Shown: one piece after another, positions 1 through 64,000 of the stretch
Layout: every line of letters begins with the position of its first letter
Position numbering within the stretch: position 1 is the first letter of the stretch
NCBI RefSeq assembly: GCF_018866325.1
Contig: NZ_CP076457.1
Span: forward strand, 6,235,001 to 6,299,000
Reading direction: 5' to 3'
Length of the DNA: 64,000 bases
DNA from: Streptomyces sp. YPW6
GTDB taxonomy: Bacteria; Actinomycetota; Actinomycetes; Streptomycetales; Streptomycetaceae
Program-made: the position numbers and the translations under genes
The notes under the pieces: generated by a model
Seen by the model: only the letters and a program-made list of their open reading frames with translations
What the model was told of the DNA's origin: nothing
Database searches by the model: none

Positions 1-264
1 AACCACCCCACGACGACGATCCTCGCCGACAAGCTGACCCCCTCGGTCCTCGGCCAGCTCATCGCGCTGTACGAGCACAAGGTCTTCGTCCAGGGCGCCA
101 TCTGGAACATCGACTCCTTCGACCAGTGGGGCGTCGAACTCGGCAAGGTCCTCGCGAAGAAGATCGAGCCGCTGCTGACCGGTGACGGAAGCACGGACGC
201 CGGGCAGCTCGACAGCTCCACCGCCGCCCTGGTCGACGCCTACCGCACCCTGCGCGGACGCTGA
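1..264 (+). CDS. pgi: Glucose-6-phosphate isomerase, C-terminal part
   Basis: This is the last 87 codons of a gene that begins outside the window. It interconverts glucose-6-phosphate and fructose-6-phosphate in the cytoplasm. The translation opens with [18 protein letters not shown] and contains [20 protein letters not shown] and GVELGKVLA. These are the conserved C-terminal PGI blocks, including the Lys that normally abstracts or relays the proton (the K of GVELGK). The reading frame is open from base 1 to the TGA at 262-264. Its position upstream of a pentose-phosphate operon fits central carbon metabolism. Identity is certain; the length cannot be judged. Confidence 0.95.
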
Positions 265-268
265 GCCG

Positions 269-775
269 ATGCCACAGGGGGAGGGGGAGACGGTCCGGCT
301 GCGACCGCCGCGCAACACGCTGAACGGGCGCGCCGTCGGCTGGTGGCGGGCCCAGTGGCTGCTGACGACCGCCGTGCCCGTCGTGCCGCTCGCGGTGCTG
401 GGCGCGCTGATCGAGCCGGCCCGCCTCTGGCTGCTGCTGCCCGCCGCCGTCCTGGCCGCGGCGGGCACGGCGATCGCCCTCCTCCTCCCTCTGTGGTGGT
501 TCCGCACGCACCGCTGGGAGATCACCGAGGACGCGGTGTACGTCCGCACCGGGTACTTCCGGCAGGAGTGGCGGATCGCCCCGATGTCCCGGATCCAGAC
601 CGTGGACACCGTGCGCGGCCCGCTGGAGCAGCTCTTCCGGCTCGCCACCGTCACGGTCACCACCGCCTCCGCGAAGGGCGCGGTACGGATCGAGGGCCTG
701 GACCACGAGGTCGCCGCCGGCCTGGCCGAGCGGCTCACCCGCATCACCCGTGACACCCCCGGCGACGCCACATGA
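269..775 (+). CDS. PH-domain (bPH2, YdbS-like) membrane protein
   Basis: 168 residues. Two adjacent hydrophobic segments near residues 28-75 (WLLTTAVPVVPLAVLGALI and a Leu/Ala-rich stretch ending LLPLWWF) are followed by a bacterial PH domain (old DUF304). It carries the usual block WEITEDAVYVRTGYF and later RIQTVDTVRGPLEQLF. ATG at 269, four bases after the pgi stop, is chosen over an in-frame upstream codon inside pgi. It overlaps the next gene by ATGA, so the two are translationally coupled. The YdbS/YdbT pair in Bacillus affects resistance to other bacteria's antimicrobials. The function here is unknown. Confidence 0.85.
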   Translation: MPQGEGETVRLRPPRNTLNGRAVGWWRAQWLLTTAVPVVPLAVLGALIEPARLWLLLPAAVLAAAGTAIALLLPLWWFRTHRWEITEDAVYVRTGYFRQEWRIAPMSRIQTVDTVRGPLEQLFRLATVTVTTASAKGAVRIEGLDHEVAAGLAERLTRITRDTPGDAT

Positions 776-2325
776 GCACCGCCGCCCCGCCCGCCGACTG
801 GCACCGCCTCGACCCCCGTACGGTCCTGGTCACCGCCCTCGTCGTGGCGGGGGTCGTCGCGGGCGCCGCCGTCCCCGTCACACTCGGCCTCACCCGCTGG
901 TCCAGCCTCCCCGCCGCCGTGCTCCAGGTGTTCGCCGGAGCTGTCCTGGTCATCGGGGTCGCGGCGGGCGCCGACCGGGTCCGCTGGCACCGCACCCGCT
1001 ACCGCGTCGGTGAGGAGCGCGTCGACCTCCACACCGGTCTTCTCCTGGTCAAGCGCCGCTCCCTGGCCCGCGACCGCATCCGTACGGTCGACCTCACCGC
1101 CAACCTGATGCTCCGTCTCCTCGGTCTGGTCACCGTCCGGATCGGCACCGGCGAACAGGGCTCCGAGTCCACCCTCGAACTGGATCCGGTCGCACGCGCC
1201 GAGGGCGAACGACTGCGCCGCCTCCTCCTGGAGCGCGCTGCCGCCGTACCGACCGGAGGCGTTCACCGCGAGGGCGAACTCGCCGTCCTGGACCCCCGCT
1301 GGATCCGCTACGCCCCGGTCTCCTTCGTCGCCCCCATGCTCGGCGGGGCCGCCGCCGGGGCCGTGCTGCAGGTCAGCGACTGGATCGGGGCCCAGGGCCA
1401 GGTCATCGCGTGGGCCGGCGACCGCTTCCGGGAGACTCCGCTGCCCTGGGTGGTCGTCGTCCTCTTCCTGGCCGCCCTGGTCGCGGGCGTCGTCGGGGCG
1501 CTCGGCCTCTGGGTCGAGATGTGGTGGAACTACCGCCTGGAGCGCGAACCGGGCGGCACGCTGCGGGTCCGGCGCGGCCTGTTCACCTCCCGGTCCCTCT
1601 CCGTCGAGGAGGCCCGGCTGCGCGGCGTCGACCTGGTCGAGCCGCTGGGCGTCCGGCTGTTCGGCGCGGCCCGCCTCGACGCCATCACCACCGGCCTGGC
1701 CCAGGACCACGAGGCCAGGAACGCCGACCACAACACCCTGCTCCCGGCCGCACCCCGGCCCCGGGCCGACTCCGTCGCCGCCGGCGTCCTGCGGGAGGCG
1801 GCCACCCCGACCGGTGCGGCGCTCACCCCGCACCCCCGCGCCGCCCGGGGCCGCCGGCTGCGCCGGTCCCTCGCCGCGGCCCTCGGCCCGGTCCTGTTGC
1901 TCGCCCTTCTCGGGGTGCTCCTCACGCCCGTGCTGCTGTGGATCGCGCTCGGCTGCGCGCTGGTCCTCGTGCCGCTGGCGGTGGTGCTCGCCCTGGACGC
2001 GTACCGGGCGCTCGGCCACGCGCTCTCCGGCCGCTACCTGGTCACCCGCTCCGGCACGGTCCGCCGCTCCACGGCCGCCCTGGAACGGGCCGGGGTGATC
2101 GGCTGGACGGTGCGGCAGTCGGTGTTCCAGCGCCGGGCCGGTCTGCTGAGCGTCACGGCCACGACCGCGGCCGGAGGCGGTGCGTACACGGCGTACGACA
2201 CCGACGCCTCCGAGGGCCTCACCTTCGCCGCCGAGGCGGTCCCGGTTCTGCTGGAGCCCTTCCTGGAGCGCGCCCCCGCCTCACGGGCGGAGGGGGCACC
2301 CCCGTCGCCGGCCGACGGAGCGTGA
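772..2325 (+). CDS. PH-domain membrane protein, YdbT-like
   Basis: 517 residues. It contains several pairs of membrane helices (residues about 20-60, 185-245 and 365-410) alternating with three bPH2-type domains. The repeated signature is 'R.RIRTVDL..NLMLRLLGLVTVRIGT' near 100-130, with a second copy near 260-310 (SLSVEEARLRGVDLVEPLG) and a third near 420-470. This is the classic YdbT architecture and it is coupled by a 4-bp overlap to the YdbS-like gene. The two proteins probably form one membrane complex. No catalytic motif is visible. Confidence 0.85.
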   Translation: MSTAAPPADWHRLDPRTVLVTALVVAGVVAGAAVPVTLGLTRWSSLPAAVLQVFAGAVLVIGVAAGADRVRWHRTRYRVGEERVDLHTGLLLVKRRSLARDRIRTVDLTANLMLRLLGLVTVRIGTGEQGSESTLELDPVARAEGERLRRLLLERAAAVPTGGVHREGELAVLDPRWIRYAPVSFVAPMLGGAAAGAVLQVSDWIGAQGQVIAWAGDRFRETPLPWVVVVLFLAALVAGVVGALGLWVEMWWNYRLEREPGGTLRVRRGLFTSRSLSVEEARLRGVDLVEPLGVRLFGAARLDAITTGLAQDHEARNADHNTLLPAAPRPRADSVAAGVLREAATPTGAALTPHPRAARGRRLRRSLAAALGPVLLLALLGVLLTPVLLWIALGCALVLVPLAVVLALDAYRALGHALSGRYLVTRSGTVRRSTAALERAGVIGWTVRQSVFQRRAGLLSVTATTAAGGGAYTAYDTDASEGLTFAAEAVPVLLEPFLERAPASRAEGAPPSPADGA

Positions 2326-2382
2326 GGGAAAGCACCGTCCCGCCGCTGTGCTTCCGGCCCCGTCTGCGCGACGATGTCGATC

Positions 2383-3222
2383 ATGACTTTCACCCACCGT
2401 CGCACGGTGCTCACAGCCCTCGCCACCGCCGCCGTCGGCGGCCCGCTGCTCGGCTCGCTCACCGCGACCCCCGCCCACGCCACCGGCGACCTGGACATCT
2501 ACACCTCCAACACCGACCTCTACACCCAGCTCGCGGGGGAGGAGGGCGTCGAGTTCGCCCGCCGGTACAGAAGACACGCGTACGCCGACGCCTCGCTGTC
2601 GCAGACGTACCCGTACAACCGGACCACCGTCATGGCCATGCACGGCGGCGGTATCGAGATGGGTACCTCCGAGCTGTGCCTCGCCATGGCCGGCTACCAC
2701 CCGGACACCCTCGTCCCGCTCGCGGACGGCCACGGGGTGCACGACTACTGGATGTTCGAGGGACTGCGGTCCTCCGGCAACCGTGATCTGCACGTCACGG
2801 CGAAGAACTGCGACGATCACGTGGCCATCTCCATGGCCGCGAGCAGCCTCAACGTCCTGAGCCTGCACGGCTGTACGGCGGCTCAGGCGGGCACCGTTCC
2901 CAAGGCCGTGGTCGTCGGCGGGCTGAACACCCGCTTCAAGACCCTGCTCAAGAGCGAGTTCGACCTCATCGGGGTCGCCTGGCGGGACGGCAACGAGGTC
3001 CCCGACCTGGCCGGAGTCAACCCCCGCAACCCCGTCAACCGCACCATGCTGTCCAAGGGCGCCCAGCTGGAACTCACCACGGACCTGCGCGCGGCCATGT
3101 TCGGGACCAACACCCGGGCGGGCCGGGCCGGCAGCACCACCGACGAGTTCGACCGGTTCGTCGGCGCCTGCCGGACCGCGATCACCAAGCTGCACCAGGA
3201 CACGGACCAGATCATCCTCTGA
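2383..3222 (+). CDS. Secreted poly-gamma-glutamate hydrolase-like protein
   Basis: 279 residues from ATG 2383. An ATG three codons upstream at 2374 is equally possible, and neither has a strong ribosome site. It starts with a twin-arginine-type signal (THRRTVLTALATAA, cleavage near ATPAHA). The mature part carries the PghP/DUF867 family blocks: ARRYRRHA, VMAMHGGGIEMGTSEL (His and Glu as presumed zinc ligands) and LNVLSLHGC. Family members are zinc-dependent gamma-glutamyl hydrolases first described in phages. Actinobacterial secreted versions have no settled substrate. It is probably exported folded by Tat. Confidence 0.75.
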   Translation: MTFTHRRTVLTALATAAVGGPLLGSLTATPAHATGDLDIYTSNTDLYTQLAGEEGVEFARRYRRHAYADASLSQTYPYNRTTVMAMHGGGIEMGTSELCLAMAGYHPDTLVPLADGHGVHDYWMFEGLRSSGNRDLHVTAKNCDDHVAISMAASSLNVLSLHGCTAAQAGTVPKAVVVGGLNTRFKTLLKSEFDLIGVAWRDGNEVPDLAGVNPRNPVNRTMLSKGAQLELTTDLRAAMFGTNTRAGRAGSTTDEFDRFVGACRTAITKLHQDTDQIIL

Positions 3223-3225
3223 GGC

Positions 3226-3260
3226 GCGGGGCGCGGGGCGCGGGGCGCGGGGCGCGGGGC
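3226..3260. repeat. Five tandem copies of a 7-bp GC unit
   Basis: The unit gcggggc is repeated five times without interruption directly after the stop codon of the hydrolase-like gene. It is a simple-sequence tract, prone to slippage, with no clear role. Confidence 0.9.
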
Positions 3261-3319
3261 GAAGGGCGCCGCCCCGCGCGCTGCCGGGCGTGAGGCCCTG
3301 ACGGCCGTCCGCGGGCCCT

Positions 3320-3682
3320 TCAGCCGCCGTGCGTCGTGTCGATGACACAGAAGCGGTTGCCCTCGGGGTCGGCGAGCACCACGAAGTCCGGGTCCGGCGG
3401 ATACAGGTCCCACGCGACCCTGGTCGCCCCGAGTCCGACCAGCCGCTCCACCTCGGCCTTCTGGGTGTCGGAGTAGAGGTCGAGGTGGACCCGGGGGACT
3501 TCCTGGACGGGAGAGGCGGAGCGCCCCAACGCCACACCGACGCCGGGCCCTTCGACGGGGACCAGCACCACCCAGTCCTCCGTCCCCGGCTCGCGCTCGG
3601 TGTAGGTGAGCGCGGCCTTCCAGAAGGCGGCTGCTCTGCTCACGTCGGTCGCACCCATCACCACGGTTCCTATATGCACCAT
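3320..3682 (-). CDS. VOC/glyoxalase-like domain protein
   Basis: 120 residues, one vicinal-oxygen-chelate domain. It has paired beta-alpha-beta modules: IGTVVMGATDVSRAAAFW at the N-terminus and VPRVHLDLYSDTQKAEVERL in the second half. It ends with the family hallmark LADPEGNRFCV. Such proteins may be lyases, dioxygenases or antibiotic-sequestering proteins. No neighbour points to a substrate. It is a distant relative of the VOC genes at 45.4 kb and 50.6 kb in this window. Confidence 0.8.
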   Translation of the reverse strand: MVHIGTVVMGATDVSRAAAFWKAALTYTEREPGTEDWVVLVPVEGPGVGVALGRSASPVQEVPRVHLDLYSDTQKAEVERLVGLGATRVAWDLYPPDPDFVVLADPEGNRFCVIDTTHGG

Positions 3683-4020
3683 GGGCCGAGTTTTTCATGC
3701 CACAAGCCCGGATCGCTCGGTAGAAACGGTACGGGCCTTTTTATGCGGCTCTGCTCTTGCGGAGTCGCCGCGGGCAGTTGCGCGAATGTTCAAGAACGTG
3801 TCGGGTGTCACATGAGTGCGCCACCGTTTGCCCTCTTTCGTCATTTTCCTGCGGTGGACAGGGTGTGAACGTTCGGGCAACATGGCCCCGCCGAAGTGGA
3901 TCTTCGGGGCAGAATCCGGGGGGATTGCTTTCACGTGACGCGTCAAAGTGAACATCTTGTCGACGTTCTCGCTCCGGTCGTTTCGGCGGACCGGCCGAGA
4001 ACCGAGAGGTGAGCATCCGA
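3683..4020. other. Gene-free stretch before the frameshifted small gene
   Basis: About 340 bases with visibly lower GC than the flanks (for example the T-runs near 3690 and 3737) and no convincing reading frame in any direction. It presumably contains the promoters of the divergent VOC gene and of the small gene that begins at 4021. No operator or terminator stands out. Confidence 0.5.
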
Positions 4021-4388
4021 GTGACGGCACATGTCCCCCCGCGGGTCGACGAGTTCCCCGCGGAGCAGAGGGTCCTGCTGAAGCGCGGGGCGGCCCATCC
4101 TTCTCGCGGACCGTGCCACCGGCGCCTGCCTCGTCGAGGTGTGGGCGCACCGGCAGGGCGACAAGAGGATCTGCTTTTGCCGTCACCGGTCATTCGGGGT
4201 GGCTGACGATGGAAATTCCGGCCGCGCACTCCATCCAGGGCAACGACTGCACCACCGAAGTCGACAGGACCGTCGGTGCCGAGAAGAAGTCGTTCGACAT
4301 CACCAAGAACGCGTGGACCGTGGTGGGTGGGAGTGCGGACGCCCAAGGCCGTGAGCACATGCTGGTGGAGATCCGGACCACCGAGTAA
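4021..4388 (+). pseudogene. Small gene broken by two +1 homopolymer frameshifts
   Basis: GTG at 4021 follows a purine-rich site (gagaggtgag, from about 4004). It opens a frame reading TAHVPPRVDEFPAEQRVLLK. Removing one G from the run at 4087-4090 and one T from the run at 4175-4178 restores a single frame of about 121 residues. That frame continues RGRPILLADRATG, EVWAHRQGDKRICF, HSGWLTMEIP and TKNAWTVVGG to the TAA at 4388. All three pieces have the high-GC third positions of a real gene. I do not recognise the family. It is either a decayed gene or sequence error at two homopolymers. Confidence 0.6.
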
Positions 4389-4432
4389 TCACGCACCACG
4401 ATCCTGGTTCGTATCGCGACAAAGGAACATAT

Positions 4433-6640
4433 ATGCAACGTACAGCTACTCTACGCTCCTCCGTGCTGGTCGCAGCCCTCACCGCGGGTTCGATCGTGCT
4501 CGCGGCCACGCCCGCCTCCTCCGTCGCCGGCGGGACCGCCGCCGGGACCGCCCATGCGTACACGGCCGAGATCACCGTCGGCGACCACGACCGCGGCTGT
4601 TCCGGCACCCTCGTCGACGCCGAATGGCTGCTGACCGCGGCCAGTTGCTTCGCCGAGGACCCGGCCGCCGGTACGGCCGTCCCGGCGGGCGTACCGCGGC
4701 AGAGGACCACCGCCGTCATCGGGCGCGCGGACCTGACCGGCACCCAGGGCGCCGAGCGCCGCATCGTGGAGCTCGTGCCGCGAACGGACCGGGACGTGGT
4801 CCTGGCCCGGCTGAACCGGCCCGTCACCGCTGTCACCCCCATCGCTCTGGCCACCACCGCCCCCACCGCCGGTGAGGAGCTGGCGTTCGCCGGATACGGG
4901 CGGACCCAGGACGAGTGGGCGCCCCTGAAGCTGCACACCGGCACCTACACCGTCGACTCCGCCGACGGCACCACGGCGGCGGTCACCGGCAAGGACGGGG
5001 CCGCCGCCTGCGCCGGTGACTCGGGCGGCCCCGTGGTCCGTTCGTCCGGTGGCACGGCCACCCTCGCGGCCCTGGTCAGCCGTTCCTTCCAGGGCGGTTG
5101 CTTCGGGACGGACGAGACCGTGACCGCCACCGGAGGCGTGGCCGCCCGGGTGGACGACCTGACGTCCTGGGTCGAGAGCCAGACCGGGAAGGCCCGCATC
5201 ACCGACTTCAACGGGGACGGGGTCGAGGACATCGCGATCGGCGACCCGAAGGCCACCGTGGGAGGTCACGTGGCCGCGGGACTCGTCCGGATCGTCCACG
5301 GCGGGGGCAAGGGCACCGCCGAGATCAACCAGGACCTCGACTGGGTGCCCGGAGGGGCCGAGGACGGTGACTGGTTCGGGGAGTCCCTGGCCACCGTCGA
5401 CTACAACGAGGACGGATACACGGACCTGGTCGTCGGCATCCCCGCCGAGGACGTGGGCAGCGAGGCCAACGCCGGCTTCGTCGACGTGCTCTACGGCGGC
5501 AGCGGCGGCCTGGGCACCGGCACCCAGAAGTACACGCACCTGGAGCAGGGTGTCGGATCCGGTGCCATCGCCGGCTCCGCCTCCGAAGCGGGCGACCGGA
5601 TGGGCCACTCCGTCGCGGCCGGCACCACCGCCGCCGGGGAACCGTGGCTGCTGATCGGCGTCCCCGGAGAGGCCCTCGGCGCCGTCAAGGCCGCGGGAAT
5701 GGCCTTCTACGTCCGTGGCGGCACGAGCGTTTCCCTGCACCAGGACAAGCCCGGTGTGCCCGGCGGGGTGGAGGCGGACGACGCCTTCGGCTCCAGCGTC
5801 ACCGGCGACGCCCATCACTTGGCTGTCGGCGTTCCCGGCGAGGCCATCGGGACGAACAAGGAGTCCGGCGCGGTGGCCCTCTTCGGCCACACCCTGGACG
5901 CGCAGGGCATGCCCACCGTCGTCGGCGGGCTGGACCAGGACACCGAATCCGTCTCCGGGGCGGCCGAGCCCGGCGACGAGTTCGGCGCCTCCGTCGCCAT
6001 GGCGGACTACCGGGTCTCGGGTGCATCGCAGGACCGGGCGTCGGTGCTCGTGATCGGATCGCCCGGCGAGGATCTGACCGTGGACGGCTCCGACCGGGTC
6101 GATGCCGGCCGGGCGATCCTCGTACGCATCGACGCCTCCGGCACCTGGACCTACCTGCGCTCGCTCAACTCGGGCACCAACGATGACGACGTCACCGGTA
6201 CGGCCGAGACCGGAGACCGCTTCGCGGAAACCGTGGCCGTCGTGAACACCGCTCCGCGGCAGGTCGGCAGCACCGGCACGATGCGGATCGCGGTCGGCGC
6301 ACCCGGCGAGGCCATCGGAACGGTCGCCGGAGCCGGCGCGGTGACGACCTTCTCGCCGTTCGGCGCGGCCGGCGCGGCCGACCGCTGGCTCGAGGCCGGC
6401 GACGGCGACGGCATCCCGGTCTCCCCGGGCACCGGCCACCACCTCGGCCGGAGCCTGCACTTCACCAGCACGCACCTGTACGTCGGCATGCCGTACGGCC
6501 CCTCCGCCCACGGCGCCCTGTACGCCCTGCCGATCTCCAACGTGACCGCGGGCGGCGTGATCGCCCCGGTGACCGCGTACGAGCCCGGCACCGGCGGACT
6601 CCCGGCGACCGGCGCCCGATTCGGCTGGGCGGCCCGCTAG
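4433..6640 (+). CDS. Secreted trypsin-like protein with FG-GAP repeats, catalytic His missing
   Basis: 735 residues. ATG 4433 has AAAGGA six bases upstream. A Sec signal peptide covers about residues 1-31. A chymotrypsin-fold domain follows (about 32-245) with the Asp in RDVVLARL (D121) and the nucleophile in CAGDSGGP (S197). The motif that should be TAAHC reads TAASC, so Ser71 sits where the catalytic His belongs. Residues 255-735 form about seven FG-GAP/integrin-alpha-like repeats. Clear blocks are DFNGDGVEDIAIGDP, DYNEDGYTDLVVGIP and several 'GVPGEAIG' turns, giving a beta-propeller. It is secreted, and without the His it may be a binding protein rather than a protease. Confidence 0.9.
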   Translation: MQRTATLRSSVLVAALTAGSIVLAATPASSVAGGTAAGTAHAYTAEITVGDHDRGCSGTLVDAEWLLTAASCFAEDPAAGTAVPAGVPRQRTTAVIGRADLTGTQGAERRIVELVPRTDRDVVLARLNRPVTAVTPIALATTAPTAGEELAFAGYGRTQDEWAPLKLHTGTYTVDSADGTTAAVTGKDGAAACAGDSGGPVVRSSGGTATLAALVSRSFQGGCFGTDETVTATGGVAARVDDLTSWVESQTGKARITDFNGDGVEDIAIGDPKATVGGHVAAGLVRIVHGGGKGTAEINQDLDWVPGGAEDGDWFGESLATVDYNEDGYTDLVVGIPAEDVGSEANAGFVDVLYGGSGGLGTGTQKYTHLEQGVGSGAIAGSASEAGDRMGHSVAAGTTAAGEPWLLIGVPGEALGAVKAAGMAFYVRGGTSVSLHQDKPGVPGGVEADDAFGSSVTGDAHHLAVGVPGEAIGTNKESGAVALFGHTLDAQGMPTVVGGLDQDTESVSGAAEPGDEFGASVAMADYRVSGASQDRASVLVIGSPGEDLTVDGSDRVDAGRAILVRIDASGTWTYLRSLNSGTNDDDVTGTAETGDRFAETVAVVNTAPRQVGSTGTMRIAVGAPGEAIGTVAGAGAVTTFSPFGAAGAADRWLEAGDGDGIPVSPGTGHHLGRSLHFTSTHLYVGMPYGPSAHGALYALPISNVTAGGVIAPVTAYEPGTGGLPATGARFGWAAR

Positions 6641-6671
6641 CCCAGGCCCCCACCCCGGCCGAACGGCCGAT

Positions 6672-6705
6672 GGAGTCCCCGAGCGCCGTGGCACTCGGGG
6701 ACTCC
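6672..6705 (+). terminator. 12-bp perfect hairpin after the FG-GAP gene
   Basis: ggagtccccgag at 6672-6683 pairs perfectly with ctcggggactcc at 6694-6705 across a 10-base loop, about 30 bases after the stop codon. As usual in Streptomyces there is no strong U-tract. The hairpin lies over an upstream in-frame start of the barstar-like gene and argues against that start. Confidence 0.8.
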
Positions 6706-6768
6706 CGCCTGTCGGGGCTGCGCAGGATCGCGCGGTTCCGGCTCTCTCCCCTGAACGGAACAGTACGT

Positions 6769-7551
6769 ATGAGCCCCGAGAGCGACGGCGCCGACGACGC
6801 GCAGGACGTTCTGTACCGACTTGTCGACCAGGAGACAGGAGAAGTCCTGCTGGCCGCCGAGGACCTTCGCGGCTACTTCATGGAGGAGGACCCGGAGCCG
6901 CCGGAGACCGTCACCGTCACCTTTGTCCGGGCGCACCAGGTCGACCGCGCCCGGCGGAAGGCCGAGCACGCCGAGCTGCAGGTCGTCGACCGGCAGGGGA
7001 GAGAGATCGGGACGTACGTCATCGGGAGGGCTTCCGCCGTTTTCCGGTACGAGCCGGGGGCGTCCGGCGCCGACCGCCCCGACCTCGACTACTCCTTCGG
7101 TTATGCCTGCGAATACCCCCGGGCCGGAGAGATCTGGCGGAAGTGGGCCACGGGGAGACCCGTGGAGCGCGGAGAATGGGCTCGGTGCCCGTCCGACTGG
7201 CACGAGAGCCGGCTGCACGTCGTGCAGACCGCGTGGTTCGCGGCCGGACGGCGCGCGACCCGCTACGGGACCGATGCGACGGCGGTCGTCGACGGCACCG
7301 GAATCACCACGAGGGACGGCCTCTACTGCGCCCTGGGCGAAGCCGTCAACGGGCCCGGGGGCTACTTCGGCTCCAACCTCGACGCGGTCCACGACTGTCT
7401 GCGGAGCATGCGGGGCGACGGAGCTGCTCCGTTCCGCCTGCTGTGGCGGAACTTCGCGGCTTCCCGCGAAAGCCTGGGCGGAGACTTCACCGACGTCCTC
7501 CTCACCGTGCTGGAGGAGGGCGGTGTGGAGACCGAACTCTCGTCGGAGTGA
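6769..7551 (+). CDS. Barstar-family domain protein
   Basis: 260 residues from ATG 6769. An in-frame ATG at 6670 sits in the terminator of the preceding gene and is rejected. The N-terminal 165 residues are an uncharacterised alpha/beta region (YRLVDQETGEVLLAAEDLRG near the start). Residues about 175-255 match barstar: ITTRDGLYCALGEAVNG, then GGYFGSNLDAVHDCLR, the helix-loop that in barstar plugs a ribonuclease active site. No barnase-like gene lies nearby, so it may be an orphan immunity protein against RNases of competing strains. It is monocistronic. Confidence 0.75.
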   Translation: MSPESDGADDAQDVLYRLVDQETGEVLLAAEDLRGYFMEEDPEPPETVTVTFVRAHQVDRARRKAEHAELQVVDRQGREIGTYVIGRASAVFRYEPGASGADRPDLDYSFGYACEYPRAGEIWRKWATGRPVERGEWARCPSDWHESRLHVVQTAWFAAGRRATRYGTDATAVVDGTGITTRDGLYCALGEAVNGPGGYFGSNLDAVHDCLRSMRGDGAAPFRLLWRNFAASRESLGGDFTDVLLTVLEEGGVETELSSE

Positions 7552-7589
7552 CACCGCCGGGCCGGCCTCCGGGTGACCGGCCCGGCATG

Positions 7590-7632
7590 CCGAAGGCCCG
7601 GCCCGCTCGTGAGGAGCGGGCCGGGCCTTCGG
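7590..7632. terminator. Bidirectional 19-bp hairpin terminator
   Basis: ccgaaggcccggcccgctc (7590-7608) and its exact reverse complement (7614-7632) flank a 5-base loop between the convergent barstar-like gene and pgl. The stem is perfect and can serve both strands. Confidence 0.9.
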
Positions 7633-7644
7633 GTCGTCCGCGGC

Positions 7645-8427
7645 TCAGGCGGAAGCCGGGGGATAGAGCGCGCGCGGCAGCTGCGAGGCCGCCGCCGCGT
7701 CCAGCAGCCACAGCGTGCGGCTGCGGCCGTAGGCGCCCGCCGCCGGGGCCTGGATCTCGCCGGCCCCGGACAGCGCGATGGCCGCCGCCTCCGCCTTGTC
7801 CTCGCCCGCCGCCAGCAGCCACACCTCGCGTGCCGCGCGGATCGCCGGCAGCGTGAGCGAGACGCGGACCGGCGGCGGCTTGGGAGCCCCGCGCACCCCG
7901 ACGACGGTGCGCTCGGTCTCCCGTACCGCGGGCAGCTCCGGGAAGAGCGAGGCCACGTGCGTGTCCGGGCCGACGCCCAGCATCAGCACGTCGAACGTGG
8001 GCACCGGGCCGTGGTCCTCGGGGCCCGCGGCGGCGGCCAGTTCGTCGGCGTAGCCGGCGGCCGCCGCGTCCGCGTCGTCGCCGTACGGGCCGTCGGACGC
8101 GGGCATCGCGTGCACCCGGGCCGGGTCCAGGGGCACCGCGTCGAGCAGCGCCTCGCGGGCCTGGGTGACGTTGCGCTCCGGGTCGCCCTCGGGCAGAAAC
8201 CGTTCGTCGCCCCACCACAGGTCCAGGCGCGACCAGTCGACCGCGTCCCGGGCGGGCGCGGCGGCGAGGGCGGCCAGCAGGCCGTTGCCGTTGCGCCCGC
8301 CGGTCAGCACCACCGAGGCGTGGCCCCGGGAGGCCTGGGCGTCCACGATCTTCGTGATCAGCCGGGCCGCCGCGGCCTGGGCCATCAGCTCCTTGTCGCG
8401 GTGGACGACCAGTTGGGGAGGGGTCAC
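7645..8427 (-). CDS. pgl: 6-phosphogluconolactonase
   Basis: 260 residues from a GTG at 8427 that overlaps the opcA stop (GTGA). It hydrolyses 6-phosphogluconolactone to 6-phosphogluconate, the second step of the oxidative pentose phosphate pathway. Family blocks are VVLTGGRNGNGLLAAL near the start, DLWWGDERFLPEGDPERN (the conserved W-x-DER region) and DVLMLGVGPDTHVASLFPE. The family usually reads GMGPDGHxAS, so the Gly-to-Thr change in GPDTHVAS is a small departure. It is the last gene of tkt-tal-zwf-opcA-pgl and closes on the strong terminator at 7590-7632. Confidence 0.95.
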   Translation of the reverse strand: MTPPQLVVHRDKELMAQAAAARLITKIVDAQASRGHASVVLTGGRNGNGLLAALAAAPARDAVDWSRLDLWWGDERFLPEGDPERNVTQAREALLDAVPLDPARVHAMPASDGPYGDDADAAAAGYADELAAAAGPEDHGPVPTFDVLMLGVGPDTHVASLFPELPAVRETERTVVGVRGAPKPPPVRVSLTLPAIRAAREVWLLAAGEDKAEAAAIALSGAGEIQAPAAGAYGRSRTLWLLDAAAASQLPRALYPPASA

Positions 8428-9473
8428 TTGGAGGCCGCCTTCTTGGCCGGAGCCTTCTTCGCGGCGGGGGCCTTGGCCCCGGCGGACTTCTCCGCCTTCT
8501 CCGCCGTGTCCGCAGCGCCGCCGGCCGGCCCGGCCATCACCTCGCCGCCCGAGTGCAGCTTGTCGACGCCGAACTTCACCGCCGAGGCGTAGGTGTTGTC
8601 CGGGTCGAGCCGGCGCAGCTCCTCCGCCAGCAGCTCGGCGGTCTCCCGGCGCTTGAGCGCCACCGCGCGGTCGGGCTGGTTCTGCATGGAGAGCGTGGCC
8701 AGCGAACCGTCGGGCCGGTCCAGGACGATGACGCCGTTCTTCGTCTCCATCCTCACCGCGGTGAGACCGGGGCCCCGGGAGAGCGTGCGCTCCACCGGGA
8801 CGCCGAGCCGGTCCGCGAGCCACATGGCCAGCAGCTCGCAGCTCGGGTTGTCGCTCTCGCCCTCGACGGTCGCGGCGATGACCTCGGCCGGCTGCTGGTC
8901 CAGCGCGGCGGCCAGCATCGAGCGCCACGGCGTGATCCGGGTCCAGGCCAGATCGGTGTCGCCGGGGCTGTACGTCGCCGCCCGCACCGCCAGCTCGTCG
9001 AGCGGCAGCTCCGCCGAGTAGGTGTCGGTGATCCGGCGCTGGGCCAGCGCCCCGAGCGGGTCGTTCGCCGGGTCGGCGGGGGCGTCCTCGGGCCACCACG
9101 CCACGACCGGGGCGTCCGGCAGCAGCAGCGGCAGGACGACCGACTGGGCGTGGTTGGCCAGTTCGCCGTGGAGGCGCAGGACGACGGTCTCGCCGGTCCC
9201 GGCGTCGGAACCGACCCGGACCTCGGCGTCGAGCCGCGCGTCCCGGCGGGCCCGCGGCGAGCGGCTGACCCGCTTGATCACCGCGATGATCCGCGAGGGG
9301 TGCTCGCGCGAGGCGTCGCCGGCCGCCTTGAGCGCGTCGTAGGCGTTCTCCTCGTCGGTGACGATGACCAGCGTGAGCACCATGCCGATGGCGGGGGTGC
9401 CGATCGCCCGGCGGGCCGAGACCAGCGCCTGGTTGATCTTGCTGGACGTGGTTTCCGTGAGATCGATCTTCAT
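8424..9473 (-). CDS. opcA: Glucose-6-phosphate dehydrogenase assembly protein OpcA
   Basis: 349 residues. OpcA binds and activates G6PDH and is found beside zwf in actinobacteria and cyanobacteria. It begins MKIDLTETTSSKINQALV and contains VVAWWPEDAPADPANDPLG and RRITDTYSAELP, both typical of the family. The C-terminal 25 residues are an Ala/Lys-rich tail (KAPAAKKAPAKKA) of the kind often appended to actinobacterial cytosolic proteins. ATGA overlaps at both ends couple it to zwf and pgl. Confidence 0.95.
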   Translation of the reverse strand: MKIDLTETTSSKINQALVSARRAIGTPAIGMVLTLVIVTDEENAYDALKAAGDASREHPSRIIAVIKRVSRSPRARRDARLDAEVRVGSDAGTGETVVLRLHGELANHAQSVVLPLLLPDAPVVAWWPEDAPADPANDPLGALAQRRITDTYSAELPLDELAVRAATYSPGDTDLAWTRITPWRSMLAAALDQQPAEVIAATVEGESDNPSCELLAMWLADRLGVPVERTLSRGPGLTAVRMETKNGVIVLDRPDGSLATLSMQNQPDRAVALKRRETAELLAEELRRLDPDNTYASAVKFGVDKLHSGGEVMAGPAGGAADTAEKAEKSAGAKAPAAKKAPAKKAASK

Positions 9474-11002
9474 GGCCGCCTCCAGCTCCGTCCGTCACGT
9501 GCGAGCATCTCGTCGGCCTCGGCCGGACCCCAGGTGCCGGCCGCGTACTTCGCGGGCTTGCCGTGCTTGTCCCAGTACTCCTCGATCGGGTCGAGGATGG
9601 TCCAGGAGAGTTCGACCTCCTGGTGGCGGGGGAACAGGTTGGCGTCGCCGAGCAGGACGTCCAGGAGGAGCCGCTCGTACGCCTCCGGGCTGGACTCCGT
9701 GAACGACTCGCCGTACGCGAAGTCCATCGTGACGTCCCGGACCTCCATCGAGGTGCCGGGCACCTTGGAGCCGAAGCGCACGGTGACGCCCTCGTCCGGC
9801 TGGACCCGGATGACCAGGGCGTTGCCGCCCAGTTCCTCGGTCGCGCCCGACTCGAAGGGCAGGTAGGGGGCGCGCTTGAAGACGACCGCGATCTCCGTGA
9901 CCCGGCGTCCGAGCCGCTTTCCGGTCCGGAGGTAGAACGGCACGCCCGCCCAGCGGCGGTTGTTGATCGTCAGCTTGATCGCCGCGTAGGTGTCGGTCGT
10001 CGACTTGGGGTCGATGCCGTCCTCCTCGCAGTAGCCGAGGACCTCCTGGCCGCCCTGCCAGGCGTGCTCGTACTGGGCGCGCACGGTGTGCAGACCGAGG
10101 TCCTCGGGCAGCTCGACGGCGGTGAGCACCTTGAGCTTCTCGGCGACCAGGGCCTTCGGGTGGAAGGAGCCGGGCTCCTCCATCGCGGTCAGCGCCAGCA
10201 GCTGGAGCAGGTGGTTCTGGATGACGTCACGGGCGGCGCCGATGCCGTCGTAGTAGCCGGCCCGGCCGCCGATGCCGATGTCCTCGGCCATCGTGATCTG
10301 CACGTGGTCGACGTAGGACCGGTTCCAGATCGGCTCCCACATCGTGTTGGCGAACCGCAGCGCCAGGATGTTCTGGACCGTCTCCTTCCCCAGGTAGTGG
10401 TCGATCCGGAAGACCTCGTTGGGCGGGAAGACGTCGTGCACGAGCTGGTTGAGCTCCTGCGCGCTGGCCAGGTCGTGACCGAACGGCTTCTCGATGACGG
10501 CACGCCGCCAGGAGCCCTCCTTCTGGTCGGCCAGGCCGTGCTTCTTCAGCTGCTGGACGACCTTGGGGAAGAACTTCGGGGGCACGGAGAGGTAGAAGGC
10601 GAAGTTGCCGCCCGTCCCCTGCGCCTTGTCGAGCTCCTCGATGGTCGCCTTCAGCGTCTCGAACGCCTCGTCGTCGTCGAAGTTGCCCTGGACGAAGCGC
10701 ATCCCCTGGATGAGCTGCTGCCAGACCTCCTCGCGGAACGGCGTACGGGCGTGCTCCTTGACGGCGTCGTGGACGACCTGCGCGAAGTCCTCGTTCTCCC
10801 AGTCGCGGCGCGCGAAGCCGATGAGCGAGAAGCCCGGTGGCAGCAGGCCGCGATTGGCCAGGTCGTAGACGGCAGGCATCAGCTTTTTACGGGACAAATC
10901 GCCCGTGACGCCAAAGATGACCAGGCCCGACGGCCCCGCGATACGCGGGAGCCGTCGGTCCTGTGCGTCACGGAGCGGGTTGGCTCCGGGAACAGCAGAC
11001 AA
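9470..11002 (-). CDS. zwf: Glucose-6-phosphate 1-dehydrogenase
   Basis: 510 residues, the usual length. It oxidises glucose-6-phosphate with NADP+. The nucleotide-binding turn is GVTGDLSRKK (residues 31-40) and the substrate-binding signature RIDHYLGKE lies near residue 200. The C-terminal domain contains VPFYLRTGKRL, also diagnostic. It lies 5 bases after the tal stop and overlaps opcA by 4 bases, so the cluster is one operon. Confidence 0.97.
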   Translation of the reverse strand: MSAVPGANPLRDAQDRRLPRIAGPSGLVIFGVTGDLSRKKLMPAVYDLANRGLLPPGFSLIGFARRDWENEDFAQVVHDAVKEHARTPFREEVWQQLIQGMRFVQGNFDDDEAFETLKATIEELDKAQGTGGNFAFYLSVPPKFFPKVVQQLKKHGLADQKEGSWRRAVIEKPFGHDLASAQELNQLVHDVFPPNEVFRIDHYLGKETVQNILALRFANTMWEPIWNRSYVDHVQITMAEDIGIGGRAGYYDGIGAARDVIQNHLLQLLALTAMEEPGSFHPKALVAEKLKVLTAVELPEDLGLHTVRAQYEHAWQGGQEVLGYCEEDGIDPKSTTDTYAAIKLTINNRRWAGVPFYLRTGKRLGRRVTEIAVVFKRAPYLPFESGATEELGGNALVIRVQPDEGVTVRFGSKVPGTSMEVRDVTMDFAYGESFTESSPEAYERLLLDVLLGDANLFPRHQEVELSWTILDPIEEYWDKHGKPAKYAAGTWGPAEADEMLARDGRSWRRP

Positions 11003-11007
11003 AGTGG

Positions 11008-12126
11008 TCAGCCCTCCGAGGGGGCGAGGCGCGAAAGCTCCGCCTCGGTCGACTTGAGCAGGTCGTTCCAGGACGCCTCGAACTTCTCGACGCCCTCGTC
11101 CTCCAGCACCTGTACGACGTCGTCGTAGGAGATGCCGAGCTTCTTGACGGCGTCGAGGTCGGCGCGCGCCCGGTCGTAGCCGCCGGTGACGGTGTCGCCG
11201 GTGATCTCACCGTGGTCGGCCACGGCCTCCAGCGTCGCCTCCGGCATGGTGTTCACCGTGTTCGGCGCCACCAGTTCGTCGACGTACAGCGTGTCCTTCA
11301 GCGACGGGTCCTTGACACCGGTCGAGGCCCACAGCGGACGCTGCTTGTTGGCCTGCGCCTTGTCCAGGGCCGCCCAGCGGTCGGAGGAGAAGACCTCCTC
11401 GTACGCCTCGTAGGCCAGGCGCGCGTTGGCCAGGGCGGACTTGCCCTTGGCGGCCTTCGCCTCGTCGGAGCCGATCGCGTCCAGCCGCTTGTCGATCTCG
11501 GTGTCCACGCGGGACACGAAGAACGACGCCACCGAATGGATCTTGGAGAGGTCCAGGCCCGCGGCCTTCGCCTTCTCCAGGCCCGCCAGGTAGGCGTCCA
11601 TGACCGCGCGGTAGCGCTCCAGCGAGAAGATCAGCGTCACGTTGACGCTGATGCCCCGGCCGATCGTCTCGGTGATCGCCGGGAGGCCCGCCTTGGTGGC
11701 CGGGATCTTGATGAGCGTGTTCGGCCGGTCGACCAGCCAGGCCAGCTGCTTGGCCTCGGCGACGGTGGCCGCGGTGTTGTGGGCCAGGCGCGGGTCCACC
11801 TCGATGGAGACCCGGCCGTCCTGGCCGCCGGTGGCGTCGAAGACCGGGCGCAGGATGTCGGCGGCGTCGCGGACGTCCGCCGTCGTGATCATGCGCAGGG
11901 CTTCCTCGACGGTGACCCTGCGGGCGGCGAGGTCGGCGAGCTGCTGCTCGTAACCGTCGCCCGAGGAGATCGCCTTCTGGAAGATCGACGGGTTGGTGGT
12001 GACGCCGACGACATGGCTCTGGTCGATCAGCTCGGCCAGGTTGCCGGACGTGATCCGCTTGCGCGACAGGTCGTCGAGCCAGATCGCCACGCCCTCGTCG
12101 GAGAGGCGCTTGAGTGCGTCTGTCAT
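11008..12126 (-). CDS. tal: Transaldolase
   Basis: 372 residues. ATG 12126 ([16 protein letters not shown]) is preferred to an ATG three codons upstream because the purine-rich site GGAGATGCAA overlaps that codon. It transfers dihydroxyacetone units between sugar phosphates. Motifs are [13 protein letters not shown] near residue 50 and [11 protein letters not shown] near 140, which carries the Schiff-base Lys. It is the long actinobacterial type, distinct from the 220-residue MipB/FSA forms. It sits between tkt and zwf in the operon. Confidence 0.96.
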
Positions 12127-12160
12127 GAGTTGCATCTCCTACTAGTCGTATCTACCGGCG

Positions 12161-14266
12161 TCAGCGTGCTGCGGCTTCGAGCTCAGCCGCACGTTCGAGG
12201 GAGTCCCGCGCGGCGGCGGCCACGTGCTCCGGCGTGAAGCCGAACTCACGGAACAGCACCTTCGCGTCGGCGGAGGCCCCGAAGTGCTCCAGCGAGACGA
12301 TCCGGCCGGCGTCGCCCACGTACCGGTGCCAGGTCAGGCCGATGCCCGCCTCCACGGCGACGCGCGCCTTCACCGACGGCGGGAGCACGCTGTCCTGGTA
12401 ACCCTGATCCTGCTCCTCGAACCACTCGACCGACGGCATCGAGACCACCCGGGTCGGCACCCCGGCCGCCTGGAGCTGCTCGCGCGCCTCGACGGCGACG
12501 TGGACCTCGGAACCGGTCGCGATGAGCAGCACCTGCGGCCGGCCGCCCTCGGCCTCGAACAGGACGTAACCGCCCTTGGCCGCGTCCTCGTTCGCCTCGT
12601 ACGTCGGCACACCCTGGCGGGTCAGCGCCAGACCGTGCGGGGTGCCCTTGCCGAACACCTTGGTGTAGCGGCGCAGGATCTCGCGCCAGGCGATGGCGGT
12701 CTCGTTGGCGTCCGCCGGGCGCACGATGTTCAGGCCCGGGATGGCGCGCAGCGAGGCCAGGTGCTCGACCGGCTGGTGGGTCGGGCCGTCCTCGCCGAGG
12801 CCGATCGAGTCGTGCGTCCACACGTACGTCACCGGCAGGTGCATCAGCGCGGAGAGCCGCACCGCGTTGCGCATGTAGTCGGAGAACACCAGGAAGGTGC
12901 CGCCGTAGACGCGGGTGTTGCCGTGCAGCGCGATGCCGTTCATCGCGGCGGCCATCGCGTGCTCGCGGATGCCGAAGTGGATCGTGCGGCCGTACGGGTC
13001 GGCCTCCGGCAGCGGGTTGCCCGCCGGGAGGAACGACGACGTCTTGTCGATCGTCGTGTTGTTCGAGCCCGCGAGGTCGGCGGAGCCGCCCCACAGCTCG
13101 GGCACGATCTCGCCGAGCGCCTGGAGCACCTTGCCGGAGGCGGCACGGGTGGCCAGCCCCTTGCCGGGTTCGAAGACGGGGAGCTTCTCCTCCCAGCCCT
13201 CGGGCAGCTCGCCGGCGGCGATCCGGTCGAAGGAGGCGGCGCGCTCCGGGTTGGCCGTACGCCACGCGGCGAACGACTTGTCCCACTCGGCGCGGGCCTC
13301 ACGGCCGCGGTCCAGGGCCTGACGGGTGTGGCCGATGACCTCGTCGGAGACCTCGAAGGTCTGCTCCGGGTCGAAGCCGAGGACCCGCTTGGTCGCCGCG
13401 ACCTCGTCGTCACCGAGCGCCGAGCCGTGCGCGGCCTCGGTGTTCTGCGCGTTCGGGGCGGGCCAGGCGATGATCGAGCGGGCCGCGATGAACGAGGGGC
13501 GCTCGGTCTCGGCCTTGGCCGCCTGCAGTGCCGCGTACAGACCCGCCGGGTCCAGGTCGCCGCTCGGCAGCTGGTCGACACGCTGGACGTGCCAGCCGTA
13601 CGCCTCGTACCGCTTGATGGTGTCCTCGGAGACCGCGGTCTCCGTGTCGCCCTCGATGGAGATGTGGTTGTCGTCCCAGAGCAGGACCAGGTTGCCCAGC
13701 TTCTGGTGCCCGGCCAGCGAGGACGCCTCGGCCGAGATGCCCTCCTGGAGGCAGCCGTCACCGGCGACGACCCACACCATGTGGTCGAACGGGGAGGCGC
13801 CGGGGGCCGCCTCGGGGTCGAAGAGGCCGCGCTCGTAGCGGGCGGCCATCGCCATGCCCACCGCGTTGGCGACACCCTGGCCCAGCGGCCCGGTCGTCGT
13901 CTCGACCCCGGTGGTGTGGCCGTACTCCGGGTGGCCCGGCGTCTTGGAGCCCCAGGTGCGGAAAGCCTTCAGGTCGTCGAGCTCCAGCCCGTAGCCGGCC
14001 AGGTAGAGCTGGATGTAGAGCGTCAGGCTGGAGTGGCCGGCGGAGAGGACGAACCGGTCGCGACCGGTCCACTCGGCGTCCGCGGGGTCGTGCCGCATCA
14101 CCTTCTGGAACAGGGTGTACGCGGCAGGAGCCAGGCTCATCGCCGTGCCCGGGTGGCCGTTCCCGACTTTCTGTACGGCGTCCGCAGCGAGGACGCGGGC
14201 GGTGTCCACGGCCCGCTGGTCCACATCGGTCCACTGGAGGTCTGTGGTGGTCGGCTTGATGCTCAC
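12161..14266 (-). CDS. tkt: Transketolase
   Basis: 701 residues from a GTG at 14266. It is thiamine-diphosphate dependent and moves two-carbon units in the pentose phosphate pathway. Visible motifs are ANGHPG-like GNGHPGTAMSLAP near residue 38, GHTTGVETTTGPLGQG, the ThDP/Mg motif GDGCLQEG...LLWDDN near 168-200, and the catalytic-Glu region HFGIREHAM. It is the first gene of the minus-strand operon. Its promoter lies in the 290-base region shared with ctaB. Confidence 0.97.
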   Translation of the reverse strand: MSIKPTTTDLQWTDVDQRAVDTARVLAADAVQKVGNGHPGTAMSLAPAAYTLFQKVMRHDPADAEWTGRDRFVLSAGHSSLTLYIQLYLAGYGLELDDLKAFRTWGSKTPGHPEYGHTTGVETTTGPLGQGVANAVGMAMAARYERGLFDPEAAPGASPFDHMVWVVAGDGCLQEGISAEASSLAGHQKLGNLVLLWDDNHISIEGDTETAVSEDTIKRYEAYGWHVQRVDQLPSGDLDPAGLYAALQAAKAETERPSFIAARSIIAWPAPNAQNTEAAHGSALGDDEVAATKRVLGFDPEQTFEVSDEVIGHTRQALDRGREARAEWDKSFAAWRTANPERAASFDRIAAGELPEGWEEKLPVFEPGKGLATRAASGKVLQALGEIVPELWGGSADLAGSNNTTIDKTSSFLPAGNPLPEADPYGRTIHFGIREHAMAAAMNGIALHGNTRVYGGTFLVFSDYMRNAVRLSALMHLPVTYVWTHDSIGLGEDGPTHQPVEHLASLRAIPGLNIVRPADANETAIAWREILRRYTKVFGKGTPHGLALTRQGVPTYEANEDAAKGGYVLFEAEGGRPQVLLIATGSEVHVAVEAREQLQAAGVPTRVVSMPSVEWFEEQDQGYQDSVLPPSVKARVAVEAGIGLTWHRYVGDAGRIVSLEHFGASADAKVLFREFGFTPEHVAAAARDSLERAAELEAAAR

Positions 14267-14557
14267 CCTGAGTCAGGGCTCCTCTCCACTGTTGTAAACC
14301 GGTGACTGTTACCGCACCGGGCGCTGTCGAGCCTACCCCCGTTGCCGGACGCACTTTCCGTGCACTTTCCAGGGTGTGGGCGACCCGTGGAGTTCGCCTC
14401 CCGACGGAATGAGCATCCGGCGAACAGTCACCCCCAACACGACCCCACCCCCGCGAAGGGCGGTGTATCCCCAACGTCTAGAGTGGTCGAGTTCGCGCAA
14501 GTCTTCACAAGGGCCTCAAGCCCGGAGCTTGCTGGGATTTCTCTGTCAGGGGTGTGC
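14267..14557. promoter_or_regulatory. Divergent tkt/ctaB control region
   Basis: A 291-base gene-free stretch between two outward-reading genes, so it must hold both promoters. It contains a direct repeat, gcactttcc at 14351-14359 and again at 14362-14370. That spacing (11 bases) puts the copies on one helix face and suggests a regulator site. A small dyad, ccctga/tcaggg, lies within a few bases upstream of the tkt start. No sigma-factor consensus is unambiguous. Confidence 0.5.
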
Positions 14558-15505
14558 GTGACGGCCGTCGAGTCCCGACCCGCAGGGGTCGCCTTGACTC
14601 CCAGCCCAGGGGGCCATCGCCCGTTCGGGGCCCGCGTCAAGGCATTCGTGGCGCTTACCAAGCCACGGATCATCGAGCTGCTGCTCATCACCACCGTTCC
14701 GGTGATGTTCCTGGCTGCCCAGGGCGTACCCGACCTGTGGCTCGTTCTCACGACCACCATCGGGGGATACCTCTCCGCGGGTGGCGCCAACGCGCTCAAC
14801 ATGTACATCGACCGGGACATCGACGCGCTGATGGACCGGACGTCGCAGCGCCCGCTGGTCACGGGCATGGTCACCCCGCGTGAATGCCTGGCCTTCGGCA
14901 TCGGCCTCGCGGTGTTCTCCACGCTCTGGTTCGGGCTGCTGGTCAACTGGCTCTCGGCCGCCCTCGCGCTCGGTGCGCTGCTCTTCTACGTCGTCGTCTA
15001 CACGATGCTGCTGAAGCGCCGCACCTCCCAGAACATCGTCTGGGGCGGTATCGCGGGCTGCATGCCGGTCCTCATCGGCTGGTCGGCCGTGACGAACACG
15101 GTCTCCTGGGCCGCCGTCATCCTCTTCGCCGTCATCTTCTTCTGGACGCCGCCGCACTACTGGCCGCTCTCGATGAAGGTCAAGGACGACTACGCCCGGG
15201 TCGGCGTCCCGATGCTCCCCGTCGTCGCCACCAACCGCGTCGTCGCCAAGCAGATCGTCCTCTACAGCTGGGTGATGGTCGCGGTCTCGCTGCTGCTCAC
15301 CCCGCTGGGCTACACCGGCTGGTTCTACACCGCGGTGGCGCTGCTCTCCGGCGGCGCCTGGCTGTGGGAGGCGCACAGCCTGCAGAACCGCGCCAAGGCC
15401 GGGGTGACCGGGGCCAAGCTCAAGGAGATGCGGCTCTTCCACTGGTCCATCACCTACGTCTCGCTCCTCTTCCTCGCCGTCGCGGTGGACCCCTTCCTCC
15501 GCTGA
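14558..15505 (+). CDS. ctaB: Protoheme IX farnesyltransferase (heme O synthase)
   Basis: 315 residues from GTG 14558; a GTG two codons upstream (14552) is also possible, and tcagggg precedes both. This integral membrane UbiA-type prenyltransferase adds farnesyl to heme B to give heme O. There are about nine hydrophobic helices. The prenyl-diphosphate motif [20 protein letters not shown] near residues 88-107 has the N-x3-D-x3-D pattern. [15 protein letters not shown] and [11 protein letters not shown] follow. It partners with ctaA (17300-18286) in heme A synthesis for cytochrome aa3 oxidase. Confidence 0.95.
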
Positions 15506-15528
15506 CAGGCCCCGCTTCCGGCAGACGG

Positions 15529-15560
15529 GCGGGTCGCGTGGCACAAGCCACGCGACCCGC
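15529..15560 (+). terminator. 13-bp perfect hairpin after ctaB
   Basis: gcgggtcgcgtgg (15529-15541) pairs exactly with ccacgcgacccgc (15548-15560) over a 6-base loop, 24 bases after the ctaB stop. Confidence 0.85.
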
Positions 15561-15598
15561 CGTCGCCAGTTCATCTACCCGTCGGTAGCATCCTGTTC

Positions 15599-15976
15599 AT
15601 GGCAGAGACGGCAGCAGACGCAGCGGACACCGAGCAGACCTCACGGACGGACGCCAGGAAGGCGGCGCGCGACGGGCGCAGGGCGACGAAGCTCGCCCGC
15701 GAGATCGGCGCCTTCGCCAAGCAGCACGGCGGCGCGGAGGGACAGCTCGCCTACATCGGCCAGGCGGGCGCCCGCATCGTCCTGGTCGGCCAGGACGGCG
15801 CCTGGGGCGACCTCGTGGCCCCGACCTACGCGGTGGCCGAGAGCGCGGCCGCGAAGTCCGGCATCACGATGCACGACGCGTTCGACGGCGAGTTCGCGCT
15901 CAAGGTGCGCACCGGCCCCTACGAGTGGTCCCGGATGGCGGGAATCCAGGTCGGCGGCCCGTCCAACGACCGCTGA
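15599..15976 (+). CDS. Conserved hypothetical protein, 125 residues
   Basis: The N-terminal third is charged and Ala/Arg-rich (TDARKAARDGRRATKLAREI), followed by a small alpha/beta core with IVLVGQDGAWGDLVAPTY and GEFALKVRTGPYEWSRMAG. There is no signal peptide, membrane segment or catalytic motif. I recognise it only as a protein that sits next to ctaB in Streptomyces. It has its own promoter space after the ctaB terminator and a weak hairpin after it. Function unknown. Confidence 0.75.
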   Translation: MAETAADAADTEQTSRTDARKAARDGRRATKLAREIGAFAKQHGGAEGQLAYIGQAGARIVLVGQDGAWGDLVAPTYAVAESAAAKSGITMHDAFDGEFALKVRTGPYEWSRMAGIQVGGPSNDR

Positions 15977-15993
15977 CGCGGTCCTCCCCGGCC

Positions 15994-16027
15994 CGAGGGG
16001 CGCCCGGACATCCTCTCGGGCCCCTCG
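15994..16027 (+). terminator. Possible hairpin after the 125-residue gene
   Basis: cgaggggc at 15994-16001 can pair with gcccctcg at 16020-16027. The stem is 8 bp, extendable with a bulge, and weaker than the others in the window. Confidence 0.45.
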
Positions 16028-16105
16028 TGCGACCCCCGGAGCAACACCTCACCCGGGGCTCACCCGTTAGGCCGTGCGTACCCACGCCGTCCCAGGGAGC
16101 CCCGG

Positions 16106-17233
16106 ATGACCGACACCGTGCCCGTGGCCGATCTGGTCGACCAGAACTGCCACGGAGTGCTCCGCGCCGAGCTGGGCCTCGGAACCTTCGAGGCCCGGCT
16201 CGGCGCCGCGCGCGCCCCGGCCGCCCCCGGCACCACCTTCTTCGACACCCAGACCGGCTTCGCCGTACGCCGGTGGTGCCCGCCTCTGCTCGGCCTCGAA
16301 GCGCACTGCCCGCCCGCCCGCTATCTGGCCAGGCGGCGCGAACTGGGCGTCGCCGAGACCTCCCGCCGCCTGCTGCGCGCCGCCGGGGTCTCCGCCCACC
16401 TCGTCGACACGGGCCTGCCCGGCGACCTCACGGGACCGGCCGAGATGGCCACGGCTGCCGGCTCCGAGGCCCGGGAGATCGTCCGGCTGGAGGTCCTCGC
16501 CGAGCACGTCGCCGACACGTCGGGCACCGTCGAGGCCTTCCTGGTCAACCTCGGCGAGGCCGTGCACACCGCCGCCTCCTCGGCCGTCGCCTTCACCTCC
16601 GTCGGCGCCGCCGCGTACGCCGCCCCCGAGCCGCCGGAGCCGTTCCGGTTGCGGGCGGCGGCCGGGCGCTGGCTGGCCCGGCGGGAGACGGAGCGCCGGG
16701 CCGCCCGCCGGGGCATGGCGGGCCGGGAGGGCGGCGGTGCTCCCGTCGAGCCGGAGCTGCTGGACCATCTGCGCTGGTCCGCGGTGGCCTGCGGGCTGCC
16801 GCTCCAGTTGCGCCTGGGCACGGCGGACCCGGCCTGCCTCGCGGACTTCGCCGCCGCCACCGAGGGGTACGGCTGCGATCTCGTTCTCCTGTACGGCTAC
16901 CCGTACCACCGGCAGACCGCCGCCCTGGCCGGGCGGCATCCGCACGTCTACGCCGACCTCGGGGCCGTACCGGCGCGGACGGGGGCGCGGGCGGCGGCCG
17001 TGCTCGCGGAGGTCATGGAGCTGGCGCCGTTCGGCAAGCTGCTGTTCTCCAGCGGGGCACAGGCCCTGCCGGAACTGCACCTGGTGGCCGCGCGGCAGTT
17101 CCGCGAGGCGCTGGGGCGGGTGCTGGGCGCCTGGGTCGACGACGGCGCGTGGACCCGGCAGGACGCGGCCCGGGTCGCCACGATGATCGGGTCGGGCAAC
17201 GCGCGCCGGGTGTACGGGCTGTGCGAACGGTGA
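16106..17233 (+). CDS. FluG-type amidohydrolase-like protein
   Basis: 375 residues. It resembles the N-terminal amidohydrolase (TIM-barrel) domain of FluG. It starts LVDQNCHGVLRAEL, where the family usually has H-x-H, so one of the two N-terminal metal ligands appears replaced (NCH instead of HCH). Later blocks are LPLQLRLGTADPAC, LLYGYPYHRQTAALAG and GKLLFSSGAQALPELH. It ends with ATMIGSGNARRVYGL, the usual barrel C-terminus. The substrate is unknown. It stands alone between terminators and converges on ctaA. Confidence 0.7.
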   Translation: MTDTVPVADLVDQNCHGVLRAELGLGTFEARLGAARAPAAPGTTFFDTQTGFAVRRWCPPLLGLEAHCPPARYLARRRELGVAETSRRLLRAAGVSAHLVDTGLPGDLTGPAEMATAAGSEAREIVRLEVLAEHVADTSGTVEAFLVNLGEAVHTAASSAVAFTSVGAAAYAAPEPPEPFRLRAAAGRWLARRETERRAARRGMAGREGGGAPVEPELLDHLRWSAVACGLPLQLRLGTADPACLADFAAATEGYGCDLVLLYGYPYHRQTAALAGRHPHVYADLGAVPARTGARAAAVLAEVMELAPFGKLLFSSGAQALPELHLVAARQFREALGRVLGAWVDDGAWTRQDAARVATMIGSGNARRVYGLCER

Positions 17234-17250
17234 GGGGGCGGAGGCACGGC

Positions 17251-17280
17251 TGAGGGGCGGCAGGCCCCCGCCGCCCCTCA
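17251..17280. terminator. Convergent 11-bp hairpin
   Basis: tgaggggcggc (17251-17261) pairs exactly with gccgcccctca (17270-17280) over an 8-base loop, between the convergent FluG-like gene and ctaA. Confidence 0.8.
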
Positions 17281-17299
17281 GGCGTCGTACAGGTGTCCG

Positions 17300-18286
17300 T
17301 CAGACGGCCGTCGCCGGTGCCGTCTCCGGGCGCTCGGCGGACGGGCCGGGCAGTGGAGCGGGCGTGTCGTCGCCGCGCTCACGCATGCTCAGGACCAGGC
17401 GGACCACGGCGATCCACATGATGGCCGAGCCGAACATGTGGACGCCGACCAGGATCTCGGGCACATCGCTGAAGTACTGCACGTACCCGATCGCGCCCTG
17501 GGCGAGCAGGACGAGCAGCAGGTCACGGGCGCGGGCCCGGGTGTCGGCGGGCGCGTCGACCACCCGAAGGGCCAGCCACATCGCGATGGCCAGGGCGCAG
17601 ACCACCCAGGCGGCGACGGCGTGGACATGGGCGGCGGCGGACCAGTCCCACGGCATGCGCGGTACGTCGCTGCTGTCGCCGGCGTGCTTGCCGGAACCGG
17701 TCACCGAGGTCCCCAGCACGATCAGGACGACCGTGGTCGCCAGGATCGCCCAGGACAGGCGGCGCACCGGCAGCGGGGCCCGGGGGCGCGGCGGGCCGTC
17801 GCCCTCGCCGACCCGCACCCAGGTGATCACGGCGATCGCCAGGAGTGCGTTGGCCAGCAGGAAATGCCCGGCGACCGTCCACGGGTTGAGCCCCGCCCAG
17901 ACCGTGATCCCGCCGAGGACGGCGTTGCCCAGCACGATCCAGAACTGCGACCAGGCCAGCCGGGTGACCTTGCGGCGGCGCGGCTTCACCGCACTGACGG
18001 CGATGATCGTCCAGCCGACGGCGGCCGACAGCACGTAGGTCAGCATCCGGTTGCCGAACTCGATCGCACCGTGCAGCCCCTGCTCGGGCGTCGCGAACAG
18101 GCTGTCGTCGGTGCACTTGGGCCAGGTGTCGCAGCCGAGCCCCGAACCGGTGAGCCGGACGGCCCCGCCGGTGACGATGATGAGGACGCTCATCACGACG
18201 GCGGAGAGCGCGGCGCGCTTCACCACCCGGGTGGACGGCGTCCAGCGCTTGGCGATCAGGGAGATGGGGGTTTCCACGCGGACCAT
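17300..18286 (-). CDS. ctaA: Heme A synthase (CtaA/COX15)
   Basis: 328 residues with about eight membrane helices. It converts heme O to heme A. Conserved features are GGAVRLTGSGLGCDTWPKC near residues 40-58, with the Cys pair region of the first half, EFGNRMLTY (a heme-ligating His in many homologues is Asn here, as in other actinobacteria), and HVHAVAAWVVCALA in the second half. The N-terminal 25 residues and the Pro-rich C-terminus are extensions. The gene is monocistronic, separate from ctaB. Confidence 0.92.
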   Translation of the reverse strand: MVRVETPISLIAKRWTPSTRVVKRAALSAVVMSVLIIVTGGAVRLTGSGLGCDTWPKCTDDSLFATPEQGLHGAIEFGNRMLTYVLSAAVGWTIIAVSAVKPRRRKVTRLAWSQFWIVLGNAVLGGITVWAGLNPWTVAGHFLLANALLAIAVITWVRVGEGDGPPRPRAPLPVRRLSWAILATTVVLIVLGTSVTGSGKHAGDSSDVPRMPWDWSAAAHVHAVAAWVVCALAIAMWLALRVVDAPADTRARARDLLLVLLAQGAIGYVQYFSDVPEILVGVHMFGSAIMWIAVVRLVLSMRERGDDTPAPLPGPSAERPETAPATAV

Positions 18287-18365
18287 CGTAGGACGGGGCT
18301 TGTGCGCGTTTTCACGAGGGGGTGTTTCGTGGCGGCTTGCCCGTGAAGATCCCTGCCGTCGCGCG

Positions 18366-19133
18366 CTACTCCCAGCGGAAGAACTTCGCCGCCGCGCCGA
18401 GTCCCAGCGCCGCCCACACCGCGAGGATCCCGGCCTGGGCCCACGGCATCGGCGCCCCGTGCTGGAGGACGTCCCGCAGCCCCTCCGAGAGCGCCGACAC
18501 GGGCAGCAGGCCCAGCACCGACTGCACCGCGCCCGGGAACCTGTCCAGCGGCACGATCACCCCGCCGCCGACCAGCAGCAGCAGGAAGACCAGATTGGCG
18601 GCGGCGAGCGTCGCCTCCGCCTTCAGCGTCCCCGCCATCAGCAGCCCGAGCCCGGAGAACGCGGCGGTCCCGAGGACGAGGAGCAGCAGCACCGAGAGCG
18701 GACTGCCCTCGGGCGACCAGCCGAGCGCGAAGGCGATCGCCGTCAGCAGCACGATCTGGAGCACCTCGGTGACCAGCACCGACAGCGTCTTCGCGGTCAT
18801 CAGCGCCCAGCGGGGCAGTGGGGAGGCTCCCAGCCGCTTGAGGACCCCGTAACGGCGTTCGAAGCCGGTGGCGATGGCCTGGCCGGTGAAGGCGGTGGAC
18901 ATCACGGCGAGCGCCAGGATGCCCGGGGCGAGGAAGTCGACCGACTCGCCCGCGCCGGTGTCCACGATGTCGACCGCGCTGAACAGCACCAGCAGCAGCG
19001 TCGGGATGATCACCGTCAGCAGCAGTTGCTCGCCGTTGCGCAGCAGCATCCGGGTCTCCAGCGCGGTCTGCGCGGCGATCATCCGGGGGAGCGGGGCGGC
19101 GCCGGGGCGCGGGGTGTACGTACCGGCGCTCAT
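18366..19133 (-). CDS. ABC-2 type transporter permease
   Basis: 255 residues from ATG 19133, overlapping the upstream ATPase gene by 4 bases. There are six predicted membrane helices. The ABC-2 signature is visible as LKRLGASPLPRWALMTAKTLSVL in pieces, and GLGLLMAGTLKAEATLAAAN precedes the fifth helix. With the ATPase it forms a two-gene exporter of the drug/lipid (DrrAB-like) type. The substrate is unknown. Confidence 0.9.
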   Translation of the reverse strand: MSAGTYTPRPGAAPLPRMIAAQTALETRMLLRNGEQLLLTVIIPTLLLVLFSAVDIVDTGAGESVDFLAPGILALAVMSTAFTGQAIATGFERRYGVLKRLGASPLPRWALMTAKTLSVLVTEVLQIVLLTAIAFALGWSPEGSPLSVLLLLVLGTAAFSGLGLLMAGTLKAEATLAAANLVFLLLLVGGGVIVPLDRFPGAVQSVLGLLPVSALSEGLRDVLQHGAPMPWAQAGILAVWAALGLGAAAKFFRWE

Positions 19134-20056
19134 GCGCGCAGCTCCTTGCCGGTCAGTTCGAGGAAGACGTCCTCCAGGGTGTGCTGCTCGACCGCGATGC
19201 CCTCGGGCATCACGCCGTGCTGGGCGCACCAGGAGGTCACGGTGGCCAGCAGCTGCGGGCCGACGTTCCCGGTGATCCGGTACGTCCCCGGCAGCGGCTC
19301 GGCCGCCCCGCACCCGTCGGGCAGCGCCTTGAGGAGGGAGCCGAGGTCGAGCCCCGGGCGGCCGGTGAAGCGCAGGGTGTTCTCCGCGCCGCCCCGGCAG
19401 AGCTCCTCGGTGCTGCCCCGCGCGATGACCCGGCCCGCGTCGATGATCGCGACGTCGTCGGCGAGCGCTTCGGCCTCGTCCATGAAGTGGGTGGTCAGCA
19501 CCACGGACACGCCGTCGGCGCGCAGCTCGCGGACCAGGTCCCAGGTGGCGCGGCGGGCCTGCGGGTCGAGCCCGGCGGTCGGCTCGTCCAGGAAGACCAG
19601 CTCGGGCCGGCCGACGACCGCCAGGGCCAGGGAGAGCCGCTGCTGCTGGCCGCCGGAGAGCCGCCGGTAGGCGGTGCGGCCGCAGTCGCCGAGGCCGAGG
19701 CGCTCGATCAGGGCGTCCACGTCGAGGGGGTGGGCGTGCAGCCTGGCCATGTGGCGGAGCATCTCGTCGGCGCGGGCGCCGGAGTACACGCCGCCGGACT
19801 GGAGCATCACCCCGACCCGCGGACGCAGCCGCTCCGCGTCGGCGACCGGGTCGAGCCCGAGGACCCGTACGGTGCCCGCGTCGGGGCGGCGGTAGCCCTC
19901 GCAGGTCTCGATGGTGGTGGTCTTCCCGGCGCCGTTCGGGCCGAGGACGGCGGTCACCGCGCCGGCCGCGACGGCCAGGTCGAGGCCGTTCACCGCGGTC
20001 TTCGCGCCGTACCGCTTCACCAGGCCGGTGACCTGTACGACGGGCTCGTTCTCCAT
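19130..20056 (-). CDS. ABC transporter ATP-binding protein (DrrA-type)
   Basis: 308 residues. It has Walker A GPNGAGKTT (about residues 38-46), Q-loop ML-Q-SGG, signature LSGGQQQRLSLALA, Walker B LVFLDEPTAGLD and the switch His in LTTHFMDEAEAL. The C-terminal 90 residues are the DrrA-type regulatory tail (TLEDVFLELTGKELR). It is transcribed divergently from sufR, and the two share about 135 bases of upstream DNA that carry an iron-box-like dyad. It could therefore be co-regulated with Fe-S assembly. Confidence 0.92.
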   Translation of the reverse strand: MENEPVVQVTGLVKRYGAKTAVNGLDLAVAAGAVTAVLGPNGAGKTTTIETCEGYRRPDAGTVRVLGLDPVADAERLRPRVGVMLQSGGVYSGARADEMLRHMARLHAHPLDVDALIERLGLGDCGRTAYRRLSGGQQQRLSLALAVVGRPELVFLDEPTAGLDPQARRATWDLVRELRADGVSVVLTTHFMDEAEALADDVAIIDAGRVIARGSTEELCRGGAENTLRFTGRPGLDLGSLLKALPDGCGAAEPLPGTYRITGNVGPQLLATVTSWCAQHGVMPEGIAVEQHTLEDVFLELTGKELRA

Positions 20057-20106
20057 GGCAGGGAAGTCTAGGCAGGGTCCCGGGGGAGCCCGCCCCCGGG
20101 GCCAGA

Positions 20107-20120
20107 TTAGGTAACCCTAA
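20107..20120. promoter_or_regulatory. Iron-box-like dyad TTAGG-N4-CCTAA
   Basis: TTAGG at 20107-20111 and CCTAA at 20116-20120 are separated by four bases, between the divergent ABC ATPase gene and sufR. It resembles the left two-thirds of the IdeR/DmdR box (TWAGGTWAGSCTWACCTWA): about 14 of 19 positions agree when aligned from 20107. The right-hand half-site is poor, so this is a candidate only. Confidence 0.45.
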
Positions 20121-20179
20121 GTGACGAACCACACCGTAGATCGTTTCGGACCGTGGTTGTCAGGGTCGAACGAATTACG

Positions 20180-20193
20180 CAACAATGGTGTTG
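20180..20193. promoter_or_regulatory. Candidate SufR operator CAAC-N6-GTTG
   Basis: caacaatggtgttg is an exact CAAC-N6-GTTG palindrome ending on the first base of the sufR GTG start. I recall this 14-bp motif as the SufR site defined in S. avermitilis. Its placement over the start region would block transcription or initiation of the whole suf operon and gives direct autoregulation. Confidence 0.75.
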
Positions 20194-20936
20194 TGAAATA
20201 CGACGGACGGGCTCCTCAGGAGGAACTCGCGACCGGTGAGCGTTCGACGCGCAACCGGGTCGCGCGCTCCATCCTGGACCACGGCCCCTCCACCGTCGCG
20301 GACCTTGCCGGGCGCCTCGGCCTCACCCAGGCCGCCGTCCGCCGCCACCTGGACGCCCTCGTCTCCGACGATGTCGTCGAAGCCCGTGAACAGCGGGTGT
20401 ACGGGGCGCGGACCCGCGGCAGGCCCGCCAAGGTGTTCGCCCTGACCGACTGCGGCCGGGACGCCTTCGACCAGTCCTACGACAAGCTGGCCGCCGACGC
20501 CCTGCGCTTCATCGCCGCATCCGGCGGGGACGAGGCGGTCGCCGCCTTCGCCCGCGCCCGGATGGCCGCGACGGGCGAGGCCTACCGCGCGGCGGTCGAG
20601 GCAGCGGAGCCCGAAGGGCGCACCGACGCCCTGGCCAAGGCCCTGTCCGCCGACGGGTACGCTGCTACGGCGCGAAGCGCGCCGGGCCCGCAGCAGGGCG
20701 AACAGCTGTGTCAGCACCACTGCCCGGTGGCGCATGTCGCCGAGCAGTTCCCACAGCTGTGCGAGGCGGAGACGGAATTCTTCTCCAGCCTCCTCGGGAC
20801 CCACGTGCAGCGGCTGGCCACCCTCGCCCACGGCGACGGCGTGTGCACGACCTACGTGCCGCGAAGCGGCCACGCAGCACCCCCACAGACCACCCATTCA
20901 GCATCTGCAAGCACGGCCGGGAGGAACCCCGCATGA
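20193..20936 (+). CDS. sufR: SufR, Fe-S-sensing repressor of the suf operon
   Basis: 247 residues from GTG 20193. An N-terminal winged helix-turn-helix spans about 20-80 ([20 protein letters not shown]). It is followed by [18 protein letters not shown], typical of the ArsR/SufR group. The C-terminal half holds the cluster-binding cysteines in [19 protein letters not shown] near residues 175-195, plus a further Cys near 223. Holo-SufR represses suf when Fe-S supply is adequate. It overlaps sufB by ATGA. Its last 25 residues are low-complexity and probably not structured. Confidence 0.92.
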
Positions 20937-22354
20937 CGCTCCCCACGGAGACTGCCCACCCTGAGCTCGAGGGTCTGGGTACGTACGAATTCGGCTGGGC
21001 CGACTCCGACGCGGCAGGCGCGGCGGCCAAGCGCGGCCTCTCCGAGGCGGTCGTCCGCGACATCTCGGAGAAGAAGAACGAGCCCGAGTGGATGCTGAAG
21101 CTGCGGCTCAAGGGCCTCAAGCTCTTCGACAAGAAGCCCATGCCCAGCTGGGGCTCGGACCTGTCGGGCATCGACTTCGACAACATCAAGTACTTCGTGC
21201 GCTCCACGGAGAAGCAGGCCGCCTCCTGGGAGGACCTGCCCGAGGACATCAAGAACACGTACGACAAGCTGGGCATCCCCGAGGCGGAGAAGCAGCGCCT
21301 CGTCGCCGGTGTCGCCGCGCAGTACGAGTCCGAGGTCGTCTACCACCAGATCCGCGAGGACCTGGAGGAGCAGGGCGTCATCTTCCTGGACACCGACACG
21401 GCGCTGAAGGAGCACCCGGAGCTCTTCAAGGAGTACTTCGGCACGGTCATCCCGGTCGGCGACAACAAGTTCGCCTCGCTGAACTCGGCGGTGTGGTCCG
21501 GCGGCTCGTTCATCTACGTGCCCAAGGGCGTCCACGTGGACATCCCGCTCCAGGCCTACTTCCGTATCAACACGGAGAACATGGGTCAGTTCGAGCGGAC
21601 GCTGATCATCGTCGACGAGGACGCCTACGTCCACTACGTCGAGGGCTGCACCGCCCCGATCTACTCCTCGGACTCGCTGCACAGCGCCGTGGTCGAGATC
21701 ATCGTGAAGAAGGGCGGCCGCTGCCGCTACACGACCATCCAGAACTGGTCGAACAACGTCTACAACCTGGTCACCAAGCGGGCCGTGGCCTACGAGGGCG
21801 CGACCATGGAGTGGGTCGACGGCAACATCGGCTCCAAGGTCACCATGAAGTACCCGGCCGTCTACCTGATGGGCGAGCACGCCAAGGGCGAGACCCTCTC
21901 CATCGCCTTCGCGGGCGAGGGCCAGCACCAGGACGCCGGCGCCAAGATGGTCCACATGGCCCCGAACACCTCCTCGAACATCGTCTCCAAGTCGGTGGCG
22001 CGAGCCGGCGGCCGCACGTCCTACCGCGGACTCATCGAGATCGGCGAGGGCGCGCCGGGCGCCAAGTCCAACGTCCTCTGCGACGCTCTGCTCGTCGACA
22101 CGATCTCCCGCTCGGACACCTACCCCTACGTCGACGTCCGCGAGGACGACGTGTCGATGGGCCACGAGGCGACCGTCTCCAAGGTCTCCGAGGACCAGCT
22201 CTTCTACCTCATGAGCCGCGGGCTGACCGAGTTCGAGGCCATGGCGATGATCGTGCGCGGCTTCGTCGAGCCGATCGCCAAGGAGCTGCCCATGGAGTAC
22301 GCCCTGGAGCTCAACCGGCTGATCGAGCTGCAGATGGAGGGTTCGGTCGGCTAG
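20933..22354 (+). CDS. sufB: Fe-S cluster assembly scaffold SufB
   Basis: 473 residues from ATG 20933 ([16 protein letters not shown]) with gggagg 9 bases upstream. It forms the SufBC2D scaffold on which Fe-S clusters are built. Conserved blocks are [20 protein letters not shown] near residue 65, [40 protein letters not shown] (the Cys of EGC) and SNVLCDALL, then the C-terminal [19 protein letters not shown]. Length and motifs are standard. Confidence 0.97.
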
Positions 22355-22452
22355 GGCCTCGCCCGAGGACCACCGGGACGGCCGTCCGCGGCCGTCCCCG
22401 CCCCACCGAACCACCCCCCTTCTTGACTGAGAAAGCGAGCACTACGACAGCC

Positions 22453-23634
22453 ATGGCTGAGGCTCAGAACACTCCGGTGGGCTCCACCACCGCCGGCTCC
22501 ATCGCGGTCGCCGCGGAGTCGACCGTCGCCACGCGCATGAGCGCTCCCCCCTCCTTCGACGTCGCGGACTTCCCCGTCCCGCACGGCCGCGAGGAGGAGT
22601 GGCGCTTCACGCCGCTGGAGCGCCTGCGCGGGCTGCACGACGGCACCGCCGTCGCCACCGGCAGCGGCGTCAAGGTCGCCATCGAGGCCCCCGAGGGTGT
22701 CACCGTCGAGACCGTCGGCCGGGACGACTCCCGGCTCGGCAAGGCCGGCACCCCGGTGGACCGGGTCGCCGCCCAGGCGTACAGCGCCTTCGAGCAGGCC
22801 TCGGTCGTCACGGTCGCCAAGGAAGCCGTGCTCACCGAGCCGATCCGGATCGCCGTGCACGGCGAGGGCGGCACCGCCTTCGGCCACCAGCTCATCGAGC
22901 TGGGCGCCTTCGCCGAGGCCGTCGTCGTCATCGACCACACCGGTGACGCGGTGCTCGCCGCCAACGTCGACTACGTCCTGGGCGACGGCGCCAAGCTGAC
23001 CGTCGTCTCCGTCCAGGACTGGGACGACACGGCCGTCCACGTCGGCCAGCACAACGCGCTGGTCGGCCGGGACGCCTCGTTCAAGTCGATCGTCGTCACC
23101 TTCGGCGGCGACGTCGTGCGCCTGCACCCCCGGGTCGCCTACGCGGCCACCGGCGGCGAGGCGGAGCTCTTCGGCCTGTACTTCACCGACAAGGGCCAGC
23201 ACCAGGAGCACCGCCTCCTGGTCGACCACAACACCCCGCACTGCAAGTCGAACGCGGTGTACAAGGGCGCCCTCCAGGGCGACGGCGCGCACGCCGTCTG
23301 GATCGGCGACGTCCTCATCCAGGCCGCCGCCGAGGGCACCGACACCTACGAGATGAACCGGAACCTCGTCCTCACCGACGGCGCCCGGGTCGACTCCGTG
23401 CCCAACCTGGAGATCGAGACCGGCGAGATCGTCGGCGCCGGCCACGCCTCGGCGACCGGCCGCTTCGACGACGAGCAGCTCTTCTACCTCCAGTCCCGCG
23501 GTATCCCGGCCGAGGAGGCCCGCCGCCTCGTCGTGCGCGGCTTCTTCGCCGAGCTGGTCCAGCAGATCGGTCTGCCGGACGTCGAGGAGCGGCTCATCGA
23601 GAAGATCGAGGCCGAGCTGAAGGCGTCCGTCTGA
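22453..23634 (+). CDS. sufD: Fe-S cluster assembly protein SufD
   Basis: 393 residues from ATG 22453. The gene is separated from sufB by 98 bases, the largest gap in the operon. The N-terminal helical part is followed by the beta-helix core and the shared SufB/D end, DDEQLFYLQSRGIPAEEARR. HGREEEWRFTPLERLRGL at about residue 45 is typical. It partners with SufB and SufC. Its TGA overlaps the following ATG by one base. Confidence 0.95.
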   Translation: MAEAQNTPVGSTTAGSIAVAAESTVATRMSAPPSFDVADFPVPHGREEEWRFTPLERLRGLHDGTAVATGSGVKVAIEAPEGVTVETVGRDDSRLGKAGTPVDRVAAQAYSAFEQASVVTVAKEAVLTEPIRIAVHGEGGTAFGHQLIELGAFAEAVVVIDHTGDAVLAANVDYVLGDGAKLTVVSVQDWDDTAVHVGQHNALVGRDASFKSIVVTFGGDVVRLHPRVAYAATGGEAELFGLYFTDKGQHQEHRLLVDHNTPHCKSNAVYKGALQGDGAHAVWIGDVLIQAAAEGTDTYEMNRNLVLTDGARVDSVPNLEIETGEIVGAGHASATGRFDDEQLFYLQSRGIPAEEARRLVVRGFFAELVQQIGLPDVEERLIEKIEAELKASV

Positions 23635-23951
23635 TGTCCTTCGTCAAGGTCTGTGCGCTGAGTGAGCTGGAGGACGACACCCCCAAGCGGGTGGAGCTCG
23701 ACGGCACACCCGTCTCCGTCGTCCGCACCGGGGGCGAGGTGTTCGCGATCAACGACATCTGCTCGCACGCGAACGTCTCCCTCTCCGAGGGCGAGGTGGA
23801 GGACTGCGCGATCGAGTGCTGGCTGCACGGATCGTCGTTCGACCTCCGCACCGGCAAGCCGTCCGGCCTTCCCGCGACGCGCCCCGTCCCCGTATACCCC
23901 GTAAAGATCGAAGGGGACGATGTGCTCGTCTCCGTCACCCAGGAGTCCTGA
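23634..23951 (+). CDS. Rieske-type ferredoxin in the suf operon
   Basis: 105 residues, one Rieske [2Fe-2S] domain. Ligands are visible in ICSHANVSLSEGEVEDC (C-x-H) and ECWLHGSSFDLRTG (C-x2-H), about residues 43-65. It resembles the ferredoxin subunit of non-heme dioxygenases. Its fixed place between sufD and sufC in actinobacteria suggests it delivers electrons for cluster assembly rather than ring hydroxylation. It is coupled to sufD by a one-base TGATG overlap. Confidence 0.9.
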   Translation: MSFVKVCALSELEDDTPKRVELDGTPVSVVRTGGEVFAINDICSHANVSLSEGEVEDCAIECWLHGSSFDLRTGKPSGLPATRPVPVYPVKIEGDDVLVSVTQES

Positions 23952-23958
23952 GTCACCC

Positions 23959-24723
23959 ATGGCAACGCTTGAAATCCGCGACCTGCACGTCACCGTCGAG
24001 GCCGACAACGCCACGAAGGAGATCCTCAAGGGCGTCGACCTGACCGTGAAGCAGGGCGAGACCCACGCCATCATGGGCCCCAACGGGTCCGGCAAGTCCA
24101 CCCTCGCGTACTCGCTCGCGGGTCACCCCAAGTACACGATCACCGGCGGTTCGGTCACCCTGGACGGCGAGGACGTCCTGGAGATGTCCGTCGACGAGCG
24201 GGCCCGCGCCGGCCTGTTCCTCGCCATGCAGTACCCGGTCGAGATCCCCGGTGTCTCGGTCTCCAACTTCCTGCGCACCTCCGCGACCGCCGTCCGCGGC
24301 GAGGCCCCCAAGCTGCGGACGTGGGTCAAGGAGGTCAAGGAGACGATGGCCGAGCTCCAGATGGACCCGGCCTTCGCCGAGCGCAACGTCAACGAGGGCT
24401 TCTCCGGTGGTGAGAAGAAGCGCCACGAGATCCTCCAGCTGGAGCTCCTCAAGCCGAAGATCGCCGTCCTGGACGAGACCGACTCCGGCCTGGACGTCGA
24501 CGCGCTCAAGACCGTCTCCGAGGGCGTCAACCGGGTCCGCTCGTCCGGCGAGGTCGGCACCCTGCTGATCACCCACTACACCCGCATCCTCAAGTACATC
24601 CAGCCCGACTACGTCCACGTCTTCGCGGGCGGCCGGATCGCGGCCTCCGGCGGGGCCGAGCTGGCCGACCAGCTGGAGAACGAGGGCTACGAGGCCTACA
24701 CGAAGGGTGGCGCTTCCGCGTGA
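23959..24723 (+). CDS. sufC: Fe-S cluster assembly ATPase SufC
   Basis: 254 residues from ATG 23959, seven bases after the Rieske gene. It is a soluble ABC ATPase with Walker A GPNGSGKST (about residues 36-44), signature FSGGEKKRHEIL, Walker B IAVLDETDSGLD and a switch His in LLITHYTRIL. It drives SufBD conformational change. Its stop overlaps the GTG of sufS (GTGA). Confidence 0.97.
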   Translation: MATLEIRDLHVTVEADNATKEILKGVDLTVKQGETHAIMGPNGSGKSTLAYSLAGHPKYTITGGSVTLDGEDVLEMSVDERARAGLFLAMQYPVEIPGVSVSNFLRTSATAVRGEAPKLRTWVKEVKETMAELQMDPAFAERNVNEGFSGGEKKRHEILQLELLKPKIAVLDETDSGLDVDALKTVSEGVNRVRSSGEVGTLLITHYTRILKYIQPDYVHVFAGGRIAASGGAELADQLENEGYEAYTKGGASA

Positions 24724-25988
24724 CTGACGCCCGACAGGGGCTCTCCGGCCTCCTCGACACCGAGGCGATCCGCAAGGACTTCCCGCTCCTGGACCGCACG
24801 GTCCACGACGGCAAGAAGGTCGTGTACCTGGACTCCGCGGCGACCTCGCAGAAGCCGCGCCAGGTCCTCGACGCGCTCAACACGTACTACGAGCGCCACA
24901 ACGCGAACGTGCACCGCGGCGTCTACACGATCGCCGAGGAGGCCACCGCGCTGTACGAGGGCGCCCGCGACAAGGTCGCCGCCTTCATCAACGCACCCAG
25001 CCGTGACGAGGTGATCTTCACGAAGAACGCCTCGGAGTCGCTGAACCTCGTGGCGAACATGCTCGGCTGGGCGGACGAGCCCTATCGGGTGGACCGTGAC
25101 ACCGAGATCGTCACCACGGAGATGGAGCACCACTCCAACATCGTCCCGTGGCAGCTGCTCGCGCAGCGCACCGGCGCGAAGCTGAAGTGGTTCGGCATCA
25201 CCGACGACGGCCGCCTCGACCTGTCGAACATCGACGAGATCATCACCGAGAAGACGAAGATCGTCTCCTTCACGCTGGTCTCCAACATCCTCGGCACGGT
25301 CAACCCGGTCGAGACGATCATCCGCCGCGCCCAGCAGGTCGGTGCGCTGGTCTGCATCGACGCCTCGCAGGCGGCCCCGCACATGGTGCTCGACGTGCAG
25401 GCGCTCCAGGCGGACTTCGTGGCCTTCACCGGCCACAAGATGGTCGGCCCGACGGGCATCGGCGTGCTGTGGGGACGGCAGGAGCTCCTGGAGGACCTTC
25501 CTCCGTTCCTCGGCGGCGGCGAGATGATCGAGACCGTGTCGATGCACTCGTCGACGTACGCCCCCGCTCCGCACAAGTTCGAGGCCGGTACGCCCCCGAT
25601 CGCCCAGGCCGTCGGCCTCGGCGCGGCCGTGGACTACCTCACCTCGATCGGCATGGAGCGGATCCACAGCCACGAGAAGGCCATCACCGAGTACGCGGTG
25701 AAGCGCCTCCTGGAGGTCCCCGACCTGCGGATCATCGGTCCGGCGACGGCCGAGGACCGCGGCGCGGCGATCTCCTTCACGCTCGGCGACATCCACCCGC
25801 ACGACGTGGGCCAGGTCCTCGACGAGCAGGGCGTCGCCGTCCGGGTCGGCCACCACTGCGCGCGCCCGGTCTGCCTGCGGTTCGGAATTCCCGCGACGAC
25901 GCGAGCGTCGTTCTATCTGTACTCCACGCCCGCCGAGGTCGACGCCCTGGTGGACGGCCTGGAGCACGTACGGAACTTCTTCGGCTGA
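24720..25988 (+). CDS. sufS: Cysteine desulfurase SufS
   Basis: 422 residues from GTG 24720. This PLP enzyme of class V takes sulfur from cysteine. The Schiff-base Lys is in FTGHKMVGPTGIGVLWG near residue 240. The active-site Cys that carries the persulfide is in VRVGHHCARPVCLRFG near residue 380. ATRGVY-like NVHRGVYTIAEEAT near 62 is also diagnostic. It is followed by SufU, its zinc-dependent partner. Confidence 0.97.
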   Translation: MTDARQGLSGLLDTEAIRKDFPLLDRTVHDGKKVVYLDSAATSQKPRQVLDALNTYYERHNANVHRGVYTIAEEATALYEGARDKVAAFINAPSRDEVIFTKNASESLNLVANMLGWADEPYRVDRDTEIVTTEMEHHSNIVPWQLLAQRTGAKLKWFGITDDGRLDLSNIDEIITEKTKIVSFTLVSNILGTVNPVETIIRRAQQVGALVCIDASQAAPHMVLDVQALQADFVAFTGHKMVGPTGIGVLWGRQELLEDLPPFLGGGEMIETVSMHSSTYAPAPHKFEAGTPPIAQAVGLGAAVDYLTSIGMERIHSHEKAITEYAVKRLLEVPDLRIIGPATAEDRGAAISFTLGDIHPHDVGQVLDEQGVAVRVGHHCARPVCLRFGIPATTRASFYLYSTPAEVDALVDGLEHVRNFFG

Positions 25989-25999
25989 GGGCGTAAACG

Positions 26000-26455
26000 G
26001 TGAAGCTTGATTCCATGTACCAGGAAGTGATCCTGGACCACTACAAGCACCCCCACGGGCGTGGCCTGCGGGACGGCGACGCCGAGGTGCACCACGTCAA
26101 CCCGACGTGCGGCGACGAGATCACGCTCCGCGTGAAGTACGACGGCGAGACCATCGCCGATGTGAGCTACGAGGGCCAGGGCTGCTCCATCAGCCAGGCC
26201 TCCGCCTCCGTGCTGAACGAGCTGCTCGTCGGCAAGGAGCTGTCCCAGGCGCAGCGGATCCAGGACGCCTTCCTGGAGCTGATGCAGTCCAAGGGCCAGC
26301 TGGAGCCGGACGACGCGATGGAGGAGGTGCTGGAGGACGCCGTCGCGTTCGCCGGTGTCTCCAAGTACCCCGCCCGGGTCAAGTGCGCGCTGCTGAGCTG
26401 GATGGCGTGGAAGGACGCGACGGCCAAGGCGCTGTCCGAAGGGAAGACCGCATGA
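26000..26455 (+). CDS. sufU: Sulfur-transfer protein SufU
   Basis: 151 residues. It is an IscU-like fold adapted to accept sulfur from SufS in Gram-positives. The three Cys and one Asp that bind zinc are in NPTCGDEITL (near residue 35), GQGCSISQASAS (near 60) and YPARVKCALLSW (near 127). It overlaps the next gene by ATGA. Confidence 0.96.
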   Translation: MKLDSMYQEVILDHYKHPHGRGLRDGDAEVHHVNPTCGDEITLRVKYDGETIADVSYEGQGCSISQASASVLNELLVGKELSQAQRIQDAFLELMQSKGQLEPDDAMEEVLEDAVAFAGVSKYPARVKCALLSWMAWKDATAKALSEGKTA

Positions 26456-26790
26456 GCGACAACGAGACCGCGACCATGAAGCCGGCCTCCGAGGAGGAGG
26501 TCCGCGAGGCGCTGTACGACGTCGTCGACCCCGAGCTGGGCATCGACGTCGTCAACCTCGGCCTGATCTACGGCATCCACGTCGACGACGCCAACATCGC
26601 CACCCTCGACATGACCCTGACGTCCGCGGCCTGCCCGCTGACCGACGTCATCGAGGACCAGGCGAAGTCCGCCACGGACGGCATCGTCAACGAGCTCCGG
26701 ATCAACTGGGTCTGGATGCCGCCGTGGGGCCCGGACAAGATCACCGACGACGGACGCGAGCAGCTCCGCGCGCTGGGGTTCAACGTCTGA
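26452..26790 (+). CDS. sufT: SufT-type (MIP18/DUF59) Fe-S maturation protein
   Basis: 112 residues from ATG 26452. It has DVVDPELGIDVVNLGLIYGI near residue 20, then SAACPLTDVIEDQAK with the conserved Cys. It ends VWMPPWGPDKITDDGREQLR, as in the PaaD/SufT group. It helps cluster delivery to client proteins. It is the last gene of the suf operon, ahead of a very strong terminator. Confidence 0.93.
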   Translation: MSDNETATMKPASEEEVREALYDVVDPELGIDVVNLGLIYGIHVDDANIATLDMTLTSAACPLTDVIEDQAKSATDGIVNELRINWVWMPPWGPDKITDDGREQLRALGFNV

Positions 26791-26813
26791 TCCCGTGCTC
26801 CGAGCACCGTGCG

Positions 26814-26855
26814 AACGGCCGTGCCCGCCAGGAATCCCTGGCGGGCACGGCCGTT
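26814..26855. terminator. 19-bp perfect hairpin closing the suf operon
   Basis: aacggccgtgcccgccagg (26814-26832) pairs exactly with its reverse complement at 26837-26855 over a 4-base loop and ends in TTT. It lies between convergent sufT and the membrane-protein gene. Confidence 0.93.
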
Positions 26856-26872
26856 TCCCGTACGGCAGCGGG

Positions 26873-28027
26873 TCAGACGTGGGCGGGCGGCGGCGGGCCG
26901 TACTGTTCGGGCAGCGTCGATCCGGCCGCCTCGGCCAGGACCGGACCCAGGTTCTCCGTCCGCATGCGGAGGTCGACGTAGAGCAGGCCGGTCACCAGCG
27001 GCGGGAAGACCGCCGTGAACAGCTGGGCGATCAGCTGGCTGACGAACGACAGCACTATCAGGCCGCCGAACAGGGCGATGAGCTCCCCGCCGCTCGGGTC
27101 GGCGCCCACCTCGTCGGGTTGGAACATGCCCGGGAGCAGGCCGATCATCTGGAACGGCATCTGGACCATGTAGCCGATCATGGACGCGAGCGCGTAGGCC
27201 AGCAGCGCGACGCCGAAGACGCGCCACCAGGTGCCGCGCACCAGCTGGGCCGAGCGGCGCAGGGCCGCGACCGGGCGCTGGTGCTCGAAGACCACCACCG
27301 TCGGCGCCAGGGAGAACCGCACCCAGAGCCAGACCGCGAACGGGCCGATGAGCAGCGCGCCGATGAGTCCGACGACGATCAGCGGGACGACACCGTCCTC
27401 GTCGCCCAGTGAGATCGTGTAGACCATCAGCCCGGCGAAGCCGGCCAGGAAGAGCGCCATCGGGACGAGCAGGATCAGCCCGGTCAGGAACACCGTGCCG
27501 ATGATCGACCAGACCCGCGCCCACGCCCGCTTCCAGACCTCCCCGAAGCGGACCGGCCGGCCGAGGACGGCCTCCTGGAGGACGACGGGCACCGCCGCCT
27601 GCACCACGGCCGACGCCAGCAGATAGGCGATCATGCCGAGGATCATCAGCACACCGAACGCGATGCCCAGCGGGACCACGTGGGCCGCGTCCGGGGACCC
27701 CGGGGAACGGGACGTCAGCTCGTCCCACTGGCTCGCGACGGCGGAGCCGGCCACCACCAGCGCGACGATCATCACGAGCGTCGCCCCGCCGAACAACGTC
27801 AGCGCCATACCGATCAGCGGCTTCCAGTACCGCCCGATCGTCGTGAAGGCGCCGCTGAGCATGTCCGAGATCCTCAGCGGCGCCAGGGGTATCACCCCCG
27901 GCTTGGGCGGTGCGGCCCACCCGCCGTGCCAGCCGCCGCCCGGTCCCTGCGCGCCTCCGTGGAAGGGCCCCCCACCGTGAGGTGCGCCCCCGTACGGGCC
28001 GCCGCCCCACCCTGCATCCTGCGCCAC
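26873..28027 (-). CDS. Multi-pass membrane protein with Gly-rich N-terminus
   Basis: 384 residues from a GTG at 28027, which has GGAGAA six bases upstream. The first 35 residues are Gly/Pro/His-rich (GGGPYGGAPHGGGPF) and cytoplasmic-looking. Then come about six membrane helices, with PLRISDMLSGAFTTIGRYWK ahead of the first and EVWKRAWARVWSII between. It resembles the 'glycerophosphoryl diester phosphodiesterase membrane domain' (DUF7847/YckC-like) family, which lacks the catalytic domain. The function is unknown. Confidence 0.75.
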   Translation of the reverse strand: MAQDAGWGGGPYGGAPHGGGPFHGGAQGPGGGWHGGWAAPPKPGVIPLAPLRISDMLSGAFTTIGRYWKPLIGMALTLFGGATLVMIVALVVAGSAVASQWDELTSRSPGSPDAAHVVPLGIAFGVLMILGMIAYLLASAVVQAAVPVVLQEAVLGRPVRFGEVWKRAWARVWSIIGTVFLTGLILLVPMALFLAGFAGLMVYTISLGDEDGVVPLIVVGLIGALLIGPFAVWLWVRFSLAPTVVVFEHQRPVAALRRSAQLVRGTWWRVFGVALLAYALASMIGYMVQMPFQMIGLLPGMFQPDEVGADPSGGELIALFGGLIVLSFVSQLIAQLFTAVFPPLVTGLLYVDLRMRTENLGPVLAEAAGSTLPEQYGPPPPAHV

Positions 28028-28114
28028 TGCTTCTCCGTCGTGTCGTCGGCCCGCTGTACCGGGCCGTTCGGTCGGTCGGGACACCGTAACGTCCCCGACC
28101 CGCTCCGATGATAT

Positions 28115-28148
28115 GTACGGCCGTACGCAACGTTGGGTACAGTCGTAC
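28115..28148. promoter_or_regulatory. Two GTAC-N4-GTAC operator-like palindromes
   Basis: gtacggccgtac at 28115-28126 is a perfect palindrome, and gtacagtcgtac at 28137-28148 repeats the same arms. The copies start 22 bases apart, two helical turns, and the second ends two bases before the SMR pump ATG. This is the pattern expected for cooperative binding of the TetR protein encoded downstream. Confidence 0.7.
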
Positions 28149-28150
28149 AC

Positions 28151-28477
28151 ATGGGATACGCATACGGACTGCTCGCCGGCGCCATCGCGGCGGAGGTGGC
28201 CGGGACGACGGCCATGAAGTACAGCGAGGGCTTCACCCGGCTCTGGCCCTCGCTCGGCACCGTGGCGGGCTACCTCATCGCCTTCACCCTGCTCGCCCAG
28301 ACCCTCAAGACCCTCTCCGTGGGCACCGCGTACGCCATCTGGGCCGGCGTCGGCACCGCGGCGGTCGCCCTCATCGGGATCCTGTTCCTCGGCGAGTCCA
28401 GCAGCCTGGTCAAGATCGCGGGCATCGCCCTGATCGTCGCCGGTGTCGTCGTCCTGAATCTGGGAGGGGCGCACTGA
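28151..28477 (+). CDS. SMR family multidrug efflux protein (EmrE/Sug type)
   Basis: 108 residues with four membrane helices, the full length for the family. The essential Glu is in AIAAEVAGTTAMKYSEGF (E15). TAYAIWAGVGTAAVALIGI matches the third helix, and the family dimerises in the membrane to export cations with proton exchange. ATG 28151 has no ribosome site, so a leaderless mRNA is likely. It overlaps the TetR start by one base. Confidence 0.93.
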   Translation: MGYAYGLLAGAIAAEVAGTTAMKYSEGFTRLWPSLGTVAGYLIAFTLLAQTLKTLSVGTAYAIWAGVGTAAVALIGILFLGESSSLVKIAGIALIVAGVVVLNLGGAH

Positions 28478-29049
28478 TGGCCCGCCGGTACGACCCGGGG
28501 CGGCGGACGCGGATCATCGACGCGGCGCTGACCGTGATCGCGGCCGACGGCATAGCCGGGCTCAGCCATCGCACCGTGGCCGCCGAGGCCGACGTGCCGC
28601 TCGGCTCGACCACGTACCACTTCGGCTCGCTCGACGAACTCCTCGTCGCCGCCCTGCGTCGCTGCAACGAGAACTTCGTCCAGGCGCTGCGCTCCAGCGG
28701 CCTCTTCGCCGCGGACGGGGGCGCGGGGCGGGGCGCGGAGGGCGCCGGTCTCGCGGCGGAGCTGACCCGGCTGCTCGACCGGTGGTTCGCGGGCGAACGC
28801 GGAGCGATCGAGCTGGAGTACGAGCTCTACCTCGCCGCCCTGCGCCGCCCCGCACTGCGTCCCGTCGCCGCCGAGTGGACCGAGGAGGCGGTCGCGCTGC
28901 TGTCCCGGCGCACCGACCCGCGGACCGCGCGGGCCCTCGTCGCCCTCATGGACGGCGTCTGCCTCCAGGTGCTGCTGACCGGGGGCACGTTCGACGCGCC
29001 GTACACCCGCGTGATGCTGGAGCGGATCGTCGCGGGCGGCGAGGCCTGA
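28477..29049 (+). CDS. TetR family repressor
   Basis: 190 residues from ATG 28477. The N-terminal helix-turn-helix is IIDAALTVIAADGIAGLSHR then TVAAEADVPLGSTTYHFGS, typical TetR spacing (residues 10-55). The C-terminal ligand-binding part is all-alpha. It is coupled to the SMR pump (TGATG), so it most likely autoregulates the pair through the GTAC-N4-GTAC sites. Confidence 0.9.
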   Translation: MARRYDPGRRTRIIDAALTVIAADGIAGLSHRTVAAEADVPLGSTTYHFGSLDELLVAALRRCNENFVQALRSSGLFAADGGAGRGAEGAGLAAELTRLLDRWFAGERGAIELEYELYLAALRRPALRPVAAEWTEEAVALLSRRTDPRTARALVALMDGVCLQVLLTGGTFDAPYTRVMLERIVAGGEA

Positions 29050-29094
29050 CCGCCGTCCGGGCCCGGCCGGACGGGGCGGCGGCGCCCGGTCCCG

Positions 29095-29985
29095 TCACGA
29101 TCCCGCCCGGTCCGCCCCGCGGCGCACCGCTTCCAGTGCCTCCCGCACGCTCGCCCCGATGTCCGTGATCGGGTACAGCACCTCGCGGACCGTCCGCTCC
29201 CGGTCCACCACCAGCGTCAGCCGCTTGAGCCTGCTCACGCCCGCCGCCCGGAACGTCGGCAGCCGCAGCGCCGCCGTCAGGGCCAGGTCGGCGTCCGACA
29301 GCAGCGGGAAGCGCAGCCCCTCCTTCTCCGCGAACGCGCGCTGCTCGTCCGGGCGCTGCGCCGACACCCCGTGCACCGTCGCGCCCGCCGCGGTGAACTC
29401 GGCCAGCTGGTCGCGGTACGTGCACGATTCGAGGGTGCAGCCGCTCGCCCCCGGAATCCCCGCCCAGCCCGGCGGATAGGCGTCGCGGGCGGCGTAGGCG
29501 CTGGGAAAGCAGTACAGGACGGTGTACGGGGTACCGGCGACCGGGTCGTGGAGCCGGCCGTCGTTCCCCGGGAGCAGCAGCTCCGGCAGCCGCGTCCCCT
29601 TCAGCGCCCGTACCCGGGCGGCCTCCTGCGAGGCCTCGGTCGTCGTCGCCATCGTCTCCCCTTCTCCCAGGACCCAGGTGTCGCCCCAGTCCTGGAGCGC
29701 GATCAGCACGGGCAGCAGGGCCCGGCCGCGCGGGGTGAGCCGGTACTCGTAGCGGACCGGGCGGTCCTGGTACGGCTCCCGTGTCAGCACGCCGGCGTCG
29801 GCCAGCAGGCGCAGCCGTTCGGTCAGCACCTTGCGCGAGACGCCCAGCTCCCGCTGGAGCGCGTCGAACCGGTGCACTCCGCGCGCGGTGTCCCGCACGA
29901 TCAGCAGCGTCCACCAGTCGCCCACGACGTCGAGCGCCTGGGCGATCGAGCAGTCGGCGTCGGCCAGGCGGGTGCGCTGGGGCAT
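29095..29985 (-). CDS. HxlR-type regulator fused to a peroxiredoxin-like domain
   Basis: 296 residues from ATG 29985 with GGAGGA upstream. Residues 1-115 are an HxlR/MarR-like winged helix with the conserved redox Cys12 in ADCSIAQALDVVGDWW. Residues 130-296 are an AhpC/TSA (BCP-like) thioredoxin fold. There Cys183 and Cys188 in SGCTLESCTYRD align with the peroxidatic and resolving Cys of GCT-x-E-x-C proteins. The protein may sense and scavenge oxidants in one chain. It faces an MFS gene across a 25-bp dyad. Confidence 0.88.
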   Translation of the reverse strand: MPQRTRLADADCSIAQALDVVGDWWTLLIVRDTARGVHRFDALQRELGVSRKVLTERLRLLADAGVLTREPYQDRPVRYEYRLTPRGRALLPVLIALQDWGDTWVLGEGETMATTTEASQEAARVRALKGTRLPELLLPGNDGRLHDPVAGTPYTVLYCFPSAYAARDAYPPGWAGIPGASGCTLESCTYRDQLAEFTAAGATVHGVSAQRPDEQRAFAEKEGLRFPLLSDADLALTAALRLPTFRAAGVSRLKRLTLVVDRERTVREVLYPITDIGASVREALEAVRRGADRAGS

Positions 29986-30069
29986 GGTCGTCCTCCGGTT
30001 GTGGCCGCTGTCCGCCCCGCCCACCCTGCCGGGGCCCTTCGGTTGACCCCGATGGAATCATGCTGCCAT

Positions 30070-30094
30070 AGTCCGTTCCCATAAGGAACTCACT
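30070..30094. promoter_or_regulatory. 25-bp dyad, likely HxlR operator
   Basis: AGT-N2-GTTCC-N5-GGAAC-N2-ACT from 30070 to 30094 lies in the middle of the 149 bases between the divergent HxlR-peroxiredoxin gene and the MFS gene. HxlR dimers bind such inverted repeats, so it could control both directions. Confidence 0.65.
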
Positions 30095-30134
30095 GCGGAT
30101 GCGCGGGAGTCGTACCGAGGGGCGGGGGACGGGC

Positions 30135-31373
30135 ATGGTGCGCGGAGTGCCGAGGACGGTACGGCTGCTGGCCCTCGGGGCGTTCCTCAACGCCGTCGTC
30201 AGCTTCACCTTCGTCTATCTCTTCGTGTACCTCGTCGGGCCGCGCGGCCTGAGCGTCACCCAGGCCGGAGTCATCAGCGGCGTCGGCGGCATCGGCCTGG
30301 TCGCGGGGAACTTCACCGGCGGCTGGTTCGGCGACCGGTTCGGCCACCGCCGCGCCCTGCTGACCGGCGCCTGCGTCAGCGGCACGGCGCTCGTCGTCCT
30401 GCCCCTCCTGCCGGTCGCCGCCCTGTACGGGGTGCTCCCGGTGGCCCAGTACGCGGCGGGCGTCGTCCGGGCCGCCAACGCCGCCCTCGTCGCGGTCTCC
30501 GTACCCGAGGGCGGAAGCCGCCGCCAGAGCTTCGCCCTCTTCCGGTTCGCCTCCAACGGCGGCTTCGCCATCGGCCCGCCACTCGGCGCGCTGGTCGCCA
30601 CCCGCCTCTCGTACGACTGGCTCTTCGTCGCCGACGGCCTCGGCACCCTGCTCTTCGCGCTCTACGCCGCCCGGATCCTGCCCGCCCGCGGCAGCGCCCA
30701 CGCGGTGCGCTCCCACGACCCGGACGCCCCGGGCCTCTGGCGCGAACTGCAGGCCAGGCCCGCCGTCCTCGTGCTGCTCACCGCGATCGTGGTCGTCGAC
30801 ACCGTCTACCGGCAGCAGTACTCGACCCTGCCGGTCTTCCTCGCCGGCCACGGGCACACCACCCAGCTCTACGGCTGGCTGCTCGCCCTCAACGGCGGCG
30901 TCATCCTCTGCCTCGAACTGCCCGCCGCCCACGCCCTGCGCCGCCGCGCCCCGCTCGGCCTCGTGGGCACCGGACTCCTGCTCGTCGGGCTCGGCTACGC
31001 CGTCCTCATCCCGGGCGCGGGCGTGCTCCTCGCCGTCACCATGATGCTCTCGGTCACCCTCGGCGAGATCCTCTACAAGACCCCCGCCACCGCCTATGTC
31101 GCCGACCAGGCGCCCGGCCACGCCCAGGGCCGCTTCCAGAGCCTGTACGCCGGTGCGTCGATCAGCGGGCAGGTGCTCGCCCCGCCGCTCGGGGGTGCCC
31201 TGTACGCGGCGGCCCCCGCGCTGCTGTGGCCGGTGTGCGCCCTGCTCGCGGCGGCCGCCGGGGGAGCGGTGCTGGCGTCGCGGCGGCTGCCCGGACCCGG
31301 GGAGCGGGCGGAGGCGGCGGGAAGGGGGCCGCACGCTGAGACCGGTTCGCCCGAGCGGGCCCCGGCCGGTTAG
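30135..31373 (+). CDS. MFS transporter
   Basis: 412 residues from ATG 30135 (RBS ggcggggga). An in-frame ATG 12 codons upstream lacks a site and overlaps the regulatory region. There are about 12 membrane helices. The MFS loop 2-3 motif is [16 protein letters not shown] near residue 63, repeated weakly in the second half ([16 protein letters not shown]). The presumed role is drug or metabolite efflux under control of the divergent HxlR-type regulator. Confidence 0.88.
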
Positions 31374-31383
31374 GTTGCTGTTC

Positions 31384-32382
31384 ATGACCGACACGACTTC
31401 CCAGGGTTCTGCCCGTACCACCGGCGCCGTCGCCGCCGGCCTCGCCACCGTCGCCGGTGACGGCACCGTTCTCGACACCTGGTTCCCCGCCCCCGAGCTG
31501 ACCTCCGACCCCGGCCCGGCCGGTACGACGCGGCTCACCCCGGACGAGGCCGTGAACCGGCTCGGTGAGGGCGCCGCCAAGGCGATCGGCGTGGACGCCC
31601 GGCGCGGCGTCGAGATCGTCGCCGTGTCCACGGTCATCTCCTCGCTCGACGACAAGCCGCTCGACGCGCACGACGCCTACCTGCGCCTGCACCTGCTCTC
31701 GCACCGGCTCGTCCAGCCGCACGGCCAGAACCTCGACGGCCTCTTCGGGCTGCTCGCCAACGTCGCCTGGACCTCGCTCGGCCCGGTCGCCGTCGACGAC
31801 CTGGAGCGCGTGCGCCTCAACGCCCGCGCGGAGGGCCTGCACCTCCAGGTCACCTCGGTCGACAAGTTCCCGCGCATGACGGACTACGTCGCCCCCCAGG
31901 GCGTGCGCATCGCCGACGCCGACCGCGTCCGGCTCGGCGCGCACCTCGCCGCCGGCACCACCGTCATGCACGAGGGCTTCGTCAACTTCAACGCGGGCAC
32001 CCTCGGCACCTCCATGGTCGAGGGCCGGATCTCCGCGGGCGTCGTCATCGGCGACGGCTCCGACATCGGCGGCGGCGCCTCCACGATGGGCACCCTCTCC
32101 GGCGGCGGCAAGGAGCGCATCATCATCGGTGAGCGCTGCCTGGTCGGCGCCGAGGCGGGCGTCGGCATCGCGCTCGGCGACGAGTGCGTCGTCGAGGCCG
32201 GCCTCTACGTCACCGCCGGTACCCGCGTCACGCTGCCGGACGGCCAGGTCGTCAAGGCCCGCGAGCTGTCCGGCGCCTCGAACATCCTCTTCCGCCGCAA
32301 CTCGGTCACCGGCACCGTCGAGGCCCGCCCGAACAACGCGGTCTGGGGCGGTCTGAACGAGGTCCTGCACGCCCACAACTGA
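31384..32382 (+). CDS. dapD: Tetrahydrodipicolinate N-succinyltransferase
   Basis: 332 residues from ATG 31384, ten bases after the MFS stop. It transfers succinyl from succinyl-CoA to tetrahydrodipicolinate in lysine/diaminopimelate synthesis. The C-terminal left-handed beta-helix has hexapeptide repeats: [18 protein letters not shown], then [19 protein letters not shown] and [18 protein letters not shown]. It is the long actinobacterial DapD type with an N-terminal domain of about 170 residues. The enzyme is a trimer. Confidence 0.95.
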
Positions 32383-32399
32383 CCCGTTCGCCCGTTCGC

Positions 32400-33281
32400 T
32401 CAGGCGGCGAGGACCTCCTCGTACGCCTTCCGCAGCCCGTCGGCCGCCTCGCGCCCGGCGGGCTGCAGCGGTTCCCGGACCGGCCCGGCGTCCAGCAGCG
32501 CCTTCGCGGTGACCGTCCCGGGCAGCCCGCTCGCCATCATCAGCGCGACGAGCCCCGCCGTGAGCCCGTTGAGCCGGGCCGCCTCGTCGGTGCGGCCCGC
32601 GTCGAACGCGTCCAGGGGCGCCCGCATCTGACGCGGGGCCACGTTCGCGACCGTACTGACGTAGCCCGCGCCGCCCACCGCGTACAGCGGCAGATTCAGC
32701 TCCTCGGAGCCCGAGTAGTACGCCAGCGACGTGCGGGCCAGCACCCTCGTCGCGCCGAGCAGGTCGTAGGAGCAGTCCTTCACCGCCACCACCCTCGGGT
32801 GGTCCGCCAGCCGCAGCAAGGTCTCCGGCTCGATCCGGACACCGGTGCGGCCGGGGATGTCGTACAGCATCAGCGGCAGACCGGTGGACTCGGCCACCCG
32901 CAGGAAGTACGCCTCGACGGCGGCCTGCGGCGGGCGGCTGTAGTACGGGCTCACCACCAGCAGCCCGTCCGCGCCCGCCTCCTCGGCCTGCCGGGCCAGG
33001 CGCAGGGCGGCCGCGGTGTCGGGGCCCCCGACACCGGAGAGCAGCGGCACGCCGTCACCGACCTCCGCCCGGACGGCCCGCAGCAGGGCCGACTTCTCGG
33101 CGTCCGTCGTGGTGGGGGACTCGCCCGTGGTCCCGCTGAGGACGATGCCGTCGCAGCCCCCGGCCACCAGGCGCGCGGCGTGCGCGCGGGCGGCGTCCGG
33201 GTCCAGGGCCCCGGCGGCGGTGAAGGGCGTGATCATGGCGCAGAGGGTCCGGCCGAAGGGGCGCGGTGCGGTGGCGGTCAT
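32400..33281 (-). CDS. dapA: DapA family lyase (4-hydroxy-tetrahydrodipicolinate synthase type)
   Basis: 293 residues from ATG 33281. It is a TIM-barrel aldolase of the NAL/DapA superfamily. The pyruvate-binding loop is SGTTGESPTT (near residue 46), the catalytic Tyr lies in MLYDIPGRTGV and the Schiff-base Lys in VVAVKDCSYDLLG (near residue 160). It is convergent with dapD, so the pair serves lysine synthesis, though Streptomyces carry more than one DapA-like gene and the exact substrate is not proved. Confidence 0.88.
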   Translation of the reverse strand: MTATAPRPFGRTLCAMITPFTAAGALDPDAARAHAARLVAGGCDGIVLSGTTGESPTTTDAEKSALLRAVRAEVGDGVPLLSGVGGPDTAAALRLARQAEEAGADGLLVVSPYYSRPPQAAVEAYFLRVAESTGLPLMLYDIPGRTGVRIEPETLLRLADHPRVVAVKDCSYDLLGATRVLARTSLAYYSGSEELNLPLYAVGGAGYVSTVANVAPRQMRAPLDAFDAGRTDEAARLNGLTAGLVALMMASGLPGTVTAKALLDAGPVREPLQPAGREAADGLRKAYEEVLAA

Positions 33282-33438
33282 GGGGGAAGTCTCCGCGCGG
33301 GAACCGTCAAGGTCCACTTAGATCTCCTTGTGGTGAACGGCAAGGGATGCTGAAGGGTGCGGCGGCCGGTGCCGCTCCTCCGGTCCCTCTGACACGATCG
33401 AACGCGCGGACGACCGGCCGCGTCGAGGGGTGGGCGAC

Positions 33439-34113
33439 ATGAACGAGCGCGTACGGGTACGGAGACAGGTCCGGGCGGCCCTGCTCGCGGCCACGCTGAC
33501 GGCACTGACCGGCTGCTCCGGCTTCCTCGTCCCGGCCGGCGAGGGCGAACGGCCGGACCCCACGCCGTCCGCCTCCGCCTCCGGGCCCGGCGCCGTCCGC
33601 GCCGAGACGCTGCCCCCGACCCCCGCGCCGGGCGCGGACGCCCCCGCCCAGGGCGCCCCGGCGCAGACCGGGCCGACCTCCGCCCCGCCCGGGACGTGCC
33701 CCTCTTCCGGGGTCGTGGTGGACATGGGCCCGGTGGAGACCGGAATGATGCACCGGGCCGTCGTGCTCACCCTCACCAACTGCGGCCGCGAGCCCTACGC
33801 CGTCGACGGCTATCCCTGGGTCCAGGCCCTCGACGAGGACGGCAATCCGCTCCCCGTCAAGGTCAACGAGGACGGCTCGTACTTCGGCAGCGACCCGGGC
33901 CCGAAGAAGCTCGTGCTCGACCCCGGCCTCTCCGTGAAGTCGATCCTCGCCTGGGTCTCCACTCCCGAGGGCGGCGATCTCGTCGAGGGCGATGCCCTGG
34001 CCGTATCCGCCGCCCCCGGCCTGCCGGTGCGGGTCTTCCCGCTGGAGGGCCACGACATCCGGCTGATGGACGAACTCAACACGACGGCCTGGCGCACCGA
34101 ACTCGGCGGCTGA
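33439..34113 (+). CDS. DUF4232 lipoprotein
   Basis: 224 residues from ATG 33439, preceded by gaggggtg. It begins with a lipoprotein signal ending in the lipobox LTGC (Cys26). Next is a Pro/Ala/Ser-rich linker (residues 30-85), then a DUF4232 domain starting near CPSSGVVVDMGPVETGMM with the family's LTNCGREPYAVDGYP. It should be anchored on the outer face of the membrane. Function unknown. Confidence 0.85.
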   Translation: MNERVRVRRQVRAALLAATLTALTGCSGFLVPAGEGERPDPTPSASASGPGAVRAETLPPTPAPGADAPAQGAPAQTGPTSAPPGTCPSSGVVVDMGPVETGMMHRAVVLTLTNCGREPYAVDGYPWVQALDEDGNPLPVKVNEDGSYFGSDPGPKKLVLDPGLSVKSILAWVSTPEGGDLVEGDALAVSAAPGLPVRVFPLEGHDIRLMDELNTTAWRTELGG

Positions 34114-34287
34114 CACCAGGGGTGGCCGTGGGGACGGTATGCGTGACCCAGACCGCCCCCGCCGAAGCCCCGGGCAAACGGAGTCCGCCGGTATCGGGCG
34201 CGCGATGGGCTTGACCTCAAGCGGGATTGAGGTGTGAGCGTGGTTCTCCCGCGCGCCGAGCGGTGCGCGGGAGAGGGGAACACCGTG

Positions 34288-34727
34288 ATGACCACGCATG
34301 TCACCGACCGCCCCGACCCGGCTCGCCCCGATGCCTCGATCGCCAAGGTCAGCATCTGGAACGTCGGAACACCGCAGCGGCAGCAGGAGGCCGTCGACGC
34401 GATTCGGAAGGTCTGGGGGAGCCGGGAGTGGCCGCATCCGGGACTGCTCTCCTACAGCGTCCACGCCGGGGAGGACGGCGCCACCCTGATGCACTACTCC
34501 CAGTGGACCGGCGAACAGGCCTACCAGGACTTCGTACGAGAGGCGCGCGACACCCGCAACGCCGAGATCGACGCGGCCGCGCGGCTCTCGCCGCACCCGG
34601 TGAGGGCATCGGTTCCCCGTCCCCGCTCTGGGAACGCGTCCAGAAGTACCCGGGTATGACCGGTGGCGGCGTGAACCGCTACACCCCCGCGCTCAGCATG
34701 GAACCGCACGCCGGTGCGCGTACGTAG
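34288..34727 (+). pseudogene. Antibiotic-biosynthesis-monooxygenase-domain gene with internal deletion
   Basis: ATG 34288 follows gagagggga. The first frame encodes one ABM-type ferredoxin-like domain: SIAKVSIWNVGTPQRQQEAV, HPGLLSYSVHAGEDG, MHYSQWTGEQAYQDF, RNAEIDAA. It then runs into a meaningless tail ending at 34659. From about 34580 another frame reads LAAPGEGIGSPSPLWERVQ and YPGMTGGGVNRYTPALS to the TAG at 34727. That matches what I know as the end of the second ABM domain in two-domain Streptomyces proteins. The gene appears to have lost most of domain 2 and gone out of frame. Confidence 0.6.
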
Positions 34728-34888
34728 GACCCAAAGGCGGGCCGGAGCGGCGGGCGACGGGAAAGAAGGACGCCGGGGGCGAGCGGTCGAAGCCGTGGGC
34801 GGCATGCGGTGAAATACGTCTAGGCTTGGGCGGCTGAACCGCGTACGCACTCCGTATGCTCCCGAGCACGCACCGAGGAGAACCCCCG

Positions 34889-36346
34889 ATGTCCGCAGAG
34901 CGCCCTTCCCTGCCGCCGGTGCGGCTCAACTCCGAGGCCGAACTGGCACGGGACGCGCTCGCCGCTCCGCTGCTCGTCCGGGCCGTCAGGCTCGCCCGGT
35001 GGGCCGGTCCCGACACCCGGGTCGGCGCGGGCGGCGAACTCGTTGAGGCGCAACTGCCCGCGGCCGCCGAGCATCTCGGGCTCGCGGCCGACGAGGACGG
35101 CGCCGCGTACGCGAGCGAGGCCTGGCGGCTCGCCGTCGACACCGGACTCCTCGACGTGACCGACCCCGAGGAGGAGGACGCCGAGGGGACCGCTTCAGCG
35201 GGCGAGAACCTGGCCCTGCTCACCGGCGGCTCCCCGCAGGACGTCCTGTCCATCTGGCTCGACGGCCTGGACGCCGTGCACGCCGACGCCACCGCGCCCG
35301 TCCTGGACGACTTCACCGACCTCGTCGGGGAGGACGGCTCGATCGACTTCGACGCCCTGGACTGGGACCCGGAGGCCGAGGCGGAGTTCCTCGACGGCGT
35401 CCTCGGCAACCTCTACCTGCTCACCCTCGCGGACAACGGCGCGGGCGAAGGCCCCGTCCCGCTGCCCGCCCTCGCCGCGTCGATGATCGTCCCCGACGAC
35501 ATGGGCGAGCCCACCGACGACATCCTGGAGCAGGTGTCGGAGGCGATGATGCGCCTCGACGACCAGTTCCGGCTGCTCGAACCCATCGGGATCGTCGAGT
35601 ACCGGCCGGTCGACGAGGCGCTGATGGTCGAGGAGGGCGAGGCGCCGGTGGACGCCGTCGGGGGCGACGAGGACGACGTCACCCGCTACGGCATGGTCAA
35701 GCTCACCCCTCTCGGCCTGTACGGCGTCCGGGCCCGGATGCTGGAGGCCGGGGTGGACGCCCCCGCCGTCGGCGACCTCGCGGACAAGGGCGCCGACGCC
35801 CTCCTCGACGGCATCGCCCTCTACCCGGAGTCCACCGCCCGCGCCGAGGTCAAGCTCTGGCTCGCGGGATACGCCGACGGCGCGGTGTCGGCGGCCGCCG
35901 AACTGCTGGCCGCCGCGCGCGGCACGGACGAGGGCGGACCGCTGCGCCGCCTCCACTGCCAGCAGGCCCTCGCCCTGGCCGGCCCCGAGGCGGAGCCCGC
36001 CGTACGCGCGGTGCTCGGCGACCGGGAACTGGGCGGCCTCGCCCGCGTCTGGCTCGCGGAGCACGGCGCCGCCGACGTGCCCGCCCCGCCGGAGGACATG
36101 ATCTTCTGGCTGGCCATCGACACCATCGCCGCCCACCTGGACGCGGACGGCGAACTGGACGAGCTCCAGGGCCTGATCGAGGGCCTCTCCGCCCAGCACA
36201 GCGGCTTCTTCGACGAGGTCTGGCGCGTCGATCATCCGGCCACCGCCGATGTGCTGGAGGCCATGGGCCGGCTGCACAGCGACAAGAAGGCCGCCAAGGA
36301 GGCCCGCAAGGCGGCGTTCAAGGCCCGGTCGCGTGCGGGTGGCTGA
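34889..36346 (+). CDS. Acidic hypothetical protein, 485 residues
   Basis: ATG 34889 has gaggag eight bases upstream. The protein is very rich in Asp, Glu, Ala and Leu (DPEEEDAEGT, DWDPEAEAEFLDG) and looks helical throughout. The C-terminal half resembles HEAT-like or tetratricopeptide-like packing (LWLAGYADGAVSAAAELLAA). The basic tail DKKAAKEARKAAFKARSR follows. No signal, membrane segment or catalytic motif. A conserved Streptomyces protein I cannot name. It may be an adaptor. Confidence 0.75.
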   Translation: MSAERPSLPPVRLNSEAELARDALAAPLLVRAVRLARWAGPDTRVGAGGELVEAQLPAAAEHLGLAADEDGAAYASEAWRLAVDTGLLDVTDPEEEDAEGTASAGENLALLTGGSPQDVLSIWLDGLDAVHADATAPVLDDFTDLVGEDGSIDFDALDWDPEAEAEFLDGVLGNLYLLTLADNGAGEGPVPLPALAASMIVPDDMGEPTDDILEQVSEAMMRLDDQFRLLEPIGIVEYRPVDEALMVEEGEAPVDAVGGDEDDVTRYGMVKLTPLGLYGVRARMLEAGVDAPAVGDLADKGADALLDGIALYPESTARAEVKLWLAGYADGAVSAAAELLAAARGTDEGGPLRRLHCQQALALAGPEAEPAVRAVLGDRELGGLARVWLAEHGAADVPAPPEDMIFWLAIDTIAAHLDADGELDELQGLIEGLSAQHSGFFDEVWRVDHPATADVLEAMGRLHSDKKAAKEARKAAFKARSRAGG

Positions 36347-36354
36347 GCGGGTAG

Positions 36355-36390
36355 GGAGCGGAGCGCGGCTCTTCCGCTGAGCTCCGCTCC
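36355..36390 (+). terminator. Hairpin after the acidic hypothetical gene
   Basis: ggagcggagc (36355-36364) pairs exactly with gctccgctcc (36381-36390), and an inner gcgg/ccgc can extend it. It begins 9 bases after the stop codon. Confidence 0.8.
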
Positions 36391-36400
36391 TGCCGACGGA

Positions 36401-36460
36401 CACCGGCGGAGACCGGTGGGGACCGGCGGAGACCGGTGGGGACCGGTGGGGACCGGCGCA
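36401..36460. repeat. Six tandem 10-bp repeats
   Basis: Units of the form (g/c)accgg(c/t)g(g/c)(a/g) are repeated six times without gaps, alternating gaccggcgga and gaccggtggg. They occupy the 318-base gene-free region 36347-36664 that also holds the terminator above. Otherwise I see only the likely promoter of the 36665 gene in this gap. Confidence 0.85.
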
Positions 36461-36664
36461 GGACACCGGAGTACGGCGGAGGACGGCGGTGGACCCGCCA
36501 CACGTTCGGGGTGCTTTTCCGGTGCCCATTCCCGTGTGGATCCGCCGCCGGACGCCGGGAAAGCCCAGACCGGGGCCGGTGGGCGCGGGTCACGAATCCG
36601 GTACGTCTGGGGGCCGAGCGGCAGAGGGGCATGGCGTCGGGCCTTCACAAGGCGCATACTCGAC

Positions 36665-36898
36665 ATGATGAAACAGTCAGCCGGTTCCCGGCGTCACCTG
36701 CCGTCCAGTCCCTTCAACCGCCCGGCCCAGGAGGCCCCACCGGTCGAATGCTTCGATGTCGGTGACAGGGTTTCGCACGACCAGTTCGGACTCGGCAGGA
36801 TTCTTGCTGTCGAGGGCGACAACGACGCGGTCCTCATCGACTTCTCGGGGCGCCAGGGAAGGATCCTGAGCCCCTACTCCAAGCTGACCAAGCTCTGA
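36665..36898 (+). CDS. Small Tudor/CarD-like domain protein
   Basis: 77 residues. A flexible N-terminus (30 residues) precedes a small beta-barrel: CFDVGDRVSHDQFGLGRIL, then DNDAVLIDFSGRQGRIL. It resembles the Tudor-like C-terminal domains of UvrD/PcrA and the RNA polymerase-binding domain of CarD. ATG ATG at 36665/36668 gives two possible starts. Such proteins could bind a helicase partner or RNA polymerase. It ends just before a strong bidirectional hairpin. Confidence 0.78.
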   Translation: MMKQSAGSRRHLPSSPFNRPAQEAPPVECFDVGDRVSHDQFGLGRILAVEGDNDAVLIDFSGRQGRILSPYSKLTKL

Positions 36899-36917
36899 GG
36901 CGCCCGGCTTCGCCGTA

Positions 36918-36956
36918 TCCGGGGCACCTGGACCCGACCGGTCCAGGTGCCCCGGA
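36918..36956. terminator. Bidirectional 17-bp hairpin
   Basis: tccggggcacctggacc (36918-36934) pairs exactly with ggtccaggtgccccgga (36940-36956) over 5 bases, between convergent genes (Tudor-like and TerD). Confidence 0.9.
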
Positions 36957-36961
36957 CGCGT

Positions 36962-38173
36962 CTAGAGCGCCTTGGCCGCGGGCTTCACCATGCCCCGCAC
37001 GGTGCGCGACTTCACGAACTCGCCCATCGCGGTCATCTCCCACTCGCCGGTGAACTGCTTGATGAGCTTGGCCATCATCACCCCGGTCTGCGGCTCGGCG
37101 CCGGTGAGGTCGAAGCGGACCAGCTCCTCGCCGGAGGCGTCGTCGATCAGCCGGCAGTAGGCTTTGGCGACCTCGTTGAACTTCTGGCCGGTGAACGAGT
37201 TCACCGTGAAGACGAGGCCGGTCGCCTCGGCGGGGATCCGACCCAGGTCCACGACGATCGTCTCGTCGTCGCCCGCGCCCTCACCGGTGAGGTTGTCGCC
37301 GGAGTGCTTGATCGCCCCGTTGAGGATGGTCAGCTTGCCGAAGTAGCAGCTGTCCAGGTGGTTGCGGTTGGGGCCGTAGGCGATCACCGACGCGTCCAGG
37401 TCGATGTCCTTGCCGCGGAACGCGGGCTCCCAGCCCAGCCCCATCCGGACCCGGGAGAGCAGCGGCGCGCCGCCCTTCACGAGGGACACGGTCTGGTTCT
37501 TCTGGAGGCTGACCCGGCCCTTGTCCAGGTTGATCTTGCCGGATCCCGCGGCCGGCGCCGCCGGGGCGGGCGGCGCGATCCTGGGGTCGACGGGGGCGGC
37601 GACCGGGGCGGGCGGCTGGGCGGCGACCGGCGCGGGGGCCGCCGGAACCGCCTGGGCGACCGGGGCCGCCGGCTCCTCGACCGAGACGCCGAAATCGGTG
37701 GCGATCCCGGCCAGCCCGTTCGCGTACCCCTGGCCGACCGCGCGGGCCTTCCAGGCGCCGTTGCGCAGGTAGATCTCGATGACCACGAGCGCCGTCTCGG
37801 CGCCCAGCCGCGGCGGGGTGAACGTGGCGATCGCGCTGCCGTCGTCCGCGTTGCGCACGGTGGCGGTGGGCTCGATGCCCTGGAAGGTCTGGCCCGCGGC
37901 GTCCGGGCTCGCGGTGACGACGATCTTCTCGATGCCCGGCGGGACGGCGGTGGTGTCCACCACGATCGCGTCGGGTGCCGAGCCCCCGCCGGCGCGGTAG
38001 GTCACGCCGGGGCCCGAGGGCTGGTTGTAGAAGATGAAGTCGTCGTCGGAGCGCACCTTGCCGTCGGCGGTGAGCAGCAGGCCCGAGACGTCGAGCCGCA
38101 CCGGAGCGGCGACGTCCACCGCCACGCGGGCGGCGGAGAGGGGAATGTTCGAGCCGGGGGTCATTGCGGTCAT
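36962..38173 (-). CDS. Protein with two TerD domains
   Basis: 403 residues. The N-terminal TerD domain (about 1-170) has the DDDFIFYNQPSGP and GAETALVVIEIYLRNGAWKA blocks. A Pro/Ala linker (170-215) follows. A second, diverged TerD domain (215-403) starts INLDKGRVSLQKNQTVSLVK and contains MGLGWEPAFRGKDIDLDAS and FTGEWEMTAMGEFVKS. TerD domains bind calcium and are linked to tellurite resistance and stress or development in Streptomyces. The double form is common in the genus. No other ter genes are adjacent. Confidence 0.9.
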   Translation of the reverse strand: MTAMTPGSNIPLSAARVAVDVAAPVRLDVSGLLLTADGKVRSDDDFIFYNQPSGPGVTYRAGGGSAPDAIVVDTTAVPPGIEKIVVTASPDAAGQTFQGIEPTATVRNADDGSAIATFTPPRLGAETALVVIEIYLRNGAWKARAVGQGYANGLAGIATDFGVSVEEPAAPVAQAVPAAPAPVAAQPPAPVAAPVDPRIAPPAPAAPAAGSGKINLDKGRVSLQKNQTVSLVKGGAPLLSRVRMGLGWEPAFRGKDIDLDASVIAYGPNRNHLDSCYFGKLTILNGAIKHSGDNLTGEGAGDDETIVVDLGRIPAEATGLVFTVNSFTGQKFNEVAKAYCRLIDDASGEELVRFDLTGAEPQTGVMMAKLIKQFTGEWEMTAMGEFVKSRTVRGMVKPAAKAL

Positions 38174-38248
38174 GCACGGGGTAACGAACGACCCGGCTTT
38201 GCCGTTCCCTTACCTTTGCCCCTCGTCCACCAGATGCTTTTCGGCCGT

Positions 38249-38310
38249 CGGTACGGCCCCGGAATGGACCCGGTACGGCTCCGGAATGGACCCGGTACGG
38301 CCCCCGGAAC
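38249..38310. repeat. 22-bp direct repeat, nearly three copies
   Basis: cggtacggccccggaatgga plus cc at 38249-38270 is repeated with one change at 38271-38292 and in truncated form at 38293-38310. It lies in the upstream region of the TerD gene and just before the next gene's stop, so it could be a spacer duplication. Confidence 0.85.
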
Positions 38311-38333
38311 AGCCGGACAGGCGCGGAACGGGC

Positions 38334-38555
38334 TCAGCGGCGGTTGCGCGGGTGGTTGCGGGCCGTGCGCTCGTTGCCGTGCTTGTACGCGCCCGTCCAG
38401 CGCGCCATCACCAGCTGCGCGTCACCCTCCTCCACCTCCGCCAGGAACTTCTCCGCCCGGCCGCCGCGCAGCGTGCCCGCGGGCCTGCCGTGGTGGGTGA
38501 TGGTGACACTCTGGTCGCCCTGCTGCTCGTACTGGAATCCGGAAGGTCTCGACAT
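38334..38555 (-). CDS. Small conserved hypothetical protein, 73 residues
   Basis: ATG 38555 (MSRPSGFQYEQQGDQSVTIT). The protein is hydrophilic, with HHGRPAGTLRGGRAEKFLAE and VMARWTGAYKHGNERTARNH. The basic C-terminus may bind nucleic acid. The upstream extension in the same frame is repeat-coded (GRRDDGRRDD) and is rejected as coding. I recognise it only as a small protein conserved in Streptomyces. Confidence 0.75.
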   Translation of the reverse strand: MSRPSGFQYEQQGDQSVTITHHGRPAGTLRGGRAEKFLAEVEEGDAQLVMARWTGAYKHGNERTARNHPRNRR

Positions 38556-38827
38556 GGCCGTATCTTGCCCGTCCGCGGACGCCCGCGTCGCCCGGATTTC
38601 CGTCGTCCCCGCCCTCTGTCCGTCGTCTCTCCGTCCGTCGTCTCTCCGTCCGTCGTCCTCGTCGCCGCTTCCGGGCGGCTCACGGCCGGAAGCGGCGGGT
38701 CCGTCACGAAAGGGCCGCCCACGCGGGACCCGCCTCCGCCCGGAGCCGGAGGCAGCCGTGGCCGCGCTGCATCGCCCGGACGGCCGACCGCACGCCCGCT
38801 CGGCGGGTGCGACCGGGCCCCGTCCTC
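38556..38827. other. Gene-free stretch with a 15-bp repeat
   Basis: About 270 bases between two minus-strand genes. At 38620-38660 a unit beginning ccgtcgtctctccgt occurs 2.7 times. No terminator for the MFS gene is obvious. The promoter of the 73-residue gene should lie at the low-coordinate end. Confidence 0.5.
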
Positions 38828-40156
38828 TCACGGTCGGGGTGAGGCGGGGGAGTCACGGGGCCGTCGCGCGCCCGCCGCCAGGACCACCGCGGCTGCCGCC
38901 GCCCCGGCTCCGGCCGCCGCCGTCAGCACCCGCACGTCCACCACCGCGACGAGCCCCGCCCCCAGGAACAGGGCCACCGCGTTGGGCGCCGTCATCAGGG
39001 AGCCCGCCGTGGCCGCCGTACGTCCCAGGACCGCGTCCGGCGTCTCCCGCTGCACCGCCGTCATCGCCGCGATCAGCACACACGGCAGACCGAACCCGAT
39101 CGCCGTGCTCGCCCCCAGGGCCACCGCGTCCGACGGCACCGTCCGCGCCCCCGCCCCCAGCGCGAACAACAGGATCCCGCCGGCCGCGAACACCCGCTCC
39201 GGCAGTCGGCGCAGCAGCGTCCCCGCCAGGAGCCCCACCGTCACGGAACCCGCGCCCTGCACCGCGTACAGCACCCCCGCGTACGCCGGGGTGCGGTCGA
39301 GCACCTCGTCGACGTACGCGAAGGTCAGTGCCCCGTTCACCCCCGCCGACAGCATCGTCGCCGCACCCGCCGTCACCAGCGGGCGCAGGACGGCCGAGCC
39401 GCGGATCCGCCGCAGCCCGGCGGCGAGTTCGTCGCGCCAGGAAGCAGCCGGGGCCGGGCGCCCCTGGAGGGCAGGCGCCGACTCCGCGCACGGGGCCGAG
39501 TCCGCCCCAGGGGCCGGCTCCGGGCCCGGGGGAGACTCCGGCCCCCGGGCCGAGTGCCGGTCCGGGGGCCGGGGCGCTTCTCCTTTCGGCAGCCGGGCGA
39601 AGATCAGGGCGGCCAGCGCGCAGGTCGCCGCCGCCGACAGCGCCACGGCCGGGCCGCCGAACCGGACGTACAGCCCCGCGCCCGCCAGCGGGGCGACCAG
39701 CTTCATGCCCTCGTTGGCTGTCATCCGCAGCCCGTTGAAATCCGCCAGCAGCGAGGCGGGCACGGTCCCCGCGACGAGCGCCGACTCCGCCGCGCCGAGC
39801 AGGACGCCGATCGCCCCGTGGAGCACCAGCACCGCGAAGAGCAGCCGGAGGGCGTGGACCGATCCCACCAGCACCAGGGGGACCAGCAGACAGGCCATCA
39901 CCAGATTGCCCCGCACCAGCAAGGTCCTCCGGTCCATCCGGTCCGCGAGCGCACCGAGCGCCGGACCGGCCAGCACCGGAGCCCACATCGCGCCCACCGT
40001 CAGCGCCGCCAGACTGTCCGACCCGGTCAGCGACTTGACCCAGATTCCCGCCGTGAGCCACATCGCCGACGTACCGAAACCGGAGACCACCACCCCCGCC
40101 AGACAGCGCCCCGCCGTCCGGTCCCGCAGGACCCCCACCACCGCCGAACCGCCCAT
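38828..40156 (-). CDS. MFS efflux transporter
   Basis: 442 residues from ATG 40156, chosen for its GGAGGGGG site. There are about 12 membrane helices. The loop 2-3 motif reads GALADRMDRRTLLVRGN near residue 62. A long acidic, Pro-rich central loop (about 205-250, ARGPESPPGPEPAPGAD) separates the halves. FNGLRMTANEGMKLVAPLAG is typical of the macrolide-efflux (MefA-like) subgroup. Substrate unknown. Confidence 0.87.
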   Translation of the reverse strand: MGGSAVVGVLRDRTAGRCLAGVVVSGFGTSAMWLTAGIWVKSLTGSDSLAALTVGAMWAPVLAGPALGALADRMDRRTLLVRGNLVMACLLVPLVLVGSVHALRLLFAVLVLHGAIGVLLGAAESALVAGTVPASLLADFNGLRMTANEGMKLVAPLAGAGLYVRFGGPAVALSAAATCALAALIFARLPKGEAPRPPDRHSARGPESPPGPEPAPGADSAPCAESAPALQGRPAPAASWRDELAAGLRRIRGSAVLRPLVTAGAATMLSAGVNGALTFAYVDEVLDRTPAYAGVLYAVQGAGSVTVGLLAGTLLRRLPERVFAAGGILLFALGAGARTVPSDAVALGASTAIGFGLPCVLIAAMTAVQRETPDAVLGRTAATAGSLMTAPNAVALFLGAGLVAVVDVRVLTAAAGAGAAAAAVVLAAGARRPRDSPASPRP

Positions 40157-40358
40157 GCCGCCCCCTCCACTCCACGCTCCGTGTCCGCGCCGTGTGCGGC
40201 TCATGATGGGGAGTAAGGCAGTCCGGCGGCATCGGGCGGATGCCCTAGTCAGGGCCTGTCGGCACGGGGGCGCCCGTCGGCGCGATGGGCCCCGGGGCCG
40301 TCCGGGGAGCCGATTCAGCCCGTGGCGACCCCGCTTCCGTGGGCTCCGGGGGGCCCGC

Positions 40359-41810
40359 TCACCGCTCCAGCGCCGCCTTCATCATCTTCTGTGCGACCGG
40401 CGCGGCCAGACCGTTGCCGCTGACCTCGGAGCGCGCCGAGCCGGAGTCCTCGACGATCACCGCGACCGCGACCTCCTTGCCGCTGCTGTCGTCCTTCGCG
40501 TACGAGGTGAACCAGGCGTAGGGGGTGTTGCTGTTGTCCACGCCGTTCTGCGCGGTGCCCGTCTTGCCGCCGACCTCGGCCCCGGCGATCCTGGCGTTGG
40601 TGCCGGTGCCCTCCTCGACCACGGTCACCATCGCGCTGCGGAGCTGCTCGGCGGTCTTCTCCTCCACCACGCGCCTGGTGTCGCCGTCCTTGGTCTCCTC
40701 CAGCACCGTGCCGTCCCCGTCGGTCACCGACGCGACCATGTGCGGCGCCGCCAGCTCGCCGCCGTTGGCCAGGGCCGAGCTGACCATCGCCATCTGGAGC
40801 GGGGTCGCGGTGACCTCGAACTGGCCGATCCCGGTCAGCGCCGTCTGCGCCTCGTCCATGTCCGTCGGATACACGCTCTTCGCCGCCCGCACCGGCACGT
40901 CCAGCTTCTCGGTGTCGAACCCGAACGCGTCCGCCATCTCCTTGACCCTGTCCTGGCCGAGATCGGCCGCCGCCTTCGCGAAGACGTTGTTGCAGGAGTA
41001 CTGGAGCGCGGTGCGCAGGGTCGCGTTCTCGCAGGGGGCGGACGTGTTCTCGTTGCGCAGGACGGTGCTGGTGCCGGGCAGCGTGTACGGGTCGGGGCTG
41101 TCGGTGCGCTCGTCGACCGAGCCGTAGAGCCCGTTCTCCAGCGCGGCCGCGGCGACCACCAGCTTGAACGTGGACCCCGGCGCCAGCGGTTGCCGCAGCG
41201 CCCGGTTGACCAGCGGCTTGTCCGGATCGTCCAGCAGCTCGCGCCAGGCGTCGCCGTCCGTCGTCCCGCTGATCTTCGAGGGGTCGTACGAGGGGGTAGA
41301 CACCATGCCGAGGATCCGGCCGGTCTCCGGGTCGATCGCCACCGCCGCGCCCTTGTCGTCGCCGAGCGCCTCGTACGCCGCCTTCTGGACCCCCGGGTCG
41401 ATGGTGGTGAGGACGTTGCCCGGCTTCGCCTGCCCGCCGGTGATCAGGTCCTTCGGGTTCTTCAGCCGGTCGTCCGTGCCGTCCAGGATGCCGCTGTGGA
41501 TGCCTTCGAGCTGGGTCGCCCCGTACGCCTGCGAGCTGTAGCCGGTGACGGCCGCGTACAGCTCGCCCTGGGTGTACGTGCGCTGGTAACGGAGGTCGCC
41601 GCCACTGGTCCCCTTCGATCCGGTGACCGGTGCACCGGCCACGATGATGTCCCCGAGCGGCTGCGCGTACTGCGCGATCGTGTTCCGCCGGTTGTGCTCG
41701 TCGTCTGCGAGCGCCTTGGCCTGGTAACCCTGCACCCAGGTCGCCCGCATCAGCAGGGCGAGCACCATGAGCAGGCAGAAGACCGAAGCGCGCCTGATGG
41801 TCTTGTTCAT
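40359..41810 (-). CDS. Class B penicillin-binding protein (PbpA/PBP2-like)
   Basis: 483 residues from ATG 41810. One N-terminal membrane helix (residues 8-24) anchors it. A short dimerisation region follows, then the transpeptidase domain with all three motifs: STFK (S213, K216), SCN (S272-N274) and KTGT (K416-T419). It has no glycosyltransferase domain. It should cross-link peptidoglycan with a SEDS partner, but no rodA/ftsW gene lies nearby. Streptomyces have several paralogues and I do not assign a number. Confidence 0.93.
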   Translation of the reverse strand: MNKTIRRASVFCLLMVLALLMRATWVQGYQAKALADDEHNRRNTIAQYAQPLGDIIVAGAPVTGSKGTSGGDLRYQRTYTQGELYAAVTGYSSQAYGATQLEGIHSGILDGTDDRLKNPKDLITGGQAKPGNVLTTIDPGVQKAAYEALGDDKGAAVAIDPETGRILGMVSTPSYDPSKISGTTDGDAWRELLDDPDKPLVNRALRQPLAPGSTFKLVVAAAALENGLYGSVDERTDSPDPYTLPGTSTVLRNENTSAPCENATLRTALQYSCNNVFAKAAADLGQDRVKEMADAFGFDTEKLDVPVRAAKSVYPTDMDEAQTALTGIGQFEVTATPLQMAMVSSALANGGELAAPHMVASVTDGDGTVLEETKDGDTRRVVEEKTAEQLRSAMVTVVEEGTGTNARIAGAEVGGKTGTAQNGVDNSNTPYAWFTSYAKDDSSGKEVAVAVIVEDSGSARSEVSGNGLAAPVAQKMMKAALER

Positions 41811-41901
41811 CCCGCTCAAGGGACGAGCAGGCTGGTTCCGGTCGTTCCCTTCCGTGCCCCTTCTCACCGTTTTCTCACCCGGCCCGCCCCCGCCGCGGCG
41901 C

Positions 41902-42063
41902 TCAGCCCGGGGTGATGAACCCGGACTCGTAGGCCGCGATGACCGCCTGGGTCCGGTACCGCGCACCGGTCTTCGCGAGGACCGCCGCCACCTGCGTCTT
42001 CGCCGTCGCCGGGCCCACCGAGAGCCGGTCCGCGACCTCCGCGTCGGCCAGCCCCGCCGCCAT
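41902..42063 (-). pseudogene. Remnant of a LuxR-type response regulator C-terminus
   Basis: 53 residues (AAGLADAEVADRLSVGPATA and KTQVAAVLAKTGARYRTQAV) match the last three helices of a LuxR/NarL DNA-binding domain, ending AAYESGFITPG. The receiver domain and the first helices are absent, and there is no plausible start. It abuts a different gene fragment. Confidence 0.75.
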
Positions 42064-42077
42064 CGGCCGCAGCCCGG

Positions 42078-42350
42078 ACCGGCGGTCGCACCGGTGGCCC
42101 GCAGCAGGTGGGTGACGCCGGGGACCAGGGCCGCCGACGCGGCGGCGACGGCCGTCGCGCGCAGGGCGGGCGTGGTCGGGCTCTCCGGCAGGTCCCGCAG
42201 CCGTGCCCGCCACGGACGGCCCCAGCGCTCCCTGGCGTACAGCGCGAAGGGGGTGCCGAGGGCGAGGCCCTGGACGATGAAGCCGCCGCAGACGAGTCGA
42301 CGACCCAGGGATCGAGCGGAAGAGACGCGTCCGGCGGTACCGCGCGGTCC
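42078..42350 (-). pseudogene. Remnant of a membrane protein gene
   Basis: Directly downstream of, and in the same frame as, the stop codon of the GNAT gene. The sequence reads RLVCGGFIVQGLALGTPFAL, YARERWGRPWRARLRDLPES and AASAALVPGVTHLLRATGAT. It looks like two helices of a small integral membrane protein with no start codon and no natural end, joined to the LuxR remnant. It points to a deletion that fused two truncated genes. Confidence 0.55.
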
Positions 42351-42830
42351 CTACGCGCGGAGGGTCACCAGCACCTCGTCGATCTCCTCGCCCCTGGCCC
42401 GGGCGAACCCCCGGTCCGCGCCGGTCACCACGAAGCCGCACTTCTCCAGCACCCGGCGCGAGCCGAGGTTGTCGGCCGCCGCCCGTGCGTGCAGCGGGCG
42501 CGTCGGCGTCGCGTCGAGGAACGCCCGCAGCGCGGCCGTCGCCAGCCCGCGGCCCCAGTGCGCACGGTCGATCCAGTACGTCACCTGGCGGTCGCCGATC
42601 TCCCCGTACGCACCGACATGGCCCACCACGACGCCGTCGGCCACCGCCGTGCGCATCACCACCCCGCCGGACCCGGACCGGATCCGTGTCCAGCGGGCGT
42701 CGAACGCCGCGCGGTCGGTGGGGTCCTCGGCGGTGAACGCGGCGACCCGGGTCGCGTCCGGATCGCTCATCCAGGCGAAGAACAGCGGCAGGTCGGCGTC
42801 CTCCACCGCGCGCAGCGACATCTCGGCCAT
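42351..42830 (-). CDS. GNAT N-acetyltransferase
   Basis: 159 residues from ATG 42830, which overlaps the IclR stop by ATGA. It has the acetyl-CoA loop IDRAHWGRGLATAALRAFLD (Q/R-x-x-G-x-A pattern) near residue 90. Next is ADNLGSRRVLEKCGFVVTGA, typical of RimJ-like GNATs that acetylate N-termini or small molecules. It is coupled to the IclR gene. Confidence 0.9.
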   Translation of the reverse strand: MAEMSLRAVEDADLPLFFAWMSDPDATRVAAFTAEDPTDRAAFDARWTRIRSGSGGVVMRTAVADGVVVGHVGAYGEIGDRQVTYWIDRAHWGRGLATAALRAFLDATPTRPLHARAAADNLGSRRVLEKCGFVVTGADRGFARARGEEIDEVLVTLRA

Positions 42831-43600
42831 CACAGCCGCCGCGTCGCGAGGGCGAGCCGGTCCCGGGCGTCGAACAGGGCGTCCTTCACCGTCTGCTCGT
42901 GGCCCGTCGTGAGCCGGGCGACCGGCACCGAGCAGCTGATGGCGTCACGGGCGGGGGTCCGGTAGGGGATCGCGACCCCGAAACAGCGCAGGCCGAGGGT
43001 GTTCTCCTCGCGGTCCACCGCATAGCCCTGCTCGCGGACCAGCCGCAGTTCCCCGATGAGCTTCTCGCGGTCCGTGATGGTGTGCTCGGTCAGCGCGGGC
43101 AGCGTCTCGGGCAGCAGCGCGCGGACCTGCTCGTCGCTGTGGGTGGCGAGCAGCGCCTTGCCCAGCGAGGTGGAGTGCGCGGGCAGCCGGCGCCCGACCC
43201 GGGTGAAGGGGCGCAGGTAGTGCTGGGACTGCCGGGTCGCGAGGTAGACCACGTTCGTCCCGTCGAGGCGGGCCAGGTGGATGGTCTCCGTGGTGTCGTC
43301 GGACAGCCGGTCCAGCGTCGGCCGGGCGGCGGCCACGACCTCGTCGCCGTCGATGTACGAGGTGCCGACCAGCAGGGCGCGGACACCGATCCCGTACCGG
43401 GTGCCCGTCGCGTCCGTCTCGACCCAGCCCAGCTCCACCAGGGTGCGCAGCAGCATGTAGAGGCTGGACTTGGGGTAGCCGACCGCCTCCTGGACGGTGG
43501 CCAGCGTGTGCATGCCGGGCCGCCCCGCGAAGTATTCGAGGAGTTCCACGGTCCGTACCGCGGACTTGACCTGTGCCCCACCGGACTCGGCGACCGACAT
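42830..43600 (-). CDS. IclR family regulator
   Basis: 256 residues from ATG 43600 with GAAGGGGG upstream; a longer in-frame start is less likely. An N-terminal winged helix (VKSAVRTVELLEYFAGRPGM then SSLYMLLRTLVELGWVE) precedes an effector domain with TIHLARLDGTNVVYLA and HSTSLGKALLAT. It faces the ketoglutarate semialdehyde dehydrogenase gene, so it probably represses sugar-acid catabolism. Confidence 0.92.
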   Translation of the reverse strand: MSVAESGGAQVKSAVRTVELLEYFAGRPGMHTLATVQEAVGYPKSSLYMLLRTLVELGWVETDATGTRYGIGVRALLVGTSYIDGDEVVAAARPTLDRLSDDTTETIHLARLDGTNVVYLATRQSQHYLRPFTRVGRRLPAHSTSLGKALLATHSDEQVRALLPETLPALTEHTITDREKLIGELRLVREQGYAVDREENTLGLRCFGVAIPYRTPARDAISCSVPVARLTTGHEQTVKDALFDARDRLALATRRL

Positions 43601-43726
43601 CGCCCACGCCCCCTTCTTCTCCAGCTCATCAGCCTCCCGTCCGGGACGCCGTCCGAGAAGCCGCCACACGATTGCCAACACGGAACGCCCGGAAATAGAG
43701 TCCAGGGCATTCACGACCAGGAACTC

Positions 43727-43744
43727 TGTTCAGAATACCGAACA
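43727..43744. promoter_or_regulatory. IclR-type dyad TGTTC-N8-GAACA
   Basis: tgttc (43727-43731) and gaaca (43740-43744) form a dyad in the region between the divergent IclR and dehydrogenase genes. A second overlapping dyad, gaac-N3-gttc, starts at 43721. The rest of the 257-base gap (43601-43857) shows no other feature. Confidence 0.5.
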
Positions 43745-43857
43745 CCTGCTGAGACGCGGCCGCCGTCGGCCGGGCCGCCGGGGGACGGCGAGGGGCGGCG
43801 GCGGGACGGCGATCGGGGACCGGCCGGTGACCGGTCGCGCGACGGAAGGGAATCACG

Positions 43858-45381
43858 GTGAGCGCAGTACCAGTCTGGAGCGTCGACCCCCGAACGGGGA
43901 ACCCGCGCGAGCAGGTCGCCGTGGAGGCCACCGCCGAGGAGGTCGACCGCGCGGCCGGATCGGCCCACGCCGTGCGGGACGCCCTCGCCGACCGGGTGGC
44001 GCGGGCCGCGTTCCTGCGGACGGCGGCGCGGCTGCTGGAGGAGTCCGGCGCGCACATCATTGAGGCCGCCGACGCGGAGACCGCCCTCGGGCCCGCCCGG
44101 CTCACCGGCGAACTCGCGCGCACCGCAGCCCAGTTCAGGGCCTTCGCGGAGGTCGTCGACGAAGGCGACTACCTCGACATCCGCATCGACCACCCGGACG
44201 CCGCCCGGACCCCGCCCTGGCCCGACCTGCGCCGCTACAGGATCCCGCTCGGGGTCGTCGCCGTCTACGCGGCGAGCAACTTCCCGCTCGCCTTCTCCGT
44301 CCCCGGCGGCGACACCGCCAGCGCGCTCGCGGCCGGCTGCCCCGTCGTGGTCAAGGCGCACCCCGACCACCCGGCCACCTCCGAACTCTGCGCCTCGGTC
44401 CTGCGCCGCGCCGCCGCCCGCGCCGGGCTGCCCGAGGACGTCCTCACGGTGGTGCACGGGTTCGACGCGGGAGTCGAACTGATCCGCCACCCGCTGGTGA
44501 GCGCGGCGGGCTTCACCGGCTCCGTACGCGGCGGACGCGCCCTGTTCGACGCGGCGGCCGCCCGCCCCGTGCCCATCCCCTTCCACGGCGAACTCGGCTC
44601 CCTCAACCCGGTCGTCGTCACCGCGGCCGCCGCGGTGGCGCGCGCCGGGGAGATCGGCGCGGGCCTCGGCGGCTCGATGACGCTCGGGGTCGGCCAGTTC
44701 TGCACCAAGCCCGGCTTCGTGCTCGTCCCCGAGGGCGCGGCGGGCGACCAGCTCCTGAAGACCCTCACCGAGACGGTCAGCTCGACCGGTTCCGCCGTCC
44801 TGTTGGACCACCGCATGCGGGACGCCTTCGTCGCCGGGGTACGGGAGCGGGCCGCGCTGCCCGGTGTCGGCGCCCCGGTCACCCCCGGTGCGGCCGGCGA
44901 GCACACCGTCTCCGCCGGATTCCTCACCGTGCCCGCCGCCCGGCTCACCGCCGAGGGCCCGCACGACGCGCTGCTGGAGGAGTGCTTCGGCCCGGTCACG
45001 GTCATCGCCCGGTACGGCTCCACCGAGGAGGCCGCCGCCGTCCTCGCCCGACTGCCGGGGAACCTCACCGCCACCCTCCAGTGCGCCACCGACGAGGGCC
45101 GGGACCCCGACGCGGGGCAGCTGCTCGCGGCCCTCACCCCGCTCGCCGGACGCGTCCTCGTCAACAGCTGGCCGACCGGGGTCGCCGTCGCCCCCGCCCA
45201 GCACCACGGCGGCCCCTACCCGGCCACCACGTCCACCTCCACCTCGGTCGGCGCGACGGCGGTCGAACGCTGGCTGCGCCCGGTCACGTACCAGTCCACC
45301 CCCGAGTCCCTCCTCCCGGCCGAGCTGCGCGAGGACAACCCGCTCGGCCTGCCCCGCCGGGTCGACGGACGCCGCGCGTGA
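43858..45381 (+). CDS. Alpha-ketoglutaric semialdehyde dehydrogenase (NADP-dependent)
   Basis: 507 residues from GTG 43858. It is an aldehyde dehydrogenase of the KGSADH group, acting at the end of hexarate/pentose/hydroxyproline degradation. IPLGVVAVYAASNFPLAFSV is the N-terminal oxyanion-side motif, FTGSVRGGRALFD the NAD(P) loop and GELGSLNPVVV the catalytic Glu loop. The catalytic Cys lies in GVGQFCTKPGFVLV near residue 283. It reads divergently from the IclR gene. Confidence 0.9.
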   Translation: MSAVPVWSVDPRTGNPREQVAVEATAEEVDRAAGSAHAVRDALADRVARAAFLRTAARLLEESGAHIIEAADAETALGPARLTGELARTAAQFRAFAEVVDEGDYLDIRIDHPDAARTPPWPDLRRYRIPLGVVAVYAASNFPLAFSVPGGDTASALAAGCPVVVKAHPDHPATSELCASVLRRAAARAGLPEDVLTVVHGFDAGVELIRHPLVSAAGFTGSVRGGRALFDAAAARPVPIPFHGELGSLNPVVVTAAAAVARAGEIGAGLGGSMTLGVGQFCTKPGFVLVPEGAAGDQLLKTLTETVSSTGSAVLLDHRMRDAFVAGVRERAALPGVGAPVTPGAAGEHTVSAGFLTVPAARLTAEGPHDALLEECFGPVTVIARYGSTEEAAAVLARLPGNLTATLQCATDEGRDPDAGQLLAALTPLAGRVLVNSWPTGVAVAPAQHHGGPYPATTSTSTSVGATAVERWLRPVTYQSTPESLLPAELREDNPLGLPRRVDGRRA

Positions 45382-45390
45382 GCCCTCACC

Positions 45391-45429
45391 CGGAGCGTCT
45401 CGCGGGCCCGCCGGAGCGTCTCGCGGGCC
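45391..45429. repeat. 18-bp direct repeat after the dehydrogenase gene
   Basis: cggagcgtctcgcgggcc occurs at 45391-45408 and again at 45412-45429, immediately after the stop codon. It is a short tandem duplication. Confidence 0.8.
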
Positions 45430-45439
45430 GCCCCGGACG

Positions 45440-45823
45440 TCAGGAAGCCGTCGCGGCCCGGTCGCGGTCGCCGCGCAGGACGCAGAACTCGTTGCCCTCG
45501 GGGTCGGCGAGCACCGCCCAGCCGGAGCCGTCCGGGTTGCGGAGGTCGGCGACGAGGGTGGCGCCGAGGGTCAGCAGCCGCTCCACCTCCTCCTCGCGCG
45601 AGGAGGACGGGCGCAGGCACAGATGGAGCCGGTTCTTGCCCTTCTTCTCCTCGGGGACCTGATGGAAATAGAGCATCGGTCCCTCCGCCATCATCACCTG
45701 CGTCTCCGGCATGCCCGGTTCGTCCTCCGGATGCAGCGGACGGCCGGTCACCTCGCTCCAGAACCGCGCCAGCTCGTACGCGTTCACACAGTCGATCGCC
45801 ACGTTCTGCACCACTGAGACCAT
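45440..45823 (-). CDS. VOC/glyoxalase-like domain protein
   Basis: 127 residues. It starts VVQNVAIDCVNAYELARFW and ends with AVLADPEGNEFCVLRGDRD. One beta-alpha-beta-beta-beta pair is complete. It is convergent with the dehydrogenase and related in sequence to the N-terminal half of the VOC-DinB fusion at 50.6 kb. Substrate unknown. Confidence 0.85.
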   Translation of the reverse strand: MVSVVQNVAIDCVNAYELARFWSEVTGRPLHPEDEPGMPETQVMMAEGPMLYFHQVPEEKKGKNRLHLCLRPSSSREEEVERLLTLGATLVADLRNPDGSGWAVLADPEGNEFCVLRGDRDRAATAS

Positions 45824-45969
45824 GCGCGCGAGCCTTCCCGATTTCCGCTCCGGGCGCCAGCGGTTCGCGGCCCGGGAATCACCTGGTCAGGTTCGGTGTT
45901 CGGACAGAGACGTGACGTACGGAGGGCTTCTCCGCACGCCCCCCGTGAGTCTGGGAGAGAAGAAGAGTC

Positions 45970-46686
45970 ATGCGCGTCGAGATCTGGAGCGACATCGCCT
46001 GCCCGTGGTGCTACATCGGCAAGGCCCGCTTCGAGAAGGGCCTCGCGGAGTTCGCCCACCGGGACGAGGTCGAGGTGGTGCACCGGTCCTTCGAGCTCGA
46101 CCCCTCCCGGGCCAAGGGCGACACCGCGCCCGTGATCGACATGCTGGCCCGGAAGTACGGCCGTACCCGTGAGGAAGCCGCCGCCATGGAGGCCGGCGTC
46201 GCCGCCAACGCGCACTCCGAAGGGCTCGGCTACCGCACCGAGGGCCGCGACCACGGCAACACGTTCGACATCCACCGGCTGCTGCACCTGGCCAAGGCCC
46301 GGGGCCGCCAGGACGAGCTGCTGACCCTCGCCTACCGGGCGAACTTCGCCGAGGAGCGCTCCGTCTTCGACGACGAGGTGCTGATCGCCCTCGCCGAGGA
46401 GGCCGGACTCGACGCCGACGAGGCCCGCGCCGTGCTCGCCGACCCCGAGGCGTACGCGGACGACGTCCGGACCGACGAACGTGAGGCGGCCGAACTGGGC
46501 GCCAACGCCGTGCCGTTCTTCGTGCTCGACCGGCGGTACGGCATCTCCGGCGGCCAGCCCTCCGAGGTCTTCGTCCAGGCGCTGGAGCAGGCATGGAAGG
46601 ACCGCCCGGCCACCGCCCTCACCACGGTCGGCGGGGACGCGGCGGCCTGCGACGCGGAGGGAGCCTGCGAGGTTCCGCGGAGCTGA
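45970..46686 (+). CDS. DsbA/FrnE family oxidoreductase
   Basis: 238 residues from ATG 45970 with gggagag upstream. It has a thioredoxin fold with an inserted helical domain. The redox motif is CPWC (residues 11-14) and the cis-Pro loop is GANAVPFFVLDRRYGISG. The C-terminal pair in ACDAEGAC (Cys near residues 226-233) recalls the C-x4-C of FrnE from Deinococcus. There is no signal peptide, so it works in the cytosol. FrnE relatives have been linked to frenolicin-type polyketide synthesis and oxidative stress. Confidence 0.9.
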   Translation: MRVEIWSDIACPWCYIGKARFEKGLAEFAHRDEVEVVHRSFELDPSRAKGDTAPVIDMLARKYGRTREEAAAMEAGVAANAHSEGLGYRTEGRDHGNTFDIHRLLHLAKARGRQDELLTLAYRANFAEERSVFDDEVLIALAEEAGLDADEARAVLADPEAYADDVRTDEREAAELGANAVPFFVLDRRYGISGGQPSEVFVQALEQAWKDRPATALTTVGGDAAACDAEGACEVPRS

Positions 46687-46817
46687 GACCGGGGCCGGGC
46701 CCCGGAGCCGAACGGCGGCACCGGGACCCGGCCGGTCGCCAACCATAAGAATATCTTTGGTGTGACCCTTAACTATCTGTAATTGACTTTGAGTTGAGGG
46801 GGCTTCAGGGTGGACGC
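46687..46817 (+). promoter_or_regulatory. AT-rich upstream region
   Basis: The bases 46741-46800 are strikingly AT-rich for this chromosome (aaccataagaatatcttt and ttaactatctgtaattgac). They lie just before the class V aminotransferase-type gene. They probably hold its promoter, with gaggggg as the ribosome site region near 46795-46802. Confidence 0.5.
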
Positions 46818-47876
46818 ATGACGATCCTCGCGCCCATCCAAGCAGCAGCCGCCGAATTCGCGCCCGAGGTCACCTACCTCAACACCTCCAGCTGGGGCCT
46901 GCTGCCCCGCCGGACGATCGCCGCCGTGAAGGCCCTGGCCGACGAGAACGCCGCGGGCCGCCGGGTGGGCGCCGGCAGCTTCGAGGCCGTGGAGGCGGCG
47001 CGGGCCGGCTTCGCCCGGCTCGTCGGGGTCCACCCGGACCGGGTCGCCACCGGCAGCTCCGTCACCGTCCATGTCGGCCTGATCGCCGCTTCACTGCCGC
47101 CCGGCGCCGAAGTCCTCTGCCCCGAGGGTGAGTTCTCCTCCGTGGTCAGCCCGTTCGCGCTCCGCGGTGATCTGCGTATGCGGTACGTGCCCCTCGCGGA
47201 CCTCGCCGCTGCCGTCCGCGACTCGACCGCGCTGGTCGCCTTCTCCGCCGTGCAGTCGGCCGACGGCCGGGTCGCCGACCTCGCCGCCGTGCGTGCGGCC
47301 GCCGCCGCGCACGGGGCCCGCACTCTGCTGGACGCCACCCAGGCGGCGGGCTGGTTCCCGGTGGACGCCGGCGCGTGCGACTACACCGTCACCGGCGGCT
47401 TCAAGTTCCTGCTCTGCCCGCGCGGTACGTCGTTCCTGACCGTCACCGAGGAGGCGCAGGACACCCTGCCGGCCCTCTTCGCGGGCTGGGTCTCCGCGGG
47501 CGCCCCCTGGACGAGCAACTACGGCCCGCTGGAGCGCCTCGCCCCCACCGCCCGCGGCTTCGACGAGCCGCCCGCCTTCCTCTCGTACCACGGGGCCGAG
47601 CACTCCCTCGCGCTGCTCGCGGAGGCCGGCGCCGACGCCCTGTACGGGCACGCCACCGGGCTCGCCGCCCGACTGCGCAAGGGGCTCGCCGCTCTCGGGC
47701 ACCAGGCGGTCCCCGGGGAGTCGGCGATCGTCGCGGTGCCGGGACTCGACGGCCGTCAGCCCGCACTGGCCGAGGCCGGGATCGCCGTCTCCGCCCCGGC
47801 CGGGAATCTGCGGATCTCCTGCCACCTCTACAACACCGAGGCCGACGTGGACCGGCTGCTGGACTTCCTGGCCTGA
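46818..47876 (+). CDS. Class V aminotransferase / cysteine desulfurase-like PLP enzyme
   Basis: 352 residues from ATG 46818. It has the fold-type I signature with the Schiff-base Lys in TVTGGFKFLLCPRGTSF near residue 200 and the cofactor Asp in LLDATQAAGWFP. The N-terminal ITYLNTSSWGLLP-like block resembles Egt E/isopenicillin-N-epimerase types. The C-terminus (GNLRISCHLYNTEADVDRLL) fits the family. The catalytic Cys of desulfurases is not obvious. Convergent with the MarR gene. Confidence 0.85.
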   Translation: MTILAPIQAAAAEFAPEVTYLNTSSWGLLPRRTIAAVKALADENAAGRRVGAGSFEAVEAARAGFARLVGVHPDRVATGSSVTVHVGLIAASLPPGAEVLCPEGEFSSVVSPFALRGDLRMRYVPLADLAAAVRDSTALVAFSAVQSADGRVADLAAVRAAAAAHGARTLLDATQAAGWFPVDAGACDYTVTGGFKFLLCPRGTSFLTVTEEAQDTLPALFAGWVSAGAPWTSNYGPLERLAPTARGFDEPPAFLSYHGAEHSLALLAEAGADALYGHATGLAARLRKGLAALGHQAVPGESAIVAVPGLDGRQPALAEAGIAVSAPAGNLRISCHLYNTEADVDRLLDFLA

Positions 47877-47907
47877 GCCGTACGGGCACGCCTCGGCCGG
47901 CCGCGGC

Positions 47908-48414
47908 TCACCGCCGGTCGGGGCAGTCCTCGGTCTCCCGGCAGAGGTTCTCCTCGACCTTCGCCAGCAGCCGGACCAGCTCCGTGCGCTCGGCCGGGTC
48001 CAGGCCCGCGAGCGTGTCCTCCTCCAGGCTGCCCCACGCGGCCCGTACCGCGGCGCGCAGCCCGCAGCTCTGTTCCGTCGCCTCGACCAGCACGGCCCGC
48101 CGGTCGGCCGGGTCGGGGCGGCGGCGCACATGCCCGGTCTGCTCCAGCCGCTGGAGCATCTTCGTGACCGTGGAGGGGTCCAGCTCCAGGGCCCGGATCA
48201 GCTCGGTCTGCCGGACCGCCCCCCGGTCCCACAGGTGCATCATCAGCAGCTCCTGTCCCGGGTAGAGGTCCACCCCCCTGAGCGCCTTGCCCGCCGCGAT
48301 CCGGTGCAGCCGGGCCACCCGCGAGACGGCGTGGCTGACGGGCCCGCCGAGCGCCGCCGTGGGCCGGGCGTTCGTACAGGCGTCTTCCGCGGGGGTGGCG
48401 CGGCCGGTGGTCAT
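47908..48414 (-). CDS. MarR family repressor
   Basis: 168 residues from ATG 48414. It has a winged helix with QTELIRALELDPSTVTKMLQ near residue 72 and RRPDPADRRAVLVEATEQ (the wing). It diverges from the OYE gene with a 16-bp inverted repeat between them. Its ligand may be an electrophile reduced by that enzyme. Confidence 0.9.
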   Translation of the reverse strand: MTTGRATPAEDACTNARPTAALGGPVSHAVSRVARLHRIAAGKALRGVDLYPGQELLMMHLWDRGAVRQTELIRALELDPSTVTKMLQRLEQTGHVRRRPDPADRRAVLVEATEQSCGLRAAVRAAWGSLEEDTLAGLDPAERTELVRLLAKVEENLCRETEDCPDRR

Positions 48415-48513
48415 GGCGGGCTCCTGAGGTCCTCGGGCGGTGAGCGGAGGCCGCGGTGGTGGCCTCGGTGACGGCTTCCGATGATGCCCGACGTATTCGG
48501 GCCACTTTACCTT

Positions 48514-48566
48514 GGTCGGCCAATGAATGGGTTACAGTTGCCCCCGGCGGCATTCATTGGCCGACC
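48514..48566. promoter_or_regulatory. 16-bp perfect inverted repeat before the OYE gene
   Basis: ggtcggccaatgaatg at 48514-48529 is repeated in exact reverse complement at 48551-48566, with 21 bases between. The left arm lies within TTGGTCGGCCAA (48512-48523), a TTGG-N4-CCAA dyad. It fits MarR operators that bracket the promoter of the OYE gene (start 48591). Confidence 0.75.
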
Positions 48567-48590
48567 ACATACCTATTCCGGGAGACCCCC

Positions 48591-49661
48591 ATGACCACCG
48601 CTTTCGACCCCGTCGACCTGTCCGGCACGCGCCTGGCCAACCGCATCGCACTGGCCCCGATGACCCGCAGCCGGGCCGGCGAGGGCGGCACCGCCACCGA
48701 GCTGACCGCCACCTACTACGCCCAGCGCGCCTCGGCCGGCCTCGTGATCACCGAGGGAATCCAGCCCTCCGTGGTGGGCCAGGGCTACCCCTCCACGCCC
48801 GGCCTGCACAGCGCCGAGCAGGTCGCCTCCTGGCGTACGGTCACCGACGCGGTGCACGCGCGGGGCGGCAGGATCTTCGCCCAGATCATGCACGCCGGCC
48901 GCATCGGCCACCCGGTCCTGCTCCCCGACGGACTCGTCCCGGTCGCCCCCTCCCCGGTCAGGGCCACGGGCCAGATCTTCACCGCCGAAGGCCCCAAGGA
49001 CCTCGTCGAGCCGCACGAGCTGACCGAGGCCGAGATCCGGCAGACCGTCGCCGACTTCGTCTCCGCCTCCCGCAACGCCGTGGAGGCCGGGTTCGACGGG
49101 GTCGAGCTGCACGGCGCCAACGGCTACCTCATCCACCAGTTCCTCGCCCCCAACACCAACCGGCGCACCGACGCGTGGGGCGGCTCCGACGAGGCCCGCA
49201 CCCGCTTCGCGGCCGAGGTCGTCAAGGCCGTCGCCGCCGAGATCGGCCCGGAGCGCACCGCGCTGCGCATCTCGCCCGGCAACCCGTACAACGACATCGA
49301 CGAGCCCGCGCCGGAGGCCACGTACACCGCGCTGGTCCGCGCGATCGAGCCGCTCGGCCTCGCCTATCTGCACATCCTGGAGGCCACCCCGATCCGCGAG
49401 CTGACCCTCGCCCTGCGCAAGGCGTTCTCCGGGGCCCTCGTCATCAACGTGCACTCCGAGGGCCCCACCGGACCCGGCGACCACACGGTGATCGACGACG
49501 GCGTCGCCGACCTGATCTCCTACGGGGCGCTCTTCCTCGCCAACCCGGACCTGCCCGCCCGGCTGAAGGCGGGCGGCCCGTTCAACACCCCCGACCCGTC
49601 GACCTTCTTCGGCGGCGACGCCCGGGGCTACACCGACTACCCGGCGCTCGACGCCGTCTGA
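48591..49661 (+). CDS. Old-yellow-enzyme family alkene reductase
   Basis: 356 residues from ATG 48591. It is an FMN-dependent TIM barrel that reduces activated C=C bonds, with NADPH. The signature GFDGVELHGANGYLIHQFLA then NTNRRTDAWGG near residue 180-200 contains the substrate-binding His/Asn pair. It starts VDLSGTRLANRIALAPMTRS, the usual N-terminus of NemA/XenB-like enzymes. It likely detoxifies electrophiles and is controlled by the divergent MarR. Its 3' end overlaps the VOC-DinB gene by 25 bases. Confidence 0.93.
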   Translation: MTTAFDPVDLSGTRLANRIALAPMTRSRAGEGGTATELTATYYAQRASAGLVITEGIQPSVVGQGYPSTPGLHSAEQVASWRTVTDAVHARGGRIFAQIMHAGRIGHPVLLPDGLVPVAPSPVRATGQIFTAEGPKDLVEPHELTEAEIRQTVADFVSASRNAVEAGFDGVELHGANGYLIHQFLAPNTNRRTDAWGGSDEARTRFAAEVVKAVAAEIGPERTALRISPGNPYNDIDEPAPEATYTALVRAIEPLGLAYLHILEATPIRELTLALRKAFSGALVINVHSEGPTGPGDHTVIDDGVADLISYGALFLANPDLPARLKAGGPFNTPDPSTFFGGDARGYTDYPALDAV

Positions 49662-50671
49662 TCCTCCAGGGGCCGCCCGTCCCACCGCCACGCGGTGCGG
49701 CGCGGGTGGCCCGGCAGCCCGGCGCGGCCGGTGGCCCACAGCAGCACGGCCCACCGGTCGCCGCCCGGGGGCGCGTCCGGGAAGAGCCGGGCCAGCGCCC
49801 GGTCGCAGAGCGCTGCGGGCGGCGCCCACGCCAGCCCCAGGCCCTGTGCCAGGTCATGGGCGTGCACCAGGGTCTCCACCACACCCATCGCGGCGAAGCC
49901 CTCCGGGTCGGAGATCCCGTATCCGTGGTACGAACGCACCTCGGGCGGTGTCGTCCGCGCCATCGAGGCCAGCAGCGCCCCGCTCGCCTCCACCGTCGCC
50001 AGCAGCCCGGCGGGCCCGGCCTCCCGGTCGGCGAAGACCGCGTTGTACGGTCCGCCCGACCGCTCCGGCGTCCACCGGTAGGGCACCTCGCGATCCAGGG
50101 GAGGGGTGCGGAGGCCCAACTGCACCGCGTACGCGAAGAGATCGTCGCCCAGATGCTCCGCCGTCTCCCAGCAGGTCCACTCCAGCGATCCCGCCCGGTC
50201 CTCCCAGCGCTCCGCCGGGGCCTTCGCCAGCACGTCCACCGCGAGCCGTACGGCGGTCGTCACGTCGTCGGCGGTCACCGGCAGCCGACTCCCGGTCAGC
50301 GCGGCCCGCTCGGCCGCGCCGCACTCCACGCAGAACTCGTTGCCCTCGGGGTCGGCGAGCGTCGCCCAGCCCCGCCCGTTCGGCCTGCGGTGGTCGCCGA
50401 CGAGGGTCGCGCCGAGCGCGAGCAGCCGCTCGACCTCCGCGTCGCGGGAGCGGTCCTGCGGCTGGAGGTCGAGATGGACGCGGTTCTTGGTCTGCTTCTT
50501 CTCGGCCACCCGCACGAAGAGGACCGCCGCGCCGGGGGTCTCCAGCAGCACCTCCGGGTCGCCGGGTCGGTCCTCGCCGGAGAGCGGCGCGTCGAGCGCC
50601 CGGGCCCAGAAGCCGCCGAGCGCGTAGGGGTCGGCGCAGTCGATCGTGATGTGGCGTATGTGGGAGGTCAT
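49637..50671 (-). CDS. VOC domain fused to a DinB/maleylpyruvate-isomerase-like domain
   Basis: 344 residues from ATG 50671. Residues 1-115 are a VOC domain (HITIDCADPYALGGFW, ending LADPEGNEFCVECG). Residues about 130-344 form the four-helix DinB/mycothiol-dependent isomerase type (TIGR03086-like): WTCWETAEHLGDDLFAYAVQ, and MGVVETLVHAHDLAQGLGL with the conserved metal-binding His residues. Both halves can act on thiol-cofactor substrates. The fusion suggests one two-step or two-site enzyme. The stop lies inside the OYE gene. Confidence 0.82.
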   Translation of the reverse strand: MTSHIRHITIDCADPYALGGFWARALDAPLSGEDRPGDPEVLLETPGAAVLFVRVAEKKQTKNRVHLDLQPQDRSRDAEVERLLALGATLVGDHRRPNGRGWATLADPEGNEFCVECGAAERAALTGSRLPVTADDVTTAVRLAVDVLAKAPAERWEDRAGSLEWTCWETAEHLGDDLFAYAVQLGLRTPPLDREVPYRWTPERSGGPYNAVFADREAGPAGLLATVEASGALLASMARTTPPEVRSYHGYGISDPEGFAAMGVVETLVHAHDLAQGLGLAWAPPAALCDRALARLFPDAPPGGDRWAVLLWATGRAGLPGHPRRTAWRWDGRPLEDQTASSAG

Positions 50672-50770
50672 GCCGGACACCCTCGCCGCCGGCTCGCCTC
50701 CGGTCCAGCGGGTTTCGCGACGACCGGTCCGGCGTACCGCCCGCGCCGCGGTCCCGCGCGGCACACGCGA

Positions 50771-50800
50771 GGGGCCGGGACGGCACGCCGTCCCGGCCCC
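50771..50800 (-). terminator. 13-bp hairpin closing the ect operon
   Basis: ggggccgggacgg (50771-50783) pairs exactly with ccgtcccggcccc (50788-50800) over 4 bases, 18 bases after the ectD stop on the minus strand. Confidence 0.88.
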
Positions 50801-50817
50801 TTCGCCCGCGCGTCGCG

Positions 50818-51711
50818 CTACTTCACCGGGGTGAAGTCCCGCGCCCCGATGAACTCGGGGCGGCGGATCGGAGCCGCGAAGGGCTCCTGCGCCGCGTTCT
50901 CCACGCTGTTGAAGACGATGAAGACGTTGCTGCGCGCGTACGGCGTGATGTTGTCGCCGGAACCGTGCATGGCGTTGCAGTCGAACCAGGTCGCCGAACC
51001 GGCCTTGCCCGTGAAGAGCTTGATGCCGTGGCGGTCGGCCATCTTCGTCAGCGCCTCGTCGGACGGGGTGCCGGCGTCCTGCATCTGGAGCGACTTCTTG
51101 TAGTTGTCCTTCGGCGTCTCGCCCGCACAGCCGAGGAACGACTTGTGCGAACCGGGCATGATCATCAGCCCGCCGTTGGTGTCGAAGTTCTCCGTCAGCG
51201 CGATCGACACGGACACGGTCCGCATGTTCGGCAGACCGTCCTCCGCGTGCCAGGTCTCGAAGTCCGAGTGCCAGTAGAAGCCCGAGGCCCCGAAGCCCGG
51301 CTTCACGTTGATCCGGGACTGGTGGACGTACACGTCCGAGCCGAGGATCTGGCGGGCCCGGCCCACCACCCGCTCGTCGCGGACCAGCCCGGCGAAGACC
51401 TCACTGATCTTGTGGACCTCGAAGACGGACCGCACGCTCTGCGTCTGCTTCTCCACGATGGAGCGCTCGTCGGCACGGATCAGCGGGTCGGTGACCAGGC
51501 GATCCAGCTCCGCCCGGTAGACGGCGACCTCGTCCGGCGTGATCAGCTGCTCGATGCTGAGGAAGCCGTCGTGCTCGTAGCTCTGGAGGTCCTTGGCGGC
51601 GATCGGGCCCGGTGCGCCCGGCGCGGACCAGATGACCGGGTCCTGGCGGGGAGTGGTCATCTCGGCGGCGCCGCGCGAGGGGTACAGATCGGCGCGTACT
51701 TCGGTGGTCAT
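50818..51711 (-). CDS. ectD: Ectoine hydroxylase
   Basis: 297 residues. It is an Fe(II)/2-oxoglutarate dioxygenase that makes 5-hydroxyectoine. The metal ligands are in FYWHSDFETWHAEDGLP (H-x-D, about residue 145) and DCNAMHGSGDN (distal His, near residue 247). SGASGFYWHSDFETWH-like spacing and RVYQRR-type N-terminal QSYEHDGFLSIEQLI are typical. It is last in ectABCD and lies 3 bases from the ectC stop. Confidence 0.96.
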   Translation of the reverse strand: MTTEVRADLYPSRGAAEMTTPRQDPVIWSAPGAPGPIAAKDLQSYEHDGFLSIEQLITPDEVAVYRAELDRLVTDPLIRADERSIVEKQTQSVRSVFEVHKISEVFAGLVRDERVVGRARQILGSDVYVHQSRINVKPGFGASGFYWHSDFETWHAEDGLPNMRTVSVSIALTENFDTNGGLMIMPGSHKSFLGCAGETPKDNYKKSLQMQDAGTPSDEALTKMADRHGIKLFTGKAGSATWFDCNAMHGSGDNITPYARSNVFIVFNSVENAAQEPFAAPIRRPEFIGARDFTPVK

Positions 51712-51714
51712 GGT

Positions 51715-52113
51715 TCAGCCCTCCTCGGTCAGCAGTGGGTAGACACCGTTCTCGTCATGGTCCTCCCGCCCGGTGACGGGGGGATTGAAGACGCACACGC
51801 AGCGGAAGTCGGTCTTGGGCCGCATGGTGTGCCGCTCGTGCCCGTCCAGCAGATACATCGTGCCGGGCGTGATCCAGTGCTTCTCGCCGGTCTCGTCGTT
51901 GGTGAGTTCGGCTTCGCCCTCGGTGCACAGGACCGCCTCGATGTGGTTCGCGTACCACATCGAGGTCTCCGTGCCCGCGTACAGCACGGTCTCGTGGAGC
52001 GAGAAGCCCACCTTCTCCTTGGCGAGCACGATGCGCTTGCTCTCCCAGGTGCCGGACGCGGCCTTCACATGCCGGTCGGTGTTCTCGATGTCACTGAACG
52101 ATCGGACGATCAC
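51715..52113 (-). CDS. ectC: Ectoine synthase
   Basis: 132 residues from GTG 52113 ([18 protein letters not shown]), the usual length; a longer in-frame start at 52143 is rejected. It is a cupin that cyclises N-gamma-acetyldiaminobutyrate to ectoine. Motifs are [20 protein letters not shown] and [18 protein letters not shown]. Confidence 0.95.
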
Positions 52114-52144
52114 GGTGAGCGGTTGCCTTTCTCTTCTCTGCACG

Positions 52145-52170
52145 GGCCCCGGGCCTCACGGCCCGGGGCC
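52145..52170 (-). other. Intercistronic hairpin between ectB and ectC
   Basis: ggccccgggcc (52145-52155) and ggcccggggcc (52160-52170) form an 11-bp stem with a 4-base loop in the 89-base ectB-ectC gap. It could tune the ratio of downstream expression or mRNA stability. Confidence 0.65.
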
Positions 52171-52202
52171 TCTCTTCTTCCACCTGCCCCGGCAGTACCG
52201 GG

Positions 52203-53465
52203 TCAGGCCGTCTCACGGACGGAGCGGGCCAGCGTGCGCAGCCCCTCGTCCAGCTCTTCGGGGGTGATGGTCAGCGGCGGCAGCAGCTTGACGACCTCGC
52301 TCTGCGGGCCGGAGGTCTCCAGCAGGAGCCCCAGCTCGAAGGCGCGGGCGCAGACCGCCGAGGCCCGTGCCGGGTCCTCGAACTCCATGCCCCACACCAG
52401 GCCCCGGCCGCGGAACTGCGCGCTCGGCTCCTCGGCGCAGATGGCCAGCAGCGTCTGCTCGACCTGCTCGCCGCGGGCCAGGGTCTGCTTCTCCATCTGG
52501 CCGTCCGCCCAGTACGCCTGGAGCGCGGCGGCGGCCGTGACGAAGGCCGGGTTGTTGCCGCGGAAGGTGCCGTTGTGCTCGCCCGGCTCCCAGATGTCCA
52601 GCTCCGGCTTGAACAGGCAGAGCGACATCGGCAGCCCGTAGCCGCTGATGGACTTCGACAGCGTGACGATGTCCGGGGTGATCCCGGCGTCCTCGAAGGA
52701 GAAGAAGCCGCCGGTACGGCCGCAGCCCATCTGGATGTCGTCGACGATCAGCAGCATGTCCTGGCGGTGGCACAGCTCCTGCAGCGCCCGCAGCCACTCG
52801 GCACGGGCGACGTTGATGCCGCCCTCGCCCTGGACCGTCTCCACGATCACCGCGGCGGGCTTGTTCAGACCGGAGCCCTGGTCCTCCAGGAGCCGCTCGA
52901 ACCACAGGAAGTCCGGGACCGTGCCGTCGAAGTAGTTGTCGAACGGCATCGGGGTGCCGTGCACCAGCGGGATCCCGGCCCCGGCGCGCTTGAAGGCGTT
53001 GCCGGTGACGGCCAGCGAGCCCAGCGACATGCCGTGGAAGGCGTTGGTGAACGAGACGACGGCCTCGCGGCCCTTGACCTTGCGGGCCAGCTTCAGCGCC
53101 GCCTCGACGGCGTTGGTGCCGGTCGGGCCGGGGAACATGACCTTGTACGGCAGGTCGCGCGGGCGCAGGATCACGTTCTGGAACGTCTCCAGGAACCCCC
53201 GCTTGGCGGTGGTCGCCATGTCCAGGCCGTGGGTGATGCCGTCGCGCTCGATGTAGTCGATCAGCGCTCGTTTCAGCACCGGGTTGTTGTGGCCGTAGTT
53301 GAGCGAGCCGGCGCCGGCGAAGAAGTCCAGGTAGGAGTGGCCGTCCTCGTCGGTCAGCCGGGCGCCCTGCGCGCGGTCGAAGACGGCGGGCCAGCCGCGG
53401 CAGTAGCTGCGGACCTCGGACTCCAGGGTCTCGAAGACGCTCAGTTCGGGCGGGGTGATGGTCAC
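52203..53465 (-). CDS. ectB: Diaminobutyrate-2-oxoglutarate transaminase
   Basis: 420 residues. It is a class III aminotransferase that makes L-2,4-diaminobutyrate from aspartate semialdehyde. Motifs are FAGAGSLNYGHNNPVLKRAL near residue 50, LLIVDDIQMGCGRTGGFFSF (cofactor Asp) and IVTLSKSISGYGLPMS (Schiff-base Lys) near 265. It opens with VFETLESEVRSYCRGWP as other EctB proteins do. Confidence 0.97.
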   Translation of the reverse strand: MTITPPELSVFETLESEVRSYCRGWPAVFDRAQGARLTDEDGHSYLDFFAGAGSLNYGHNNPVLKRALIDYIERDGITHGLDMATTAKRGFLETFQNVILRPRDLPYKVMFPGPTGTNAVEAALKLARKVKGREAVVSFTNAFHGMSLGSLAVTGNAFKRAGAGIPLVHGTPMPFDNYFDGTVPDFLWFERLLEDQGSGLNKPAAVIVETVQGEGGINVARAEWLRALQELCHRQDMLLIVDDIQMGCGRTGGFFSFEDAGITPDIVTLSKSISGYGLPMSLCLFKPELDIWEPGEHNGTFRGNNPAFVTAAAALQAYWADGQMEKQTLARGEQVEQTLLAICAEEPSAQFRGRGLVWGMEFEDPARASAVCARAFELGLLLETSGPQSEVVKLLPPLTITPEELDEGLRTLARSVRETA

Positions 53466-53579
53466 AGCGGGTCTCCTGCGTGAGGGGGTGTGACGGGCGG
53501 TGGTCTGGTGCTCCCCGCCGCACGGATGCGGCCGGGACCGCGCCGGGTGGTCGGCCGACGCGAAAAGTCGTGGGAACCG

Positions 53580-53640
53580 GGCGCACGGGTCGGGTGCGCC
53601 GGACGGGGGTCGGGCGGCGGGCGTACGGGTCGGGTACGCC
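53580..53640 (-). other. Pair of covarying hairpins in the ectA-ectB gap
   Basis: ggcgcac-gggtcgg-gtgcgcc (53580-53600) and ggcgtac-gggtcgg-gtacgcc (53620-53640), written on the + strand, share the same 7-base loop. They differ only at paired stem positions (C/G in one, T/A in the other), so pairing is kept. They sit in the 196-base ectA-ectB gap (53466-53661), the longest within the operon. No gene is visible there. Confidence 0.6.
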
Positions 53641-53661
53641 GGAGGGCGTGCCCGGGCGTGC

Positions 53662-54192
53662 TCAGGTGGTGAACGGACCGATCCGGTAGAGCACCTCGGG
53701 CAGGTGGGTCCCTTCGGGGAACAGGTCGCCGTCGAAGAGGACCTCCTGCTCCAGTGCCACGTCGTGCCGCTGGGCGTAGGACGTGAACAGCCGGTCGGAG
53801 GCGGTGTTGTCCGGGGTGATCGTCGTCTCCACGGACGACAGGCCCTGGTCGGCGGCGACCCGGGCGGTCAGCGCGTCCAGCAGCGTCGCGGCCAGCCCCT
53901 TGCCGCGGTGGGCCGCGTCGACGGCCACCTGCCAGACGACGAGGGTCTGGGGGCGGTCGGGCCGGATGTAGCCCGTCACGAAGGCGATGGGCTCGCCGCT
54001 CTCGCCACGGGCGACGACGGACGTCGCGGCGAAGTCACGGCACCACAGCAGGTAGCTGTACGAGGAGTTCAGGTCCAGGACCTTGGAGTCGCGGGCAATG
54101 CGCCAGATCGCGGCTCCGTCCTCCACTCGCGGCGCATCGATACTGAGGAATTCGCTTCGGGCACGGGCAAAATCTGCTGGTGCGGCGGTCAT
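53662..54192 (-). CDS. ectA: Diaminobutyrate acetyltransferase
   Basis: 176 residues from ATG 54192. It is a GNAT enzyme that acetylates diaminobutyrate at N-gamma. Motifs are LDLNSSYSYLLWCRDFAATS near residue 40, QVAVDAAHRGKGLAATLLDA (acetyl-CoA loop) and ETTITPDNTASDRLFTSYA. It is the first gene of the ect operon and is preceded by AT-rich control DNA. Confidence 0.96.
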   Translation of the reverse strand: MTAAPADFARARSEFLSIDAPRVEDGAAIWRIARDSKVLDLNSSYSYLLWCRDFAATSVVARGESGEPIAFVTGYIRPDRPQTLVVWQVAVDAAHRGKGLAATLLDALTARVAADQGLSSVETTITPDNTASDRLFTSYAQRHDVALEQEVLFDGDLFPEGTHLPEVLYRIGPFTT

Positions 54193-54454
54193 GTGAATTG
54201 AATTTACCCAGCAAATTTCGAAATTGCATCGAGGCAAGGGGTTGGGTGAAGGGCTTGTGTGTGTTATCAGGCGTGCGCGAGCCACCCCATGATCCGGGGG
54301 CATTTTCTTCCACTTTGTCCCGAATTAATCGGTCATAACGCCGCGCCTGTGGGGTCGGTCACAGGATCGTAACTCTCCTGCTACGTGTCCGAATCGTGAA
54401 GCTCGACCCGCGCAGAAACTTCTGCGTTTAGCCGAAGAGATAGCGGGCAAAAGA
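54193..54454. promoter_or_regulatory. ectA upstream region with two dyads
   Basis: About 260 bases, AT-rich near the gene. AATTTCGAAATT at 54214-54225 is a perfect 12-bp palindrome only 22 bases upstream of the ectA ATG. A second dyad, CGCAGAA-N2-TTCTGCG, occurs at 54411-54426. Both are candidate sites for osmotic or nitrogen regulation of ectABCD. No further gene is seen. Confidence 0.55.
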
Positions 54455-54492
54455 ATACGGGGAGCTGCTTTCGATAAAGCAGCTCCCCGTAT
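54455..54492 (-). terminator. 17-bp hairpin after the class V aminotransferase gene
   Basis: atacggggagctgcttt (54455-54471) pairs exactly with aaagcagctccccgtat (54476-54492) over a 4-base loop, just after the stop at 54503 on the minus strand. Confidence 0.92.
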
Positions 54493-54502
54493 CGTGGAGA
54501 AT

Positions 54503-55609
54503 TCAGTGGGCCGGCCAGGTTTCCGAAACGGTCCGGCGGGCAGCCTCGATATCGACCCGCAGGCCCGCATCGGTCAGCGCCGCCCCCAGAGCCGCGAGCG
54601 AGGACAGCACCGCGCCCCGCGTCGCATCCGCCCCGTAATGGTTGACCCGGATCATCTCCTTGGAGAGCGCCCCGCCGCCCGCGACCAGCGGCAGCGCGGG
54701 GTCCGCCGCCAGCGCCGCCGCGACCAGGGCTGCCGCGTCCGTCCCCGCCGGGACGCGCAGCGTCGTCGCCACCGGGGCCGCGTCCCGCGCCCGGTGGACG
54801 TACGGCTCCAGCCCGCCGCCCAGGGCGACCGCTCCCGCCCGGGTCGCCGCGGCGGCCGAGGCGTGGCGGGCCATCACCGTCTCCGGTCCCTCGTCCTCGA
54901 TCCGGGCGACACATGCCTCCAGGCCCAGCATCTCCAGCTGCGCGGGGGCGTGCGGCAGAGCCGTGCGGCCGCCGTCGATCCAGCGCTCCTTCCAGTCCAG
55001 CAGCGACAGGTAGGAGCGGCGCGGGGCGGCCGGGTTGGCGGCGATCCGCTCCCAGGCCCGCGCGCTCACCGACACCGCGGAGACCCCGGCGGGTCCGCCC
55101 ATGGCCTTCTGCGCGCCGATCACGCACAGGTCGACGCCCCAGGCGTCCGGCAGCAGCGGCTCGGCGCCCACCGAGGCGACCGCGTCCAGCATGAACAGCG
55201 CGCCGTGGGCCCGGACCACCTCGCCGATCTCCGCGACCGGGTTGGTGTTGCCGGTCGCCGCCTCCGCGTGCACCAGCGAGACGAAGTCGATCTCCGGGTG
55301 CTCGGCGAGCGCCTCGGCGACCTGGGCGGCGGTCACCGCCGTGTGGAACGGCACCGCGAGGTCGACGACCTGGGCGCCGCAGTCCCGCAGCCAGTTGCCG
55401 AAGGTCTGCCCGTACGGGCCCGTGACCACGTTCAGCGCGGTCGAGCCGGGCCGCGCGCCGCTGCGGATGCAGCCCTCCAGCGGCAGCAGCGCCTCGCCCT
55501 GGGTGATGACGACGTCCTGCTCCGTCGCGAGGAGCCGGGCCACGCGCCGCTCGATCGCCGCGAAGTGGCCGGCGGTGAGCGGGGGCAGATCGAGGAAGGG
55601 GTGCGTCAC
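54503..55609 (-). CDS. Class V aminotransferase (alanine-glyoxylate type)
   Basis: 368 residues from GTG 55609 (THPFLDLPPLTAGHFAAIER). It is a PLP fold-type I enzyme of the serine-pyruvate / alanine-glyoxylate group. The Lys lies in DLCVIGAQKAMGGPAGVSAV near residue 190 and the cofactor Asp in LFMLDAVASVGAEP. VVTGPYGQTFGNWLRDCG is the N-terminal block. Start ATG further upstream is unlikely. Confidence 0.88.
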   Translation of the reverse strand: MTHPFLDLPPLTAGHFAAIERRVARLLATEQDVVITQGEALLPLEGCIRSGARPGSTALNVVTGPYGQTFGNWLRDCGAQVVDLAVPFHTAVTAAQVAEALAEHPEIDFVSLVHAEAATGNTNPVAEIGEVVRAHGALFMLDAVASVGAEPLLPDAWGVDLCVIGAQKAMGGPAGVSAVSVSARAWERIAANPAAPRRSYLSLLDWKERWIDGGRTALPHAPAQLEMLGLEACVARIEDEGPETVMARHASAAAATRAGAVALGGGLEPYVHRARDAAPVATTLRVPAGTDAAALVAAALAADPALPLVAGGGALSKEMIRVNHYGADATRGAVLSSLAALGAALTDAGLRVDIEAARRTVSETWPAH

Positions 55610-55713
55610 GGTGGGGGCTCTCTTCGGGTTCGTCCGACGGTCGGAAGGCACTGGCAGCCTACCGACGGCCCGCCGGCGGCCTCGTACAGTGCCGCGTATG
55701 AGTGATCGGGTGA

Positions 55714-56835
55714 GTGATCGGACGGGTGGTCGAAGTGCGTGAGGGGAAGGAGCGGCCGGTGCTGCGGGTGAAGGGCCGGGTGCTCGTCGGCCCGGACGAG
55801 GTGCGGGACGAACTGTGGGCCGTGGGAGGACGGATCACCTACGAGCGGCCGCCCGGCGCCGACGGTGCGGAGACGGTGCGGGGCTGGGCGCTGCCCGGCC
55901 TCGTCGACGCGCACTGCCATGTCGGTCTGGACCGGCACGGCCCGGTCGACGCGGCGACCGCCGAGAAGCAGGCGCTCACCGACCGGGAGGCCGGGACCCT
56001 GCTGATCCGGGACGCCGGATCGCCCTCCGACACCCGCTGGATCGACTGCCGCGAGGACCTGCCGAAGATCATCAGGGCCGGCCGCCACATCGCGAGGACC
56101 CGCCGCTACATCCGTAACTACGCGCACGAGATCGAGCCCGGCGACCTCGTCGCGTACGTCGCCCAGGAGGCCCGGCGCGGCGACGGCTGGGTCAAGCTCG
56201 TGGGGGACTGGATCGACCGCGACGCCGGGGACCTCACCGCCTGCTGGCCGCGCGGCGAGGTCGAGGCGGCCATCGCCGAGGCCCACCGCCTGGGCGCCCG
56301 GGTCACCGCGCACTGCTTCGCCGAGGAGTCGCTGCGCGATCTGGTGGAGGCGGGCATCGACTGCATCGAGCACGCCACCGGACTCACCGAGGAGACCATC
56401 CCGCTCTTCGCCGAACGCGGCGTCGCGATCGTCCCGACGCTGGTCAACATCGCCACCTTCCCCGACCTCGCGGCGGGCGGCGAGGCCAAGTTCCCCCGCT
56501 GGTCGGCCCATATGCGGCAGCTGTACGACCGCCGCTACGACACCGTGCGCTCCGCGTACGACGCCGGAATCCCGGTCTACGTCGGCACCGACGCGGGCGG
56601 CTCGCTGGCGCACGGCCTGGTCGCGGGCGAGGTCGCCGAGCTGGTCAGGGCGGGCATCCCGCCGCTGGAGGCGCTCTCCGCGACCGCGTGGGGAGCCAGG
56701 CGCTGGCTGGGGCGGCCGGGCCTCGACGAGGGAGCTCCGGCCGACCTGGTCGTCTACGACGAGGACCCGCGCGCGGACGTGCGGGTGCTGGCGGCGCCCC
56801 GCCACGTCGTCCTGAACGGGCGGGTCGTCGGCTGA
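55714..56835 (+). CDS. Amidohydrolase (imidazolonepropionase-like)
   Basis: 373 residues from GTG 55714; GTG 55735 is another possible start. It is a metal-dependent TIM-barrel hydrolase: LPGLVDAHCHVGLDRHG (H-x-H metal ligands, near residue 65), RVTAHCFAEESLRDL, GIDCIEHATGLTEE and VYVGTDAGGSLAHGL (metal Asp). PADLVVYDEDPRADVRVL closes it. The substrate is likely a cyclic amide or peptide-like amide. A 14-codon ATG reading frame (55698-55742) overlaps its start and might be a leader. Confidence 0.88.
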   Translation: MIGRVVEVREGKERPVLRVKGRVLVGPDEVRDELWAVGGRITYERPPGADGAETVRGWALPGLVDAHCHVGLDRHGPVDAATAEKQALTDREAGTLLIRDAGSPSDTRWIDCREDLPKIIRAGRHIARTRRYIRNYAHEIEPGDLVAYVAQEARRGDGWVKLVGDWIDRDAGDLTACWPRGEVEAAIAEAHRLGARVTAHCFAEESLRDLVEAGIDCIEHATGLTEETIPLFAERGVAIVPTLVNIATFPDLAAGGEAKFPRWSAHMRQLYDRRYDTVRSAYDAGIPVYVGTDAGGSLAHGLVAGEVAELVRAGIPPLEALSATAWGARRWLGRPGLDEGAPADLVVYDEDPRADVRVLAAPRHVVLNGRVVG

Positions 56836-57137
56836 ACGGCGGCGCGTTGACGGGCAGTGACGGATGCGGCCCCCGGCTCGTTGATACAGCCCGGCCCGTT
56901 CACGCGCCGCGGCCCCTTCCGCGTGAGACGGGTGACGGGGAGGGACAGGAGGGAACACGCGTGCCGAAAGATTCGAATGTGCGCGCGGAAAACCCCCATT
57001 GGGGTGAACTCACGCCAGGTGTCCGTCAGTTCACCCTCAGTGCGTAAAGATTCACGGAGTCGACGTCACCGGCGCAGGCCATGTCCCCCATGGGGCTGCG
57101 CCGGTGGCTCCATGTCTCTTGTGGGGGTTCCACGATC
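56836..57137 (+). promoter_or_regulatory. LAETG-gene upstream region with inverted repeats
   Basis: About 300 bases with no convincing gene. ggtgaact (57003-57010) and agttcacc (57028-57035) form one inverted repeat. A long hairpin lies at 57067-57106 (caccggcgcag / ctgcgccggtg with an inner ccatg/catgg). It sits about 30 bases ahead of the next start codon and looks like a leader structure. Confidence 0.55.
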
Positions 57138-58154
57138 TTGAACAGCAACACCTTCCGTCTCGCCGCCGTGGCGGTCGCCGCCGCCCCCGTCGCTCTGCTT
57201 GCCGCCGTCCCCGCGCACGCAGCCCCGGCGACGCCCACCACCGGCGGTGAGGGCAGGGCGAGCGCGGTCGTGCTCCGCACCGGGCTCGATGTCTCGCTCC
57301 TCAACAAGTCCCTCCAGGTGCCCCTCAAGGTCACGCTCAACGAGGTGCAGGCCCCGGCCAGCGCCGAGAAGACCGCACTGAGCGTCAACCTGGACGGAGT
57401 GGAGGGCCGCCCGGTCAACGTGCTGCGTGCCGACGTGGCCACCGCCGAAGCGACCGTGGACGAGCACGGGGCCGAGGGCTACACCCATCTGGCGAAGGCG
57501 CGGATCCACGTCCCCGGACTCGCGGCGCTCCCGCTCGTCGAGGTCCAGAAGGTCACCTCCAAGGCGGCCTGCGAGACCGGCAAGCAGCCCGTCGCCGAGT
57601 CGAACGTGCTCGGCCACGTCAAGGTGCTCGGCAAGAAGGTGACGCTCAGCGCGGGCGGACCGACCCAGGTCTCCGTCCCGGGCGTCGGTGAGGTCTCCCT
57701 CGACCTGTCCCACACGGTCACCACCGAGCGCACGGCGGCGGCGACGGCGCTCCGGCTCAAGGTGGCGGTCAACCCGCTCCAGCTCAACGTCGCCGAGGTC
57801 AACGGCGAGGTCACCCTCGCCGAGGCGACCTGCGAGACCCCGGCGGGGCCCCAGACCCCCGAGGAGCCGGGCGACACCGCGGGCGGCTCCACCGACGGCG
57901 GGGCCACGGGCGGCGACAGCGGCGGCGACGGCAGCACCGGCGGCGACGGCGGCAGCAGTGACGGCGGAAAGGGCGACGGCGACGTGAAGACGCAGACCGG
58001 CTCCGACACCGGCACCGCCCCCGTCGAGGCCAACCTCGCCGAGACCGGAGGCAGCTCGACCACTCCGTACATCGCGGGCGGCGCGGCCCTCCTCCTGGCC
58101 GTCGGCGCGGGCGCCACCGTGCTGGCGCGCAGGCGCAGCAGCGGCCAGAGCTGA
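57138..58154 (+). CDS. LAETG sortase-anchored secreted protein
   Basis: 338 residues if TTG 57138 is the start (ggggg ten bases upstream; MNSNTFRLAAVAVAAAPVAL forms the signal peptide). Earlier in-frame codons give a longer, less likely start. The mature part (32-250) is a beta-rich domain with three Cys. A Gly/Ser/Asp-rich linker follows (DGGATGGDSGGDG). It ends LAETGGSSTTPYIAGGAALL, a hydrophobic helix and RRRSSGQS: a class E sortase signal. It should be covalently fixed in the cell wall. Homologous to SCO1860-type proteins, as I recall. Confidence 0.85.
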   Translation: MNSNTFRLAAVAVAAAPVALLAAVPAHAAPATPTTGGEGRASAVVLRTGLDVSLLNKSLQVPLKVTLNEVQAPASAEKTALSVNLDGVEGRPVNVLRADVATAEATVDEHGAEGYTHLAKARIHVPGLAALPLVEVQKVTSKAACETGKQPVAESNVLGHVKVLGKKVTLSAGGPTQVSVPGVGEVSLDLSHTVTTERTAAATALRLKVAVNPLQLNVAEVNGEVTLAEATCETPAGPQTPEEPGDTAGGSTDGGATGGDSGGDGSTGGDGGSSDGGKGDGDVKTQTGSDTGTAPVEANLAETGGSSTTPYIAGGAALLLAVGAGATVLARRRSSGQS

Positions 58155-58164
58155 TCCGTGTGAC

Positions 58165-58197
58165 GGGGGCGGCGTTCGCCGGACGGACGCCGCCCCC
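58165..58197 (+). terminator. 11-bp hairpin after the LAETG gene
   Basis: gggggcggcgt (58165-58175) pairs exactly with acgccgccccc (58187-58197), ten bases after the stop codon. Confidence 0.8.
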
Positions 58198-58290
58198 ACC
58201 CGGTGCGGCGGCGTCCGCCGGACCGACGGCACCACCTGTGCGCGGCGTCGTCCGCCGGACCGAAGCCGCCTCACCCCGTGCGGGGCTCCC

Positions 58291-59892
58291 TCAGCGCCCC
58301 GATCGCGTCGGCAGGGCCTGCACCGCCTGGTCCAGGGCCTGGAGGAAACGATTGGTCGTGGCCCGGTCACGGACCGCGAGCCGCAGCCACCGCGCCCCGA
58401 GCCCGGGGAAGGTATCGCCGCGCCGGACGGCGAAGCCCAGCAGCCGCAGCCGCTCCCGGACCTCCGCCGCCCGCTCCAGCCGCACCAGCACGAACGGGCC
58501 CCGGGCCGCCTCCACCACCTCGACCTCGCTGAACTCCGCCAGCCCGGCGAGCAGATGGGCCCGGTCCACCGTGATCCGGTCCGCCGCCTGAGCCGCCTCC
58601 ACCAGCGCCCGCGGCTCCATGCACGCCTCCGCCGCCGCCAGCGCCGGGGTGGACACAGGCCACAGCGGCTGCGCCTCGGCGAGCAGCGCCACCGTCTCCG
58701 GCTCGGCCAGCACGTAACCGATCCGCAGCCCGGCCAGCCCCCACGTCTTGGTGAGGCTGCGCAGCACCACGAGCCCCGGGATGTCCGTCCGGTCGCACAC
58801 CGCCTCGCGCTCGCCCGGCACGACGTCCATGAACGCCTCGTCGACCACCAGGGTCCGCCCCGGCCGGGCCAGCTGCTCCAGCAGGGCCGCCGGATGCAGC
58901 ACGGACGTCGGGTTCGTCGGATTGCCGATCACCACGAGGTCCGCCTCCTCGGGGACCGCCGCCGGATCGAGCCGGAAACCGTCCTCGGCCCGCAGCAGGA
59001 CCCGCCCCACCTCGTGCCCGGCCGCCCGCAGCGCCGCCTCCGGCTCCGTGAACTGAGGGTGCACCACGACCGGCCGACGGGCCGGCAGGGCCCGGGCGAT
59101 CAGGACGAACGCCTCGGCCGCGCCCGCCGTCAGCAGCACCCGCTCCACCGGCAGCCCGTGCCGGCCGGCGACCGCGGCCCGCGCGGACGCCCCGTCGGGA
59201 TAGGCGGCCAGCGAGGTGAGCGACGCGGCTATCCGCTCGCGCAGCCACGGGGGAGGGGTGTGGGTACGGACGTTCACGGCGAGATCGGTCAGATTCTCGC
59301 CGCGGACCTCCGCGTCGCCGTGGTGCCGCAGGTCCGGCCCGGCGCTCTCGATGTTCCGCATGGGGGGATGCGTGGGGGGATTCATGGCAGCCATGGTGAA
59401 CGGGCGGGAGCCTGCCGTCACCGGTGAGGTGGAAGTTTTCCCGCCGGAAACACCGAAAGTCCTGTCGGCGGCCGGAAAACGGCGGGCCACCGCACAGGTC
59501 GCCACCCCCTTCCCGCCCGGGGCCCGGGTCTTGGGCACCACCAGCTCGTCCGCCTCGATCAGCGCCGCGGCCTCCGCGACCGACGCCGTCCCCACCGCCG
59601 CGCGCACCGCCCCCGAGGGGTGCGGCACCCGGACCGAGGCCAGCGCCCCGGCCGGATGGGTCCGCACCGGCACGCCGAGCCGGGCCGCCGCTCCCACGAT
59701 CCCCGGCTCGTCCCCCCTGGCGTCGACCGTGGCCACCTCCAGCACGTCCGCCATCTCCAGCCCCGCCCCGCTCAGCACCGCCTCGATGAGGGCGAACACC
59801 GTGTCGCCCGAGGCACCTCGCCGTGCGCCGACCCCCACCACCAGACTGCGGGCGCCGGACTCGGGTCCGGGGCCGAGGGATGCTCCGGTCAT
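58291..59892 (-). CDS. cobC: CobE/CbiG-C domain fused to CobC-type aminotransferase
   Basis: 533 residues from ATG 59892. Residues 1-140 are the CobE/CbiG C-terminal domain (RSLVVGVGARRGASGDTVFA, and ELVVPKTRAPGGKGVATCAV). After a 30-residue linker comes a PLP enzyme of the CobC/CobD (threonine-phosphate decarboxylase-like, Rv2231c) type. It starts MRNIESAGPDLRHHGDAEV, with GNPTNPTSVL and SLTKTWGLAGLRIGY (Schiff-base Lys). In many genomes these are two genes. Here no stop codon separates them, so they are fused, or a second start near 59362 is used. Confidence 0.82.
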   Translation of the reverse strand: MTGASLGPGPESGARSLVVGVGARRGASGDTVFALIEAVLSGAGLEMADVLEVATVDARGDEPGIVGAAARLGVPVRTHPAGALASVRVPHPSGAVRAAVGTASVAEAAALIEADELVVPKTRAPGGKGVATCAVARRFPAADRTFGVSGGKTSTSPVTAGSRPFTMAAMNPPTHPPMRNIESAGPDLRHHGDAEVRGENLTDLAVNVRTHTPPPWLRERIAASLTSLAAYPDGASARAAVAGRHGLPVERVLLTAGAAEAFVLIARALPARRPVVVHPQFTEPEAALRAAGHEVGRVLLRAEDGFRLDPAAVPEEADLVVIGNPTNPTSVLHPAALLEQLARPGRTLVVDEAFMDVVPGEREAVCDRTDIPGLVVLRSLTKTWGLAGLRIGYVLAEPETVALLAEAQPLWPVSTPALAAAEACMEPRALVEAAQAADRITVDRAHLLAGLAEFSEVEVVEAARGPFVLVRLERAAEVRERLRLLGFAVRRGDTFPGLGARWLRLAVRDRATTNRFLQALDQAVQALPTRSGR

Positions 59893-60107
59893 CGGCGGAG
59901 TCCTGCCTTTCAGGTCATACGTCTCGGTGGTGGTGCGGGGACGGGCGCGGGACCGCTCCGTATACGAAGCACGGAGGCGGGCGGTATGCGCGGCACAACA
60001 GCGCACGGCACACGCGGCACGGCAGCGGGCGGGAGGGACGCGGTGAGCGCCGCCGGTAAGGACACCCTGAGATGCGCGGAGGGGGCCCGATCGGCTAGCA
60101 AGGCCCC
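59893..60107. other. Gap between the CobE-CobC gene and the ZIP gene
   Basis: About 215 bases between divergent genes. I looked for a B12 box of a cobalamin riboswitch and for a Zur box and see neither with certainty. It must contain promoters for both directions. Confidence 0.5.
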
Positions 60108-60839
60108 ATGGCGGTGTTCGTCGCGCTCGGCGCGTTCCTGATGACCCTGGCCGGCGGCTGGGTCGCCCAGCGCGTCACCGACCGCCGCCATCTGGTGCTC
60201 GGCCTGGCGGGCGGGCTGATGCTCGGCGTGGTCGGCCTCGACCTCCTGCCCGAGGCGATCGAGGCGGCGGGCGAGCCGGTGCTCGGGGTCCCGATGGCGC
60301 TGCTGCTGTTCGTGGGCGGCTTCCTGGCGGCCCATCTGGTCGAGCGGCTGCTCTCCGCCCGCCAGGTGGCGCACGGGGCGGGCGGGCACCACGGCGACCG
60401 CGTACCGCAGGTGGGGCTGACGGCGGCCGCCGCGATGGTCGGCCACAGCCTGATGGACGGCATCGCGCTCGGCGCCGCCTTCCAGGTCAGCGGCTCCATG
60501 GGCGTGGCCGTCGCGCTGGCGGTGATCAGTCATGACTTCGCCGACGGATTCAACACGTACACCCTCACCAGTCTGTACGGGAACGCCCGCCGCAAAGCGC
60601 TCCTGATGCTGTTCGCGGCCGCCGTGGCACCGGTCGTGGGCGCGGCGACGACGCTGCTGTTCACCCTTCCGGAGGAACTGCTCGGCGGCTATCTCGGCTT
60701 CTTCGGCGGAGCCCTGCTCTACCTGGCCGCTGCGGAGATCCTTCCCGAGGCGCACCACACCCATCCCGCCCGCTCCACCCTTCTCTGCACCATCGGGGGC
60801 GTGGGCTTCATCTGGCTGGTCGTCGGCATCGCCGAGTGA
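60108..60839 (+). CDS. ZIP family metal transporter
   Basis: 243 residues with about seven or eight membrane helices. The metal site is formed by GHSLMDGIALGAAF (helix 4, H-S-x2-D-G) and ISHDFADGFNTY (helix 5, H-D-x2-D-G), plus EILPEAHH near the C-terminus. It should import Zn2+ or another divalent ion. Because it lies inside the cob cluster, cobalt is worth considering as a substrate. Confidence 0.88.
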   Translation: MAVFVALGAFLMTLAGGWVAQRVTDRRHLVLGLAGGLMLGVVGLDLLPEAIEAAGEPVLGVPMALLLFVGGFLAAHLVERLLSARQVAHGAGGHHGDRVPQVGLTAAAAMVGHSLMDGIALGAAFQVSGSMGVAVALAVISHDFADGFNTYTLTSLYGNARRKALLMLFAAAVAPVVGAATTLLFTLPEELLGGYLGFFGGALLYLAAAEILPEAHHTHPARSTLLCTIGGVGFIWLVVGIAE

Positions 60840-60943
60840 GCCGCGCGTACGCCCCCGACGCCCCCGCACGCCGCACGCGCCGTCGCTGAACGCGCCGACA
60901 GCGCCCGGCAGCACGCGGCCCGCGAGGCCGGGCGGCGAACCGC

Positions 60944-62302
60944 TCACCGCGCCGGAAGCGCCCGGCAGTGCTCGACGAACCGCCGGGCCACCTCGGGCGA
61001 CGCGGCCCAGTGGGTGTGCAGATAGCTCGCGTGGACGCCCCGCTGGACGTACCCCTCGACCCGCCGCTCCGGCTGGTGCATGCCCCAGGCCGGCGTGGTC
61101 CCCGCCGCCGGGTCCAGCACCGTGCGGTGGAACTCATGACCCCGCACCCGGGTCCCCGCCGGCGCCAGCGGGCTGTCCGTGACCGCCACCGCCTGCCGGT
61201 ACCCGAGCGTGAGGCGCTCCGACATCCGGGCCTCGGCGTCCAGCAGCCCGCACATCGGCCTCCCGTCCAGCTCCCGGGCCAGATACAGCAGCCCCGCGCA
61301 CTCCGCGGCCACCGGCGCCCCGCTCCGGGCCAGTGCCGTGACCGCCCGCCGCAACGGCTCGTTGGCCGAGAGCTCGGGGGCGTACATCTCCGGGAACCCG
61401 CCACCGATCACGAGCCCCGCCGCACCCGTCGGCAGCTTCTCGTCCCGCAGCGGGTCGAAGGTCACGACCTCCGCACCGGCCGCCGTCAGCAGCTCGGCGT
61501 GTTCCGCGTACGCGAAGGTGAACGCCGCCCCGCCGGCCACGGCGACGACGGGCCGGGGGCCTTCCGCAGGGGCGTACGCCGGTGCCCACGGCTCGTCCGG
61601 CAGCGCGGGAGCCGTCCGGGCCAGCGCCAGCAGCGCGTCCAGATCGCACCCGGCGCGCACCCGCTCGCCCATGGCCCGTACGGCGTCCACCGCCTCGCTC
61701 CGCCGCTCGGCCACCGGGACCAGACCCAGGTGCCGGGAGGGCGTCGCGACCTGCGGCGCCCGCCGGATCACCCCGAGCACCGGCAGCCCCGACTCGTCCA
61801 GCGCGTCCCGCAACAGCGCCTCGTGCCGGTCGGAGGCCACCTTGTTCAGGATCACCCCGCCGATCCGCACCTGCGGATCCCACGAGGCGAACCCGTGGAC
61901 CAGGGCCGCCACCGACCGCGACTGCGAGGACGCGTCCACCACGAGCACCACCGGGGCCCTGAGCAGCTTCGCCACCTGCGCGGTCGACGCCAGCTCACCC
62001 TGCCCCGAGGCGCCGTCGTACAGCCCCATCACGCCCTCGACCACGGCGAGATCGCACCCCGCCGCCCCGTGCGCGAAGAGCGGGGCGACGAGATCCGTCC
62101 CGCACATGTACGCGTCGAGGTTCCGGCCGGGGCGCCCCGTCGCCAGGGAGTGGTAGCCCGGATCGATGTAGTCCGGACCGACCTTGTGCGGTGAGACGGC
62201 CGACCCGCGCGCGGCGAAGGCGGCCATCAGACCGGTGGCGACGGTGGTCTTGCCGCTGTTGGAGGCAGGCGCGGCGATGACCAGACGGGGCACGTTCACC
62301 AC
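60944..62302 (-). CDS. cobB: Cobyrinate/hydrogenobyrinate a,c-diamide synthase
   Basis: 452 residues from GTG 62302; a second GTG at 62299 is possible. It amidates the a and c side chains with glutamine and ATP. An N-terminal dethiobiotin-synthetase-like domain has the P-loop AAPASNSGKTTVATG (residues 9-23) and VVEGVMGLYDG. A C-terminal class I glutamine amidotransferase domain has the Cys in VAAECAGLLYLAREL (near residue 336). The start overlaps the cobO stop. Confidence 0.95.
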   Translation of the reverse strand: MVNVPRLVIAAPASNSGKTTVATGLMAAFAARGSAVSPHKVGPDYIDPGYHSLATGRPGRNLDAYMCGTDLVAPLFAHGAAGCDLAVVEGVMGLYDGASGQGELASTAQVAKLLRAPVVLVVDASSQSRSVAALVHGFASWDPQVRIGGVILNKVASDRHEALLRDALDESGLPVLGVIRRAPQVATPSRHLGLVPVAERRSEAVDAVRAMGERVRAGCDLDALLALARTAPALPDEPWAPAYAPAEGPRPVVAVAGGAAFTFAYAEHAELLTAAGAEVVTFDPLRDEKLPTGAAGLVIGGGFPEMYAPELSANEPLRRAVTALARSGAPVAAECAGLLYLARELDGRPMCGLLDAEARMSERLTLGYRQAVAVTDSPLAPAGTRVRGHEFHRTVLDPAAGTTPAWGMHQPERRVEGYVQRGVHASYLHTHWAASPEVARRFVEHCRALPAR

Positions 62303-62895
62303 TCGATGCCCCTCTGGCCCTTCTGCCCCGCGTCCATCGGATGCTTGACCTTCGACATGTCGGTCACCAGGTCGGCGGCCTCGATCAGGGCGTCGGGCGC
62401 GTTGCGGCCGGTGATCACCACATGCTGGGTGCCGGGCCGGTTCCGCATGACCTCGACGACCTCGTCGGTGTCGATCCAGCCCCAGTGCAGCGGGTAGGCG
62501 AACTCGTCGAGCACGTACAGCTTGTACGTCTCGGCCGCCAGGTCCCGCTTGACCTGCTCCCAGCCCTCACGGGCCTTCTCCTCGTTGTCGAGCTGGCCGT
62601 CGCGCTGGACCCAGGACCAGCCCTCGCCCATCTTGTGCCAGTCGACCGTGCCGCCCTCGCCGCTCGCGCCCAGCACCTTCAGCGCGTTCTCCTCGCCGAC
62701 CTTCCACTTCGCCGACTTCACGAACTGGAACACCCCGATCGGCCACCCCTGGTTCCAGGCCCGCAGCGCGAGCCCGAAGGCGGCGGTCGACTTCCCCTTC
62801 CCGACGCCCGTGTGGACGAACAGGAGCGGGCGGTTGCGGCGCTGACGGGTGGTGAGTCCGTCGTCCGGCACCGATATCGGCTGTCCCTGCGGCAT
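62296..62895 (-). CDS. cobO: Cob(I)yrinic acid a,c-diamide adenosyltransferase
   Basis: 199 residues from ATG 62895. It is a CobA/BtuR type with the P-loop VHTGVGKGKSTAAFGLALRA (near residue 28), then PIGVFQFVKSAKWKVGEENA and DEFAYPLHWGWID. It transfers the adenosyl group to the corrinoid. It overlaps cobB and the ChlD-like gene. Confidence 0.96.
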   Translation of the reverse strand: MPQGQPISVPDDGLTTRQRRNRPLLFVHTGVGKGKSTAAFGLALRAWNQGWPIGVFQFVKSAKWKVGEENALKVLGASGEGGTVDWHKMGEGWSWVQRDGQLDNEEKAREGWEQVKRDLAAETYKLYVLDEFAYPLHWGWIDTDEVVEVMRNRPGTQHVVITGRNAPDALIEAADLVTDMSKVKHPMDAGQKGQRGIEW

Positions 62896-64000
62896 TAAGC
62901 GGCCCTCCCGGCTGCGGTGACGTCCTTGACGAGCCCGGCGATCGAGTCGGCCCGCAGCTCGTCGAGCGTGACGGCGGCGCCTCCCAGGTCCCGGGCCAGC
63001 TCCCCGGCGAGACCGAGGCGTACGTACCCCGACTCGCAGTCCACGACGACCGAGGCCGTCCCCTCGGCCCGGTGCAGCCGCGCGGCCCTCCCCGCGAGCG
63101 CCACGGGCTCCGGCCCGCCGGTGGCCCGCCCGTCCGTGACGACGACGAGCAGCGGCCGCCGCGACGGATCGCGCAGCCGCTCCACCCGCAGCACGTCGTG
63201 GGCCTTCAGCAGCCCGGCGGCCAGCGGCGTGCGGCCCCCGGTCGGCAGGGACTCCAGCCGGGCGGCGGCCGCGTCGACGGACGAGGTCGGCGGCAGCGCC
63301 ACATCGGCCTCCCTGCCCCGGAAGGTCACCAGACCGACCTTGTCCCGCCGCTGGTAGGCGTCGAGCAGCAGCGACAGCACGGCTCCCTTGACCGCGCTCA
63401 TCCGCTGCCGCGCGGCCATCGACCCGGAGGCGTCCACGACGAACAGCACGAGGTTGCCCTCACGTCCTTCCCGGGTCGCCTGCCGCAGGTCGTCCCGGCG
63501 CACCACGAGCCCGCGCCCGGACCGGCCGCGGACCCGCTGGTGCGGGGCTGCGGCCTGCACGGTGGCGGCCAGGTGCAGCTTGGTCAGCGCCCCCTCGGGC
63601 CGCCGCGCGCCGGTGGTACGGCCATGCTCGGTACGCGCCCGGGAGCGCCGCCCGGCAGCGCCCTCGCCGAGCCCCGGCACGCTGAGCACCTTCGTCCGGA
63701 ACGGCTCGGCGGCGGCCACGGGCCGCTGCTCGCCCCGGCGGTCCGTCCGGGCGCGTCGGGCGCACCCTCGGGCGCCGGGGACGGCGTGTCGTCCGCCGGG
63801 CCCCGGGGCGGCGTACGGTCCTCCCCGTCGGCCTGCGGCGGCACGCCACCGCCCCCACCACCGTCGCCCCCGCCGTCGGGACCCGGGTCGGGATCGTCGT
63901 CACCGCCGTCGGTGTCCTGCCCCTGATCCCCGTCGGCCTCGTCCAGGGTCCGGTCGAGCTTGTCCTCGTCCAGGCCCGGCGCGTCGAACGGGTTGCGCCG
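62895..64000 (-). CDS. ChlD-like chelatase subunit, incomplete and frameshifted
   Basis: The 3' part of a magnesium/cobalt chelatase AAA-VWA subunit. The C-terminal VWA domain (62895-63719 frame) has the MIDAS motif LFVVDASGSMAARQRMSAVK and LVVVTDGRATGG. The sequence above 63737 is in another frame and reads RRNPFDAPGLDEDKLDRTLD from the window edge, then an acidic linker. Adding one G to the run at 63733-63736 joins the frames (GRT-AGGEQRPV-AAAEPF). It probably inserts cobalt in the corrin ring with CobN. The gene continues beyond the window. Confidence 0.85.

Follow-up and report, generated by a model that had tools for sequence, protein, structure and literature searches.

An HxlR-type regulator of Streptomyces fused to a peroxiredoxin-like domain, with a candidate internal translation start at the domain junction

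Does a regulator that carries its own peroxiredoxin-like domain work as one chain that detects, transmits and removes an oxidant, or does its gene also yield the domain on its own? Bacterial peroxide sensors such as OxyR use a thiol of the regulator itself, eukaryotes oxidise their regulators through separate peroxiredoxins, and Orp1/Gpx3 and Yap1 of yeast form a peroxiredoxin-to-regulator relay. The question is raised by a gene of Streptomyces sp. YPW6 that lies in the stretch of 64,000 nucleotides analysed here (the window), which the initial annotation had described as an HxlR regulator joined to a peroxiredoxin-like (Prx-like) domain, with a single chain performing all three tasks and controlling the divergent MFS pump.

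The gene occupies 29095..29985 on the minus strand as a single open frame of 296 amino acids and a stop, and begins at ATG 29985, whose own Shine-Dalgarno (SD) sequence pairs with the anti-SD at -9.5 kcal/mol. Its front half contains an HxlR winged-helix domain (residues 20-105; 29671..29928, minus strand), recognised by Pfam PF01638 with an E-value of 1.7e-25 and 89.1 bits against a curated cut-off of 20.8, and phmmer aligns it with solved HxlR-type regulators, among them 4gcv (E 2.7e-27) and HypR/YybR 4a5m (residues 11-103 on 13-106); 2f2e is a further match by sequence. The back half matches PrxQ/BCP proteins in sequence searches and includes an AhpC/TSA domain of the PrxQ/BCP-like kind (residues 181-268; 29182..29445, minus strand; PF00578, E 1.5e-14) within a fold that spans approximately residues 124-296. 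In the predicted model of the fusion (mean pLDDT 76.1, pTM 0.70, with low confidence, pLDDT below 50, at residues 1-17 and 173-183), a structure search superposes residues 124-292 on BcpB over 152 residues with a Z-score of 21.5 and an rmsd of 2.2; the structural matches listed are Prx entries, the HxlR half being identified by sequence (Pfam, phmmer). The fusion is not an accident of assembly, because the best 80 relatives align from residue 1 to at least residue 276. The proposed architecture is thus borne out, with one frame, both Pfam domains, and the start and stop as first described.

To follow the cysteines through the family, the best 80 of 177 encoding stretches found in the genome collection were retained and, with the window, make up 81 near loci; deeper sampling gave 103 unique near sequences, derived from 110 clade-A coding sequences, which together with 24 divergent fusions form a set of 127, from which two loci with a broken or missing HxlR half (L162 and L163) were excluded. 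The window protein has cysteines at positions 12, 159, 183 and 188 only. Cys12 (29950..29952, minus strand), the N-terminal cysteine of the HxlR/DUF24 family, Cys183 at the peroxidatic position (29437..29439, minus strand) and Arg255 are each invariant in 127/127 fusions. The GCT-x-E-x-C pair singled out by the initial annotation is present, and all three of Cys12, Cys183 and Cys188 are kept in 81/81 near loci; Cys188 at the resolving position (29422..29424, minus strand), however, is a cysteine in 97 of the 127 fusions and is replaced by Arg, Gly, Ala, Ser or Leu in the other 30, so that these lineages do without it in the fused protein.

The surroundings of Cys183 also depart from the textbook arrangement. 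Peroxiredoxins carry an active-site motif Pro-x3-Thr/Ser-x2-Cys, in which the Thr canonically stands three residues before the peroxidatic Cys. The window protein does not fit it, having Ala180 in place of the Thr and a preceding insert that separates Pro161 from Cys183. Across the 127 fusions, residue 180 is most often Ala (108), followed by Thr (14), Ser (3) and Gly (2), and the 14 separate relatives compared have Ala at this position as well and retain the second Cys. Because Ala mostly replaces Thr in fusions and separate relatives alike, the Prx half is, judged by its sequence, a PrxQ-related subfamily with an altered active-site loop and a putative peroxidase role. It shares with PrxQ/BCP proteins (BcpB, E. 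coli BCP type) the fold, cysteines at i and i+5, and Arg255, but differs from them in the insert, the Ala, the fused regulator and scores that fall short of the NCBIfam equivalog cut-offs (43.8 vs 140 for PRK09437; 42 vs 260 for PrxQ).

The loss of the canonical Thr in 108/127 fusions and of Cys188 in 30/127, together with an adjoining gene that often encodes an MFS or other transporter, would suit a different reading, in which the Prx half is a redox-dead or ligand-binding relic with a merely structural or dimerisation role, and the HxlR half answers a drug-like or electrophilic ligand and regulates the pump. This reading sits badly with Cys183 and Arg255, which stay invariant even in proteins that lack Cys188, and with a Prx fold that the predicted model matches over 152 residues, and we consider it improbable.

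At the other end of the protein, Cys12 was proposed to be a sensing cysteine of the HypR type. By phmmer alignment it does fall at approximately Cys14 of HypR, but an N-terminal Cys was also found in 13/13 of the separate HxlR proteins compared, so that Cys12 is general to the HxlR family and does not mark out the HypR type. The second HypR cysteine, which forms the intersubunit disulfide and which we take to be Cys49, has no counterpart, and a HypR-type two-cysteine disulfide switch was rejected, since the next Cys after Cys12 is Cys159. Passages of two reports describe sensing by the N-terminal Cys in DUF24 regulators (PMC6943732, PMC7835342), and for HypR, YodB and CatR of B. subtilis the former names HOCl, quinones, diamide or allicin as the agents sensed (PMC6943732). 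In HxlR formaldehyde sensing, as a passage of the latter describes, a Cys-x-Lys pair makes a methylene bridge (PMC7835342). A sensor of formaldehyde or aldehydes like HxlR of B. subtilis would have the domain family and the N-terminal Cys in common with the fusion, but helix 1 lacks the Cys-x-Lys pair and reads Cys12-Ser13-Ile14 instead; sensing of this type was rejected, and we give it hardly any weight.

A further feature is an in-frame ATG at the domain junction, which is new here and was missed by the initial annotation. It stands at position 29652, codon 112, and opens a nested gene (29095..29652, minus strand) for a predicted free Prx-like protein of 185 amino acids. From codon 107 to codon 112 the junction runs GGA GAA GGG GAG ACG ATG in the window, and just before the ATG lies an SD-like stretch, GGGAGAAGGGGAG (29656..29668, minus strand), with -8.8 kcal/mol to the anti-SD. 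Either codon 111 or codon 112 is an ATG in 79/81 near loci and, after the deeper relatives were added, in 87/103 unique near sequences, which leaves 16/103 without one.

The synonymous codons at this site are biased. In the 81 near loci, 97% of the Gly107 codons and 98% of the Gly109 codons are GGA or GGG, yet the commonest Gly codon of these fusion genes is GGC (901/1,736). Third-base changes between A and G account for 19/24 changes at Gly107 and Gly109 vs 33/207 in a comparison set of 13 further Gly columns (Fisher p 4.7e-10, in a test that assumes independence of the parsimony changes and is biased towards columns with a purine to begin with), and changes to a pyrimidine for 5/24 vs 98/207; the underlying tree was built without the codons under test, and the counts omit the 13 deepest of the 103 sequences.

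The binding energy is less telling. Mean SD energies are -8.84 kcal/mol at the internal start, -9.07 at the annotated start and -4.09 (sd 2.89) in the background, but the internal mean is equalled or undercut at 7% of all codon positions, and the four codons 124-126 and 226 average lower than codon 112, so that SD energy alone is non-specific and proves little. Five neighbouring genes served as a control; they contain 12 conserved internal Met columns, none of which had a mean SD energy of -7 or lower. Local folding is weaker at the internal start (-6.3 vs -14.2 kcal/mol per 40 nt, in 40 of 87 loci), with the caveat that purine-rich stretches fold weakly in any case. Codon 125, which is GTG or ATG in 79% of the 103 sequences and has a stronger SD energy than codon 112, was also considered as a start and rejected, its GTG share (0.81 of 84) being ordinary within the range of other Val columns (0.09-0.98).

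Because a ribosome-binding site and an ATG are conserved inside the gene and the synonymous codons there are biased, the near relatives, the window included, probably also make the Prx-like half alone, from ATG 29652. Evidence of separate translation was named at the outset as counting against the one-chain view, and such evidence was found here at the level of sequence signals. The view itself, a single bifunctional regulator-peroxidase chain in which the internal ATG and purine stretch are leftovers or chance, draws on both domains being intact, on the Cys183/Cys188 pair in 81/81 close relatives, on the weak specificity of the SD energy taken by itself, and on the 24 divergent fusions (L138-L161), which are read without an internal start: none has a junction ATG, and the sequence there is mostly GGC GAC GGC. 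Against it stand the codon bias, the 12 Met columns that lack a comparable SD, and the recurrence of the same layout in a second family described below, and we hold it to be rather unlikely. Cys188 is kept in 87/87 coding sequences with the internal start vs 10/40 without it, an association that runs in a consistent direction and fits this reading, but is not significant over only 4 independent pairs and is confounded by descent.

That second family consists of MerR regulators fused to the same Prx subfamily. The genome of the window carries one such gene (G000:C1:216877-217839; locus L002 1441-2406, minus strand), and the fusion occurs in 21/199 genomes of the genus, the own genome counted (E≤1e-60). 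Its junction has an ATG in 16/21 cases and a GTG in 1/21 within a linker that is otherwise variable; 12 of these 17 starts have an SD of -7 kcal/mol or lower and 5 a weaker one, while 3/21 have no start codon at the junction and 1/21 has only a GTG elsewhere. The MerR-Prx fusions thus repeat the layout of the HxlR-Prx gene, with the Prx subfamily behind a DNA-binding domain and, where the two domains meet, an internal ATG preceded by a ribosome-binding site. They are unlike it in that the DNA-binding domain is unrelated, the Prx part forms a separate branch in the tree, and the Cys pair is kept in 21/21.

Upstream of the fusion gene, the proposed dyad was confirmed at exactly 30070..30094. It has the operator-like form AGTnnGTTCC-N5-GGAACnnACT and reads AGTCCGTTCC-CATAA-GGAACTCACT in the window. 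Within 350 bp upstream, 77/81 near loci have a match with at most 2 mismatches over the 16 specified positions, vs 0/1,620 shuffled upstream regions, the best match having 0, 1, 2, 3 or 4 mismatches in 45, 24, 8, 2 and 2 loci, respectively. The dyad is conserved across lineages: among the divergent loci, 23/26 have a match with at most 3 mismatches vs 0/1,300 shuffles, in a scan in which the upstream stretch of L163 ran from a wrong start codon. By eye, two dyads are apparent in some divergent loci, and GTTnC/GnAAC dyads resembling that of the window precede several separate HxlR genes. The 7.7-Mb genome contains a single exact copy of the dyad, and no other site comes closer than 2 mismatches. 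A regulon beyond the locus was rejected, with 1 exact dyad and 7 sites in total at no more than 3 mismatches vs 1 for a backward control pattern.

The dyad overlaps a predicted sigma-70-type promoter, TTGACC-18-CATAGT (30043..30072, plus strand), whose -10 element shares the letters AGT with it and which points toward the divergent MFS transporter gene (30135..31373, plus strand; PF07690, E 5.8e-36). The likely start of this gene is ATG 30135, placed by where the alignments of relatives begin, within a frame that is open from 30099. In a scan with a simple pattern, the promoter was found in 59/68 loci that have the MFS gene vs 4/13 loci that lack it or have only a remnant (Fisher p 8e-5, which ignores descent), leaving 9/13 of the latter without the pattern. 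The dyad with at most 2 mismatches is present in 68/68 loci with the MFS gene vs 9/13 without, and all four loci at 3-4 mismatches are without it; hence the dyad mostly persists, somewhat weakened, where the fusion gene alone remains. The overlap with the -10 element, and the way promoter and dyad track the MFS gene, place this candidate dyad well for repression of the pump.

Control of the pump, as the initial annotation proposed, has a conserved operator-like dyad on the MFS promoter in its favour. Among the best 80 of 177 loci, an MFS homologue more than a remnant lies beside the fusion in 67; in the other 13 the search found none (L019, L033, L041, L044, L047, L053, L063, L079, L083 and L086) or a remnant only (L028, L036 and L056), and the pump is therefore a non-obligate partner. 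Ten divergent neighbours in other lineages, picked from 26 loci for Pfam analysis, comprise six MFS transporters, one ABC-2 permease, one O-methyltransferase, one enolase and one protein with no match. In one branch of the fusions (L152-L154 and L156-L157) the divergent neighbour resembles an enolase, and in another (L148-L151) an O-methyltransferase; the Pfam analysis covered one of each, and one or two dyads separate the neighbour from the fusion. On the other side of the fusion in the window, convergent with it, a gene for an SMR (small multidrug resistance) transporter overlaps one for a TetR regulator (28133-29046, plus strand); of the 80 loci, 70 have an SMR homologue and 69 a TetR homologue close to the fusion.

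Streptomyces is the named source of 79 of the best 80 of 177 loci with the fusion, the remaining one being an 'Actinobacteria bacterium'. At E≤1e-45 and with the own genome counted, the fusion was found in 114/392 genomes of the genus and, in counts that take in broken or HxlR-less matches (G792, G877 and G981), in 65/197 genomes of the order, including a second family, and 17/345 of the class, 5 of them outside the order. These matches place the fusion in several other actinobacterial families. At the level of the phylum (E≤1e-20), some match occurs in 104/396 genomes; among those listed, full-length matches come from 3 genomes, all of this genus, and the remaining rows extend over a single half or slightly beyond it. 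Whichever half the tree is built from, a branch (SH-aLRT 95 and 97) sets the 25 fused rows apart from the others compared, namely 23 other Prx rows and 13 rows of separate HxlR proteins, and the fusion therefore likely arose once.

A few copies deviate. In L163, from a Streptomyces genome (G792:C1:2498595-2509346), the HxlR half is lost, and the Prx half, which adjoins an MFS-like frame, is retained with the dyad core 70 bases before its likelier ATG, a natural variant that fits with production of the Prx half by itself. The copy at G877:C2:1320164-1320772 is broken by two in-frame stops. Where the front of the HxlR half would be expected, L162 (G981) has sequence overlapping the divergent MFS-like frame, through rearrangement or assembly error. 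The fusion gene of L141 (G405), otherwise GC-rich, contains about 24 consecutive T, so that seven Phe stand where the recognition helix should be, probably as a sequencing artefact.

The idea that one chain detects, transmits and removes the oxidant thus survives in part: the fusion, Cys12 and the Cys pair are there, while the Ala at the position of the peroxidatic Thr, the loss of Cys188 and the internal-start signals weaken it. The account that we favour, with somewhat better than even confidence, is an autoregulated, probably thiol-responsive repressor of the HxlR type that senses through its Prx-like domain, its message in the lineage of the window also giving the domain alone. The reduced fusion dimer would bind the dyad at 30070-30094 and block the MFS promoter and probably its own. 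Oxidation of Cys183, Cys12 or both would abolish binding, as the invariant cysteines and the known DUF24 regulators suggest, and derepression would raise the amount of pump and fusion message. Use of the internal ATG 29652 would in addition supply the two-cysteine protein of 185 amino acids, which may clear the oxidant and reset the switch. Lineages without the internal start are mostly also without Cys188, and there the fused domain perhaps serves sensing more than turnover.

A bolder and more speculative version, which we regard as possible but doubtful, adds a redox relay in cis with a built-in off switch. In it, peroxide would oxidise Cys183, Cys12 would resolve it and DNA binding would end, while the free Prx from the internal start would remove the oxidant and stop the signal. 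How strongly the cell responds would then depend on the balance between the full-length and the nested product, and the arrangement would have arisen twice in Streptomyces, once with HxlR and once with MerR. A Cys12-Cys183 disulfide would explain why both residues are invariant (127/127) while Cys188 is expendable, but Cys12 is conserved outside the fusions too, and the relay is therefore put forward as an option and not as the main claim.

The favoured account has partial precedents. The fusion resembles HypR, YodB, CatR and QsrR in its HxlR domain and its N-terminal Cys, has a candidate operator dyad beside its own gene, and differs from them in the C-terminal Prx-like domain, the nested start and the lack of a HypR-like second Cys. 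The logic would be that of Orp1/Gpx3 and Yap1 if a peroxide-reactive thiol oxidises the regulator, with both predicted here to share one chain. A shorter product from inside a longer gene is known from genes of the HrcQ type, HrcQ being an example of a gene with an in-frame internal translation start (PMC8553256); here the shorter product is a predicted Prx within a regulator gene. No HxlR-peroxiredoxin or MerR-peroxiredoxin regulator was among the literature matches listed, in a search whose coverage left out most subscription journals.

If the favoured account is true, a regulator with its own Prx domain and a free enzyme from one message would make a compact sensor-effector circuit, and the relay idea could be tested within one small protein. 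An annotation that shows a single fused protein may conceal another product of this gene, and the same may hold for the MerR-peroxiredoxin genes.
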